Assembly: GCA_021792655.1 (NCBI GenBank)
Contig: JAJYUG010000004.1
Location: 3,022-50,881 of the forward strand
Reading direction: 5' to 3'
Length of the DNA: 47,860 nt
From: Thermoplasmata archaeon
GTDB taxonomy: Archaea > Thermoplasmatota > Thermoplasmata > Thermoplasmatales > Thermoplasmataceae
Below, piece by piece: positions 1 to 47,860 of this stretch (positions are counted from its first letter, which is position 1; the number at the start of each line of letters is the position of its first letter). Below the pieces are notes generated by a model, which worked only from the letters and a program-made list of their open reading frames with translations, ran no database searches and was not told where the DNA came from. The position numbers were made by a program, and so were the translations under genes.

Positions 1-99
1 CACTACGTAATTTGTCCTGTACTTTCCATTCAGGTGAAGAGTTGCCCTGCAGTTTACGCCGACCTGCACAACTGTTCTGCGATTCAGGCAGATGAATGA
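1..99 (+). CDS. 3' end of an unidentified ORF with Cys-led 10-residue repeats (partial)
   Basis: Frame 1 is open from the window edge to a TGA at 97-99 and encodes 32 residues. Cysteines fall exactly ten residues apart, at codons 5, 15 and 25, and Ala-Asp pairs occur near the end. The nucleotide sequence is repeated with the same 30-base period, which favours a real repeat-containing protein end over chance. The family cannot be named from so little sequence; a pentapeptide-repeat or adhesin-like tail is possible. It lies upstream of the DNA-transfer-like genes on the same strand, but a 240-base gap and a new promoter separate them. Confidence 0.3.
   Translation, partial: HYVICPVLSIQVKSCPAVYADLHNCSAIQADE
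13..99 (+). repeat. Three imperfect 30-base direct repeats
   Basis: Units 13-42, 43-72 and 73-99 each begin TGYYCTG, continue with a T-rich stretch, and keep the reading frame of the partial ORF. The array may continue to the left of the window. There are no unique spacers between units, so this is not a CRISPR array. Confidence 0.4.
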
Positions 100-310
100 A
101 TGTAAGCGTAAGCCGTAAAATATCCTATCTTTGAACAATGGTGAAAAAAACGAAGGATTTAACCTTAACGCCGTCCCCAGGCGATATTTTTGTCAATCTA
201 TACCCGTTTAAAACGAATCCGTGTCCATCTGACAATTCCTTTGTGACATGGGACATCTGGCAGGCGATTTATCAGGCAAGATGATCAACGAAATAATTGC
301 ATAAATAGCA

Positions 311-320
311 ATTTATATAA
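311..320 (+). promoter_or_regulatory. TATA box for the DNA-transfer-like cluster
   Basis: AATTTATATA is centred about 26 bases before the ATG at 341, the spacing expected for leaderless archaeal transcription. The preceding bases 100-310 hold no convincing gene and no other clear element. Confidence 0.5.
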
Positions 321-340
321 CTCATTAATATAGTGAAATA

Positions 341-628
341 ATGGTATCATTATCACAAATAGGTATAATTGAGATCTTAAGTTTCGTTTCATCCACAACC
401 CAGTTGTCAGGTGCCCTGAACAGGTTACTTGAGGTTGTGGTGTCAATTTCGGCTGTGGTAGTTGCCCTGCTTTGGATACCCATTGCACTGAGTTTCTTCA
501 GCACCGATGAAAACAAGAGATTTGAAGCCAGAGGCAGACTCAAAAATGCACTGATTGGAACGTTGATTTACGTGCTGGCAGTAAGTGGGGTAATCTACGC
601 AGTTTTCAATTATGTGGCAATAGGGTAA
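341..628 (+). CDS. Small two-helix membrane protein, VirB2/CedA1-like pilin candidate
   Basis: A 95-residue protein with two hydrophobic helices (about residues 29-52 and 70-92) joined by a short basic loop containing a KRFEARGRLKNA segment. This two-helix hairpin with a charged loop leading into an N-A-[IL]-I-G start of helix 2 is the layout of VirB2/TrbC and T4SS-pilin families and of archaeal CedA1. No cleavable signal peptide is obvious. It is the first of four same-strand genes, 7 bases ahead of a multi-pass membrane protein and upstream of a VirB4 ATPase, which supports a pilus or channel-subunit role. The assignment is by architecture and context, not by a search. Confidence 0.55.
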   Translation: MVSLSQIGIIEILSFVSSTTQLSGALNRLLEVVVSISAVVVALLWIPIALSFFSTDENKRFEARGRLKNALIGTLIYVLAVSGVIYAVFNYVAIG

Positions 629-635
629 TAGCATT

Positions 636-1697
636 ATGCTTTCCGTCTTATCCGATATCCCAAAGCTGATTTCCGTAATCATTTACCTTGCGGATGAAGC
701 TTACGTCGGGCTTATCGGAGGATTTTGGTATTTCCTTGTCAAGTACGGTTTACAGCCGTCCTACGCCTTTCCTTTGCTTGGGCAGAACTCCTCTTTCATG
801 GGATTTTATTATTACCTCCTTGACAACCTATATTTTGAGGTTGCGGCCTTTGCAATGGTCATTGTCTCCATATTTATCCTGTTCACATCTTCAATTGGAG
901 GGAACAGGGGTTTGGGAGAATTTGGCATGCGCTTTTCCGCTTCAGTTGTTATATTCATTGGCAGTGTGGGGATAAGCCAGTTCATTGTTCAAATCTCGTA
1001 TTATGCATACAGCATCGTCTGGGGATACGGTAGCATAAACTGGTATAGCCTGCTTTCAGTTACAAACATCTCCTCAAACATTTCCATTCCCCTATCCCAG
1101 ATCGGGTCTTCCAATGCGCTGATTGAGTTTTTCCTTCTTAGCTGGCTTTTTGTTGCCACCTTTGCCATGCTTGGAATGCTAATAGTGAGACAGGCGATTA
1201 TTATTTTCCTTACCTTGATGCTGCCCGTATTCAGCATCTTCCTAATTACACGAGAATCCTCCAAAATCGCAATGAAATTATGGATGCTCTTCGTGGAATC
1301 CGCAGTTCTACCTTTATTTGTGGTCATTTTACTCGTTCTTGTTCACATTTTTTATGGCGATTTCATACTTCAGATAGGGTTTCTGACCCTTGCCTCCCTA
1401 ATTCCAACCCTGATAATGTCGAACTCCATGATTTACAGGTTTGCCTCGTTTCAATCCGCGTATGGCGAAATTTCTGCCGCATCAGTCATATCCGGAGTCG
1501 CATCCCAGGCTGGATATGCTGGATCAGTGTTAGCAGGGAATACAAGCCTCTCTAATCTCGGAAACATGCTTTCTTATCCGGTATGGAGCAAGGAGAAAGG
1601 AAACTCCGGCCCACTTAGAACTGGGAAGCAGCCGCACAGTGGTATTGACTGGAAGTCAGTTGAGAATGAGAAATTAAAATACAGGAGGGAAAGGTGA
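636..1697 (+). CDS. Polytopic membrane protein, VirB6/TrbL/CedA-like channel candidate
   Basis: A 353-residue protein with roughly seven hydrophobic segments between residues 8 and 270, followed by a polar, Ser/Gly-rich and then basic tail that is probably cytoplasmic. The topology, size and position between a VirB2-like protein and a PrgI/VirB3-VirB4 pair fit the inner-membrane channel component VirB6/TrbL, or CedA of the crenarchaeal DNA-import system. Sequence conservation in these families is low, so context carries most of the weight. The ATG at 636 follows the previous stop by 7 bases and the stop is 4 bases before the next gene, so the genes are probably co-transcribed. Confidence 0.5.
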   Translation: MLSVLSDIPKLISVIIYLADEAYVGLIGGFWYFLVKYGLQPSYAFPLLGQNSSFMGFYYYLLDNLYFEVAAFAMVIVSIFILFTSSIGGNRGLGEFGMRFSASVVIFIGSVGISQFIVQISYYAYSIVWGYGSINWYSLLSVTNISSNISIPLSQIGSSNALIEFFLLSWLFVATFAMLGMLIVRQAIIIFLTLMLPVFSIFLITRESSKIAMKLWMLFVESAVLPLFVVILLVLVHIFYGDFILQIGFLTLASLIPTLIMSNSMIYRFASFQSAYGEISAASVISGVASQAGYAGSVLAGNTSLSNLGNMLSYPVWSKEKGNSGPLRTGKQPHSGIDWKSVENEKLKYRRER

Positions 1698-1701
1698 TCA
1701 G

Positions 1702-2454
1702 TTGCCGGAAAGACAAGGAGTAAGAATTCCAACCAACGTCAGAAATTACTCACCAAGGATCGGAGGCATGGACGCAAGGAAGGTCTCGGCGATTGCACTT
1801 CTCTTTATCATTTCGGCGATAATTTTTCATTTCAGCATGCTGATCTCCATTCTTGTTGCGTCCTGTGGGTCCATTTTCACTCTTTTTCCAATCGATAGCG
1901 GATTCCTGCCTTCAGCCGTCATGAATAGGTTTTATACCATGCTTCATCGGAAAGAGGGAAACCTGAGGTACGAGATAACTCTAGACTGCAGCGATGAAAT
2001 CTGTATATTCCGGGGTAAAAACAGGCTGTTCTCAGTCATCAGTGCAACTGGCTTGCCATATCAAATGATGAAATCAGGTGAGATAATTGCAGAGGCTTCA
2101 GCGATTTCCAGATCAATTGATCAATTGACGGCAGAGGTAACTGTTATGGCTCTGCCTGTTAAAGCAGACCCGTCCAGTTACATGACAGGGTCCTCCGATG
2201 AAGATTCCATGGATTATGATGGACTGGTCTCATTTCTCGTAAAGGATTCGATCTTTTACAAACCATATTTTTTCCTCAGTTTCAAGGTTAAGCGGGGGAT
2301 GTTCTCGCAGCACGACACCATAAGGAAAGAAACGGAGGAATTAAAGGAGAATCTGCAAAGGGCAGGTCTGGTCGTGGAAGTAATAAGTGAAGTTGAAGAT
2401 GGCATGGAGATTTTGAAACAATTGTCGCAGGATGCCTTTAGCGGGATTGAGTGA
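1702..2454 (+). CDS. PrgI/VirB3-like membrane protein fused to a VirB4 N-terminal-like domain
   Basis: This 250-residue protein begins (TTG start, with AGGAGGG upstream) with an R-I-P-x-N-V-R-N-Y-x-P segment and then a hydrophobic hairpin at about residues 28-60. That is the hallmark of PrgI-family (VirB3-like) conjugation proteins. The remaining 170 soluble residues include a KPYFFLSFKV strand followed by a long amphipathic helix and G-L-x-V-E, resembling the N-terminal domain of VirB4/TraC ATPases. The next gene supplies the rest of VirB4 and overlaps by four bases. The likely role is an inner-membrane anchor that docks the ATPase. Family assignment is from motif memory. Confidence 0.6.
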   Translation: MPERQGVRIPTNVRNYSPRIGGMDARKVSAIALLFIISAIIFHFSMLISILVASCGSIFTLFPIDSGFLPSAVMNRFYTMLHRKEGNLRYEITLDCSDEICIFRGKNRLFSVISATGLPYQMMKSGEIIAEASAISRSIDQLTAEVTVMALPVKADPSSYMTGSSDEDSMDYDGLVSFLVKDSIFYKPYFFLSFKVKRGMFSQHDTIRKETEELKENLQRAGLVVEVISEVEDGMEILKQLSQDAFSGIE

Positions 2455-4070
2455 ATAAGGTGGGGGATAAACAGAGATTTTTAGTCAAGCAACGTTTTAC
2501 AATATCTGGACCTCAGGTAAGACTAGGGCAATATCTGGCTTTCCTGTCGCTTGTTGACGGAGACTATGACTCTGGGGGGATGTACTGTTCACTACTGGAA
2601 TCAACAAATGTGCGCATGATGCAGAGAGTATCGCTTTCATCTATCCCTGAAAATACTTCAGAAAGAATCTTAAAGAGGCTTCATGCTTCACGCAAGTCTG
2701 AAATGAGATACGAGGACAAGAAGGACAGAACCAGGGCGCTTCGCTTAAGGAGGCATGTGGAAACCCTGGAATCACTTCTCAGAAGCATTTCGGAAAATGG
2801 GCGCAGGGTGTACGGAACAGATGTTCAGATCGTCCTCGAAAGCGACCATCCGATAGAATTATCCAGGAGTGCAAGAAGAGTCATCGGGTCACTGGAATAT
2901 CTCGGGCTAACCATGAAAATCAAACGGAGAATAACTCGGAATGAGATTGCGTCCTCACTGGGGCCGTTCAGTGATGCGAATGGGCGCTACCTGATGGATT
3001 CCATGTCGGTAGCCAGCATACTTCCGATTCATTTTGAACCAGTCCCTGAGAGTGGAGGGGTGGCCATTGGTGTGGACGACTTGACAGAAAAGCCGGTATT
3101 CATAAACATATTCGGTGGAAATTCATTCAACGTGCTGTCTTTCGGTGAAACTGGTTCTGGCAAATCTTTCTTTACTAAGCTAATGGTAAGAAGGGCGATA
3201 CTGACTTCCGCCGTAAATAATGTATACATAATCGATCCACTGGGTGAGTATGATGCCGGCATTTTTCCAGGAGGAGGTGCAGTTGTTAATGTAGGGAGTG
3301 GAGAATACGTAGATCCATTGAGAATTTCCAGCAATAATCCCGAAACGGTCGATGCTTTTATCTCAATGCTTATACATTTTGACAAGGGAATTGCAGATGA
3401 TGTCAGGGTTCTAAGGCATTACCTGTCTGAATACCTTCACGCTGAGGGACTCAAGACCATGCATGGCTTCCTTCAGCTACTGACAAATGACAAGGTTATC
3501 CCAAGTTCAGTCAAGTTGATATCAGAACTGCTATCGTCCGTTTTCATGCATGAAGTTGTTATCCAGGAGAGGCAGGTGATCATATTCAGGCCAGGACAGC
3601 TCGTAAGTTCGAGCAATGAACCCTCAATGATCTCCATACTGCTGTCAATCCTTTCCATGATAACTTCTACTCACGGCAAGAAGATTGTCCTGGTGGATGA
3701 AGCACATAATCTGATAGACAGTGCAGAGTGCTCAAAGCTCCTTGACACGCTTACCCGCCATTCGCGTCATTACGGCACGGCCATTATCAGCATGACTCAG
3801 AATCCGGAGGACTTTTTCATGAATCCAAGATCCCATTCTCTTCTTCTGAACAGCTCAAGGATCTTTGGCTTCCGTACCAAATCGCCAAATTCGGAGGGTT
3901 TTTCAATTCCCGGGTATGATGGGTTTCTCGGTGTAAATTTCGCTCCATTACTTGGAGGAAGATCAGATCCTTACTCAGAGTGTTTTTTCTCATATGAAAA
4001 TCATCTCCGGAAAGTCAGGATATTATGCACAGAGAGAGAAAAGTCAATAATCGATGCCAGGAATGCCTAG
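2451..4070 (+). CDS. VirB4/TraC-type (HerA-FtsK superfamily) conjugation ATPase
   Basis: A 539-residue ATPase expected to power pilus assembly or DNA transfer at the membrane. It has a Walker A motif G-E-T-G-S-G-K-S at residues 232-239, a Walker B strand I-V-L-V-D-E-A-H at 412-419, and the VirB4-typical sensor motif T-Q-N-P-E-D-F near 449-455. Residues 1-200 match the middle part of VirB4 (the lead-in to the G-V-D-D-L-T-E-K-P segment before the P-loop). The usual first domain is missing and seems to sit on the preceding protein. The GTG start overlaps the previous stop (GTGA). No VirD4 coupling ATPase or relaxase is seen in the window, so this may be a Ced-like import system or a partial element. 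Confidence 0.8.
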   Translation: MNKVGDKQRFLVKQRFTISGPQVRLGQYLAFLSLVDGDYDSGGMYCSLLESTNVRMMQRVSLSSIPENTSERILKRLHASRKSEMRYEDKKDRTRALRLRRHVETLESLLRSISENGRRVYGTDVQIVLESDHPIELSRSARRVIGSLEYLGLTMKIKRRITRNEIASSLGPFSDANGRYLMDSMSVASILPIHFEPVPESGGVAIGVDDLTEKPVFINIFGGNSFNVLSFGETGSGKSFFTKLMVRRAILTSAVNNVYIIDPLGEYDAGIFPGGGAVVNVGSGEYVDPLRISSNNPETVDAFISMLIHFDKGIADDVRVLRHYLSEYLHAEGLKTMHGFLQLLTNDKVIPSSVKLISELLSSVFMHEVVIQERQVIIFRPGQLVSSSNEPSMISILLSILSMITSTHGKKIVLVDEAHNLIDSAECSKLLDTLTRHSRHYGTAIISMTQNPEDFFMNPRSHSLLLNSSRIFGFRTKSPNSEGFSIPGYDGFLGVNFAPLLGGRSDPYSECFFSYENHLRKVRILCTEREKSIIDARNA

Positions 4071-4339
4071 TTCTCTGTGCTTCTGTGATATTTTTCCTGG
4101 GCATACATAAGCGTCAGTATTCCAAAAACAAAGACCGGAGCAACAAATGAGTAAAGTCCGATATCCGTCCATGTACCATATATTATGGACCACCCGATAT
4201 AGAAGCCTGCAGCTATGACTACCAGCGCCAGGCCAATGAATCTGACTATGTTTGGAACTGTAACGTATCCTGGGACGCTCCTCAGTGTTTTTGAGATTTT
4301 ATTGTTATCAGGCAAAACAGTTACCAGACGCAGAAACAC
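4067..4339 (-). CDS. Small two-TM membrane protein, unidentified
   Basis: A 90-residue protein with two hydrophobic segments (about residues 31-52 and 61-79) and polar ends. It is not recognised. It overlaps the 3' end of the VirB4-like gene by four bases on the opposite strand, so the two converge. The GTG start at 4339 is uncertain: an A/T-rich TATA-like element near 4344-4353 on the minus strand would place transcription start near 4324, which would favour a start further in, such as the TTG at 4315. It could be an accessory protein of the transfer cluster or an unrelated membrane protein. Confidence 0.45.
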   Translation of the reverse strand: MFLRLVTVLPDNNKISKTLRSVPGYVTVPNIVRFIGLALVVIAAGFYIGWSIIYGTWTDIGLYSFVAPVFVFGILTLMYAQEKYHRSTEN

Positions 4340-4401
4340 AATTCGCTAAATATATGTTTCTATGCGCAGAGGTGGCTTGATGCCATTAATCTTCAATTAC
4401 C

Positions 4402-4412
4402 AATATATTTAA
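4402..4412 (+). promoter_or_regulatory. TATA box upstream of mptD
   Basis: AATATATTTAA is centred about 31 bases before the ATG at 4438. It marks the start of the mptD, THEP1-like, trm1 transcription unit and gives at most a very short leader. Confidence 0.5.
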
Positions 4413-4437
4413 CTATTGTCTAGGGATCACGTTATCT

Positions 4438-4800
4438 ATGCACGATCCTGCCGCAAATTATTTCAACTGCACCGAGAGGGAACGGGCTATTTTTGAGGCG
4501 GGTATCAAATTGGGGACAGTATACCATCAATACGTTGGGGTACCGATAAACCTGAGCAACCTGAACTCGCTGGAGAATGCAATAAGGGAGAGTGTCATGG
4601 TTCAACCGTTTGTACAAAGCGCGGAGGTCAGCATTGACCCAGAGATGGTAAAGAAGAGACAGGGAATCTACAAGTACATTACACTGTCTGGTGAGATGCT
4701 CAAGGTTAAGCTCAGCATAAAGTATGGAAGGGAAGAGGTTGTGGCTAGACTTGAATACATTCCGGAGATGGATTACCCGCTCATGCATCTGGATGGTTGA
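4438..4800 (+). CDS. mptD: Archaeal dihydroneopterin aldolase (MptD family)
   Basis: This 120-residue protein matches the archaeal MptD (formerly DUF372) family from its opening: a Y-F-N-C-T-E-R-E-R-A-x-F-E-A-G-I-K-L-G signature at residues 9-27, followed by a Y-H-Q-Y-V-G-x-P segment. MptD converts 7,8-dihydroneopterin into 6-hydroxymethyl-dihydropterin in tetrahydropterin/folate-type cofactor synthesis. It is full length, begins at an ATG behind a TATA box, and its stop overlaps a possible TTG start of the next gene. No other pterin gene is adjacent. Confidence 0.85.
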   Translation: MHDPAANYFNCTERERAIFEAGIKLGTVYHQYVGVPINLSNLNSLENAIRESVMVQPFVQSAEVSIDPEMVKKRQGIYKYITLSGEMLKVKLSIKYGREEVVARLEYIPEMDYPLMHLDG

Positions 4801-4808
4801 AGGATAAA

Positions 4809-5351
4809 ATGGCAGTAAAGGTAGGTATAACAGGTCCTGTAGGTTCCATAAAGGCGGAAGCACTCAGGAAAATTATCGATATGTTGCAGAAGGATGGGCT
4901 CGAGGTTCAGGGTCTCCTTGTGACAGAGATTGTCAGTAATTCCAAGCTGACCGGATATTCTATATTCGATATCTTCACCAAGAAGAAAGCAGTGTTTGCA
5001 GACTCTGTGATCACCTCGCGCGTAAAGATCGACAAGCTCGGGGTTGACACCAGGATACTCGAAGAAATTCTTATTCCAAGCCTTCAGAAGGCAAGGGAGA
5101 ACGCTGACATAATAGTGATAGATGAAATTGGAAAGCTCGAGAATGCGACAAAGAACGTTCAGAAGGAGATTGAGGAGACACTAAAGTCACCCAAGCCTCT
5201 TATAGTTACGCTCCACAAGAAATCCAGGAATCCAGTGCTGCAAGAAATCAGGAGCCTTGAAGGAATAAGGGTTTTTGACATCACGCCGATCAACAGGAAC
5301 ATTCTCCCATTTAAAGTCATGCGGGTATTGAAGGGAGAAGAAGGGCCATAA
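4809..5351 (+). CDS. THEP1-family nucleoside triphosphatase with degenerate P-loop
   Basis: A 180-residue protein of the archaeal NTPase/THEP1 family. The central V-G-K-Y/L-G-V-type segment, the Walker B strand I-I-V-I-D-E-I-G-K-L-E (about residues 98-108) and the T-P-x-N-R-x-x-L-P-F C-terminal motif all fit. The Walker A loop is unusual: where the family has G-x-P-G-V-G-K-T-T, this protein reads G-P-V-G-S-I-K-A-E, keeping the Lys but losing the second Gly and the Ser/Thr that coordinates magnesium. Activity is therefore doubtful. The ATG at 4809 is preferred over the TTG at 4797 because GAAGGA lies just upstream and the protein then starts directly at the first strand. Confidence 0.75.
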   Translation: MAVKVGITGPVGSIKAEALRKIIDMLQKDGLEVQGLLVTEIVSNSKLTGYSIFDIFTKKKAVFADSVITSRVKIDKLGVDTRILEEILIPSLQKARENADIIVIDEIGKLENATKNVQKEIEETLKSPKPLIVTLHKKSRNPVLQEIRSLEGIRVFDITPINRNILPFKVMRVLKGEEGP

Positions 5352-6395
5352 TTGCTAATCCAGGAAGAGACTGCAAAACTGGAGGTCCCGGATGATTATG
5401 TCATCCATGGTCCCGGAAAGAAAATGGCGGGCTTTTACAACCTTTCACAGAAGCTGAACAGGGATTTCTCTATACTCTTTGTAAAAGCCCTCAGGCCGAA
5501 AACGGCGCTTGATGCCTTCGGTGGAACCGGGGTGAGAGGAATCAGGCTGGCTATGGAGACCGGCGCGAACGTCGTAATTTCGGAACAGAGCCCGAAGGCT
5601 TATGAATATGTTGTACGCAACATTGCTATGAACAATCTGGAAATCAAGTCCTATAATACGGGATTTTATCAGGCTTGTGATGAGGATGTTTTCGACTACA
5701 TAGACATCGATCCATACGGTTCGGTTGTTCCCTATGTCGACAGAGCAGTTACCTCAGTAAAGCCAGGAGGATATCTCGGCTTTACCGCAACCGATCTCAG
5801 CTCTCTTACAGGGTCAGTTCCAGCCAAGACCAGGCGTAGGTACGGAGCAAATATTACAAACGACACCTTCAGGCATGAAATGGGGATAAGGCTCCTGATC
5901 TCATACATAGTACATCGCGCAGCTGTCTTTGACCGTGCCGCGACCCCAATGATCTCGTTCTGGAATTCTCATTTTTACAGGCTTTTCTTCAGGGTTGAAA
6001 AAGGGGTGAAAAAAGCGGATGGGCTTATTGATCAAATCGGGTACATAAACAAGAGGCACACCCTCTGGAGGATATACCAGGATCTTGATGAGGGTCCTGT
6101 CTGGATCGGCAGAATAAACGACCAGGAAACCATGGAAAGGATTACAGAACTCTCTGCTTCAATTGCCAGCAAGGAACTGGGCAGGTATCTGGGCCTGATG
6201 CCATTTGAGGATATTTCTCTCCTGTTCAAGGATCTCACTGGAATTTCACAGTATATCCACATCGAAATGCCAAGAATAAATGCAGTCATATCCAGACTGC
6301 GGGATGCCGGCTGGACGGCTGGAAGGACTGAGTTCTCCAACACCGGGATAAAGAGCAACTGCAGTGTAGAAGATGTGATATCTGTACTGAGTTAG
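5352..6395 (+). CDS. trm1: tRNA (guanine-26-N2)-dimethyltransferase
   Basis: Trm1 methylates G26 at the tRNA elbow using S-adenosylmethionine. The 347-residue length fits archaeal Trm1. The SAM-binding motif A-L-D-A-F-G-G-T-G-V-R-G is at about residues 53-64, followed by the E-Q-S-P acidic loop and the catalytic D-I-D-P-Y-G-S motif, then F-T-A-T-D. The C-terminal half has the variable tRNA-binding region ending in a T-x-x-S-N-T-G-I-K-S-like segment. The TTG start directly abuts the TAA of the preceding gene, and no in-frame ATG lies before the conserved N-terminus, so translation is probably coupled. Confidence 0.92.
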   Translation: MLIQEETAKLEVPDDYVIHGPGKKMAGFYNLSQKLNRDFSILFVKALRPKTALDAFGGTGVRGIRLAMETGANVVISEQSPKAYEYVVRNIAMNNLEIKSYNTGFYQACDEDVFDYIDIDPYGSVVPYVDRAVTSVKPGGYLGFTATDLSSLTGSVPAKTRRRYGANITNDTFRHEMGIRLLISYIVHRAAVFDRAATPMISFWNSHFYRLFFRVEKGVKKADGLIDQIGYINKRHTLWRIYQDLDEGPVWIGRINDQETMERITELSASIASKELGRYLGLMPFEDISLLFKDLTGISQYIHIEMPRINAVISRLRDAGWTAGRTEFSNTGIKSNCSVEDVISVLS

Positions 6396-6429
6396 GCGCT
6401 TCGTAAGGGAAGCAGAACGATCAAAATAA

Positions 6430-6437
6430 TTTATAAG
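6430..6437 (+). promoter_or_regulatory. TATA box for the ether-lipid genes
   Basis: TTTATAAG is centred about 27 bases before the ATG at 6461, predicting a leaderless transcript for the UbiA-type prenyltransferase and the GGGP synthase behind it. Confidence 0.55.
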
Positions 6438-6460
6438 CAGTAGCCTTACCCAAGCAATAT

Positions 6461-7324
6461 ATGAACCCATGGATTCGCATACTGAGACCAGTGAATGGTC
6501 TGATGGGACTACTTGCGACCTGGATATCCGCACTCATAGGTGTAGGGTATGCGCTGCCCCAGCATATTCTTCCCGTATTAATAGCCTCCATTTCAGTGTT
6601 CCTTGTCACATCGGCAGGCAACATCCTGAATGATATTCTGGATAGCGAGACAGACATGATTAACCACCCAAACCGCCCCATACCATCGGGGCATATTGCC
6701 CTCAACTCAGCCCGAATATACGCCTATCTCATGTTTATCATACCAATTGCTCTGGTCATACCTTATACCTTAATGGGAGTATATTCACCCTTCATTCTGG
6801 TCATAGTGATAGCGGCGGAACTTCTTCTGATATCCTATGAGACCAGAACAAAAAATCTTGGCCTATCCGGCAATGCAACGGTCAGCGTGCTTGTTGGATT
6901 GATATTCATTTATGGGGGTATGGCAGTGGGTGCCGTGTCACCTATGATTTTACTTTTCATACTTGCGTCTCTGTCAAATTTCTCGCGTGAGATCATCAAG
7001 GATGTAGAAGACATCAAGGGAGACGTCGGGAGAACAACGTTCCCGAAGGTCCATGGGGCTTCTACCGCCTCAAAAGTCGCTTCAGGAAGCATGATACTGG
7101 CCCTTCTCATCTCACCTTTACCATTCCTGATTGGAATATTTTCATATCCATATCTTGTTGCGGTATCTATTGCAGACATTATATTCGTTATGTCCATACA
7201 TGACATTGTGAATGATCCGGGAAGGAAAGAGAAGCTGAGCAAAATTGCAATGATAATTGCCCTTGCAGCTTTTGTCATAGGTGGTATCACGGCAAATATA
7301 GTGGTTCCAACAGCCATAATATAA
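6461..7324 (+). CDS. Digeranylgeranylglyceryl phosphate synthase (UbiA family)
   Basis: A 287-residue integral membrane prenyltransferase. The UbiA signature N-D-x-x-D-x-x-x-D lies at residues 57-65, followed by N-H-P-N-R-P-I-P-S-G, and a second Asp-rich motif (I-K-D-V-E-D-I-K-G-D) lies near 180-190. About eight or nine membrane helices can be drawn. The enzyme adds the second geranylgeranyl chain to GGGP. The next gene encodes GGGP synthase, the preceding pathway step, 15 bases downstream, which makes the DGGGP assignment much stronger than a generic UbiA call. Confidence 0.88.
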   Translation: MNPWIRILRPVNGLMGLLATWISALIGVGYALPQHILPVLIASISVFLVTSAGNILNDILDSETDMINHPNRPIPSGHIALNSARIYAYLMFIIPIALVIPYTLMGVYSPFILVIVIAAELLLISYETRTKNLGLSGNATVSVLVGLIFIYGGMAVGAVSPMILLFILASLSNFSREIIKDVEDIKGDVGRTTFPKVHGASTASKVASGSMILALLISPLPFLIGIFSYPYLVAVSIADIIFVMSIHDIVNDPGRKEKLSKIAMIIALAAFVIGGITANIVVPTAII

Positions 7325-7339
7325 CGGAACGGTGAAGAA

Positions 7340-8077
7340 ATGAACGTATTGGAAGAGATAATGATGAAATCCGGGAAGGAAAAGATACACATGACACTGA
7401 TCGATCCCGCATCTCAAAGCCCCGAAAAATCTTCTTCGATAGCCGCAGAAGCAGAAAAGGCGGGAACAGATTATTTCATGATAGGGGGATCTACAGGCAT
7501 TACTCAGAGCGTGATGGATGAATGTATCACCGAGATAAAGAAGCATACAGACACCAAGGTTATAATTTTCCCTGGATCTTCAAGCATGATCTCGAAGTAT
7601 GCCGACGCAATTTATTTCATGTCTCTGCTTAATTCAACAGATCCCGAATTCATTGTCAGGCACCAGATGAAAGCTTCTCAGTTTCTCAGGAGATTTAATT
7701 TAGAAATCATTCCCATGGGATATCTCGTCTTCGAACCAGGAATGACCGTTGGAAAAGTGGGAAAAGTCGATCTCATCGGGAGAGAAGATAGTGACCAGGC
7801 GCTTTCCTACTCACTTGCAGCACAGTTTTTCGGCATGAAGCTCATCTACTTTGAAGCGGGAAGCGGTGCATCAAGCCATGTATCTCCAACACTGGTATCC
7901 GCGGTAAGGCCCAATATAGACATACCGCTCCTGGTGGGAGGAGGCATAAGGGACGCTGAAAGCGCAAGGGAGATTGCATCGTCGGGAGCAGATATAATAG
8001 TGACGGGTACTATTGCAGAGAAATCCAACAATGTCTATGGTACCCTTAAACCCATTATTGAGGCGATTAAGTCCTGA
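7340..8077 (+). CDS. Geranylgeranylglyceryl phosphate synthase
   Basis: A 245-residue TIM-barrel enzyme of the PcrB/GGGPS family that joins geranylgeranyl diphosphate to sn-glycerol 1-phosphate, the first committed step of archaeal ether lipids. Visible motifs are M-T-L-I-D-P near the N-terminus, I-G-G-S-T-G (about 49-54), the F-P-G-S-S substrate loop, Y-F-E-A-G-S-G-A (about 172-179), and the phosphate-binding V-G-G-G-I-R and V-T-G-T-I loops near the C-terminus. GGTGAAG upstream of the ATG serves as a ribosome binding site. It is co-transcribed with the UbiA gene. Confidence 0.93.
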   Translation: MNVLEEIMMKSGKEKIHMTLIDPASQSPEKSSSIAAEAEKAGTDYFMIGGSTGITQSVMDECITEIKKHTDTKVIIFPGSSSMISKYADAIYFMSLLNSTDPEFIVRHQMKASQFLRRFNLEIIPMGYLVFEPGMTVGKVGKVDLIGREDSDQALSYSLAAQFFGMKLIYFEAGSGASSHVSPTLVSAVRPNIDIPLLVGGGIRDAESAREIASSGADIIVTGTIAEKSNNVYGTLKPIIEAIKS

Positions 8078-8119
8078 CCTGAACAGACATGTTTAATGCA
8101 TCCTTTGCATTTTCCATCC

Positions 8120-8365
8120 ATGCCTAAGATACTTGTCAGGATAGAATATCTTGATGGAGTGGAAGATCCCGAATCGGAAACCGTTCTTAAAAATCTCAGG
8201 AGCATAGGGTTTGGCAACGTGGCGTCAGTAAGGATCTCAAGATCTTTCGAATTTGACTTGACCGGAAACGAGAAGGAAGCGATAAAATCTGTAAGGGAAA
8301 TTTCAGACAAGCTGCTATATAACCCAGTCATACAGAAATTCACTATCCAGAAGATAAGTGATTAA
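8120..8365 (+). CDS. purS: Phosphoribosylformylglycinamidine synthase subunit PurS
   Basis: This 81-residue protein has the PurS fold pattern: an initial basic strand, a D-P-E/x-G-x-T-V-type helix (here D-P-E-S-E-T-V), and a V-x-x-V-R-I-S-R-x-F-E-F-D-L strand. PurS bridges PurL and PurQ in the complex that makes formylglycinamidine ribonucleotide. The ATG at 8120 is preferred to an upstream ATG at 8096 because conservation begins at M-P-K-I-L-V. The gene runs into purL; the two overlap if purL uses its GTG at 8358. Confidence 0.88.
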   Translation: MPKILVRIEYLDGVEDPESETVLKNLRSIGFGNVASVRISRSFEFDLTGNEKEAIKSVREISDKLLYNPVIQKFTIQKISD

Positions 8366-8366
8366 C

Positions 8367-10679
8367 ATGCCCGGAAGGCCCAGGAAAACTGTTCAGACTG
8401 GAGATGTGGAACTCATAGGTGCGCCTGTCGAAGGCCTTGAGAAGCTAAGTGAAGATCTGTCCCTGTCACTGAACAGGGATGAGATGATAATGCTGGCACA
8501 TTACTTCAGGGACCTGGGAAGAAACCCGACTATGCTGGAGATTCAAGCAATGGCGCAGGCGTGGAGTGAACACTGCTGCTATAAATCATCCAAACTTTAT
8601 CTCAAGAAATTTCTTTCAGGTTTAAAGACAGATTATACCATATTGGCAATGGAAGACGACGCCGGGGTTGTGGAATTCGATGACGATCATGCCTACGTTG
8701 TAAAAATGGAAAGCCACAATCACCCCAGTGCCATAGAGCCGTATGGCGGTGCAGCTACTGGGATCGGGGGCATTATACGTGATGTTCTTTGCATGGGCGC
8801 TCAGCCTGTAGCACTCATGGATTCAATTTACCTGGGAGAAATCAAAGAAAACATGACAAACGATCATGGGTTGACACAGCGATTCACCTTCAACGGGATA
8901 GTCAGCGGAATCAGGGATTATGGAAATCGCGTAGGAATACCCAACGTTGCGGGATCAGTGGATTTCCACCATTCATATAACAACAATCCGCTGGTAAACG
9001 CTGGGTGCATAGGAATTGCCCGGAAAGACAACATAATCAGAAGCAAGATAGAGAAAGTTGGAGATCTGCTGATCCTTGCCGGAGGAAGAACCGGCAGAGA
9101 TGGCATTCACGGTGTCAATTTTGCGTCTGTGAGGATAAGCGAAAGGGAGTCCAACAAAAGGGCCGTGCAGCTTGGAAACCCCATAATTAAGGAACCGCTC
9201 ATTCACTCTATACTTGAGGCTGTCGATCAGGGGCTTATTGACGGCATGAAAGACCTTGGCGGCGGTGGGATGTCAAGCTCTGTCGGGGAGATGTGCTATG
9301 CCGGGGGGACATCTGCAGAAATACATCTTGAGAACGTTCTGCTCAAGGAATCTGACATGGCCCCCTGGGAAATCTGGATCAGCGAAAGCCAGGAAAGGAT
9401 GCTCCTTGCAGTATCAAAGGAAAATCTTGAAAGGATCGCACAGATTTTCAAAAAATGGGACATTGAGTTTTCAGTAATAGGGACTGTTAAGGAAGGAAAT
9501 AACCTGGTTATATATAACGGGGGAAAAAAGGAGATGGACCTCAGCCTCCCCTTCCTGACATCCGGCCCTATGTACTGCAGGCCTTACCGAACTAAGGTAC
9601 CGGACAGGAAGGAGACAGCCCTGCCAAGAGAGCCGCAGAATTTTAACGAACTTATGTTGAAGTTTGCATCAGATCCTAACGTCTGCTCCCGGTTCAGGGT
9701 CATTAGACAGTATGATTTCACCGTCAGGGGTAATACAATATCTAAACCACTTACAGGTTTTCCAAACCATGAGACTCATTCCGATTGCGCCATAATAAGG
9801 CCGCTTGAAGAAAGCATGAGGGGGCTTGCCCTGTCAATAGGAACCGCAGCGAGGATGGTTTCGCTGAACCCTTATAACGGCACCCTTGCAGCTCTTTCCG
9901 AGGGGTTCAGAAATATAATGGTTTCCGGCTCGATCCCGCATTCTATTGTAGATTCCCTCAACTTTGGGGATCCAGAGAAACCAGATTCCATGGGAGAGTT
10001 TATAGAGTCTGTACGCGCCATTGGCGATTTTTGCAGGAAGTTCAAGTTGCCCGTTGTCGCAGGGAATGTTAGCCTGTACAATGGATCAAGCAGCTCTAGC
10101 ATCATTCCAACTCCCACAATCCTCTTCACGGGGATTTGCGAAAACGTCACAGCGGCGCTGAGTTCAGAATTCAAGGGCGACGGCAACATTGTTGTACTCA
10201 TCGGTAACAGTCCTCCAGATCTATCGGGAAGTCTCTACAGCATTTATAGCGGTGTCACTTCATACGATGCGCCAGGTGTTGATATCGACGAACTATCCAG
10301 GATTTATTCCGGATTCATCGAAGCTTTCCGCCGTGGATTTGTGGTATCGGCACATGATGTTTCTGGAGGGGGGATTGCCATGACAGCATTTGAGATGTCA
10401 TTCGGGAGGGGGATAGGTTTCTCCATAGACATAAGTGACGTATCACACGGCCGGACAACGCAGAAATTATTCTCTGAAGCTGGAAACAGGATAATTGCTG
10501 AGGTTAAGGAAAAGGACTATGAGGGGTTTTCGAAGTGCTTCACGGATGTCAACCTGGTTAAGCTAGGCAGGACCGGTGGAGACAGAGCTATTATAGATGA
10601 TATGGGTCTGAATTACGTGAATCTCGGGGTAGAGGAACTCAGGGAAGCATGGGATCATGGACTGGACAATTATATATGA
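8367..10679 (+). CDS. purL: Phosphoribosylformylglycinamidine synthase subunit PurL
   Basis: This is the small-type PurL (about 770 residues, without the glutaminase domain), the ATP-dependent FGAM synthase of purine synthesis. Evidence is the W-S-E-H-C-C-Y-K-S-S-K motif near residue 60, M-E-S-H-N-H-P-S near 115, G-G-A-A-T-G-I-G-G-I-x-R-D, and the duplicated AIR-synthase-like halves with H-D-V-S-G-G-G near 660. A GTG at 8358 is an alternative start overlapping purS. The glutaminase PurQ is not adjacent and must lie elsewhere. Confidence 0.95.
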   Translation: MPGRPRKTVQTGDVELIGAPVEGLEKLSEDLSLSLNRDEMIMLAHYFRDLGRNPTMLEIQAMAQAWSEHCCYKSSKLYLKKFLSGLKTDYTILAMEDDAGVVEFDDDHAYVVKMESHNHPSAIEPYGGAATGIGGIIRDVLCMGAQPVALMDSIYLGEIKENMTNDHGLTQRFTFNGIVSGIRDYGNRVGIPNVAGSVDFHHSYNNNPLVNAGCIGIARKDNIIRSKIEKVGDLLILAGGRTGRDGIHGVNFASVRISERESNKRAVQLGNPIIKEPLIHSILEAVDQGLIDGMKDLGGGGMSSSVGEMCYAGGTSAEIHLENVLLKESDMAPWEIWISESQERMLLAVSKENLERIAQIFKKWDIEFSVIGTVKEGNNLVIYNGGKKEMDLSLPFLTSGPMYCRPYRTKVPDRKETALPREPQNFNELMLKFASDPNVCSRFRVIRQYDFTVRGNTISKPLTGFPNHETHSDCAIIRPLEESMRGLALSIGTAARMVSLNPYNGTLAALSEGFRNIMVSGSIPHSIVDSLNFGDPEKPDSMGEFIESVRAIGDFCRKFKLPVVAGNVSLYNGSSSSSIIPTPTILFTGICENVTAALSSEFKGDGNIVVLIGNSPPDLSGSLYSIYSGVTSYDAPGVDIDELSRIYSGFIEAFRRGFVVSAHDVSGGGIAMTAFEMSFGRGIGFSIDISDVSHGRTTQKLFSEAGNRIIAEVKEKDYEGFSKCFTDVNLVKLGRTGGDRAIIDDMGLNYVNLGVEELREAWDHGLDNYI

Positions 10680-10699
10680 TAATATATTGAGGATCTAAC

Positions 10700-10963
10700 A
10701 TGAATGAACTCGTCAGGAAAAATGAGAAGATATTGGAGAAAAACGTCACTGTTGAGCTTTATTACAAGCTTAATTTTGATGGTGACAGGACTTGCGGATA
10801 CACTAAGATTTTCTTGGACAGGCAAGCAAATTATGATAGCGAAGAGCCATACGAGATATACATGGAACTATATGAGTGTGGGCTTTCAGAAGAAGAAGCC
10901 ACTGATAGGTTCAATAAGGTTATAGGGGAAGTAAAATCAGGAAAAATAGACGTTGGATCCTAG
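10700..10963 (+). CDS. Small acidic protein, unidentified
   Basis: This 87-residue protein is predicted soluble, with no membrane segment or signal. It is charged, with a mixed alpha/beta pattern, and contains a C-G-L-S-E-E-E-A-T-D-R-F helix near the end. It lies 20 bases downstream of purL behind a GAGGAT ribosome-binding-site-like sequence, so it may be co-expressed. It ends two bases from the convergent ribK gene. I do not recognise the family; its placement behind purL does not prove a purine role. Confidence 0.6.
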   Translation: MNELVRKNEKILEKNVTVELYYKLNFDGDRTCGYTKIFLDRQANYDSEEPYEIYMELYECGLSEEEATDRFNKVIGEVKSGKIDVGS

Positions 10964-10965
10964 AT

Positions 10966-11652
10966 TCATTGACGAACTCCCAGTTCAACCCTGACACGGA
11001 CTCTTGAATTGTCACTTAGTTTGAGCTTCTCCCTGAGATAATCGCTAGATATGAGTTCAAGGACATCGCTATATACTGTTCTTTCAGGCATGATTGCAGC
11101 GCATGGTATTCCCATTATGTCCGCATTGAATGCTTTGACCGCCCCGAATGTCCTGTCTTCTGTCTGAAAGCCATCTATATGTATCCCGGAGCTATTTCTC
11201 AGCCTGCGCAGTTCATTTTGAAACTCCTGGCTGACTCTAATGTTCAGGGTGCCAAGGAATGGGATGAAGCCAAGTTTCTCCTGGAACTGGATGATATAGG
11301 ATTTTCTTGAAATGTAATACCTACCCTCGCCAAGCCCGCTGCTAACTTCTCCCTCAATTTCTATTGTATCTGACATATTTAGTATCCTTGTTAGCGAGTC
11401 GAGTTCCGTAAAAAGCAAATCAAGACCCTTTTCTGTAACTGATACGCTTTGCTTGCGGTTTTCCAGAGTCCTGTTTATGTATTTCTCTGAATTGAGCCTT
11501 ATCATTAGCCTGGACGCAGATTGCTGGCTTATTCCGATTTTTTCAGCCAGGTCTCCTGAAGATATATTGCGCCTGGCATCATTCCCTATGAGTTCCTTTA
11601 TGTATTTCAGCCCGAAGTAAAGCTGGTGGTCACGCTGTCTTGTTTCTCTCAT
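10966..11652 (-). CDS. ribK: CTP-dependent riboflavin kinase with N-terminal winged helix
   Basis: A 228-residue archaeal RibK (DUF120). Residues 1-90 form a winged-helix DNA-binding domain (S-Q-Q-S-A-S-R helix at about 42-48). Residues 95-228 hold the kinase with the G-L-G-E-G-R-Y-Y-I motif at 106-114 and F-x-P-F-x-G-T-L-N-I near 129-139. It makes FMN from riboflavin using CTP. The fused DNA-binding domain suggests it may also regulate flavin genes, as proposed for homologues; no target site is identified here. It is downstream of the PIN gene in the aIF2-beta transcription unit. Confidence 0.9.
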   Translation of the reverse strand: MRETRQRDHQLYFGLKYIKELIGNDARRNISSGDLAEKIGISQQSASRLMIRLNSEKYINRTLENRKQSVSVTEKGLDLLFTELDSLTRILNMSDTIEIEGEVSSGLGEGRYYISRKSYIIQFQEKLGFIPFLGTLNIRVSQEFQNELRRLRNSSGIHIDGFQTEDRTFGAVKAFNADIMGIPCAAIMPERTVYSDVLELISSDYLREKLKLSDNSRVRVRVELGVRQ

Positions 11653-11702
11653 ATATTTCCCTCACTTTTGGGTCGCTTTGAGCAGGATACATGCTGCCAA
11701 GA

Positions 11703-12062
11703 TCATACAGCCCCAATTATGCTTTTTCTTTTCAGGCTGTAGACCCTCAGAAGCTTTTCCTTCGCAGTCACTATCATCTCTTTGTCATTTGTCAGAAGGG
11801 CACATTTCAAGCTCTGAGCAAGGTCAATTATTGCGGAATCGCAGGCTCCAGTCACTGCTGCCCTCTCAAACCTGGCGGCAATGGCAGCTGCAGCCTTTGC
11901 CTCGTTTATGCGACTGGAAAGGCCATGAAGTTCATTAATCACACAATCAGGTACAATAATCCTGCTAAAGCCAATCGCAGAAAGCTGCTTCCCTAAGTCA
12001 GTTTTGTATCTGACAGAATATATCAGGGCGTTAGAGTCAACAACGATTGAGTCTGTGGTCAT
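11703..12062 (-). CDS. PIN-domain nuclease
   Basis: A 119-residue single PIN domain. All acidic positions of the magnesium-binding site are visible: D9 (V-V-D-S-N-A), E44 (I-N-E-L), D75 (A-C-D-S-A-I-I-D) and D93 (T-N-D-K-E). It belongs with the archaeal Fcf1/VapC9-like PIN proteins. No antitoxin gene is adjacent: the upstream gene is aIF2-beta, one base away, and ribK is downstream. A housekeeping role in rRNA or tRNA processing, tied to translation genes, is therefore more likely than a toxin role. The specific substrate is unknown. Confidence 0.82.
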   Translation of the reverse strand: MTTDSIVVDSNALIYSVRYKTDLGKQLSAIGFSRIIVPDCVINELHGLSSRINEAKAAAAIAARFERAAVTGACDSAIIDLAQSLKCALLTNDKEMIVTAKEKLLRVYSLKRKSIIGAV

Positions 12063-12063
12063 C

Positions 12064-12681
12064 TCAGGATTTTGACACTATCTCCGCTATGGCTGTGCCG
12101 TTTCTTATTTTCTTTATTACTACGCGAAGGTTCTCCCCCTTCTTCCCACCTGCAACGATTATTGAATATCCCTTGTAGCTTGTTCTGCCTTCACCAGACT
12201 TCCCTACTTCGTTAATCGTTATATTGTACTGCTTCCCTTCCTCAAGGTCAGCTTCATTGGATTTTGAGTCTCTTGTGAGCTTAATAGGATGTTGCGCGCC
12301 GCATGCTTTGCAGGTAAGGAGATCTATTCTTCCAACTCTCTGGATCACAGTGTCCGGTGACCCGCACTCGTAACACTTTACGTAGGAATCCATGTACTGG
12401 CTGAATTTCTTTGATATCTGCGAGGCAGATAATTTACGGTTTATTATGAGCCTTCTTCCGTTTATTGTTACCCCGATTCCAAACTCCTTCATCAGGTATT
12501 TGGCTATAACCTGGGGCTCCCTGTTTATGAGATCTGTGATATCGAGAAAATTCCTTATTATTGTGGACTTTCCCTCAAAAATGACGTCAGGTTCAGGGAT
12601 TTTAAGCCTGCTATCACTGGTGTTTGATTTTGCAAGCATGCCCGATGCTTTCTTGAGTAAATCTTCATAATTATCTGACAT
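12064..12681 (-). CDS. Translation initiation factor aIF2 subunit beta with C-terminal TRAM domain
   Basis: A 205-residue protein. The eIF2-beta/eIF5 core spans residues 30-95, and the zinc ribbon has C103, C106, C124 and C127. After this the chain continues for about 60 residues ending in a basic beta-barrel-like segment typical of a TRAM RNA-binding domain, a fusion also known in some other euryarchaea. aIF2 delivers initiator tRNA to the small subunit. A TATA element at 12703-12711 lies 26 bases before the ATG at 12681, so this start is preferred over the ATG at 12693. Confidence 0.92.
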   Translation of the reverse strand: MSDNYEDLLKKASGMLAKSNTSDSRLKIPEPDVIFEGKSTIIRNFLDITDLINREPQVIAKYLMKEFGIGVTINGRRLIINRKLSASQISKKFSQYMDSYVKCYECGSPDTVIQRVGRIDLLTCKACGAQHPIKLTRDSKSNEADLEEGKQYNITINEVGKSGEGRTSYKGYSIIVAGGKKGENLRVVIKKIRNGTAIAEIVSKS

Positions 12682-12702
12682 AAATGATTCCATATGGTAA
12701 CT

Positions 12703-12711
12703 GTTTATATA
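12703..12711 (-). promoter_or_regulatory. TATA box deciding the aIF2-beta start
   Basis: On the minus strand the sequence reads TTATATAAA, centred 26 bases before the ATG at 12681. It predicts a leaderless mRNA for the aIF2-beta, PIN, ribK unit. Confidence 0.55.
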
Positions 12712-12717
12712 ACCTAT

Positions 12718-13073
12718 GCCAAAGAACCAATTTAACGCTCCCTTGGTAAAAGAACAGGTTCCACAGATAAGCTGTTTATAGGGAGAAGGTGGTTCTTTGA
12801 GGGTTTTATTACAGAAAGCTAATTATTCGAAGCCTTACCATTTACAGGATATTTATCGGCGTAACTTGAATCAAAAAAAAAGAGGGTTAAGTATAACACA
12901 CATACATTTATTATACATTATATAAATGTACCAATATTTTACAGTATGACATTTTAGGAAGCTGCTGTATTTATAGAAACTCTTACAAAACACGTTAAAT
13001 GTGTGGCGCTCAGTGTATACATTATGTCTTACCTATTTCCTGCTAGACTTTCTAAAATGTACATACAAAGCAA
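12718..13073. other. Long intergenic region between divergent aIF2-beta and RHH genes
   Basis: About 350 bases without a convincing gene. The left half is ordinary, with an A9 run and a GGGTTAAG stretch near 12870-12895. The right half is very A/T-rich and carries repeated TACATT/AATGTA words and a perfect long inverted repeat, described separately. A reading frame that enters from 13003 upstream of the RHH domain is not conserved-looking and is probably untranslated. Confidence 0.5.
12903..13061. promoter_or_regulatory. Candidate operator array of TACATT/AATGTA words
   Basis: A perfect inverted repeat TACATTTAT (12903-12911), ten bases, ATAAATGTA (12922-12930) encloses another TACATTA at 12914-12920. 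Further copies are TACATTA at 13018-13024 and AATGTA at 13056-13061 (in the palindrome ATGTACAT), plus a near-copy at 12998. RHH regulators usually bind arrays of short inverted or direct repeats, and the next gene encodes an RHH protein, so self-regulation is a reasonable inference. Confidence 0.4.
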
Positions 13074-13083
13074 ATATTTATAT
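13074..13083 (+). promoter_or_regulatory. TATA box upstream of the RHH gene
   Basis: ATATTTATAT is centred near 13079, placing a transcription start near 13105. A second A/T-rich element (AAAATATAT, about 13089-13096) would give a start near 13119. Either argues against translation from the ATG at 13096. Confidence 0.4.
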
Positions 13084-13119
13084 ATTGTAAAATATATGAA
13101 CTGTAAGAGGCAAACCAGG

Positions 13120-13536
13120 TTGGAAAACAAAGACACTAAGCTGACAATCAGAATCACGGAGAGCGAAGTCGAGGAGATCGACAGCTTTCTAAAAGGAAAT
13201 CCAAGATTCTCAAGCCGTTCCGAATTTATCAGGTTTGCAGCACTCGATTATGTTGCCCAGAATAGGATAAAGATACTAGGACCCAACGAAATTTCCCTCA
13301 AACTCGATAAAATCATGGAACAGACACTGGCTTTTGCGATAAGGGAAGGCTTCTTTAACGACAGGAATGACGCCATAATGGAAATTTTGAATGAGGCGCG
13401 GTCAAGTGGCCTAATATCAAAGATCATCGATGCCAAGAACAGCGAACTGAAGGCTGTAATGGACAGGTCTCGTGAAATCCAGCCAGAAAGCAACACATCC
13501 GAGCTTAAGACCAGAAGCAACCAGGACCAGAAATAG
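13120..13536 (+). CDS. Ribbon-helix-helix transcriptional regulator (CdrS-like candidate)
   Basis: A regulator of about 139 residues. An RHH DNA-binding domain is at the N-terminus: strand K-L-T-I-R-I-T, then E-V-E-E-I-D-S-F and the F-S-S-R-S-E-F-I-R-F-A-A helix. A second helical region with R-N-D-A-I-M-E-I-L-N-E-A may be a degenerate repeat or oligomerisation part, and the tail is polar. The start is uncertain: TTG at 13120 has AGAGG nine bases upstream and fits the promoters better than ATG at 13096. It is 22 bases from the FtsZ-like gene. In haloarchaea an RHH regulator (CdrS) is co-transcribed with ftsZ2, which suggests an analogous cell-division role here. Confidence 0.75.
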   Translation: MENKDTKLTIRITESEVEEIDSFLKGNPRFSSRSEFIRFAALDYVAQNRIKILGPNEISLKLDKIMEQTLAFAIREGFFNDRNDAIMEILNEARSSGLISKIIDAKNSELKAVMDRSREIQPESNTSELKTRSNQDQK

Positions 13537-13558
13537 GATATTTGGAAGGTGTGACTGA

Positions 13559-14350
13559 ATGTTTAGGAAGAATATGGAAACGGAAGGCAATTACGTAAGG
13601 GAAAGAATCTGCAAGATAGCGAAAGAGTACGGTTCTGACAGGTATGACAGTGCATTGATAGCCATAGGTAACGCTGGTGAAAGGGTCTTAAAGAAAGTCA
13701 TACCAATCGAAGAGGCCAGGGTATTTTATCACGCCGTGAACCACAACAGGAGCAATGTGAACACCGCATCGGGTTCTGGCAATGATGTCGCATACATGGA
13801 AATTTATTCTCACAGGCCAATGGAAATAAAAATTGTAAACATCGGAGACGACGCATTTGGTGACTTTAACTTCCAGACTGAAAAATATTCCGGAACACAG
13901 TTTGAAACAACCTCTGCTGATTTTTCGGATTCACAGGCTGACAGGGAAAAAACAGCATTACGGATATACACCGGCCTACTTAGATCCGATTCCTACATAC
14001 TGCTAAGCGCATTCGGCGGAAAATATTCGCAGGAAATGCACACCCAGCTTGCCCGAGTTATGATAAAGAGAGGCATAGCCGTCCTAAACGTTGTGATAAA
14101 ACCTTCGAGATTGTACCCACGCGAAAGGGCTGCTGCTGAGATCGGGATAAAAAAACTAAAAGTTCTTGGAGCCAGGGTAAAAGAAATAGATAATGATGAA
14201 TACGAGCTGAACGTCGCCGGGAATTTTACAAGATACAGTTCAGAGAGCCAGTGGCCCTCCATCAATACCAAGATTGCAAGGGAAGTTGAAATATACCTGA
14301 TGCGGCTTTCAGCGGCTTCTGCGGACGCAAGGAAAATAGTTGCAAGTTAA
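13559..14350 (+). CDS. Divergent FtsZ/tubulin-superfamily protein without GTPase signature
   Basis: A 263-residue protein. Residues 141-217 align by eye with the ftsZ product of this same window: S-D near the start, then F-G-G-K-Y-S-Q (152-158) where FtsZ has M-G-G-G-T-G-T, then G-x-x-V-x-x-V-V-I-K-P-x-R, A-A-E-I-G-I-K-K-L, and I-D-N-D-E-Y-E-L in place of I-P-N-D-K-L-L-E-L. The N-terminal loop I-A-I-G-N-A-G replaces F-G-T-G-G-A-G. The signature needed for GTP binding is lost and the C-terminal activation domain is absent, so GTP-dependent polymerisation is unlikely. GGAAGGTG serves as ribosome binding site, and the gene follows the RHH regulator. Confidence 0.65.
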   Translation: MFRKNMETEGNYVRERICKIAKEYGSDRYDSALIAIGNAGERVLKKVIPIEEARVFYHAVNHNRSNVNTASGSGNDVAYMEIYSHRPMEIKIVNIGDDAFGDFNFQTEKYSGTQFETTSADFSDSQADREKTALRIYTGLLRSDSYILLSAFGGKYSQEMHTQLARVMIKRGIAVLNVVIKPSRLYPRERAAAEIGIKKLKVLGARVKEIDNDEYELNVAGNFTRYSSESQWPSINTKIAREVEIYLMRLSAASADARKIVAS

Positions 14351-14398
14351 AGACTAGTTCATAAAAATAAATAAAAATTTTTAGATTTGAAAAGGAAA

Positions 14399-14866
14399 TC
14401 AGAGTTGAGATAAAACTTCCTTTTCTGTCATGTTTCGTTCGCAGTAAAAGCATCTGAGAATAAGTGGCCTTTCAGATACAACAGAGAACTCACTGTTTAC
14501 GGGTTCTTTCACATTTGTGATACATCCCTGGTTCGGACATTTTAGTATACCTACAATGGTCTTTGTGAGCTTTACAGTGAACTTCTCCTTTATCTGGTAG
14601 TTGCTTACGATGCTTATGGTAGCATCTGGTGCAACAAGTGAAATCCTGTCCAGATCATCTCTGTTCAGATATTTGTTTTCAACTTTAATTACGTCTTTCT
14701 TACCAAGTTTTTCACTCTGTACACGCATTGCTATGGTTGTCGAGACATCCGGGTTATTTTCGATCTTGAGTATTGATACTACTCTCAGAGCTTTCCCGGC
14801 CGGCACATGATCGATCACAGTACCGTCCTTAATCTTAGAAACCTTCAATGTTGTTTCCATGTTCAC
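14399..14866 (-). CDS. pyrI: Aspartate carbamoyltransferase regulatory chain
   Basis: A 155-residue PyrI. The N-terminal allosteric domain has the V-I-D-H-V-P-A-G-K-A motif (residues 15-24). The C-terminal zinc domain has C-P-N-Q-G-C and later C-F-Y-C, which supply the four zinc ligands. It modulates the catalytic chain in response to nucleotides. Its start overlaps the pyrB stop by four bases (ATGA), so translation is coupled. Confidence 0.95.
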   Translation of the reverse strand: MNMETTLKVSKIKDGTVIDHVPAGKALRVVSILKIENNPDVSTTIAMRVQSEKLGKKDVIKVENKYLNRDDLDRISLVAPDATISIVSNYQIKEKFTVKLTKTIVGILKCPNQGCITNVKEPVNSEFSVVSERPLILRCFYCERNMTEKEVLSQL

Positions 14867-15780
14867 GCCCCCAGAATCATTGAGAGAAGAGCCATCCGTA
14901 CAGGAATACCGTAAAATGCCTGCTTGAAATATGCTGCGTTCGGCAGGTAATCAACTTCCGGCTTTATTTCGTCCACTCTCGGGAGAGGATGCATTATTAT
15001 AGCATTCTTCTTCATTTTCCCGACGGTATCCGCATCAATTGAATAAAGGCCTATAACGCTGTTATATTCGTTCTGATCAGTGAACCTTTCTTTCTGGATC
15101 CTTGTTACGTAAAACACATCGAACTCATCCATTTTCTCGTCGAGATTTTCTCTGGATGTCACCTTGATGTTCTTCCCCAATCTTTCCCTGATATGTTCCG
15201 GCATCTTGAGAATCTGAGGGGATATAAGGGTCACTTCAACATCGAAGTTCGAGAGAGCCAGAAGGAGCGAATGAACAGTTCTCCCATAACGTAAATCACC
15301 AACCATTGCTATTCTTAATCCGTCGATCTTGCCGAAATACTTTCTCATGGTGTAAAGATCAAGCAGTGTTTGTGTAGGGTGCTGGCCTGAACCGTCTCCG
15401 GCATTTATCACTGGTTTGGTTGAAAATTTGGAGGCAAGCCTGGCAGCGCCTTCAAGGGGATGCCTAATCACTATAACGTCTGAATAAGACTCCGCCATTC
15501 TGATAGTGTCCGCAAGAGTTTCACCCTTGGCGACAGATGAGGATTTGACATCCGAGACTGAGATCACAGATCCACCAAGCCTATGCATAGAGGACTCAAA
15601 TGAAAGCCTGGTCCTGGTGCTTGGTTCATAGAACAGAGTGGCCATGATCTTTCCGTTCAGCATTTCAAGCTTTTTGCCGGCTTCCAGCGCGTTCAGCATC
15701 CTGTCTGATACAGAAAAAATCTCGGATATATCTGATTCGGACACATCGTCGATTGAGACTATGCTTTTATTCTTCAACAT
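14863..15780 (-). CDS. pyrB: Aspartate carbamoyltransferase catalytic chain
   Basis: A 305-residue transcarbamylase catalysing the first committed step of pyrimidine synthesis. The carbamoyl-phosphate motif F-Y-E-P-S-T-R-T-R-L-S-F-E is at about residues 50-62, with S-V-A-K-G-E-T near 80, H-P-T-Q near 130, and H-P-L-P-R near 260. The ATG at 15780 is preferred to a TTG at 15804 because the family begins at about this position. pyrI follows directly. The gene upstream is separated by a T-rich stretch, so pyrB probably has its own promoter. Confidence 0.95.
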   Translation of the reverse strand: MLKNKSIVSIDDVSESDISEIFSVSDRMLNALEAGKKLEMLNGKIMATLFYEPSTRTRLSFESSMHRLGGSVISVSDVKSSSVAKGETLADTIRMAESYSDVIVIRHPLEGAARLASKFSTKPVINAGDGSGQHPTQTLLDLYTMRKYFGKIDGLRIAMVGDLRYGRTVHSLLLALSNFDVEVTLISPQILKMPEHIRERLGKNIKVTSRENLDEKMDEFDVFYVTRIQKERFTDQNEYNSVIGLYSIDADTVGKMKKNAIIMHPLPRVDEIKPEVDYLPNAAYFKQAFYGIPVRMALLSMILGA

Positions 15781-15805
15781 CAGGATGGAGAATCCAGAGA
15801 GCAAT

Positions 15806-15843
15806 TAAAAAAGTTTAGGTTAAAAAAATAAGGTTAGAAAAAT
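15806..15843 (-). terminator. T-rich terminator behind the split membrane-protein gene
   Basis: Read on the minus strand, this interval carries three runs of five or more T residues (for example TTTTTTT and CTTTTTT) directly after the stop at 15844. Archaeal termination, including that driven by FttA, occurs at such U-tracts. Confidence 0.4.
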
Positions 15844-16404
15844 TTATGGTGGGCTAGCAAGGTGACCATTGAGTGCCAGGTAGCCGATAACGAGTGCGAA
15901 AATTGTACCTATTCCCAGTATTATCCATTCCACATAGTACAGCGTCTTCCCAGTTCCTGTGCTTGGCTTTATGTAAAGAACGGGTGCCAATATCGCACCG
16001 ATACCATCGAAGAGATAAAGACCCATTGCAGTCACAAGGTTCTGGCCGCTTTCAAGCTTGAGCTGTACGATGCTGTAAGCTCCGACAAGGACATAGATTC
16101 CCAACAACAGTACTAAGAGAGGCATTAGCCCCAGGTGCATATCCTTGTAAATCATGAATGCTGCCATTATCAATATCAACCCGAAAAGCATATTGTAAGC
16201 TTATCCGAAACCAGTCATCGGCCATGCGAAAGACATGTAGAAGCCGCTTACCAAATCAAATGCACCGACACCAAACGCAGGTACAACCAAGCTCTTTATC
16301 TGCTCCTTGTCCCCTCTTGCGGCGAAGAAAAAGTAGAAAGCTCCCAGAAGTGTACCCAAAGCCAGACCAATCAGCATTACTGCCAGAGGATCAACAAATG
16401 TCAT
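15844..16404 (-). pseudogene. DUF981-like membrane protein interrupted by an in-frame TAA
   Basis: Two open stretches (67 residues from ATG 16404, 115 residues ending at 15844) lie in the same frame and are separated only by TAA at 16201-16203 and three sense codons (A-Y-N). Read through, they give one 186-residue protein with about five or six membrane helices and a W-P-M-T-G-F-G-*-A-Y-N-M-L-F-G junction. That junction resembles the W-P-x-P-x-x-Y-N-x-x-F-G motif I recall from DUF981-type archaeal membrane proteins. A single TCA-to-TAA change would explain it. It could be a recent pseudogene, readthrough or a sequencing error. GAGGTG precedes the ATG as ribosome binding site. Confidence 0.65.
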
Positions 16405-16597
16405 TTTAACACCTCAAATAAATATTACCAGTTTACAATTAAACGGGGGACTTTATATGTGAGCGTTGAGTTTTTGGGTGCCTTACAATATTCTGTGTTT
16501 TTCTGATAGAGATCCAACTGTACTTCTCTTTGTGGGTACAATTATGCGGCTTATAATCAAATGGGGAGAATACGAGTTGCGCACGGAGTATGGATAA

Positions 16598-16609
16598 TAA
16601 TTTAATTAA
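16598..16609 (+). promoter_or_regulatory. TATA box for hmgA
   Basis: TAATTTAATTAA is centred about 24 bases before the ATG at 16627, predicting a leaderless transcript. Nothing else is apparent in the 220-base divergent intergenic region apart from a minus-strand TATA-like ACATATAAAG near 16449-16458 that could serve the membrane-protein gene. Confidence 0.5.
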
Positions 16610-16626
16610 CAATATTATAGACATAT

Positions 16627-17895
16627 ATGGAAGGAAGAAGTTCTGTTATTCCCGGGCTGCATAAATTACCAATTGCGGATAGACTGCGGTTGGTCGCAAA
16701 ATTCTCTGATCTAACAGAATCGGAAATATCAGGTTTGAGTGGATTTGGATCGATACCAGAAAATGTCGCAGACGGCATGATAGAAAACGTGATCTCCGTC
16801 ATGGAAATTCCTCTTGGAGTCGCTACAAATTTTCTAATCAATGGGAAGGAGTATCTTATCCCGATGGCCGTAGAGGAGGCTTCTGTGATCGCTGCCTGCT
16901 CCAATGCTGCAAAGATAAGCAGATCTACGGGTGGATTTACTGCCTATGCGTCAGAATCCATAATGGTCGGGCAGATACAAATCCTCGGACTGGACTCACT
17001 TGATGACGCCAGGATCAGAGTTTTGCAGGCAGAAAGTAAGATAGTGGACATGGCCAACACCAAAAGTAGGACTCTTAAGGAAAAAGGTGCCGGGGCCAGG
17101 ACCATTGAGGTTTATCCATTCAACCAACCAGAGAAGATGCTTGTCGTCCACCTGATTGTTGACGTATCAGATGCGATGGGCGCAAACATCGTTAACAGCA
17201 TGTGCGAACATGTTGCACCGTATCTGGAAGAAATAACAGGCGGCAGGGTTAATTTAAGGATACTCACAAACCTTACAGATAGAAGAATGGCTTATGCCTC
17301 AGCGGTTTTCAGGAAGGACCTGGTTGGAGGTGAAGAGATTGTTGAGAACATCATCAGTTCATACAATCTGGCGGTGATTGATCCATATCGTGCAGCAACC
17401 CACAACAAAGGCATAATGAACGGTATAGATGCGGTGCTGGTAGCAACCATGAATGACTGGAGAGCAATTGAAGCCGGTGCGCATGCATTTGCCTCGTTCG
17501 GGGGGTACAAACCATTAACAAGATACAGCAAACTTCCAAATGGGGATCTCAGCGTGAGCATTGCGATTCCCATGGCTGTAGGTACGGTTGGAGGATCGAC
17601 CAATACGGTACCCAAGGCAAGGATAACCAGGAAAATCTTGAATGTAGTGGATGCCAGGGAATTCGCTTCAGTTCTGGCGTCTGTGGGCCTTGCACAGAAC
17701 TTTGCAGCGGTTCGTGCATTGAGTGCTGAAGGGATTCAGTCTGGTCACATGAAACTGCACGCCAGGAATATTGCAATTTCGTCGGGCGCAACCTCCGGTG
17801 AAATGGAAAGGGTGGTTGATGAAATGCTGAAATCCAGAGACATATCTCCGTCAAGCGCCAGATCCATTCTGGATCGTTTGCGTAAAAATTCATAA
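16627..17895 (+). CDS. hmgA: 3-hydroxy-3-methylglutaryl-CoA reductase, class II (bacterial type)
   Basis: A 422-residue HMG-CoA reductase making mevalonate, the precursor of archaeal isoprenoid lipids. The catalytic Glu lies in A-V-E-E-A-S (residues 81-86). The D-A-M-G-A-N-I-V-N segment, N-K-G-I-M-N-G-I-D-A (catalytic Lys), N-D-W-R-A-I-E-A-G-A-H-A, and the G-H-M-K-L-H-A-R-N-I motif with the catalytic His near residue 380 all match the class II enzyme of Pseudomonas mevalonii type. Most archaea use class I; class II in Thermoplasmata is usually read as ancient transfer from bacteria. It feeds the GGGPS/DGGGPS enzymes encoded at 6461-8077. Confidence 0.95.
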   Translation: MEGRSSVIPGLHKLPIADRLRLVAKFSDLTESEISGLSGFGSIPENVADGMIENVISVMEIPLGVATNFLINGKEYLIPMAVEEASVIAACSNAAKISRSTGGFTAYASESIMVGQIQILGLDSLDDARIRVLQAESKIVDMANTKSRTLKEKGAGARTIEVYPFNQPEKMLVVHLIVDVSDAMGANIVNSMCEHVAPYLEEITGGRVNLRILTNLTDRRMAYASAVFRKDLVGGEEIVENIISSYNLAVIDPYRAATHNKGIMNGIDAVLVATMNDWRAIEAGAHAFASFGGYKPLTRYSKLPNGDLSVSIAIPMAVGTVGGSTNTVPKARITRKILNVVDAREFASVLASVGLAQNFAAVRALSAEGIQSGHMKLHARNIAISSGATSGEMERVVDEMLKSRDISPSSARSILDRLRKNS

Positions 17896-17925
17896 ATAGA
17901 GCTTAACAATGCGAAGGTGAACGAA

Positions 17926-18669
17926 ATGGACGAAATCTCTACATTGCTTAAAAGCGCAGACGGGTTCCTTAACAAAGAGAAGTATATTGATGCAATACGG
18001 GAATATCTTAAGGCAACGGAGCTGGTAAAGGATAGTGACAAAGAACTTTTGGCAGAGATTTATTATAAGATTTCACAGGCATATTCGGCAATAGAGCCAA
18101 AAAACATAGAGAACTCAATGAAGTATGCCCAGATGTCTCTTGAGATTCACACTGAGAACCAGGATAAGGATCTCCAAATTGTAGACAGATTAAACATTTT
18201 TTACATCCTTCACGATGCAGGAAAGTCGAAGGAGTCTGAGGTCGAACTCGATAGGGCCCTGTCTACTGCAAAGGAGACGGGCGAAAACAGTCTGGTAAAC
18301 ATGGTCCTCCTTGCCAGGGCAGAATTTTTGAGTGGCCGCAAGAGCACTGAGGAGGAACTGCTGAGGATATATCGCGATGTGCTGGAAACCTCCGGGAAAG
18401 AAGGCGATTGGGAAAGCTATTTCGAGGCCAGGAGGGGGCTGATAGAAAACGTAAGGACTCATGGCGATCTGGATGACGCCCTCATGAGTGCACTTAAAGC
18501 CCTTGATGAGATAGATGAGATTTCCGGCAACATCAAGAACAAGAAGGAGAGAAAGGAATTCCGTACATCGCTTTCATATATGTATGACATGGCTTCCGAT
18601 ATTGCCATGGAAATGGAGAATGTGGATGAAGCGATTAAAATAGCCCAGCGGCTATCTGAGAAGGATTGA
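17926..18669 (+). CDS. TPR-like helical repeat protein
   Basis: A 247-residue soluble protein made of paired helices. At least three TPR-like units are visible, for example F-L-N-K-E-K-Y-I-D-A-I-R-E-Y-L-K-A near the start, the N-S-M-K-Y-A-Q-M-S-L unit near 70, and D-A-L-M-S-A-L-K-A-L-D-E near 190. Such proteins act as protein-binding scaffolds; the partner is unknown. The ATG at 17926 follows GAAGGTGA and is preferred to the GTG at 17917. It sits 30 bases behind hmgA and may be co-transcribed. It ends exactly where the convergent DUF2240-like gene ends. Confidence 0.65.
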   Translation: MDEISTLLKSADGFLNKEKYIDAIREYLKATELVKDSDKELLAEIYYKISQAYSAIEPKNIENSMKYAQMSLEIHTENQDKDLQIVDRLNIFYILHDAGKSKESEVELDRALSTAKETGENSLVNMVLLARAEFLSGRKSTEEELLRIYRDVLETSGKEGDWESYFEARRGLIENVRTHGDLDDALMSALKALDEIDEISGNIKNKKERKEFRTSLSYMYDMASDIAMEMENVDEAIKIAQRLSEKD

Positions 18670-19155
18670 TCAGGCTTTATTTTTCAAGTAAACTTCCTCG
18701 ATCTCTCCAAGGAATGGCTTCAAATCAATTCCCTCATCTGACATAACTGCCATGAGCGCAAGGTCAAAATTGATGAGTTTTAGATTTGCGGTTACCTCCC
18801 TGCTTCTTGCAATTGCCTCCTTTTTTGTCATTTTTCCAGATGCGGATATTGCATCCAGCAATCTGTCCACCAGTGGTCTGTCCTTGGACGAGCTGAATAG
18901 TTCTTCCACGTTCACTGAAAAGTCAAGGGGCACAATGATGCCCGTCGTGCTGAAAGTAGGTGTGTAAAAGCCGTCCTTTTCTGAGAGAAGCCCTTCCTTT
19001 ATGGATTCAGAGAGAAATTTTTCCACTGATTCAGGGTCGAGAAGCGTTCTCTTGAAAGACAGGAAAGTAACAAAATCCTGTCTGGTACAACGATCTGACC
19101 CCTTACGGTTAGAAAATGTAATTGCTATGAGCTTTCTTGACGTGTCCTTATCCAT
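18670..19155 (-). CDS. DUF2240-like archaeal protein
   Basis: A 161-residue protein. It opens with a short basic helix, then D-F-V-T-F-L-S-F-K-R, S-I-K-E-G-L-L and a P-x-F-S-T-T strand, which is the pattern I recall for the euryarchaeal DUF2240 family: a winged-helix-like N-terminus followed by a helical C-terminal part. The C-terminal half contains M-T-K-K-E-A-I-A-R-S-R-E. The molecular role is unknown; a nucleic-acid-binding function is a guess from the fold. It starts at ATG 19155, divergent from the thioredoxin-fold gene. Confidence 0.6.
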   Translation of the reverse strand: MDKDTSRKLIAITFSNRKGSDRCTRQDFVTFLSFKRTLLDPESVEKFLSESIKEGLLSEKDGFYTPTFSTTGIIVPLDFSVNVEELFSSSKDRPLVDRLLDAISASGKMTKKEAIARSREVTANLKLINFDLALMAVMSDEGIDLKPFLGEIEEVYLKNKA

Positions 19156-19234
19156 GCCAAGAGTATGTACTAATGCCCTAAATGTTTTTCATATCCATTA
19201 AGGTTTAATAGCGACCTGGTCGATCCATTCATTC

Positions 19235-20077
19235 ATGCTTGACATTTTGCTTGAAAGGATGCTTGGATCCACTGTTAACGGAAGAATATATCATCCTGAC
19301 GGGAAGAGTATCTTAGTTGCTCTCTGGAGCTATGCCAACGTTGAAAGTATTGAAGCTATCCCTGTCCTTAATTTCCTCTCAGAAATCGGGCCTGGCAACA
19401 AACTCTCAGTAGTGGGAGTGCATATTGCTGAATACGAGTTCCAGAAGTCCGGTGGGTCTGTTATTAAGGAAATTGAATCTCTCAGGATCAGTTTTCCGGT
19501 ATATCAGGATAACACAAATGAAATATGGGGTTTGCTTAATGCGACCGGTTTGCCGGCATACTTTATCTTTGACTCATCTGGCACACTGGTTGCAGAGATG
19601 AGCTCCAATAATGATCTTTTTGAATATGCAATGAATTTCGCAGCCGGTGCAGGCGCTTATTTTCAGGAGAGTATGGTCGGACAGGTGAAAAGATCCCAGA
19701 CATATCTGGGCAGTCTCAGGGGGAGGAAAATAGAAGAGATGGTAGACCAGACAGGCATCAGGAAAGGGAATAAAGGCAGTTTGAAAAGCATGATATTTGT
19801 GAAGGGAGGGTGGTTGCAGAACGCTGAATCCATAGTGGCAACGGGAGACGGCGATCAGATCATCCTCGAGTTCACGGGATCAGAGTTGTTTGTGGTGGTG
19901 AATTCCGGGTGGACTGAACTTGCAACATTTGAGAAAGGAGGTAATATATTAAGCCCCCACCCTCTAAGCAGCAATCTCATTTCAGTTTTCAGCCAGGAAA
20001 TGGACACGATTTTGAAAATAAAAATAAGAGCAAAGAAAAATTTTGAAATTAATTCAATAATAAGCGGAAGCAGTTAG
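19235..20077 (+). CDS. Thioredoxin-fold protein with DipZ-like C-terminal domain, CXXC lost
   Basis: A 280-residue cytosolic-looking protein. Residues 1-145 fit a TlpA/NHLRC2/DipZ-type thioredoxin fold: G-K-S-I-L-V-A-L-W-S-Y, a later V-G-V-H strand, F-P-V-Y-Q-D, and the cis-Pro loop G-L-P-A-Y-F-I-F-D. Residues 150-280 resemble the DipZ C-terminal jelly roll (S-Q-T-Y-L-G, then W-x-x-x-x-E-S-I). The redox motif W-[ST]-Y-x-C-x-x-C is W-S-Y-A-N-V-E-S here (N35, S38), so dithiol chemistry is not possible. A binding or scaffold role is inferred. A TTTAATAG element 29 bases upstream suggests a leaderless start at the ATG at 19235. Confidence 0.65.
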   Translation: MLDILLERMLGSTVNGRIYHPDGKSILVALWSYANVESIEAIPVLNFLSEIGPGNKLSVVGVHIAEYEFQKSGGSVIKEIESLRISFPVYQDNTNEIWGLLNATGLPAYFIFDSSGTLVAEMSSNNDLFEYAMNFAAGAGAYFQESMVGQVKRSQTYLGSLRGRKIEEMVDQTGIRKGNKGSLKSMIFVKGGWLQNAESIVATGDGDQIILEFTGSELFVVVNSGWTELATFEKGGNILSPHPLSSNLISVFSQEMDTILKIKIRAKKNFEINSIISGSS

Positions 20078-20082
20078 AAAAT

Positions 20083-20556
20083 TTACTTGATGTTGGAAAG
20101 TTCGTCCTGTATCTTCTTATAGTCAGGCTCTTTTCCTGGATCCTCGCTGATCCATTCATATCTAACTTTTCCATCCTTGTCAAGAACAAAGATACTTCTC
20201 TTTGAGGCAGTGAGACCCTTTACCCCGACAAAATCCTCATGGATTCCGCCATACATCTTTGATACCAACCGGTTAGAATCGCTAAGCAGGTCAAAATTTA
20301 GGTTGTTTCTCTTATCGAATTCAGCCAGTGAAAAGGGAGAGTCAACACTTATTCCTACAACCTTTGCATTCAACTTCTTCAGGTTTGCCATAGAGTCCCT
20401 GAATGTACACATCTCCTTTGTGCATACCCCTGTAAATGCTCCAGGGAAAAACGCCAGAACGACTTTCTCACCATGATACTCTGACAGAGTTCTCAATTTC
20501 AGCTTGGAATCTGGCAATGTAAACTCAGGAGCCTTATCTCCCACTTTTAATATCAT
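20083..20556 (-). CDS. Peroxiredoxin (AhpC/TSA, Bcp-type)
   Basis: A 157-residue peroxiredoxin that reduces peroxides. The active-site loop F-F-P-G-A-F-T-G-V-C-T-K-E-M-C places the peroxidatic Cys at residue 45 and a possible resolving Cys at 50, the spacing of BCP/PrxQ-type enzymes. G-D-K-A-P-E-F-T-L-P-D is at the N-terminus, and the conserved Arg lies in the K-R-S-I-F-V-L-D strand. GAGGTG precedes the ATG as ribosome binding site. It converges with the Cys-less thioredoxin-fold gene, which cannot be its reductant. Confidence 0.92.
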   Translation of the reverse strand: MILKVGDKAPEFTLPDSKLKLRTLSEYHGEKVVLAFFPGAFTGVCTKEMCTFRDSMANLKKLNAKVVGISVDSPFSLAEFDKRNNLNFDLLSDSNRLVSKMYGGIHEDFVGVKGLTASKRSIFVLDKDGKVRYEWISEDPGKEPDYKKIQDELSNIK

Positions 20557-20674
20557 AACAACACCTCGTCACCATTCTTGTTTGATATTTAATCTTGCTT
20601 TATCGCGAATTTGTACAATTTCCAACAAATTTAGTACTAAGTAGCATTACTCCTGAGTATCGGGGTGCAGTGTA

Positions 20675-21313
20675 ATTAAGGCGGTTGCTTTATTTTCCGG
20701 TGGAAAAGATTCTTTCCTTGCGATGGAGATTGCTATGGAATCAGGATACGAAATCGAATGCGCTTTGACAGTCAAGCCAGAGGAATTTTCACCTATGTAT
20801 CATTACCCAAACGTTGAGAAATCCCCACTCCCTGCTAGCCTTCTTGGTCTGGAAGTAAAATTTTGCGGAGAGGATGAACTTGAGAGCATTGTACAGGTAT
20901 ACGCCGCAAATGGCGTAAAGGCCATGATTTCTGGAGCAATAGCATCTGATTACCAGAAAACCATGATCGAGAAAATGTGCACAGAACTTGGGCTGATTTC
21001 TGTTACGCCGCTCTGGCGCAAGGATCAGGAACTTGTCCTCAATGAACTTACCAGGAGAGGAATCCGTGCTATGCTAGTCTCAGTCTCTGCCGAAGGTCTG
21101 GATGAAAGGGATTTAGGCAGGACCATAGATGAGGAATATATCCTGCACCTTAAGCAGATATCCAGGAAAAGGAGAATAAACATAGCGGGGGAAGGCGGAG
21201 AATACGAGACTTTTGTGTATGCCATACCTGGAAAGCAGGCAATTGATTTAGGAAGAACTAGAATTATCTGGGAAGGTTCTCACGGGTACCTGATCATAGG
21301 TGCAGTGGAATAA
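20675..21313 (+). CDS. Dph6-like PP-loop ATPase (diphthine-ammonia ligase family), apparent ATT start
   Basis: The protein has the N-type ATP pyrophosphatase P-loop S-G-G-K-D-S followed by F-L-A-M-E, then the family's C-terminal G-E-G-G-E-Y-E-T-F-V motif, as in COG2102/Dph6, which amidates diphthine on elongation factor 2. The first ATG (20723) lies after the P-loop and would destroy the domain. Upstream in frame, back to a TGA at 20654, there is no ATG, GTG or TTG; the only initiator-like codon is ATT at 20675, giving the expected K-A-V-A-L-F-S-G-G-K-D-S start, with GGGGTG seven bases before it. A 213-residue product fits the family. Confidence 0.8.
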   Translation: MKAVALFSGGKDSFLAMEIAMESGYEIECALTVKPEEFSPMYHYPNVEKSPLPASLLGLEVKFCGEDELESIVQVYAANGVKAMISGAIASDYQKTMIEKMCTELGLISVTPLWRKDQELVLNELTRRGIRAMLVSVSAEGLDERDLGRTIDEEYILHLKQISRKRRINIAGEGGEYETFVYAIPGKQAIDLGRTRIIWEGSHGYLIIGAVE

Positions 21314-21349
21314 AATACTCCATTATTCCAGAAAATGGTTGATAACACG

Positions 21350-22420
21350 CTAAATTTTTACTCTCTCCACTTCCAGAGCGTCCCATGTCGGGTACTCTTC
21401 CACTTCGTACATTTCATATTCAACGCTATTCTTGATATCCTCAAGCATCCATGGAGGAACTTCAAGCCTCTTCTTTATCGAATTCACATGTATGCTGGCA
21501 GGGTCCATTCCGATAGATATCAGCCGGTCGCGCATTTCCAGGACGTCTCCACCTTCCACTATTCCCCTGATGATAGTACCGTCCTTGGTGATGACATCTA
21601 TATCGCGAGCAACATTCTTTGCCCTCCTTTTCAATCTGTTCTTCAATTGAACGCCATCTTTGAAAGCTGCCGAACAATAATGCACAGTGAAGTCAGGGAA
21701 CTGCCTTACCATGTTTATTGCGAGGGATTGGCTTCCCGTTGCACCGGATTCATAATCGCTTTTTATCTGGTACCCCCGTCCAAGCAGATTTCCGTAGTTA
21801 GTTTCTGAGAATTCCAGCTCATTAAGGTTTATGAAATCCAGATCCATTTTCCTGGCAAATTCTATGAGATCCTGCGTATCCTTTGTTCTTCCCGGGAGGC
21901 TCGGCACTTCAATACCAACGCTCATTCCATTGTCCCTCGACCACTTGATCCGTTCCTTGAACACTGATCTGTCCATCATCGACCAGATCTCCTCTGGGGG
22001 GTGGAACCTGATTTCGTCCAGTCCAGCTTTTGCCACTGTTTCAATGGCCTTCTGCGTTCCGCTTATGGTATATAGGTGAATGTGGTGTTCACTGCCAAAT
22101 TCCTCTTTAAGAATCTTGATGTATTCAGAAGTTCGCTGATAGTATTTTAGTGGATCGCCACCAGTTATCCCAGTGCCTGTGGCGCTTATCATCCTCGCCT
22201 CATAGATTGCATCTTTCATATTCTTGAGCGGCATCTCATCAGCATACATGACATCCTTCATTTTCTTGGGTTCCGATAGGGGGCAGTAAAAGCACTTTGC
22301 GTCACAAATCCCTGAAACAAACAGAACCATCTTGCCGCCCTTTGCGCAGAGCTGACACCCAAGTGGGAGCTTGCCCGAATAGGCAGAACCTCCGCTCATC
22401 CTTCTCATACGTTTCGTCAT
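21350..22420 (-). CDS. Radical SAM protein (COG2108-type, PFL-activase-related)
   Basis: A 356-residue iron-sulfur enzyme. The radical SAM cluster motif C-D-A-K-C-F-Y-C is at residues 39-46, followed by G-I-T-G-G-D-P (the GGE-like motif). An extra C-Q-L-C pair at 22-25 precedes it. The C-terminal third contains a small basic beta domain with D-G-T-I-I-R-G. The family is archaeal and uncharacterised to my knowledge. An ATGTTAAATA element at 22431-22440 on the minus strand lies 26 bases before an internal ATG at 22408, which may be the real start. Confidence 0.8.
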   Translation of the reverse strand: MTKRMRRMSGGSAYSGKLPLGCQLCAKGGKMVLFVSGICDAKCFYCPLSEPKKMKDVMYADEMPLKNMKDAIYEARMISATGTGITGGDPLKYYQRTSEYIKILKEEFGSEHHIHLYTISGTQKAIETVAKAGLDEIRFHPPEEIWSMMDRSVFKERIKWSRDNGMSVGIEVPSLPGRTKDTQDLIEFARKMDLDFINLNELEFSETNYGNLLGRGYQIKSDYESGATGSQSLAINMVRQFPDFTVHYCSAAFKDGVQLKNRLKRRAKNVARDIDVITKDGTIIRGIVEGGDVLEMRDRLISIGMDPASIHVNSIKKRLEVPPWMLEDIKNSVEYEMYEVEEYPTWDALEVERVKI

Positions 22421-22556
22421 TTTATACCTGTATTTAACATTCGTGTGCGATCAGAAGCCGAAATATCCACTATCTAATGGGAAGGCAAATCTTCAATGTA
22501 AAATACTTCTATGACGAGTAATATAGGCTAATTACACTGATATGTAAGGTATATTG

Positions 22557-22566
22557 ATTATATTCT
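22557..22566 (+). promoter_or_regulatory. TATA box deciding the radical SAM/SPASM start
   Basis: ATTATATTCT is centred about 24 bases before the ATG at 22585, favouring that codon over the ATG at 22570. The 150 bases between the two radical SAM genes hold both divergent promoters and nothing else apparent. Confidence 0.4.
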
Positions 22567-22584
22567 AATATGTATTATTTTTTT

Positions 22585-23748
22585 ATGGAAACTCCGGTCA
22601 TTAATTTAAGCCAATCAGTTTCAGGGTTTAAGGGGGATTTGCATGAGAACCTAGGGAGATATATGGGGGCGCTTGGATCAATGCTTAAGTCAAGGCTGTT
22701 TACCCATTCACCGTTCTTCCTCGCCCATGCCATGACATTTGGTTGCAATTCCAGGTGTAAAAGCTGCACTTACTGGAAAAATACTCCGCGAATGAAGGAA
22801 GACCTTCCAACGGACGGAGTTTTCCAGCTCCTTGATGATGCATACTCCGCAGGAATGCGTGGATACTACATGTTCGGCGGTGAACCGCTCATAAGGAGAG
22901 ATATAGGTAAGATAACTGATTACGCCAAGGAGAAGGGATTCATAACTGTGATGAACACCAATGGTTCATTCATGGAGAAAAAGGCTGAAGAATTGAGGAA
23001 TCTTGACTTTGCATTCGTATCCCTGGATTACTACAACGATTTTGATGACGTTATCCGGGGCAGGCCCGGAACCTTCCAGGAAGTTATGAAAGGCATAAGC
23101 GCACTGAAGAGAATAGGAAAAACAAAGATTTCACTGGTCACCACCATAAGCACCCTGAACTGGGGGTCTATGCGCAAGATGGCCGAGCTTGCAAAATCTC
23201 TGGGGGTAGGTATATCATTCAACTCCATAGAACAGTCCCTGGACTTCGGCCAGACAGATGAGAGCACTACCCCTAATTTTCAAATCGGGCTGAGCGGAGA
23301 GCAGCTCCGGGAGTTTTACTTAACCCTCCTTGACCTGAAGCAGGAAGGCTTACCGCTTATGGAGACAGAACAGGTTCTGAAGGATTACGTTGACAGGAAA
23401 CCCTGGACATGCCACTTTCCTAAAATGTTTGTCTACGTCACTCCGGATAAGCAGGTGTACAATTGCGACTATACCTATGCATATGATCTCAAGAAAGGAT
23501 CGTTCAAGGATTTTTTTAACAGCAAACCCTTCAGGGATTACGTTCTCAAATCCGAATCCTGTAACAAATGTGTTAGAACCTGTGTCAGGGGTTATTCATA
23601 CACATACAACATGTACCCTCGCCAGATAAGGGGACTGGCAGGGGAAGCAAGGAATCTGTTTAACAGGCCAGTCAGGGACTATGCATACCAATCGCCAAGC
23701 GCGGTCTCCGATGCCGAAGCGATGAGGCAAAACGCAGGTGTCCATTAA
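22585..23748 (+). CDS. Radical SAM protein with SPASM-like Cys-rich C-terminus
   Basis: A protein of about 387 residues. The radical SAM motif C-N-S-R-C-K-S-C lies at about 54-61, followed by M-F-G-G-E-P-L and M-N-T-N-G-S. After the barrel come a single Cys (W-T-C), Y-N-C-D, and C-N-K-C-V-R-T-C-V-R-G, a pattern that can bind one or two auxiliary clusters as in SPASM/twitch domains. The substrate is not identifiable: peptide modification, lipid modification and cofactor synthesis are all possible. No small precursor-peptide gene is visible nearby. The stop overlaps the 3' end of the next minus-strand gene by four bases. Confidence 0.78.
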   Translation: METPVINLSQSVSGFKGDLHENLGRYMGALGSMLKSRLFTHSPFFLAHAMTFGCNSRCKSCTYWKNTPRMKEDLPTDGVFQLLDDAYSAGMRGYYMFGGEPLIRRDIGKITDYAKEKGFITVMNTNGSFMEKKAEELRNLDFAFVSLDYYNDFDDVIRGRPGTFQEVMKGISALKRIGKTKISLVTTISTLNWGSMRKMAELAKSLGVGISFNSIEQSLDFGQTDESTTPNFQIGLSGEQLREFYLTLLDLKQEGLPLMETEQVLKDYVDRKPWTCHFPKMFVYVTPDKQVYNCDYTYAYDLKKGSFKDFFNSKPFRDYVLKSESCNKCVRTCVRGYSYTYNMYPRQIRGLAGEARNLFNRPVRDYAYQSPSAVSDAEAMRQNAGVH

Positions 23749-24353
23749 TCTGGGGCTTCGTCCAGACGTTTCTGGATTCCCTCATTGATCTCCGGTGAAT
23801 ACGCGTCGAGATCTACCCTGCTCTTAAGTAACTGTATAAGTATTGATATGGCGAAATTTCTGTCCCGGCTGGTTGGCTCGAGCAGGGCATTGTTTTCCGG
23901 GATCTTCAGGCCTATTTTGCCAAGTCTTTCAATGTATTCCGGTCTCTTCACGGAATTTGTCTTCTTGTACTGGTTTGGAATGTCGACATTGCATCTTTCT
24001 ATCTCCCTGAGAAAAATTGGTCTGTTAAAAAGCAGGTACAGCGTCTCCAGGACACGATCGGCCGCATTTTCCTGATCCATTTCCCTGCAGACAGATCCAA
24101 CCTGATCGTATATGTCGAACTCCTTTTCCCTGTTTATGGAATATACTCTGGAAGGCCTGATTTCCCTGACGCTCAGTATTCCTGTCCTTACCATCGCCTC
24201 AAGGTATCCCGTGAGGAAAAGACGGTTTAGCTTTGTACCGGTTTCCATGAGTTTTTTGGCTATGGCGGAGATGGACATGCTCTCCGTGGAAAGAAGACTT
24301 ATGATACTGTCCCATATAGCTGAATCTGTATCCTCACCTGACAAAGACTTCAC
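23745..24353 (-). CDS. Winged-helix-like protein downstream of purB, unidentified
   Basis: A 202-residue, mostly helical, soluble protein. Residues 10-70 look like a winged helix (M-S-I-S-A-I-A-K-K-L-M-E, then L-N-R-L-F-L-T-G-Y-L-E-A-M-V and a strand with R-V-Y-S-I-N). The centre contains I-F-L-R-E-I-E-R-C-N-V-D-I-P-N-Q-Y. I do not recognise the family. Its GTG start lies inside the 3' end of purB (20-base overlap), so it is translated from the same mRNA. A DNA-binding regulator is a guess. Confidence 0.55.
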   Translation of the reverse strand: MKSLSGEDTDSAIWDSIISLLSTESMSISAIAKKLMETGTKLNRLFLTGYLEAMVRTGILSVREIRPSRVYSINREKEFDIYDQVGSVCREMDQENAADRVLETLYLLFNRPIFLREIERCNVDIPNQYKKTNSVKRPEYIERLGKIGLKIPENNALLEPTSRDRNFAISILIQLLKSRVDLDAYSPEINEGIQKRLDEAPD

Positions 24354-25698
24354 TCTCCAGTGATTTTCTTATCTCCCTGGCAGACCTGACTGACCTGTCG
24401 CAGATAGCACCTGCAGCACCTATGAACAATTCCGGCTTCATGGCGTTACGCAATTCATCTGGTGCCAGGATTTTTGTCTTTCCGGGGATGGTCTCAGATA
24501 ATTTCTTTCCGGTTGCCAGTGCCTCCATGGCTGATAACCTAACCAACTCATGTGCCTCCTGCCGTGGCATTCCTCTGGCGACAAGCAATTTTACTATGTT
24601 TTCCGACATTGCGAGCTCATTGGACAACGCAGTGGATCGCATCTTTTCAGAATTTACCGATAACTTTGTGAAGATGTTGGTTGTCTTTACAAGTATATAG
24701 TCAATTAGCACGCTGGAATAAGGTATTGTGAACCTCTCAAGCGCGCTATTGGTGAGGTCCCTTTCATGCCAGGTAACTGCGGCTTCGTATTCCGGATACA
24801 CGAGCGATCTTATGAACCGAGCAAGGCTGCAGACGTTTTCTGATTCCACGGGATTCCTCTTGCTTGGCATTGAACTCGATCCCACCTGGTTCTTGCTGTC
24901 AAAATATTCCGAAACCTCGTCGATTTCAGTTCTCTGAAGGTTCCTGATCTCCGTTGTGAACTTTTCTAGAGAGGTGGCAATGTTCGAGATCAGCTGCAGA
25001 TACTCTATATATCTGTCCCTGTCTACAACCTGCGTTGCTCCTTCTTCCGCACCAATCCCCAGGAATTCCATCACGGATTCCTGCACCTGTAGGGCTTTTT
25101 CTCCAAGCGCTGCCCCGGTGCCAACTGGCCCAAGAATCTTGCCCACGAGGACTCTCTTCCTGGTCTCTATCGCTCTCTCTATATGGCGACCAACCTCGTT
25201 CAAGTAGACAGACATCTTCAAACCAAAAGTTATTGGACTTGCCTGCTGACCATGGGTTCTCCCCACCATGACCGTGTCCCGGTGCCTGACCACCAGTTCC
25301 ATTAAGGCGGATTGCAGTGCGATCAGGTCAGAAAGCAGATAGGAGTAGAAATCCTTGAGCTGCAACGCCGTTGCGGTATCCAGTATGTCATTGGACGTCA
25401 CGCCATAGTGAACATAGGCCCCTCCCGTGCCACATTGCTCAGTCAGTGCACGTATCATAGCCATTACATCGTGTTTCGTTTCTTTCTCAATTTCATTAAC
25501 CCTGCTGATCTTCACCCTGCCGCTGGAAACAGCGTCAGAGATATCCCTGTAGGCCTTTTCTGGAATGAGCCCGTTCTTCCATTCTCCATAGGCAAGTGCG
25601 CTTTCAACAAGGAGCATATAGCGCAATCTGGACTCATCTGTGAATATTGACTTTATTTCATTCCTTCCGTAACGGTATTCAATTGGAGAGACAGGCAT
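24334..25698 (-). CDS. purB: Adenylosuccinate lyase
   Basis: A 454-residue lyase of the fumarase/aspartase superfamily that acts twice in purine synthesis (SAICAR to AICAR, adenylosuccinate to AMP). Visible motifs are K-H-D-V-M-A near residue 75, H-Y-G-V-T-S-N-D near 97-104, G-R-T-H-G-Q-Q-A with the catalytic His near 148, and the signature loop G-S-S-S-M-P-S-K-R-N-P near 274-284. A TATA-like element 26 bases upstream gives a leaderless ATG at 25698. purS and purL are about 14 kb away in the window. Confidence 0.96.
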   Translation of the reverse strand: MPVSPIEYRYGRNEIKSIFTDESRLRYMLLVESALAYGEWKNGLIPEKAYRDISDAVSSGRVKISRVNEIEKETKHDVMAMIRALTEQCGTGGAYVHYGVTSNDILDTATALQLKDFYSYLLSDLIALQSALMELVVRHRDTVMVGRTHGQQASPITFGLKMSVYLNEVGRHIERAIETRKRVLVGKILGPVGTGAALGEKALQVQESVMEFLGIGAEEGATQVVDRDRYIEYLQLISNIATSLEKFTTEIRNLQRTEIDEVSEYFDSKNQVGSSSMPSKRNPVESENVCSLARFIRSLVYPEYEAAVTWHERDLTNSALERFTIPYSSVLIDYILVKTTNIFTKLSVNSEKMRSTALSNELAMSENIVKLLVARGMPRQEAHELVRLSAMEALATGKKLSETIPGKTKILAPDELRNAMKPELFIGAAGAICDRSVRSAREIRKSLESEVFVR

Positions 25699-25720
25699 GT
25701 ATGATTATTGCTGTGTCAGC

Positions 25721-25730
25721 TTAAATATTT
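25721..25730. promoter_or_regulatory. Near-palindromic TATA box, possibly bidirectional
   Basis: TTAAATATTT is centred 26-28 bases from the purB ATG on the minus strand. Because the element is nearly symmetrical it could also drive rightward transcription from about 25752 into the structured region, although direction normally also depends on the neighbouring BRE sequence. Confidence 0.4.
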
Positions 25731-25751
25731 TTCATTGGGCAGAGCAAAGGG

Positions 25752-26060
25752 GTCGAGATTGAAAAAGGGAACGCTGGTTCAGCCAGCCTTAAATCCAGAT
25801 GGAATCTGGCATATGTCTTTTAAGCCCGTGGAGTATGGAGATCCGCCAATGGCAACTCCGGCGGATGAAACGGGAAGCATCCTGCGTCAACTGGGTGGAG
25901 GATGTCACTTTCAAATACCTGGCTGCAACACATCGTTTTACTTTGAATCCAGCTCCAAAAGATTACATCCGCCAGCAGATTGCAGTCCTGCAAAGCCTGC
26001 ATTGAACGTCCTAACAAGATTTACCGGTGCATGGGTTTGCAGTCATGCCGGCAAGCAAAA
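25752..26060 (+). ncRNA. Candidate structured RNA of unknown class
   Basis: This 370-base gap between purB and the next gene is rich in short perfect hairpins: GCTGG/CCAGC (25773-25787), CCAGAT/ATCTGG (25795-25809), CCCGT...ACGGG (25825-25874) enclosing ATCCGCC/GGCGGAT (25841-25866), CATCCT/AGGATG (25878-25904), TTGCA/TGCAA (25980-25993), and a bulged CCGG-CATG/CATGCCGG (26024-26051). No tRNA, SRP helix 8 or RNase P conserved core was found on either strand. A 133-codon open frame crosses it but has an unprotein-like Cys/Pro/His-rich composition. The strand is uncertain, since hairpins read equally on both. Confidence 0.35.
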
Positions 26061-26098
26061 CATTATAATCTTGCCAGCACATCATTTAGCCGATAAAA

Positions 26099-27085
26099 AT
26101 GGAAATTGAAGATGTTGACGAGGTTTTTGATTCACAGCTATTCATGAAGGGGGTTTTCAATGACAGTGCAAGCGAGCTCAGCAGAAAATACGGACTTAGC
26201 CTTGTAGTTGTTCCATTTGCCACCCCGGAGAACAAGATAACTATAAAGGTCTTTATGCCAGAGCAGAGGATCCCAAAGGAGAACCATGATCAGGTCGTCG
26301 CTGCTCTGAAGGCCAGCGGAGCGGAGTTGAATAATGAAACGTGGGAAATTTCTGACGTCAAGAACCTTGACCTCCTCTCACAGTATGCCTCGCTTCTAAA
26401 GGAAGTGGAGAGCATAGTCTTTGACCCGGGTTTGATCGAAAATGGCGTTTACGTGCAGCCATTCAGATTTATAAGCTCACAGAGAAAAATGATTTCTGAC
26501 ATCCTGCTGTCAAAGGCAGACGCTGGCCATTCAAATATAGATCTTTATGCAGAATATCTCGGGAAGTCCAATGGTTTTCTCTCAATGCTCCGCGTGCTTC
26601 ACCTGAAGCAGAGTGTATATGAAATCGTGGTGGAAGTCCAGCATGCAGAATCCATGGGAGGAATACTTGCCTACAGCGATCATTCAACAAACTGGAAACG
26701 CGAGTCTAAACTCCCACATGTTAACAATCTTGAGGATTATGTTTATGCAATTTACAGCGGGAGCAAGACACCTGAAATCATCACCGATACAACCTTCATA
26801 GGCACTGCGGAAAGCAAGTACATATCCACAATGAAAAATTACAAGATTTATCGTGCGTTCTTCGGCGACAAGCTGTCCAGTTACATCAGCCAACTTATGA
26901 TAGACGAACACCTGTTCTACCTGAGAAGATGGTCCGAATGGTCCGCTGGAATACTTAACATCCATTTCTTCGCGGGAGAACTCTTTGTTATGCGCCTGAC
27001 AAAAATAATGCGTGAGGTAAAAGAAAAATTCCCGAACATCGATTTTGCCGTCAAAGAGGTAAAAATGGTTTACAACCCATCATAA
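26099..27085 (+). CDS. Soluble protein of unknown function
   Basis: A 328-residue protein with mixed alpha/beta character, no signal peptide and no clear membrane helix. It carries no motif I recognise. Features visible are an early beta-rich part with K-I-T-I-K-V-F-M-P, a central Gln/His region, an aromatic helix Y-L-R-R-W-S-E-W near residue 275, and a basic C-terminal helix R-L-T-K-I-M-R-E-V-K-E-K. It probably has its own promoter (an ATTATAAT element near 26062-26069). It may be specific to Thermoplasmata. Confidence 0.6.
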   Translation: MEIEDVDEVFDSQLFMKGVFNDSASELSRKYGLSLVVVPFATPENKITIKVFMPEQRIPKENHDQVVAALKASGAELNNETWEISDVKNLDLLSQYASLLKEVESIVFDPGLIENGVYVQPFRFISSQRKMISDILLSKADAGHSNIDLYAEYLGKSNGFLSMLRVLHLKQSVYEIVVEVQHAESMGGILAYSDHSTNWKRESKLPHVNNLEDYVYAIYSGSKTPEIITDTTFIGTAESKYISTMKNYKIYRAFFGDKLSSYISQLMIDEHLFYLRRWSEWSAGILNIHFFAGELFVMRLTKIMREVKEKFPNIDFAVKEVKMVYNPS

Positions 27086-27096
27086 ATCAGGTCGGA

Positions 27097-28329
27097 TTAT
27101 CTCGTCATCCAACCATTTTGCTTCCATATTGTAAGCAGTCCATAGATAGTTGTGGTGAGCATTACTGCCATCGCTATAGTTCCGTAGCCCAGGGTCTTAA
27201 GCCTCTCCTTATTGATCCGGAACGCAATAGCAAGTGTAAATACGGCGGTTGAAACGTAGTTAACCAGAGTCAGCAGTATCCGGAGGAAAAAGACGGCCCG
27301 AACATCAGTCATTCTTGACAGAAGCGCAGTAAGAGATGGTACGTATGTCAGATGATGAACGAGGAAGTGGTAATCTATATGAAAGAACAGGTATACCTGA
27401 ACAGATCCTAATCCTAGGAATATTATTGGAAGCATGTAAGTGTACAAAAGGTCGAAGGTATAGAACTTCCCAGCTTTCTTCGCGGTTCCATTGAACAGTT
27501 CCCTGAAGAAATTGACCCAGTTTGACCTGGCCCACCTTATGTTCTGCCTGACAAGCTTTCCCACTGTTTTTGGTGCCGTTACCTCCACTGCTACGTCAAA
27601 ATCCTTGATGGCCTTGTAGTCAGATCTTATTATGAAGCCGGTTAGCTGTCTGTCGTCCCCCAACTGGCTCTTTTTGCCGAAAACACGATGGTCAGTATAC
27701 TCACGGGACAGGATGAAAGGCTTGACCAGGGAAGTCCTGTACATAACGCAGGCCCCATCCAGGAGCATTACGCTGCCGTGGGCGGAAAGGGACCTGAACA
27801 GCACCTCTCTCGATCGTTCTACAAATTCAGCACTGTAGGAAATCCAGTTATTATCCCTGCTGACTGATAGGTTAGCTCCAATTCCACCGACGTCAGGGTC
27901 AAATTTAGACAGCATACTGCTTACGGTATTTGCAGGTATGATAGTATCACTGTCCACTAGCAATACAAAATCGGTTGCTATTTCTCTCATGCCTTCCGAA
28001 ACAGCTTTCCTTTTTCCACCATGTTTCTGGAGATAGATAAAAGTACCGCCATTTTCATCTGTGATCTTTCTGTAAGGGTCAAAGGAGGAGTCTCCGACTA
28101 CCACAAATTTTATCCCCTGTTTCTTTACAGCAGATATGACTCTGGCAAAGATCTCAGGGTCTTCATTGTAGACTGGTATGAGGGCAGTTACCCTATCCGG
28201 GTTGACGGGATTTATTCCTATGGGCTGCCTGTAATTTATCGAATGATAACTATTAACAAGATAATATATAATGGAAATTACGGCGAGTCCGATAAATGCC
28301 ATATTGACATAGAAAAGAATCACAACCAA
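27097..28329 (-). CDS. Membrane processive glycosyltransferase, GT2 family
   Basis: A 410-residue protein with an N-terminal membrane helix, a GT-A domain and about four C-terminal membrane helices, the layout of hyaluronan/cellulose-synthase-like GT2 enzymes. The nucleotide-sugar motif V-D-S-D-T, the catalytic G-D-D-R and the acceptor-channel motif Q-N-I-R-W are all present, so it is probably active. It would extend or export a polysaccharide or glycolipid at the membrane. Starts at TTG 28329 or GTG 28323 are both possible, with a TATA element near 28343-28356. Its substrate is not deducible. Confidence 0.82.
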   Translation of the reverse strand: MVVILFYVNMAFIGLAVISIIYYLVNSYHSINYRQPIGINPVNPDRVTALIPVYNEDPEIFARVISAVKKQGIKFVVVGDSSFDPYRKITDENGGTFIYLQKHGGKRKAVSEGMREIATDFVLLVDSDTIIPANTVSSMLSKFDPDVGGIGANLSVSRDNNWISYSAEFVERSREVLFRSLSAHGSVMLLDGACVMYRTSLVKPFILSREYTDHRVFGKKSQLGDDRQLTGFIIRSDYKAIKDFDVAVEVTAPKTVGKLVRQNIRWARSNWVNFFRELFNGTAKKAGKFYTFDLLYTYMLPIIFLGLGSVQVYLFFHIDYHFLVHHLTYVPSLTALLSRMTDVRAVFFLRILLTLVNYVSTAVFTLAIAFRINKERLKTLGYGTIAMAVMLTTTIYGLLTIWKQNGWMTR

Positions 28330-28388
28330 TCATCACTTTAGATTATAAATATTTTTATAGCAAAAAAGTGTGGGATTATATAATACTT

Positions 28389-29996
28389 TCACTGTGACGA
28401 GGAGAGCATTTCCCTCAGGACTTTCTTGTCAACCTTCCCTGTGCTGGTTTTCGCAAATTCCTTTACAAAAATATATTCATCGGGGATCCAGAACTTGGCT
28501 ATCTTGCCGGACTCAACAAGCATCTCGAGGTGTCTGTTGATATCGCTTTCCTTAAGTTCAGGTTCAGAGGAAACGTACGCAACCGGTCTTTCTCCCCACT
28601 TGGGATGTGCCTTTCCAATTACCGCCACTTCCCTGACACCCTTGCACGTACTAATGGCATCCTCTATGATCAGGGTAGGTATGAATTCCCCCCCAGATTT
28701 CACGGCATCCTTCTCCCTGTCCACAACGCTGAGATATCCCCTATGGTCAAGAGTTCCGAGATCTCCAGTATGCATCCACCCGTCTTTCCAGAGTTTTTTG
28801 GTGTTCTCCTCATCCTTAACGTATCCATTGGTAAGCCAGGGTGCCTTGGCTACAATCTCCCCGATGGTCTTTCCATCCCTGGGCACGCTCTTTCCTGCCT
28901 TATCAATTACTTTCAGGTTTACCATGCCGATGGGAACTCCAGCCTTGAGCCTGTAATCAAATTGTTCCGCTTCCGGCAGCTTCTGAACCTCAGAGGTGAA
29001 GGTAGATATGGTAAGTATTGGGCAGGTCTCGGACATTCCATATCCTGTGGTTGTCTGAATGCCGAGCTGCCGGGCCTTCTCAGCCAACCCTCTCGGAAGT
29101 GCGGATCCCCCTATCACGACCCTAAGCTTCGCTCCCTCCAGGTAGTTCCTGGCTTCCGGGTGTGAAACCAGCATATAGAGTATGGTTGGCACCATCAAGG
29201 AGACCGTGACCCCCTGTGACTTTATTGTCTTCAGTATTTCCAGCACATCGTATTTTCCAGGAAGAACGTATTTCATGCCCTTCAGGAGTGCTATATATGG
29301 GACCCCCCACGAGTGGACATGAAACATTGGAACCAGAGGCATCATAACATCAGTGCTTCCAAGGTTAACCGGCTGGTTTGACAGTGAAGCAGCAGCGCCT
29401 AGCGTGTGAAGAATCAGCTGTCTTTGAGTGAATGATACGCCCTTGGGAAGGCCGGTTGTGCCCGACGTATAGAACGTAGTGGCTACGTTGTTTTCGTCTG
29501 CAGGCGGCAACTGCGCGTTATGCTTCCCGTTGACCAGATCATCATAATTGTATGCATTTGGAAGAATTGTCTTAAATGTCCCGGATTCAGAATAAATGAC
29601 CCATTTTTCGACAAAATCGAAGGCTTCGGCAGCTCTTTCCAGTATTGGTAGGAACTCGTCGCGGACAAATACCACCTTGTCCTCTGCATGCTGCATTGTA
29701 TAGAATATGAGTTCAGGTGTATACCTTATGTTCACCGTATGCAACGTTGCCCCGGACATTGGCACAGCGTAATATGCCTCCATAAACCTGTTTGTGTCCC
29801 AGTCTATGAACCCGATCCGGTCACCCTTCCTTACACCAAGATCCACCAGTGCCCTTGCCAGTGAGTTTACCCTTTCATAGAATTTTCTATATGTGTAATT
29901 CTCCTTGCCCTTGTACGAAATTATCTGATCCGGGCTATTGTCAGCAGCAGTCTCAAGCAGATTACCAATCGTCAGGCTAAATTCATTCCCATCCAT
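28389..29996 (-). CDS. Acyl-CoA synthetase (AMP-binding, long/medium-chain fatty acid type)
   Basis: A 535-residue adenylate-forming enzyme that activates a carboxylic acid to its CoA thioester. The P-loop-like F-Y-T-S-G-T-T-G-L-P-K-G is near residue 175-186, followed by T-T-G-Y-G-M-S-E-T near 320, the W-M-H-T-G-D-L-G hinge region near 415, and the C-terminal catalytic Lys in S-T-G-K-V-D-K-K. The full domain set and length fit the fatty-acyl-CoA synthetase group. In an archaeon without fatty-acid membrane lipids it probably serves catabolism of scavenged acids. ATG 29996 is preferred over TTG 30005. Confidence 0.9.
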   Translation of the reverse strand: MDGNEFSLTIGNLLETAADNSPDQIISYKGKENYTYRKFYERVNSLARALVDLGVRKGDRIGFIDWDTNRFMEAYYAVPMSGATLHTVNIRYTPELIFYTMQHAEDKVVFVRDEFLPILERAAEAFDFVEKWVIYSESGTFKTILPNAYNYDDLVNGKHNAQLPPADENNVATTFYTSGTTGLPKGVSFTQRQLILHTLGAAASLSNQPVNLGSTDVMMPLVPMFHVHSWGVPYIALLKGMKYVLPGKYDVLEILKTIKSQGVTVSLMVPTILYMLVSHPEARNYLEGAKLRVVIGGSALPRGLAEKARQLGIQTTTGYGMSETCPILTISTFTSEVQKLPEAEQFDYRLKAGVPIGMVNLKVIDKAGKSVPRDGKTIGEIVAKAPWLTNGYVKDEENTKKLWKDGWMHTGDLGTLDHRGYLSVVDREKDAVKSGGEFIPTLIIEDAISTCKGVREVAVIGKAHPKWGERPVAYVSSEPELKESDINRHLEMLVESGKIAKFWIPDEYIFVKEFAKTSTGKVDKKVLREMLSSSQ

Positions 29997-30049
29997 TAGA
30001 ACCAAAATTATAACGGTCGGAAATTGAAATACTTTTCCTATTTGTGGGA

Positions 30050-31027
30050 TCAGGTCCCGATAATTCTTACTACGTAAGACTGAAACTGGATTGATGTGAC
30101 AGATACCTTCTTTTCAAAGATGCCGATCGAACTGCTTCCAACAATCACCGTGAAATTCCCGTCCTTCCACGATGTTCCGGCGGGATGGGCATTGAAGGCT
30201 GAAGCGCTGCTGTTAAGTGAGCTATAAAGAGAATAATTCCACTGGGAAGCATATGGTGTTCGGATATAGTAATGGTAAGCGGACACGTTTATGCTGTCCA
30301 CTACTGAAAGATTTCCGCCTATTAGGTACTGATGGCCAACGCTGTAGGAAAACGCGCTGTAATTCGATACAGCCATTGTAACTACCACCGACCCGACCTG
30401 CGAGAGCGTAACGGGATAACCGGCAACGGATATGGCCGAGGTTTTTAGGGCAGGCTTGCTTGTGTTATTGCTGATGAAGACAGGCATTGGTCCATATGAG
30501 GCTGATTGCCCCGGCAGACCGTAGCTTGTAACCAGGTCTCCGTCCTGAATCATGAAGGACTCTGGCGAAACAAAGTTTGTCAGTCCAAATTCCATCAGAT
30601 ATCCTTTCCCGGTAAGATTAACACTTACGTTTGCGCTTCTGGCTATATTCCCAGTTATTGTGTATCCGAGAGTCAGGTTGAAACTCAAGCTGAAATTGAA
30701 AACCGAGGAAGTAGGATCAGAAGAGATCTGGGTTGATGCAGAAGGCTGAAATGGGGGAACTCCCGCTATTCCAAGGGGGATATCCTGAACTATGGTGCTT
30801 CCATTCTGTACCGTATCACTGGACAACTTTGATGTGAGTTCAGAAAAAGCCGTTAAAGCTGAATTCTGGTAAGCTTGTTCATTTGCGGTTCCGGTGGTGG
30901 GAACATACCAGGCGACAAAAGCAGTAAATACACTGACGACAATAGCAAAAACAAGTATAGTGCCAATTATCTCCGCCACTGCCCTGTCTTCTCTCGTATT
31001 TCGCATTATGCCGGTGAATCGCTTCAT
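30050..31027 (-). CDS. Type IV pilin-like (archaellin-class) secreted protein
   Basis: A 325-residue protein with an archaeal class III signal: a short charged leader ending D-R-A-V-A-E-I-I-G at about residues 14-22, then a hydrophobic stretch of about 20 residues, as in proteins cut by the prepilin peptidase. The rest is an extracellular, Ser/Thr/Asn-rich beta domain with many N-x-S/T sites, consistent with N-glycosylation. It probably forms or decorates a surface filament. No assembly ATPase is adjacent, so the machinery must be elsewhere. Confidence 0.75.
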   Translation of the reverse strand: MKRFTGIMRNTREDRAVAEIIGTILVFAIVVSVFTAFVAWYVPTTGTANEQAYQNSALTAFSELTSKLSSDTVQNGSTIVQDIPLGIAGVPPFQPSASTQISSDPTSSVFNFSLSFNLTLGYTITGNIARSANVSVNLTGKGYLMEFGLTNFVSPESFMIQDGDLVTSYGLPGQSASYGPMPVFISNNTSKPALKTSAISVAGYPVTLSQVGSVVVTMAVSNYSAFSYSVGHQYLIGGNLSVVDSINVSAYHYYIRTPYASQWNYSLYSSLNSSASAFNAHPAGTSWKDGNFTVIVGSSSIGIFEKKVSVTSIQFQSYVVRIIGT

Positions 31028-31122
31028 GTTACGTGATTATGCAAATGCACGGGGTCGATAAACTTTTGTCTCCTCAACATGAAAATGAAAAATTAATAGA
31101 GTAAGAAAGCTTAACTTGATCC

Positions 31123-32214
31123 GTGGTTCGTTCTCAGGATACATACTCCGAAATCAACAATGATGAATCCGATACCTCGCTTACATCGGACGAAGAGCTG
31201 ATGCAGATCATCGAAAAGAGGAGCCCCAAGATCAAGATATTTGGGACCGGTGGAGCAGGTTCAAACACGATTACCAGGCTTGCCCGCGAAAGAATTCCGG
31301 GTGTTGAACTCATTGCATGCAATACCGACGCACAGCACCTGCTGCGTACCAAGGCAAATGGAAAAGTTCTTCTTGGTGAGAACCTTACGCGGGGACTTGG
31401 GAGCGGAGCTAACCCACTCGTAGGAGAGGAAGCTTCCAAGGAGTCGGAGGGGGAAATTATCCGTCGTCTCAAGGGTTCTGACCTGGTGTTTATAACCGCT
31501 GGAATGGGAGGTGGGACGGGAACCGGTTCTGCGCCTCACATTGCAAAGATCGCCAAGAGCCTCGGAGCTGTCTCAATATCCATAGTGACGCTTCCTTTCC
31601 GGTCCGAGGGGAGCGGCAGAATGCAGAATGCCAGGTGGGGTCTCAGAAAGGTTATCAATTATTCTGACACCACCATAGTTATTCCCAATGACAAGCTTCT
31701 CGAGCTTGTACCAAAGCTCTCTCTTCAGAAAGCATTCAGGTACGCGGACGAGATAATTGTGCGTGCCATAAAAGGCATTGCGGAATTGATCACAAAGCCC
31801 GGTCTCATCAACCTGGATTTCAATGACCTTAAGTCCATCCTGAAGAATTCTGGAATGGCTATGATAGGCATCGGGATTGGAAACGGCGATCCCGGTGTGA
31901 GAGTGAGGAGTGCCATCCAGAACGCACTTGATTTTCCATTCATAAAGGCAGACCTTTCCACAGCCTCTGGGGTGATAATAAACATAACCGGAGGAAAGGA
32001 CCTGCAGATACAGGAGGCAAGCATAGCATCAGAGATGATCAAGGCAGTTTCAAATAAGTCGACAAAGATCATCCTCGGCATAAATATAGATCCTTCGCTT
32101 GAATCAAAGGTGCAGGTTATGCTTGTTGTTACTGGAGTGTCTTCTGAGGTTATAAACGAGTTACTTGGCGGAAGCGGAAAAGAAGGGGACAGCGGTATAG
32201 ATATTGTCAGGTAG
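31123..32214 (+). CDS. ftsZ: Cell division protein FtsZ
   Basis: A 363-residue FtsZ, the tubulin-like GTPase that forms the division ring. The glycine-rich N-terminal loop F-G-T-G-G-A-G-S-N is at residues 40-48, the tubulin signature G-G-G-T-G-T-G at 129-135, and I-P-N-D-K-L-L-E-L near 177. Residues 1-35 are a disordered acidic tail, and the C-terminus is Gly-rich. It starts at GTG 31123 with an A/T-rich promoter about 30 bases upstream. It provides the internal reference for the degenerate FtsZ-like protein at 13559-14350. Confidence 0.96.
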   Translation: MVRSQDTYSEINNDESDTSLTSDEELMQIIEKRSPKIKIFGTGGAGSNTITRLARERIPGVELIACNTDAQHLLRTKANGKVLLGENLTRGLGSGANPLVGEEASKESEGEIIRRLKGSDLVFITAGMGGGTGTGSAPHIAKIAKSLGAVSISIVTLPFRSEGSGRMQNARWGLRKVINYSDTTIVIPNDKLLELVPKLSLQKAFRYADEIIVRAIKGIAELITKPGLINLDFNDLKSILKNSGMAMIGIGIGNGDPGVRVRSAIQNALDFPFIKADLSTASGVIINITGGKDLQIQEASIASEMIKAVSNKSTKIILGINIDPSLESKVQVMLVVTGVSSEVINELLGGSGKEGDSGIDIVR

Positions 32215-32350
32215 CTTCATAGAAGGAAGAATCATTCAAGCAGTTGTTTGTTATGGCTTCATTGAAAAAACTTTTTTAACCGAGCTTTGAATACGAGTAT
32301 GCAGATGTATAATTTTTCAATTCTACTATTTTACAAGAGGGGCAGAAGTT

Positions 32351-33181
32351 ATGGATTATGGTAATGTGGAACTCAAGAAAATCGCGAACAAGATAAGGCA
32401 CGATATCATTGAAATGGTTTATGGTGCCAACAGCGGCCATCCGGGAGGATCGCTGAGCATAACTGATATACTGACTGTACTGTATTTCAAGGAGATGAAC
32501 ATTGACCCGGAAGAACCGGATGATCCTGGAAGAGACAGGCTGGTCATGAGCAAGGGGCACGCTTCCCCCGGGCTTTACGCAACGCTTGCGGAACGCGGAT
32601 TTTTTCCGACTTCACTCCTTTCAGGCTTCCGAAAACTCAGTTCCAAGCTGGAAGGGCACGTCCATCGTGGTGTTCCCGGTGTGGAGACCTCAACCGGATC
32701 ACTGGGTCAGGGTCTCGGCATCGGTGTTGGTATGGCTCTTGCCGGCAAGCTGGACCATAGAGATTACCGTGTCTATGTTATCCTCGGGGATGGCGAGATC
32801 GAAGAGGGAAATGTATGGGAATCGATGATGGCAGGATCAAAGTATAAACTCAGCCATCTCATAGCTATACTGGACAAGAACCGGGTTCAACTGGACGGGT
32901 TTACTGACGACATCATGCCCATGGGGAACATAAGGGCAAAGGCTGAAAGCTTCGGATGGAACGTGATAGAGATTAACGGTCATAATTACGATGAGATAGT
33001 TTCTGCAATCGAAAGTGCAAAAGCGTATGCCGGGGGCCCGACATTCATCATCGCCAACACGGTGAAGGGAAAGGGAGTCAGCTACATGGAGAACACTGCG
33101 AAATACCACGGTTCACCACCAGCTTCCAGGGAAGAATATGAGAAGGCCATTTCTGAACTTGATATGGAGTTGATCCAATGA
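32351..33181 (+). CDS. Transketolase, N-terminal subunit
   Basis: A 276-residue thiamine-diphosphate-binding half of a split transketolase. Motifs seen are S-G-H-P-G-G-S-L (about 28-35), K-G-H-A-S-P-G, S-L-G-Q-G-L-G-I-G-V-G, and the ThDP motif G-D-G-E-I-E-E-G-N-V-W-E ending in D-K-N-R. It transfers two-carbon units in the non-oxidative pentose phosphate pathway, the archaeal route to ribose and erythrose phosphates. The C-terminal subunit follows with an ATGA overlap. Confidence 0.95.
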   Translation: MDYGNVELKKIANKIRHDIIEMVYGANSGHPGGSLSITDILTVLYFKEMNIDPEEPDDPGRDRLVMSKGHASPGLYATLAERGFFPTSLLSGFRKLSSKLEGHVHRGVPGVETSTGSLGQGLGIGVGMALAGKLDHRDYRVYVILGDGEIEEGNVWESMMAGSKYKLSHLIAILDKNRVQLDGFTDDIMPMGNIRAKAESFGWNVIEINGHNYDEIVSAIESAKAYAGGPTFIIANTVKGKGVSYMENTAKYHGSPPASREEYEKAISELDMELIQ

Positions 33182-34131
33182 CAGCCGAAAGCCTTAGGGA
33201 TGCTTACGGTAACACTCTTGTGGACCTAGGGAAAGCCCACAACGATCTTGTTGTTTTGGATGCCGATCTCTCGTCTTCCACCAGGACATCTGTATTCGGA
33301 AAAGCATTTCCTGAAAGATTCTTCAACATGGGAATTTCGGAGCAGTCAATGGTCACGACTGCAGCTGGCCTTGCCCTATCGGGTAAAAAAGTATTTGCAT
33401 CGACATTTGCCGTTTTCCTCACTCGTACCTACGAGCAGCTTAGGCAGTCAATATGCTATAACAACCTGGACGTCAAGTTCGTTGTTACGCATGCCGGGCT
33501 GACTGTTGGGGAAGATGGTGCCACTCACCAGATAGTGGAGGATGTGGGTATAATGTCGGGTCTCCCCAACATGCATGTCGTCGTGCCTGGGGATTCCATA
33601 GAAACAGCAAGCGTAATGCATTACCTGTATGAGAAGACAAAGACGCCGTTTTATGTTCGGCTCTCAAGGGAGAAATTTGAGGTTGTCAATGATCGGGGCT
33701 ATGAATTCAGGCTCGGGAAAGGGGTTACATTGAAGGATGGAAGCGACATAACCATTCTTGCCTATGGCGCGATGATAAACTTTTCTTTGAAGGCCGCCGA
33801 CATACTCAAGGCAAAGGGCATAGATGCACGTGTGATAAACATGTCCTCAATAAAGCCCATAGACAGGGACATGGTAATCAAGGCAGCCAGGGAGACCGGG
33901 AGGGTGGTGACAGCGGAAGAGCATTCCATATACAATGGACTTGGAAGCAGGGTGGCCGAAATAATATCCGAAGGTTATCCGGTTCCGCTAAGGCGCGTTG
34001 GCATGAAGGACAACTTCGGGAAATCAGGAAAGGCATGGGAGCTGTTCGATTACTTTCATATGACAGCAGACGATATAGCGAAAGCTTCTGAAGAATGCTT
34101 CAGGGTGGAGAAATATGAAAATATTCCTTGA
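33178..34131 (+). CDS. Transketolase, C-terminal subunit
   Basis: A 317-residue partner of the preceding gene carrying the pyrimidine-binding and C-terminal domains. The conserved catalytic Glu is in [10 protein letters not shown], followed by the [12 protein letters not shown] loop and a C-terminal V-V-T-A-E-E-H-S segment. It starts within the previous stop (ATGA) and overlaps transaldolase by 17 bases, so all three enzymes are made from one coupled message. Confidence 0.95.
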
Positions 34132-34786
34132 TACTGCAAATGTAGAAGAGATAAAACAAGCAATCGGCTACGGTCTTCTGGACGGCGTTACTACAAACCC
34201 TTCTCTTGTTGCAAAAAGCGCAACGAAGGAAAGGGGATTCGTGGACATAGTGAAGGAGATACTCCGGATAACTCCGGGCCCAGTAAGCATTGAGGTTGTT
34301 GCTACGGATTTCGAGAATATGGTAAAACAGGGCATGAAAATCGCCGCTCTTGGAGACAATGCTGTGGTGAAAATTCCCATGACTCTTGACGGACTCCGGG
34401 CAATTAACGCTCTCAGTGAAAAGCAGATAAAGGTTAACTGCACACTGATTTTCAACCCGATTCAGGCACTCCTGGCCGCAAAGAGTGGCGCAGAATATGT
34501 TTCACCGTTTGTCGGAAGGTTGGATGACATTGGCGAGGACGGGATGGCTATCATCCAGCAGATAAAGGCAATTTTTGTGAACTATGACATTTCAACGAAG
34601 ATCCTGGTCGCATCCATAAGGAACCCGGTTCATGTCTTGCGTTCCGCTGTTCTTGGTGCTGATGTTGTGACTCTTCCAATGGACGTTCTGCAAAAACTCC
34701 CTTCACATCCAAAGACGGACGAGGGATTGAAAAGATTTCTTGACGATTGGAAAAAAGTGTCCCCTGACGGGGAATTCCCACTTTAA
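34115..34786 (+). CDS. Transaldolase (short MipB/TalC type)
   Basis: A 223-residue transaldolase-family TIM barrel. It begins M-K-I-F-L-D-T-A-N with the catalytic Asp, followed by V-T-T-N-P-S-L (25-31) and the Schiff-base Lys K86 in V-V-K-I-P-M-T. The short length fits the archaeal/bacterial TalC class, which includes fructose-6-phosphate aldolases, but the transketolase operon context favours transaldolase. The 17-base overlap with the preceding gene implies coupled translation. Confidence 0.93.
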
Positions 34787-34793
34787 AAAAAAA
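34785..34793 (-). terminator. U-tract terminator of the surface-protein gene
   Basis: A run of nine A on the plus strand reads as T9 on the minus strand, about 20 bases after the stop at 34812, which suits archaeal termination of the leftward surface-protein transcript. Confidence 0.4.
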
Positions 34794-34811
34794 TAAGGTG
34801 GTTTAAATTAT

Positions 34812-36581
34812 TTATTCCCTTTTTCTCCTCAGGATTGCTACTGCCCCGATTGCGGCTATTACTGCTGCCACACCGCCTATGGCAATGTACTCGTAGTCAG
34901 TCTGGGTCAGGGTGCCAGATGGTTGAATGGCAGTTGAACTGATAACCAATGTGTGATTGGAGAAGTGCGGTATATGTACGATAACCAGCACGCCCGAGTT
35001 CTCCTGGATCACTGCATAGGAAGCGCTGACGTCACTTGTTGAGTTCACGACTCCATTGTATGAGGAAAGGCTCACCCTTGCACCATCGAGGTAGACGTAT
35101 ACTGTTCCATTTACCGCGTTTTTAAGTATGCTGTTAGATATGAAGACTGCAACGTTGGTGCCCTGGTGATCGTGTGAACCTAGGTTGAAGGAGACCTTGC
35201 CTGCATTGACTGATGATATTGAGAAGTTGACTGAGGCGTTGAGGTTCATTGTCAGGTTGGAAATCGTCGAGTTAACGAAGTTTATCGATATCTGTCCTGC
35301 CAGTTTGCCGTGTGCCATGGCATACTGAAGCCGGTTCTGGATCGTGCTGTTAAGATCCTGAAGTCCAGGTGGAGCAAGGAAAGAAACCTTTGCAGTAGAA
35401 TTGTGCGGAGATGATATGGTCAGCAAGCCATTGTCTATTGTTACATTTGCGTTGTTAACCATGAGGAATCCCAGGAATCCATCTCCCGATATTGCAACTG
35501 TGTTGTGGCCGGCTCCAAATTCATGGTCAAATTCGAAGGTTGTGTTCGCGTCATAGCTGAGGTTTGATCCCATCATTGATAGGTTGTATTGAGTGTCCTT
35601 ACCCGGGGTAGTGAAGTTTGTTGCACTGAGGCCTTTTCCAAGCATGAAGTTCATTGTACCGTTGTATACCAGGAAGCTTGACTGAAGGGTTGGGTTATTG
35701 TGAATAGAATACAGCTTTGATCCGTTGCTGTAGACAAACATCCCGCCGACCGTGATCACTGAGGAGTGGAAAACCGGAAGGTCGCTCTGTGCAAGCAGTG
35801 TTCCATTTCCACTGACGTTTATGTTGCTGAATACTTCCCTGTTCGCAAGTAAGGAGGTGAAGTCAGTAATGTTTCCGTTGGTGCTGTTGAACACGAAGCT
35901 CAAAAAGCTCCCAGTGACACTTCCGCTGGTTGCGTTATAGGTGAATTTATCTTCGTGGTGCTCAAGGGAATATTTCTCAAGCAAAGACTCTGCATTTCCC
36001 CTTGAGATGAACCCGGCGACAAGCGGATTGACTCCGGTCATAATATTGCTGTCATTACTGTAGAATGTAAGCTGAGTGGCCGACGTTTTTATCGGATTGC
36101 CATTGGAGATCAGGTACCCGGTGAGATTCGGTGTATCAAGCAGGTATAACACCCAGTTGCTGGTAGTGACGCCATACGGGTTGTCTCCCAGGTCAAGGTT
36201 TTCAACACCTTGTCCAGTTAATGAGGCATTGACAGCGAGATTGAAAGATATAGTTACGTTGTTCTTTCCAGCAGAGAATTGATCATGATGGTCAGTTGCC
36301 AGCAGGAATGACTTTGACTCCATTCCGTTGAAAATTGTCATCGTCTTGGTAGATGATGTACCAGTGCTGGATGATGATACATGGTATCCCGTCGCGTTAA
36401 CGCCCCAAGCAAGGACAGTGGTGCCGTATGCCACATTTGTCAGATTTCCATTCTGCTGCGGGGTATATGTAAAAATGTTCCCGGACACATTGTCACTTCC
36501 ATTTGAATCTGCAAGTGCAATGGATGCGGTTCCCAGCATAAGCATGGAAATCACTATGCCTATTGTTAGCTGTTTTAGCAT
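34812..36581 (-). CDS. Large secreted surface protein with C-terminal membrane anchor
   Basis: A 589-residue protein with an N-terminal Sec signal peptide (hydrophobic residues about 6-24, ending A-L-A-D-S) and one C-terminal membrane helix (about 566-583) followed by R-R-K-R-E as a stop-transfer signal. The body is Asn/Ser/Thr-rich with dozens of N-x-S/T sequons, so it is likely a heavily glycosylated cell-surface protein. No enzymatic motif is seen. The A-I-L-R-R-K-R-E tail recalls PGF/archaeosortase-like tails, but no PGF motif is present. It is monocistronic, ending at a U-tract. Confidence 0.65.
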   Translation of the reverse strand: MLKQLTIGIVISMLMLGTASIALADSNGSDNVSGNIFTYTPQQNGNLTNVAYGTTVLAWGVNATGYHVSSSSTGTSSTKTMTIFNGMESKSFLLATDHHDQFSAGKNNVTISFNLAVNASLTGQGVENLDLGDNPYGVTTSNWVLYLLDTPNLTGYLISNGNPIKTSATQLTFYSNDSNIMTGVNPLVAGFISRGNAESLLEKYSLEHHEDKFTYNATSGSVTGSFLSFVFNSTNGNITDFTSLLANREVFSNINVSGNGTLLAQSDLPVFHSSVITVGGMFVYSNGSKLYSIHNNPTLQSSFLVYNGTMNFMLGKGLSATNFTTPGKDTQYNLSMMGSNLSYDANTTFEFDHEFGAGHNTVAISGDGFLGFLMVNNANVTIDNGLLTISSPHNSTAKVSFLAPPGLQDLNSTIQNRLQYAMAHGKLAGQISINFVNSTISNLTMNLNASVNFSISSVNAGKVSFNLGSHDHQGTNVAVFISNSILKNAVNGTVYVYLDGARVSLSSYNGVVNSTSDVSASYAVIQENSGVLVIVHIPHFSNHTLVISSTAIQPSGTLTQTDYEYIAIGGVAAVIAAIGAVAILRRKRE

Positions 36582-36642
36582 GAGGGATTATCAAAGACGC
36601 GAGATATCTGGTTATTGGTACAATATTGTACCAGTAGATCGG

Positions 36643-38565
36643 TCAGTAGACCCTTACGGTTTCAAGATTTTTAAGCGCTATTCCCTCAATTCCATACTTG
36701 TTGCGAATAAGTTTGGCGAACTCGTAGCATTTCTCCCCATCCCCATGATTAACCAGGATTCTATGCGGTTTGGGTTGCATGGTTGCTATGTATGCCAGCA
36801 GCTGTTTTTTGTCTGAATGCCCTGAAAAACCTTCTGCAACTTCAATTGACATCTTTATCTGGAACTTTGTGAGCTTTCCACCATCGGACAGGGTGAGTTC
36901 CTTTGCTCCTCTTTGGATTCTTCTGCCAAGTGTCCCATCAGCCTGGTATCCAACAAATACAAGCGTATGCTTCGGACTTTCGCACCATGACTTGAAGTAC
37001 TCCATTACAGGCCCGCCATTCATCATTCCGGACGTGGCAAGAACTATCTGGTTATCCACAGAATCACATATGTTCTGCCTCTGCTCCCTGGTCTCCACTT
37101 TTTTGAATATGGGGCTAAGGAAAGGGTTCTCGCCCTTTATCATGATACTCTCCCTCAAGCCCTTGTTCAAGAATTCCGGATAGGCGGCATGGATTGCAGT
37201 AGCTTCCATAATCATACCATCCACATACACGGGAACGTTTTTGATCATTCCCTCCCGCATTGCCTGCTCAAGGACAAGCATGACCTCCTGGCTTCTTCCC
37301 ACAGCAAAGACCGGTATCACTACCGACCCCCCTCTTTCAAAGGTTCGATTCACTATATCTATTAGTGTGTTTGAAGCATCCGTTCTTGTATAAAAATAAT
37401 CATCCCTCCCGGCATATGTTGATTCTGTCATGAAGGTTTCAACCCTGGGGAACTTGTTGTTTGCAGGATTGAAAAGCCACGATTTTTCGAATTTCACATC
37501 GCCGCTCAGAACTATGTTGTAAAGACCGTCCCCAATATGCAGGTGAACGGAGGATGACCCAAGGATATGACCGGCATTATACAGGGTGAGCCTCATGTCC
37601 CTTGTTATGTCCGTGGTTTCATTGTATCTCAGAACAACAGTCCTTTTGAGCATCTCCCTTATATGTTTTGATTCGTATGGAGCCTTGTGTCCCTCCGCAT
37701 GGGCAACCTTTATGTAATCATTCTGAAGTAGTGCAGACAAGTCCCTGGTGGGTTGCGTCATGTAGACAGGCCCGTCATATCCATACTTGAAGAGTATGGG
37801 AAGCAGTCCGGAATGATCAAGGTGTGCGTGCGTCAGCACAACCGCGTCTATGGACGAAAATGGCTGCACTTCAGGGAGATAAAGATATGGTGCGCCTTCC
37901 CATGGCTGTTCGTCTATGTCATTGGAATTGAGCATTCCGACATCAACAAGCACCTTTGAGTTGTTGGTGCTTATCAGGGTTGAGCTGCGTCCAACTTCCC
38001 TGTGCCCGCCGAGGGCAGTGATCCTGATCCAGGTCTCACCTGGCATCGGGGGAATGTTCAGTTTCTCACCGAGCTTGTGAAGGAACTCTTTTCTTTCCTG
38101 CTTCACATCACGCAGGAATTCACGCATCTCCTTTACAGTCCGGGAATTTATTGGTGGTGCCCTGACAACCCTTGGTGACCATTTAGTCGCTGATTTGATC
38201 TGAACAATAAGATCAGAATTTCTGGATGTGATTATCGATGGTTCGTCAGCTTCAAGTACCACCTCACCAGTATCTGGTTCAAAATACACGTCCTGAAGTC
38301 CAGCTTTCTCCGGAACTATGCTTTTTATCTGATCCTCAGCTTCCTTTTCAGGCATCATTATTGAGGGGTCCGGCCTGATGGCGATTCTCCTCCTCATCTC
38401 CTGGGCGATCTGTTTTGCAAGGTCCTCCCTTTTTGAGAAGAGGTTTTCGTCCTTTGTATACACAACTATGGTTGGCCCTTCGTAATCAACCTCCGTAATC
38501 TGGTTATTCGGGTACAACTTGTCAAATATCTGTCTCGCTTCTGACAGGTAATCTCTAAAAGACAT
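36643..38565 (-). CDS. fttA: Transcription termination factor FttA / aCPSF1 (beta-CASP ribonuclease)
   Basis: A 640-residue archaeal CPSF73 homologue. Residues 1-150 hold the KH-like domains of this family. The metallo-beta-lactamase motif H-A-H-L-D-H is at 246-251, with a D-V-G loop at 208-210. The beta-CASP region includes H-I-L-G-S-S, D-V-K-F, T-E-S-T-Y, and the final V-N-H-G-D-G motif near 610. It cleaves nascent RNA at U-rich sites and terminates transcription genome-wide. It starts at ATG 38565. Confidence 0.95.
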   Translation of the reverse strand: MSFRDYLSEARQIFDKLYPNNQITEVDYEGPTIVVYTKDENLFSKREDLAKQIAQEMRRRIAIRPDPSIMMPEKEAEDQIKSIVPEKAGLQDVYFEPDTGEVVLEADEPSIITSRNSDLIVQIKSATKWSPRVVRAPPINSRTVKEMREFLRDVKQERKEFLHKLGEKLNIPPMPGETWIRITALGGHREVGRSSTLISTNNSKVLVDVGMLNSNDIDEQPWEGAPYLYLPEVQPFSSIDAVVLTHAHLDHSGLLPILFKYGYDGPVYMTQPTRDLSALLQNDYIKVAHAEGHKAPYESKHIREMLKRTVVLRYNETTDITRDMRLTLYNAGHILGSSSVHLHIGDGLYNIVLSGDVKFEKSWLFNPANNKFPRVETFMTESTYAGRDDYFYTRTDASNTLIDIVNRTFERGGSVVIPVFAVGRSQEVMLVLEQAMREGMIKNVPVYVDGMIMEATAIHAAYPEFLNKGLRESIMIKGENPFLSPIFKKVETREQRQNICDSVDNQIVLATSGMMNGGPVMEYFKSWCESPKHTLVFVGYQADGTLGRRIQRGAKELTLSDGGKLTKFQIKMSIEVAEGFSGHSDKKQLLAYIATMQPKPHRILVNHGDGEKCYEFAKLIRNKYGIEGIALKNLETVRVY

Positions 38566-38627
38566 TACTACTGACTCTCCATTAAACTAGTACAAATCGA
38601 ATTTATAGTGTAGGATAAAATAAATAA

Positions 38628-39263
38628 TTATTGAGGGATTTTAAGTTTTTTAATTCTTTCGGCTACTTCTTCTTCTGTTAAGTCGACGTAACCATTCTTG
38701 CTATCGATTACAGCTATATCAATCTTGCCACCGGAGGCAGAGTCTCTCTGTTTTGCAGCAGATATAGCCCTTATTACAAGATCAATTCCATCGTCAACCT
38801 TGAGGTCCCTGCTGTAACCAGTCTCAAGTACACCATACACAAAGGGGGAACCCGAGCCAGTGCTGGCATATACGTCTTCGACAGACCCGCCTGCAGCATC
38901 TACAGAGAATATGTGTGGAGACTTATCCATGCCGCCAATGAGTATCTGTACCATATATGGATAGTATTTTGACTGATTGAGTATGTTGGACAGCAGTGTT
39001 GCAACAGCTTCAATTGGCATGTTGAATTTCCTCTGGAGCCTGTAGATTTCAAGCTCAGCTTTCATGTATCTTACAAGCACCTGGGCGTCTCCCACCAGAC
39101 CGGCGATTGTCATCCCTGCATAGGTGTCAATCTGATGGAGTTTCTTTCCATCCTTGTGCATGATGAAATGATCCATGGTTACTCTCCTCTCAGTACCCAT
39201 AATAACAGTGTCTTTCAGGGTTATACCGACCGTAGTCGTTCCAGTTTGTAAAGTTTGATCCAT
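38628..39263 (-). CDS. psmB: 20S proteasome beta subunit
   Basis: A 211-residue proteasome beta subunit. A short propeptide M-D-Q-T-L-Q-T-G ends before the catalytic Thr of T-T-T-V-G-I, as in the Thermoplasma enzyme that served as the structural prototype. Lys and Asp of the active site lie in G-T-E-R-R-V and the following strands, and S-A-A-K-R-D-S-A-S-G-G is at the usual place. The frame is open for 39 further codons upstream to an ATG at 39380, but that would give an unusually long propeptide, so ATG 39263 is chosen. Confidence 0.95.
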
Positions 39264-39418
39264 TTTTTCACGTCCAGAAAAGAACGAGAGTTGATTTAAC
39301 AATCCTATTAAATATTTTCTAATCCGCTTACGCTTCAAAGGACCTAACATCCCGGTCAAATTTTGACGAGAAGTCTTCATATGTTTTACTCATATTGTTA
39401 TGGGACTGCATCAATGAT

Positions 39419-39428
39419 ATTTTATATC
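39419..39428 (+). promoter_or_regulatory. TATA box upstream of the TPP riboswitch
   Basis: ATTTTATATC lies about 27 bases before the 5' side of the riboswitch, so transcription would begin almost exactly at the aptamer (near 39450). Confidence 0.5.
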
Positions 39429-39452
39429 AAATTGAAATAAAGAAATGCACAT

Positions 39453-39531
39453 TGGGGAGCTCGAAAGGGCTGAGAGGGTATGGAAAGCCGACCCATTGAA
39501 CCTGATCCGGGTAATGCCGGCGGAGGAAGCT
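39453..39531 (+). promoter_or_regulatory. TPP riboswitch (THI element)
   Basis: The two conserved halves of the thiamine pyrophosphate aptamer are present: GGGCTGAGAGGG at 39467-39478, and ACCCATTGAACCTGATCC at 39491-39508 continuing into GGGTAATGCCGGCGGAGGAAGC at 39509-39530, here given in two parts. The GGAGGA at 39522-39527 is both part of the aptamer's 3' side and the probable Shine-Dalgarno sequence for the ATG at 39536. Ligand binding would hide it, so translational repression by TPP is inferred. THI elements are known in Thermoplasma in front of predicted thiamine transporters. Confidence 0.93.
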
Positions 39532-39535
39532 GAAC

Positions 39536-40849
39536 ATGAACGATGAACAAATTCTTGAACAAGTAAAATCAAATCCCGGTAAATCTGGAACCTACCATAG
39601 AGTGTCTGGACAATCTCTTTTCATTTCAACGTCGTTTGGTTTCTTCATATGGGGAATTGTTGCAGACCTTGGGCCATCATCACTTTCCTGGCCCTTTCTG
39701 GCAAATATATCCTTTCGGCTAGAACTCCTGCTTCTCATCTGCGCTCCACTCGGAACGCTGCTTGGAAACGTTTTTATAGGGGTGCTAGCAGACCACATAG
39801 GGCGAAAAAAGACATTCATCATAACAATGATGTCCTACGCTGCGGGAATACTTGTAGTCTCTATCTCAATCAATTATTTTCTGTTCATTGCCGGCCTCTT
39901 TCTTGCAGGTTTGGGTGTTGGAGGCGAAGAGGCACCGTCGCTCTCTCTCATAGCCGAGGATACAACAGTCAAGGAGAGGTCAAGAAACCTAACACTCGCT
40001 CCTAATTTTAACAACGCTGGCAGCGCATTCACAGCCGCTCTTCTTATGGTTTCTCCGCTGATAGGCATTTTCGAGGATAGAATTTTCCTTCTTATTTCTG
40101 CATTTGCAGTGATATTATACCTTGTCTATGCGAGATTCAGAATGCCGGAATCATTCAGGTGGCTTAACATAAAGGGGAGAAGGGAAGAAGCGACGATCAT
40201 ATCCACCGATCTCGGGATACAGGGAACTGAGATGCGCATCAGGGAACCAAACAGAAAATTCAGTTTTGCCATCCTCGTTGCCATGGGCGTATCACAATAC
40301 CTGACTTTCGGCCTTATGGCCTTTATTATCGAACCACTTGAGTTTGGCAACGCGGACTATCTTCCCATCAGTCTGGTAGCTCTAATCGGTGCGACAATAG
40401 CGGGATTCATTGCAGTTCCACTGATCGCTAAGGGCAGGAAAAATTACACGCTATTCGCTTACGGAGGAGGATTCCTGACAATGTTGTCTATCCTGTTGCT
40501 TTCAGGTGCGCTCGAAAACTTCCTCATATTTATGCCTCTGCTGTTTGTCAATATGTTCTTCAGCGAATTCGCATGGGCATCGAGGACAAACCTGGAACCC
40601 GAATTATTCGCGACGCAACACCGATCCACCATGATTGGGTTAATTCGGGTATTTCCAATGGTTGCGTACATATTCTCAATTTTCCTGACTGGTGGATTTG
40701 GCCTTGAGTACACATTGGCTTACAATCTTGGACTTTGGGGTCTGGGTCTTGTTGCAGCCATTATCTGGTTTGCCCGTGGTACTGAGACCAGGAACATCAG
40801 TACGGATTTCCTCCTTGAAAGGACCTCAAAGGGGGACCATTTGGAATAA
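39536..40849 (+). CDS. MFS transporter under TPP control, probable thiamine (precursor) uptake
   Basis: A 437-residue major facilitator protein with 12 predicted membrane helices. The loop 2-3 signature G-V-L-A-D-H-I-G-R-K-K is near residues 81-91, and a G-L-G-V-G-G-E-E segment lies in helix 4, as in the sugar-porter/organic-acid branch. Specificity comes from the TPP riboswitch directly upstream, with the aptamer ending five bases before the ATG. The same arrangement has been proposed for the ThiT1-type transporters of Thermoplasma. Whether thiamine, TPP or a precursor is carried cannot be told. Confidence 0.85.
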   Translation: MNDEQILEQVKSNPGKSGTYHRVSGQSLFISTSFGFFIWGIVADLGPSSLSWPFLANISFRLELLLLICAPLGTLLGNVFIGVLADHIGRKKTFIITMMSYAAGILVVSISINYFLFIAGLFLAGLGVGGEEAPSLSLIAEDTTVKERSRNLTLAPNFNNAGSAFTAALLMVSPLIGIFEDRIFLLISAFAVILYLVYARFRMPESFRWLNIKGRREEATIISTDLGIQGTEMRIREPNRKFSFAILVAMGVSQYLTFGLMAFIIEPLEFGNADYLPISLVALIGATIAGFIAVPLIAKGRKNYTLFAYGGGFLTMLSILLLSGALENFLIFMPLLFVNMFFSEFAWASRTNLEPELFATQHRSTMIGLIRVFPMVAYIFSIFLTGGFGLEYTLAYNLGLWGLGLVAAIIWFARGTETRNISTDFLLERTSKGDHLE

Positions 40850-40878
40850 TGTCTTAAACCACTATGAAGCATGCCCGT

Positions 40879-41523
40879 TCAGTGATTAAAAAATATGTGG
40901 TAAAAAATTCTGAGGACATCTTCCGTGTCACCCTCGCAATATTCCACGAACTTTGATCTGTCCCGCAGCCAGAGGTGCTTTATCGCCTGCCCTACAGTCA
41001 TTCCGTCGAGGATCACATTCTCTTTCTTTCTCCTGAGTTCCAGGCCAGAGTATCTTGGGTGGGCAACTACATCCCGAAGCTTTCTTATCCTGTAATCTTC
41101 GACCGCCTCCAGGTCTTCTGCAATAACATACATCATGTCAGTAACTATGGCAGTTCCAGAGTAATACTTAAAGTTCCAAAGCTGATCAGAATAAGATAGC
41201 TTCCGCAGCTTTGACTGAATCAGCGGGATGTCATAACCGCTGTGGTTGTAGCCTATTATGACATTTGGCTGGTAATCTCCTAGGAATTTGTCCATATTCC
41301 TGAGAATCTTTAGCTCTGACAATTCGGAGTCGTCATCGGCAACGAAAACCTTTGTCTTTATTGGGGCGGAGCCGTAACTCAGGGAAACAGCGATAATTCT
41401 CTCGCCATTCAGGAAATCGTCTTTCTTCTCTATCAGCGTTTCCAAATCAAGGGAAATCACCCTGGGGGTTTCAAGGGAATGAAAAACCCGCCTCAGGAAA
41501 GAGATTGAATCAGGAGGATCCAT
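40879..41523 (-). CDS. Stand-alone DEDD 3'-5' exonuclease (PolB-exonuclease-like)
   Basis: A 214-residue RNase H-fold nuclease. ExoI motif D-L-E (residue 21-23 region, S-L-D-L-E-T), ExoII G-Y-N-H-S-G-Y-D-I-P near 98-107 and ExoIII Y-C-E-G-D-T-E-D near 194-201 match the exonuclease domain of family B DNA polymerases and their stand-alone relatives. ExoIII here has Y six residues before the metal Asp instead of the usual four. No polymerase domain is attached. A proofreading or repair role in trans is possible. It is divergent from grpE. Confidence 0.75.
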   Translation of the reverse strand: MDPPDSISFLRRVFHSLETPRVISLDLETLIEKKDDFLNGERIIAVSLSYGSAPIKTKVFVADDDSELSELKILRNMDKFLGDYQPNVIIGYNHSGYDIPLIQSKLRKLSYSDQLWNFKYYSGTAIVTDMMYVIAEDLEAVEDYRIRKLRDVVAHPRYSGLELRRKKENVILDGMTVGQAIKHLWLRDRSKFVEYCEGDTEDVLRIFYHIFFNH

Positions 41524-41631
41524 ATAATCGAAAACTCACCAGTATTAAACAATTTTCGGTTAAGGGAAGTTCTCTGTGTACTTTCATGAAATGCCTGAAA
41601 AATAGTTATGTTTATGTAGAAGAACAAATAT

Positions 41632-41647
41632 ACCTGCCTATGCAGGT
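41632..41647. repeat. Perfect inverted repeat across the grpE start codon
   Basis: ACCTGC (41632-41637), CTAT, GCAGGT (41642-41647) form a perfect 6-base inverted repeat with the ATG at 41640 in the loop and 3' arm. In DNA it could be an operator for a heat-shock regulator; in RNA it would only form if the transcript starts upstream of 41632. It is not the bacterial CIRCE element. Confidence 0.4.
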
Positions 41648-42176
41648 CTCGGGTACCAGTGAATTATCTCTGTTGCAGCCCTTGGAAAGCGATATTGAAT
41701 CCAGCAGGCAGATCAGGCAAAAATCTGCCGACTCCAGGTTGAGGAAGATGAAGGAAGAATTGGAAAAAGCAAAAAATGAATCAAAGAAATACAGAGACAT
41801 GTTCATCAGGGAGCGTGCAGATGCAGAAAATCTTGTGAAGGCGAAGGATCGCGAGATCGCTTCCATAAGAAAGAGCGCAAACAGCTCTCTGATGAAGAAC
41901 TTTCTTCAGGTTCTGGATTCCCTGGATTCTGCGATCCAATCCTCTGAGGAGAATCGGGGGGTTATTCCAATAAGGGACCAGGCGCTCAGCATTCTTGCTA
42001 CATCTGGGCTCGAACCCATAAAAGCCGTGGGTGAAACTTTTAACCCTTACTTGCATGAGGTGATCGCAACGACCACCGATGGAGAAGAAGGCAAGGTTGT
42101 TGTGGAAGTACAGAAAGGCTATAAATTAAATGGCGATGTCCTTCGCTACGCAAAAGTGATAGTATCAAAGAGGTAA
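41640..42176 (+). CDS. grpE: Nucleotide exchange factor GrpE
   Basis: A 178-residue GrpE that releases ADP from DnaK. It has a long N-terminal coiled coil (about residues 20-75, rich in K-M-K-E-E-L-E-K-A) and the C-terminal beta domain with F-N-P-Y-L-H-E-V-I and [21 protein letters not shown]. The frame extends upstream to 41505, but that would overlap the divergent exonuclease gene; ATG 41640 lies 26 bases behind a GTTTATGTAG TATA element and gives the usual GrpE length. It is the first gene of grpE-dnaK-dnaJ. Confidence 0.9.
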
Positions 42177-42180
42177 TAAG

Positions 42181-44043
42181 ATGTCAAAAATAATAGGTAT
42201 TGATCTGGGAACTAGCAATTCAGCTGCAGCAGTGGTTATTTCTGGGAAATCTACAATCATCCCCAGTGCTGAAGGTGTGTCAATAGGGGGGAAGTCCTTT
42301 CCAAGCTATGTCGCCTTCACGAAGGAAGGTGATCTTCTTGTCGGGGAACCCGCAAAGAGGCAGGCACTCCTCAATCCGGAAGGAACAGTATATGCCGCAA
42401 AGAGAAAAATGGGGTCGGATTTCAAGTTCAAGGTATATGGCAAGGAGTATACGCCGCAACAGATTTCGGCGTTCATCCTGCAGAAGATAAAGCGCGACGC
42501 AGAGGCGTTTCTGGGAGAAACGGTTAGCGAAGCGGTTATTACTGTGCCAGCTTACTTTGACGATAATCAGAGGCAAGCGACAAAGGATGCAGGATCTATT
42601 GCAGGACTGAATGTCAAGAGAATTATAAATGAGCCCACGGCAGCTTCACTGGCATACGGGATTGACAAGCAGGGCAAGTCAGAAAAGATCCTGGTCTTTG
42701 ATCTGGGCGGCGGTACGCTTGACGTCACCATAATGGATTTCGGGGACGGAGTTTTTGAGGTTGTTTCAACATCCGGCGACACCAAACTGGGAGGAACGGA
42801 CATGGATGAAGCCATAATCAATTTCCTTGCAGATGACTTCAAGTCCAAGGAGGGAATTGACCTCCGCACCGATAAGTCTGCCTACATCAGGCTGAAGGAC
42901 GCAGCAGAGAAGGCAAAAATTGAACTTTCCAATACTCTGACCACAGAAATCAATCTCCCGTATATAACTGCCAACCAGACTGGCCCTAAACACCTCCAGT
43001 ACACACTCTCGCGGTCCAAGTTTGAAGAACTGATCGCACCAATTGTCAAGAGAGCCGAAAAGCCGCTGGAAAACGCAATCTCGTCTGCAAAACTATCTAA
43101 AAATGATCTCACAAAGATCATACTTGTCGGCGGGCCTACCCGAATACCGTATGTAAGAAAATTCATAGAAGATTATTTCGGAAGAAAGGAAGAGGGTGGT
43201 GTTGATCCCATGGAATGTGTTGCAATAGGTGCAGCACTACAGGGGGCGGTGCTGTCAGGTGATATTAAGGATATCGTGCTCCTGGACGTTACCCCCCTGA
43301 CCCTTGGGATAGAGACGCTTGGCGGTGTGGTGACGGCGCTTATACCTGCCAATACCACAATTCCTGCAAAGAAATCACAGGTCTTCACCACTGCTGCTGA
43401 CATGCAGACTGCAGTAACCATACATGTCGTCCAGGGTGAGAGACCAATGGCGGCTGACAACGTATCTCTAGGTATGTTTAATCTCACGGGAATTCCACCA
43501 GCCCCAAGAGGAATTCCACAGATTGAGGTCACATTTGACATAGACGCCAATGGTATAATCAACGTAGCCGCACACGATAAGGGTTCCGGGAAAAGACAGA
43601 GCATTTCCATTTCTGCCACAAACAAGCTCTCGAAGGAAGAGATTGAGAAGATGAAGAAGCAGGCGGAGGAATTTGCAGAACAGGATAAAAAGAAGATGGA
43701 GGAAATAGAAGCAATAAATGCTGCCGAAACCCTTGTCTATACAGTGGAAAAGACAATAAATGACAACAAGGAAAAACTGGATAGCAATGAGGTAAAGGAA
43801 GTCCAGGATCTGCTCTCCGAAACAAAGAAAGCTATTTCAGACAAAGATATGGAAAAAATAAAGGAGACGTCTGAAAAACTTACGAAGAAGATTCAGGAAG
43901 TCGGGTCAAAGCTTTACCAGCAGCAGGCATCGCAGGAGAATCAGTCACAAGAAGGACCATCTCAGCAGGACGCTGGGCATCAGGCACCTGAGGAAGAACC
44001 CAAGCAGGAAAACATCTACGACGAGGACGAGAAAAAGCAGTAG
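42181..44043 (+). CDS. dnaK: Molecular chaperone DnaK (Hsp70)
   Basis: A 620-residue Hsp70. The N-terminal [11 protein letters not shown] is followed by the actin-fold signatures [11 protein letters not shown] (about 174-184) and [10 protein letters not shown] near 320. The substrate domain begins at [11 protein letters not shown], then the helical lid and a Gln/Glu-rich disordered tail. The pattern lacking the extra N-terminal insertion would be Gram-positive-like; that was not resolved here. Archaeal dnaK is thought to come from bacteria. It starts four bases after grpE. Confidence 0.97.
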
Positions 44044-44060
44044 GCTTTCAGTGAGCATAG

Positions 44061-45149
44061 ATGGCTAAGGATTATTATCAGATTCTCGGTGTGGACAAGA
44101 ATGCCAGCCAGGATGACATAAAAAAGGCTTTCAGGACCCTGGCCAGGAAATACCACCCTGATATGAATCCTGACAACAAGAAAGCAGCCGAGGAAAAGTT
44201 CAAGGAGATAGGAGAAGCCTACGAGGTCCTTTCAGATGAGAACAAGAGGAGGATGTACGACCAGACCGGAAGCGCGGATTTCGGCCAGGGATCTTCCAAT
44301 TTCACATGGGAGAATTTCAGTCATTTCAATGATTTTGAGGACATATTCAGCAGGATATTCGGCGGAAATTTTGGATCGAGCCAGGGATTTGGCGGTTTCG
44401 GAAGACAGGAACCGGAGCTTGACCTTGCACTCAGGATGACTGTAAGCATGGAGGAAGCTTACCACGGCGCCAGGAAGGAAGTAAAATACAAGAGGAACGC
44501 TCCGTGTGAAACGTGCAACGGGACCGGAGCAAAAAATGGACGGCTGGTCACCTGCCCGACCTGTGGGGGTTCTGGACAGCAGAGGGTAGTACAGGGACAG
44601 GGATTTTTCAAGATGGTTTCTGTCACCACATGCAGAACATGTAACGGCAGGGGAAAGGTACCGGAGGAGCCATGCCCGGTATGCAAGGGATCAGGAACTG
44701 TCGTCATAAATGAAAACCTGACTGTAAACGTTCCGGCTGGTGCCAGGGACGGGCTCAGGATAAGATTCAAGGGGAAGGGACAGTCCCAGAACGGCTATGT
44801 TGGCGACCTTTACATAGTGCTTTCTGTGCGTCCTGAAAATGGCATAACAAGGAAGGAGGACGATCTTTACGTTTCCCGGGATATAAGTTTTCCAGAGGCA
44901 GCACTGGGAACAGAAATTGAAATAGAAATATACGGCGATAAGCACGCCCTGCAGATACCACCGGGAACACAGCCGGGCGAAATACTGCGGATCAGGAACG
45001 CTGGCATGCCGCATATGAGCAATAAAGGATCCGGGGATCTCTATGTGCAGGTAAAAGTAGTTGTTCCAAAACACCTGAATTCTAAACAGAGGGAACTGAT
45101 AACCCAGTTAATAGACGAGTCAGACAAAAAAAGATTCTGGGGGCACTAA
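44061..45149 (+). CDS. dnaJ: Molecular chaperone DnaJ (type I Hsp40)
   Basis: A 362-residue DnaJ with all type I parts. The J domain has H-P-D at residues 32-34, then a Gly/Phe-rich linker (about 75-115). The zinc domain has four repeats [24 protein letters not shown] and C-P-V-C-K-G-S-G, followed by two beta-barrel substrate domains. It stimulates DnaK ATPase and delivers clients. It follows dnaK by 17 bases in the same operon and converges with the eS17 gene. Confidence 0.97.
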
Positions 45150-45167
45150 AATATAGATTGAAGTAAA

Positions 45168-45398
45168 TTATACGGTAACTGTACCTTCCTCTATCTCGCG
45201 CTGAAGCTTCATTCTGTTTTTTACCACAGTTCGTGTGGCATATCCTGCAATTTCATTAAGATTATTCTTTGACACGCTGGTAAGGGCGGTTTTGAGTATT
45301 TGCTTGTTCTTGGTAAAATCCTCTGTGAAGACATCCTTATTGTTCTCTACAATTTCCTTTGCAACGCGTTTGACATTTGAAGATCTGATACTTCCCAT
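45168..45398 (-). CDS. rps17e: Small ribosomal subunit protein eS17
   Basis: A 76-residue ribosomal protein eS17. It opens with G-S-I-R-S-S-N-V-K-R-V-A-K-E-I-V and continues with F-T-E-D-F-x-x-N-K, a shared archaeal/eukaryotic signature, and N-E-I-A-G-Y-A-T-R. It is slightly longer than the minimal archaeal form and ends in an acidic tail. It is transcribed leftward, alone, between convergent dnaJ and the universal stress protein gene upstream. Confidence 0.9.
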   Translation of the reverse strand: MGSIRSSNVKRVAKEIVENNKDVFTEDFTKNKQILKTALTSVSKNNLNEIAGYATRTVVKNRMKLQREIEEGTVTV

Positions 45399-45437
45399 AT
45401 TAAGCCCAACCCTATTTCTAATGGCTATAAAAAGATA

Positions 45438-45878
45438 TCAACGTTCTACGGGCGGAGTAATCAGCACTGGTATGGTACTCAACTTGACTATCTCAGAACT
45501 TACTGACCCAAGTATGGCTTTGCTCAACCCGGAGAGTTTTCTTGTACCGGTGATAATAAGATCTGCTCCACGCTCCTTCGCTGTTCTCATGATTGCCTTA
45601 GGGACAGTCTCACCCTTTGAGTCGACATTAACGAAGGTCAGGTTGGAGCTTGTATCGCCAGCTATTTTTTTCGCAGATTCTATTATGCTGTCCGAGGTCT
45701 CTTCCTGTCTCTGGTAGACGCTTGCGGGAATGTATGTGTCGAAAGTTGGTGTAACGCCAATAAGGGAGGGGCTAACATAGACAATAATGAACTCGTCTAT
45801 GACACCCTTGAATTTCATGGAAAACTTCAGTGCCTCTTTCGCAGCATCTGAATCATCAAAAGCTATGATTGCCTTCAT
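45438..45878 (-). CDS. Universal stress protein (UspA family)
   Basis: A 146-residue single Usp domain. It starts M-K-A-I-I-A-F-D-D-S-D-A-A, and the ATP-binding pattern G-T-R-x-L-S-G-L-x-x-x-x-L-G-S-V-S is present near residues 114-130, so it is probably an ATP-binding member. The exact signalling role of such proteins is generally unclear. The ATG at 45878 is preferred over an upstream ATG at 45950 because an AAATATAAATC-type TATA element (minus strand, about 45902-45912) lies 26 bases before it. Confidence 0.9.
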   Translation of the reverse strand: MKAIIAFDDSDAAKEALKFSMKFKGVIDEFIIVYVSPSLIGVTPTFDTYIPASVYQRQEETSDSIIESAKKIAGDTSSNLTFVNVDSKGETVPKAIMRTAKERGADLIITGTRKLSGLSKAILGSVSSEIVKLSTIPVLITPPVER

Positions 45879-45961
45879 CGTTATAATATACGAATAAACC
45901 GATTTATATTTTTGCTTTCGATACTTGAAACTTTTATCTATACATGACATATATGTGTAAA

Positions 45962-46474
45962 ATGCGAGCTTTCATCGTTGGCAGATTCCAGCCTTTTCAT
46001 AAGGGGCATCTCGAGGTCATAAAAGAGATACTTAAGACAAACAGGTCGCTGATCATAGGGATAGGAAGTGCGCAGTATTCACACACCCTTAAAGACCCTT
46101 TCACCGCAGGAGAGAGGCACCTGATGATTTCAACTTCCCTGGAAAGGGAGAAAATTTTTGACTTCTATCTTGTCCCCATCGAGGATGTCAATTCGAATCC
46201 TCTCTGGGTGGCCCACGTAGAGTCTCTTACCCCAAAATTCAACAGGGTGTACAGCAACAATCCACTCGTGAAGAGATTATTCACCGAGAAGGGTTATGAG
46301 GTCAATTCACTGGAACTTATCAACAGGAGCAACTGGTCAGGTACAAGAATCAGGGAAAAAATGCTAAGGGACGATTCATGGAAAGCTGACGTCCCCGATG
46401 CCGTCAGGGACATAATAGAGGAAATTGACGGCGTTAGGCGGATCAGGGACCTCTCAAAAACCGATGAGGAATGA
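45962..46474 (+). CDS. Nicotinamide-nucleotide adenylyltransferase
   Basis: A 170-residue archaeal NMNAT that makes NAD from NMN and ATP. The nucleotidyltransferase motif G-R-F-Q-P-F-H-K-G-H is at residues 7-16, with I-G-I-G-S-A-Q-Y-S-H-T, D-P-F-T-A-G-E-R and the second ATP motif W-S-G-T-R-I-R-E-K-M near the C-terminus. Starts at 45944 and 45953 are in frame, but conservation and a TATA-like element near 45930 support ATG 45962 as a leaderless start. It is divergent from the Usp gene. Confidence 0.94.
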   Translation: MRAFIVGRFQPFHKGHLEVIKEILKTNRSLIIGIGSAQYSHTLKDPFTAGERHLMISTSLEREKIFDFYLVPIEDVNSNPLWVAHVESLTPKFNRVYSNNPLVKRLFTEKGYEVNSLELINRSNWSGTRIREKMLRDDSWKADVPDAVRDIIEEIDGVRRIRDLSKTDEE

Positions 46475-46503
46475 AACCAGAAATGGTCACATTCGCGTAT
46501 CCG

Positions 46504-47703
46504 TCATTGATATAGCAGCCTGTTCAGCGTGTCCCTGTCTTTTTCAATGTTGCTGATGAGACAGTATTCATCCGCCTGATGTGCAACCTCGTCTATTGTA
46601 GTGGACCATACCGCAGCCTGGTAGCCCTTTCGTCGGAAGAATGCTGCACAGGTGCCTCCGCCAATTCCGACTGTTTTCGGTTCCTTCCCCCTGCTTGCAG
46701 CTATGGCCGATTTCAATTTCTGGACTATCTCGGAAGTTTCGCTGGTAGGCAGAGGCGCCTGTTCCTTCTGGACAAAGGTGTATGTAATTCTCGCTTTGCT
46801 TTTCTTTTCAAATTCCTTGATAATGGAGTCTATGTCGTCTATCACATGGTCTAGATCATAGGATGGGAGGATCCGGCAATCAAGGTAAACTACCTCGGTT
46901 CCGGGGATCGTGTTTATGTTGTCCACATTCTTTTCACGCTTAGTCGGTTCGAATGTCGACACATCGGGCGAGAACAGCTTGTTGACTGCATTGTATTTCT
47001 TGTGTAGAAACTCGTCAAGCTCAAGCATGAATTTCATTCCCTCCCGATTCGCGTTTATTGCCTCGGAAGGCATGCTGGCGTGGTACTGCTTTCCGTTGAT
47101 CTTGAACCTTATCCACACAATGCTCTTTTCGGCGATCTCGATGTACATTCCATCCTTTGCGCCGGCATCGGGTACCAGGAGAAGGTCATCCTTCGAGAAA
47201 ATGTCCTTTTCCAGCAGATATTGAATCCCGTATTTGCTTCCCACCTCTTCGTCCGCCACAAAGGCGAGCCCAAGGTTGTATTTGAGCTCAGCCTTCTTCA
47301 GCCCCCTCAGGAGCAGCATGGAAAGAAACACCGCCTGCCCGTCGTCAGAAGTTCCCCTTCCATACATCCTGTCTCCCTCGACAGTCACTTCAAATGGTTT
47401 TCGCGTCCAGAGAGCGGGGTCTCCAACCGGCACTGTGTCAATGTGTGAAATAATCCAGAATGTCTTCGGCAGGTTTCCGATCTTCAGCACAATGTTCGCC
47501 CTTACAATGCCGTGATCATCCTTGACATCGTATCTTCTGAAACTGTCGTACCCCATCTCTGAAAGCATCTTAGAAATAAGGTCAGCACGGAGGGATTCTC
47601 CCTTGCCGCCTGATTCAGGAGAAATTGCCTCTACTGGAATGATCCTTCTTGCCACATCAACAATGAAGTCCCTGTCACTGATTTCTGAATTTTTTCCCGC
47701 CAT
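46504..47703 (-). CDS. M20-family metallo-hydrolase (peptidase/deacylase)
   Basis: A 399-residue two-domain zinc hydrolase. Metal and catalytic residues are visible: H87 and D89 in S-H-I-D-T-V-P, D120 in G-R-G-T-S-D-D, the Glu pair E152/E153 in V-A-D-E-E-V-G-S, an Asp in V-P-D-A-G, and the last His in D-E-V-A-H-Q-A-D-E. The dimerisation domain lies between about 185 and 300. The group includes succinyl-diaminopimelate desuccinylases, carboxypeptidases and acetylornithine deacetylases; the substrate cannot be assigned, and peptide degradation is plausible. It is divergent from proS. Confidence 0.88.
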   Translation of the reverse strand: MAGKNSEISDRDFIVDVARRIIPVEAISPESGGKGESLRADLISKMLSEMGYDSFRRYDVKDDHGIVRANIVLKIGNLPKTFWIISHIDTVPVGDPALWTRKPFEVTVEGDRMYGRGTSDDGQAVFLSMLLLRGLKKAELKYNLGLAFVADEEVGSKYGIQYLLEKDIFSKDDLLLVPDAGAKDGMYIEIAEKSIVWIRFKINGKQYHASMPSEAINANREGMKFMLELDEFLHKKYNAVNKLFSPDVSTFEPTKREKNVDNINTIPGTEVVYLDCRILPSYDLDHVIDDIDSIIKEFEKKSKARITYTFVQKEQAPLPTSETSEIVQKLKSAIAASRGKEPKTVGIGGGTCAAFFRRKGYQAAVWSTTIDEVAHQADEYCLISNIEKDRDTLNRLLYQ

Positions 47704-47750
47704 ATCAGCATATATAACACTCGTATATTTTCTTTCAGATTTACCACTCT

Positions 47751-47763
47751 CAAATATTTATAA
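47751..47763 (+). promoter_or_regulatory. TATA box for proS
   Basis: CAAATATTTATAA is centred about 26 bases before the ATG at 47783, predicting a leaderless mRNA. Confidence 0.5.
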
Positions 47764-47782
47764 GAAGATCTGACATCAGTAT

Positions 47783-47860
47783 ATGAAGATGGAGAATAAG
47801 AAGAAAGATTTCAGCGAATGGTACAATGAGATCATAGATATCAGCCAACTAAGCGACAAG
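47783..47860 (+). CDS. proS: Prolyl-tRNA synthetase, N-terminal fragment (partial)
   Basis: The last 26 codons of the window encode a start with K-K-K-D-F-S-E-W-Y-N-E-I and then D-I-S-Q-L-S-D-K, the opening of archaeal/eukaryotic-type prolyl-tRNA synthetase (family pattern F-S-E-W-[YF]-x-x-[IV]-[LI], with an acidic helix before the R-Y-P-V motif, which lies beyond the edge). ATG 47783 is best placed relative to the TATA box; ATG 47789 is the alternative. The rest of the gene is outside the window. Confidence 0.75.
   Translation, partial: MKMENKKKDFSEWYNEIIDISQLSDK

Follow-up and report, generated by a model that had tools for sequence, protein, structure and literature searches.

Our analyses centre on two adjacent genes within a window of 47,860 nucleotides (the whole stretch of DNA that was analysed), which comes from a Thermoplasmata genome of 1.36 Mb in 84 contigs. 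The first gene encodes a tandem RHH protein, and the second encodes its partner, a protein related to FtsZ. The principal features of the locus are as follows:

13058-13067 (no strand assigned): palindromic operator TGTACATACA, the predicted RHH binding site, separated from the TATA box by 9 bp and the sole exact copy in the window.
13077-13084 (+ strand): TATA box TTTATATA of the RHH-partner operon, identified from the sequence; its spacing from the operator recurs in most relatives.
13120-13536 (+ strand): tandem RHH gene, an ORF with a TTG start coding for 138 aa, in which alignments and an AlphaFold model show two beta-alpha-alpha units followed by a helix at the C-terminus.
13559-14350 (+ strand): FtsZ-like partner, an ORF coding for 263 aa, lacking the C-domain and with a decayed loop; identified by PF00091 matches of its orthologues, hhalign, AlphaFold with Foldseek, and dN/dS.

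An earlier note on this DNA had placed these two genes on a common strand with a gap of 22 nt between the RHH gene and the partner ORF, and this placement is correct. The RHH ORF is also open from an ATG at 13096; of the two, the TTG (13120) is preferred because relatives start there and because the ATG lies only 11 bp past the TATA box. ORFs on the opposite strand occupy positions 11703-12693 upstream of the RHH gene, and pyrI and pyrB (14399-15804) lie downstream of the partner in convergent orientation. The locus is chromosomal and adjoins pyrBI in most of the relatives read; no plasmid match was found for the pair, and a plasmid location is therefore not supported. The window also holds a true FtsZ, as the earlier note had claimed, at 31123-32214 (PF00091 148.9 bits, PF12327 80.1 bits). 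A further ORF at 2451-4070 resembles VirB4/HerA-type ATPases (GETGSGKS); ahead of it, at 636-1697, a multi-spanning membrane protein is encoded, and this may be a secretion- or conjugation-like locus.

The AlphaFold model of the RHH protein (pLDDT 78) places helices at residues 14-26 and 33-48 in the first unit and 64-75 and 82-96 in the second, followed by a helix at 98-120. In an orthologue, Pfam RHH_8 matches unit 1 and RHH_1 matches unit 2, both under the curated cut-off, and in a related type A RHH protein (see below) RHH_1 matches twice, at 42.7 bits. A Foldseek search with the monomer model returned weak RHH matches only (ParD, prob about 0.3), which is unsurprising for a fold in which the strand pairs between two units. 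Against the CdrS family model NF058555, which was built for haloarchaeal CdrS, the protein scores 14.5 bits (cut-off 100) and thus falls outside that family. Almost all genomes of the order have the RHH gene; the module is syntenic, present in one copy per genome and under strong purifying selection. The RHH gene lies directly upstream of the partner in every relative whose contig extends that far, its end falling anywhere from about 22 nt before the partner start to a short overlap with it. The linkage of the two genes, whose absence from relatives would have told against the pairing, is thus that of obligate neighbours.

As a single sequence, the window partner has no significant match in Pfam, NCBIfam or PDB, and a PHROGs search gave nothing useful; matches to APOBEC (E 0.03) were rejected as noise. 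A family search across 117 genomes of the order (threshold E 1e-3) identified matches in 46, with one copy per genome, and the Pfam Tubulin profile PF00091 run on these genomes found the same loci, one at 35.6 bits (cut-off 33; the protein of this locus scored by itself gives 35.9 bits) and others at 20-27 bits, with two loci aligning along profile positions 2-189. In hhalign comparisons the family matches FtsZ at 89% and C-domain-less FtsZs at 98.8% over 208 columns, control families reaching at most 2%. An AlphaFold2 model of the partner built from 27 sequences (pLDDT 72, pTM 0.73) was compared with the PDB by Foldseek: of the 50 best matches, 49 are structures of FtsZ and the remaining one is the tubulin PhuZ (E 2.5e-7 to 9e-6, prob 1.00, TM about 0.5). 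The likeness to FtsZ that the earlier note had reported over some 77 residues is therefore not due to chance, and its extent was understated: it runs through the entire N-domain (about 210 columns). No other fold appears among the 50 best PDB matches, and sequence comparison and structure modelling together confirm 13559-14350 as a member of a conserved family with a predicted FtsZ/tubulin N-domain fold. The window partner and its nearest relative give a dN/dS ratio of 0.07, and two further pairs give 0.03-0.06; purifying selection of this strength indicates that the partner protein is functional. In one genome (G069, L203:1949-2660) a frameshift interrupts the partner ORF next to an intact RHH gene, reflecting either decay or a sequencing error.

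The changes that separate the partner from FtsZ were located in a joint alignment of 58 canonical FtsZ proteins, 29 class-wide C-domain-less proteins (type B, defined below) and 28 members of the window's family. Three of them map to the window as follows:

14009-14041 (+ strand): altered T4 (GTP phosphate) loop, AFGGKYSQEMH replacing GMGGGTGTGSA; Q158 and H161 are invariant in the family.
14189-14197 (+ strand): T6 guanine-contact region, DND (residues 211-213) replacing PND, with Asn212 kept.
14264-14266 (+ strand): H7 base-contact position, Asn236 replacing the invariant Asp of FtsZ.

The motif GGGTG[TS]G is present in 0/28 family members and in 58/58 canonical FtsZ, the latter having been gathered with this motif as one criterion; GGG[TM]G[TS]G is intact in 17 of the 29 type B proteins. 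In the family, T4 has changed from GGGTGTG to FGG-x-F-x-Q-x-M-H, in which Gln158 and His161 are each present in 28/28 members. T1 keeps Gly37, Ala39 and Gly40 with its Asn changed to Arg, T2 (NTD) and T3 are lost, and Pro182 of T5 is present in 28/28. The PND of T6 has become DN[DEQ], where the P-to-D change is found in 28/28 family members and 21/29 type B proteins and the Asn is kept in 26/28 of the family. The H7 position holds D in 58/58 FtsZ and N in 14/29 type B proteins and 28/28 family members. The T7 motif is present in 55/58 FtsZ, 0/29 type B and 0/28 family proteins, and no PF12327 match was found in the window partner (263 aa in all), nor any C-domain match in type B. The loss of GGGTGTG and of the C-terminal domain claimed earlier both hold, T7 is absent as well, and the altered T4 loop and missing T7 agree with the earlier view of a non-GTPase in giving no sign of a working GTPase.

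The invariant residues of the family, among them Asn236, Gln158 and His161, concentrate at T1, T4, T5, T6 and H7; in the alignment, conservation is focused on the former nucleotide face, and the parts serving polymerisation and hydrolysis are gone. The partner is accordingly predicted to be unable to form normal filaments; it may bind a ligand, perhaps with a changed base preference. With FtsZ1 and FtsZ2 (PF00091 plus PF12327) it has in common the N-domain fold and the T1, T5 and T6 positions, and it differs from them in lacking the C-terminal domain and T7 and in its altered T4, T3 and H7. The proteins FtsZl1 and FtsZl2 are likewise divergent, FtsZ-like and without the usual C-terminal domain; however, GGGTG(S/T)G is intact in them and their C-terminal regions are coiled-coil or ~300 aa long, and the neighbours of FtsZl1 are vWA, kinase and GTPase genes rather than an RHH gene (PMC2875224).

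Our survey of distribution covered the class Thermoplasmata, in which the family profile matches 173 of 400 genomes, some of the weak matches being canonical FtsZ. In 40 such loci that were read, the proteins from other families are mostly FtsZs without the C-domain, of about 230-325 aa, and a tandem RHH gene immediately precedes them. When 60 FtsZ-family loci of 14 genomes were sorted, four kinds emerged:

Kind 1: canonical FtsZ without an RHH gene.
Kind 2 (type A): full-length paralogue of ~350 aa with a weakly similar RHH protein, the nearer counterpart of cdrS-ftsZ.
Kind 3 (type B): paralogue without the C-domain, with a strong RHH match.
Kind 4: divergent family without an RHH gene.

In the phylogenetic tree, a branch sets canonical FtsZ apart, and the proteins of the window's family form one clade (support 100). 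This decayed family joins the type B proteins by a long branch whose position has weak support, and a topology in which all C-domain-less proteins form one clade is not rejected (p-AU 0.58). In one genus (g3, probably Cuniculiplasma), FtsZ is present together with a partner of 235-255 aa which is linked to the family solely via an intermediate genus, g5 (hhalign 80% for g3-g5 and 92% for g5-family). Judged by sequence, the window's family is a decayed-loop version of a class-wide pair consisting of a tandem RHH protein and a C-domain-less FtsZ. We found no description of such a pair in the open papers searched. A divergent FtsZ-like family without an RHH neighbour was also observed, once in each of six genomes (L214, L221, L227, L243, L255, and L266); in it AGLGG[VE]xG replaces AGLGGGTGTG and traces of the C-domain persist.

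The palindrome TGTAYRTACA is present in exact form in 10 of 23 loci of relatives (shuffle mean 0.08, maximum 1 of 300) and with at most one mismatch in 18 of the 23 (shuffle mean 1.5), in most loci at 9-11 bp from the TATA box. In class-wide type B operons a related dyad, TGTCNNACA, is found at 19 sites in 33 loci (0.3 expected), and GTCNTAC or its complement occurs 45 times (1.7 expected). The location of the predicted operator at the operon's own promoter makes autoregulation the natural reading. In three genomes of the genus, the sole exact copy of the palindrome common to them is at this promoter, and a search with it in these genomes revealed no wider regulon for the operon RHH.

An RHH gene that comes first, a short overlap or gap, and a palindromic operator of autoregulatory type are also what would be expected of a toxin-antitoxin-like module, in which the RHH protein would be the antitoxin and the FtsZ fragment a toxin that poisons division. 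Toxin-antitoxin modules are patchy in distribution, whereas here there is one syntenic copy per genome, an almost order-wide RHH gene and strong purifying selection, and none of the copies is on a plasmid; we consider this explanation very improbable. The pair might instead segregate a chromosome or replicon, the RHH protein binding a centromere and the partner acting as a cytomotive protein in the manner of ParR-ParM, SegB-SegA or TubR-TubZ. An RHH protein and a cytoskeletal-fold protein share one operon with predicted binding sites at its promoter, as TubZRC (type III) and ParMRC (type II) combine a DNA-binding protein with a cytoskeletal-fold partner, and many type B partners keep GGGTGTG. 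The partners in TubZRC and ParMRC are, however, polymerising NTPases on plasmids, whereas the partner described here is chromosomal, near pyrBI in most relatives read, and without a polymer interface; no tubulin-type polymer is expected because the C-domain and T7 are absent. In place of the RHH protein TubZRC has TubR, a winged-helix protein. The window's family also has one or two dyads and no iteron array, and a segregation function thus appears improbable.

The arrangement invites comparison with cdrS-ftsZ2 of haloarchaea and other Euryarchaeota, in which the small RHH protein CdrS accompanies a full-length FtsZ2 (PMC7439475, PMC8406309). In both cases an RHH gene lies immediately upstream of a co-directional FtsZ-family gene, and the operator found here, about 45 nt before the expected transcription start, is similarly placed to those of CdrS in H. 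volcanii, which lie at -41 to -110 (PMC7439475, PMC8406309). In contrast to cdrS-ftsZ2, the RHH protein is tandem, and C-domain, T7 and GGGTGTG are all missing from the partner. CdrS also binds at ftsZ1 and other genes, whereas TGTAYRTACA and TGTMNNNACA are absent from all 38 ftsZ promoters read in the family, in a search by these two patterns, although degenerate sites may be present.

A different dyad is present at these promoters. In many genomes of the family, TGTCNNACA dyads, mostly TGTCWGACA, are found at the promoter of a second canonical ftsZ, with 12 sites at the 38 ftsZ promoters (0.4 expected), and a copy or near-copy often overlaps the start codon. A different tandem RHH gene (~100-120 aa) also has TGTCWGACA at its promoter in most of the FtsZ-containing genomes read, and in FtsZ-less genera the dyad is missing there. 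The possibility that the sites at the second ftsZ are bound by the operon RHH was rejected because they match the predicted operator of this different protein. Since it has a dyad in common at its own promoter and at that of the second ftsZ, the ~100-120 aa protein is the better candidate ftsZ regulator, and the regulator of ftsZ is probably this separate RHH rather than the operon RHH. The analogy with cdrS drawn in the earlier note thus stands as regards an RHH gene upstream of an FtsZ-family gene, but the separate tandem RHH, which in other families accompanies a full-length FtsZ paralogue, fits the role of CdrS better. The promoter sequences point to a predicted cdrS-like ftsZ regulon in Thermoplasmata, apparently dismantled upon the loss of ftsZ. 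The TGTCWGACA dyads were read at L002:1090-1270 (contig C3 of the window's own genome) and L279-L298.

A PF00091 search of three genera of the window's family (g2, g4, and g13) gave no match. FtsZ, SepF and PRC-barrel proteins are all reported as missing from Picrophilus, Acidiplasma and Ferroplasma (PMC10936438), and we infer that g2, g4 and g13 fit the published FtsZ-less Acidiplasma, Ferroplasma and Picrophilus. Most genomes of these genera keep the RHH gene (E about 1e-33 to 1e-38 with the RHH profile); in one fragmented genome only the other RHH is visible. Among the promoters read in them, the exact operator is present in one, and the rest show only degenerate or related dyads. An ORF of about 160 aa overlaps and follows the RHH gene and is under purifying selection (dN/dS 0.09-0.20 in the pairs measured). 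Its best alignment to the partner is colinear, and its homology is unproven because the hhalign probability is 2-3% with both separate and merged profiles. In another family (f11, presumably Methanomassiliicoccales-like), three complete or near-complete genomes that were read (G210, G221, and G247) have no canonical full-length FtsZ; the FtsZ-type genes in these genomes (L184, L186, L187, and L244-L246) are an RHH-linked C-domain-less FtsZ with GGGTGTG intact and an RHH-linked divergent paralogue.

These lineages bear on whether the partner acts upon FtsZ itself, capping or poisoning its filaments through the nucleotide face while the RHH protein merely sets the dose. The fold and the absence of T7 and the C-domain match what a cap would require, and within the window's family almost every FtsZ-positive genome with a completeness of 90% or more has a recognisable partner, as against 0/12 FtsZ-negative ones, so that its loss alongside FtsZ fits an FtsZ-directed role. 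This co-loss is weak evidence because losses of FtsZ are few and clustered, and the diverged nucleotide face would weaken a contact of the FtsZ-FtsZ type. Moreover, the RHH gene outlives FtsZ, and in the f11 genomes read the pair persists, its GTP loop intact, without canonical FtsZ. Both observations weaken the earlier proposal of a division regulator or FtsZ decoy and make a pure decoy less likely, we infer, than a co-regulator of the RHH protein; overall, we regard capping of FtsZ as unlikely.

We therefore favour, tentatively and as something short of probable, an autoregulated operon whose FtsZ-derived partner serves as a co-regulator of the RHH protein. This reading builds on the fold, the conservation of the operon, the operator, the purifying selection, the loss of T7 and the C-domain, and the conservation of pocket residues, all as seen in the sequences. 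The operon would probably have originated from one resembling cdrS-ftsZ, and its partner would have lost the C-terminal polymerisation domain and T7 of FtsZ and, in the window's family, had its phosphate loop remodelled. The RHH protein would bind TGTAYRTACA just upstream of its own TATA box and control its own operon. The partner may bind a nucleotide-like ligand, the base pocket being kept (with the Asp-to-Asn change) and the phosphate loop altered, or another protein through the old nucleotide face, and would modulate the RHH protein as a co-regulator of the sensor type rather than as a filament. Against a co-regulator, a shared operon can merely co-express two proteins, and no wider regulon is visible, since exact operators in the genus are essentially at the operon itself alone.

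A broader reading, possible though doubtful, is that a tubulin-superfamily protein left the cytoskeleton and came to serve a DNA-binding protein as its ligand-sensing co-regulator, in an operon that Thermoplasmata retain even without ordinary FtsZ, perhaps including the probable Picrophilus, for which no known division genes are reported. If this is right, there would be a graded series running from an RHH protein with full-length FtsZ through loop-intact and then loop-decayed C-domain-less partners, perhaps to a remnant in FtsZ-less archaea, and archaeal FtsZ operons would have a built-in regulatory function outliving the division ring, a proposition that can be tested. The analyses also name a conserved candidate gene pair for lineages whose division is unexplained (viz. 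Picrophilus, Acidiplasma, and Ferroplasma). Thermoplasma appears to carry the pair, in genomes which we take to be those of Thermoplasma acidophilum (G097) and T. volcanium (G101), and cultured species are thus probably open to study.
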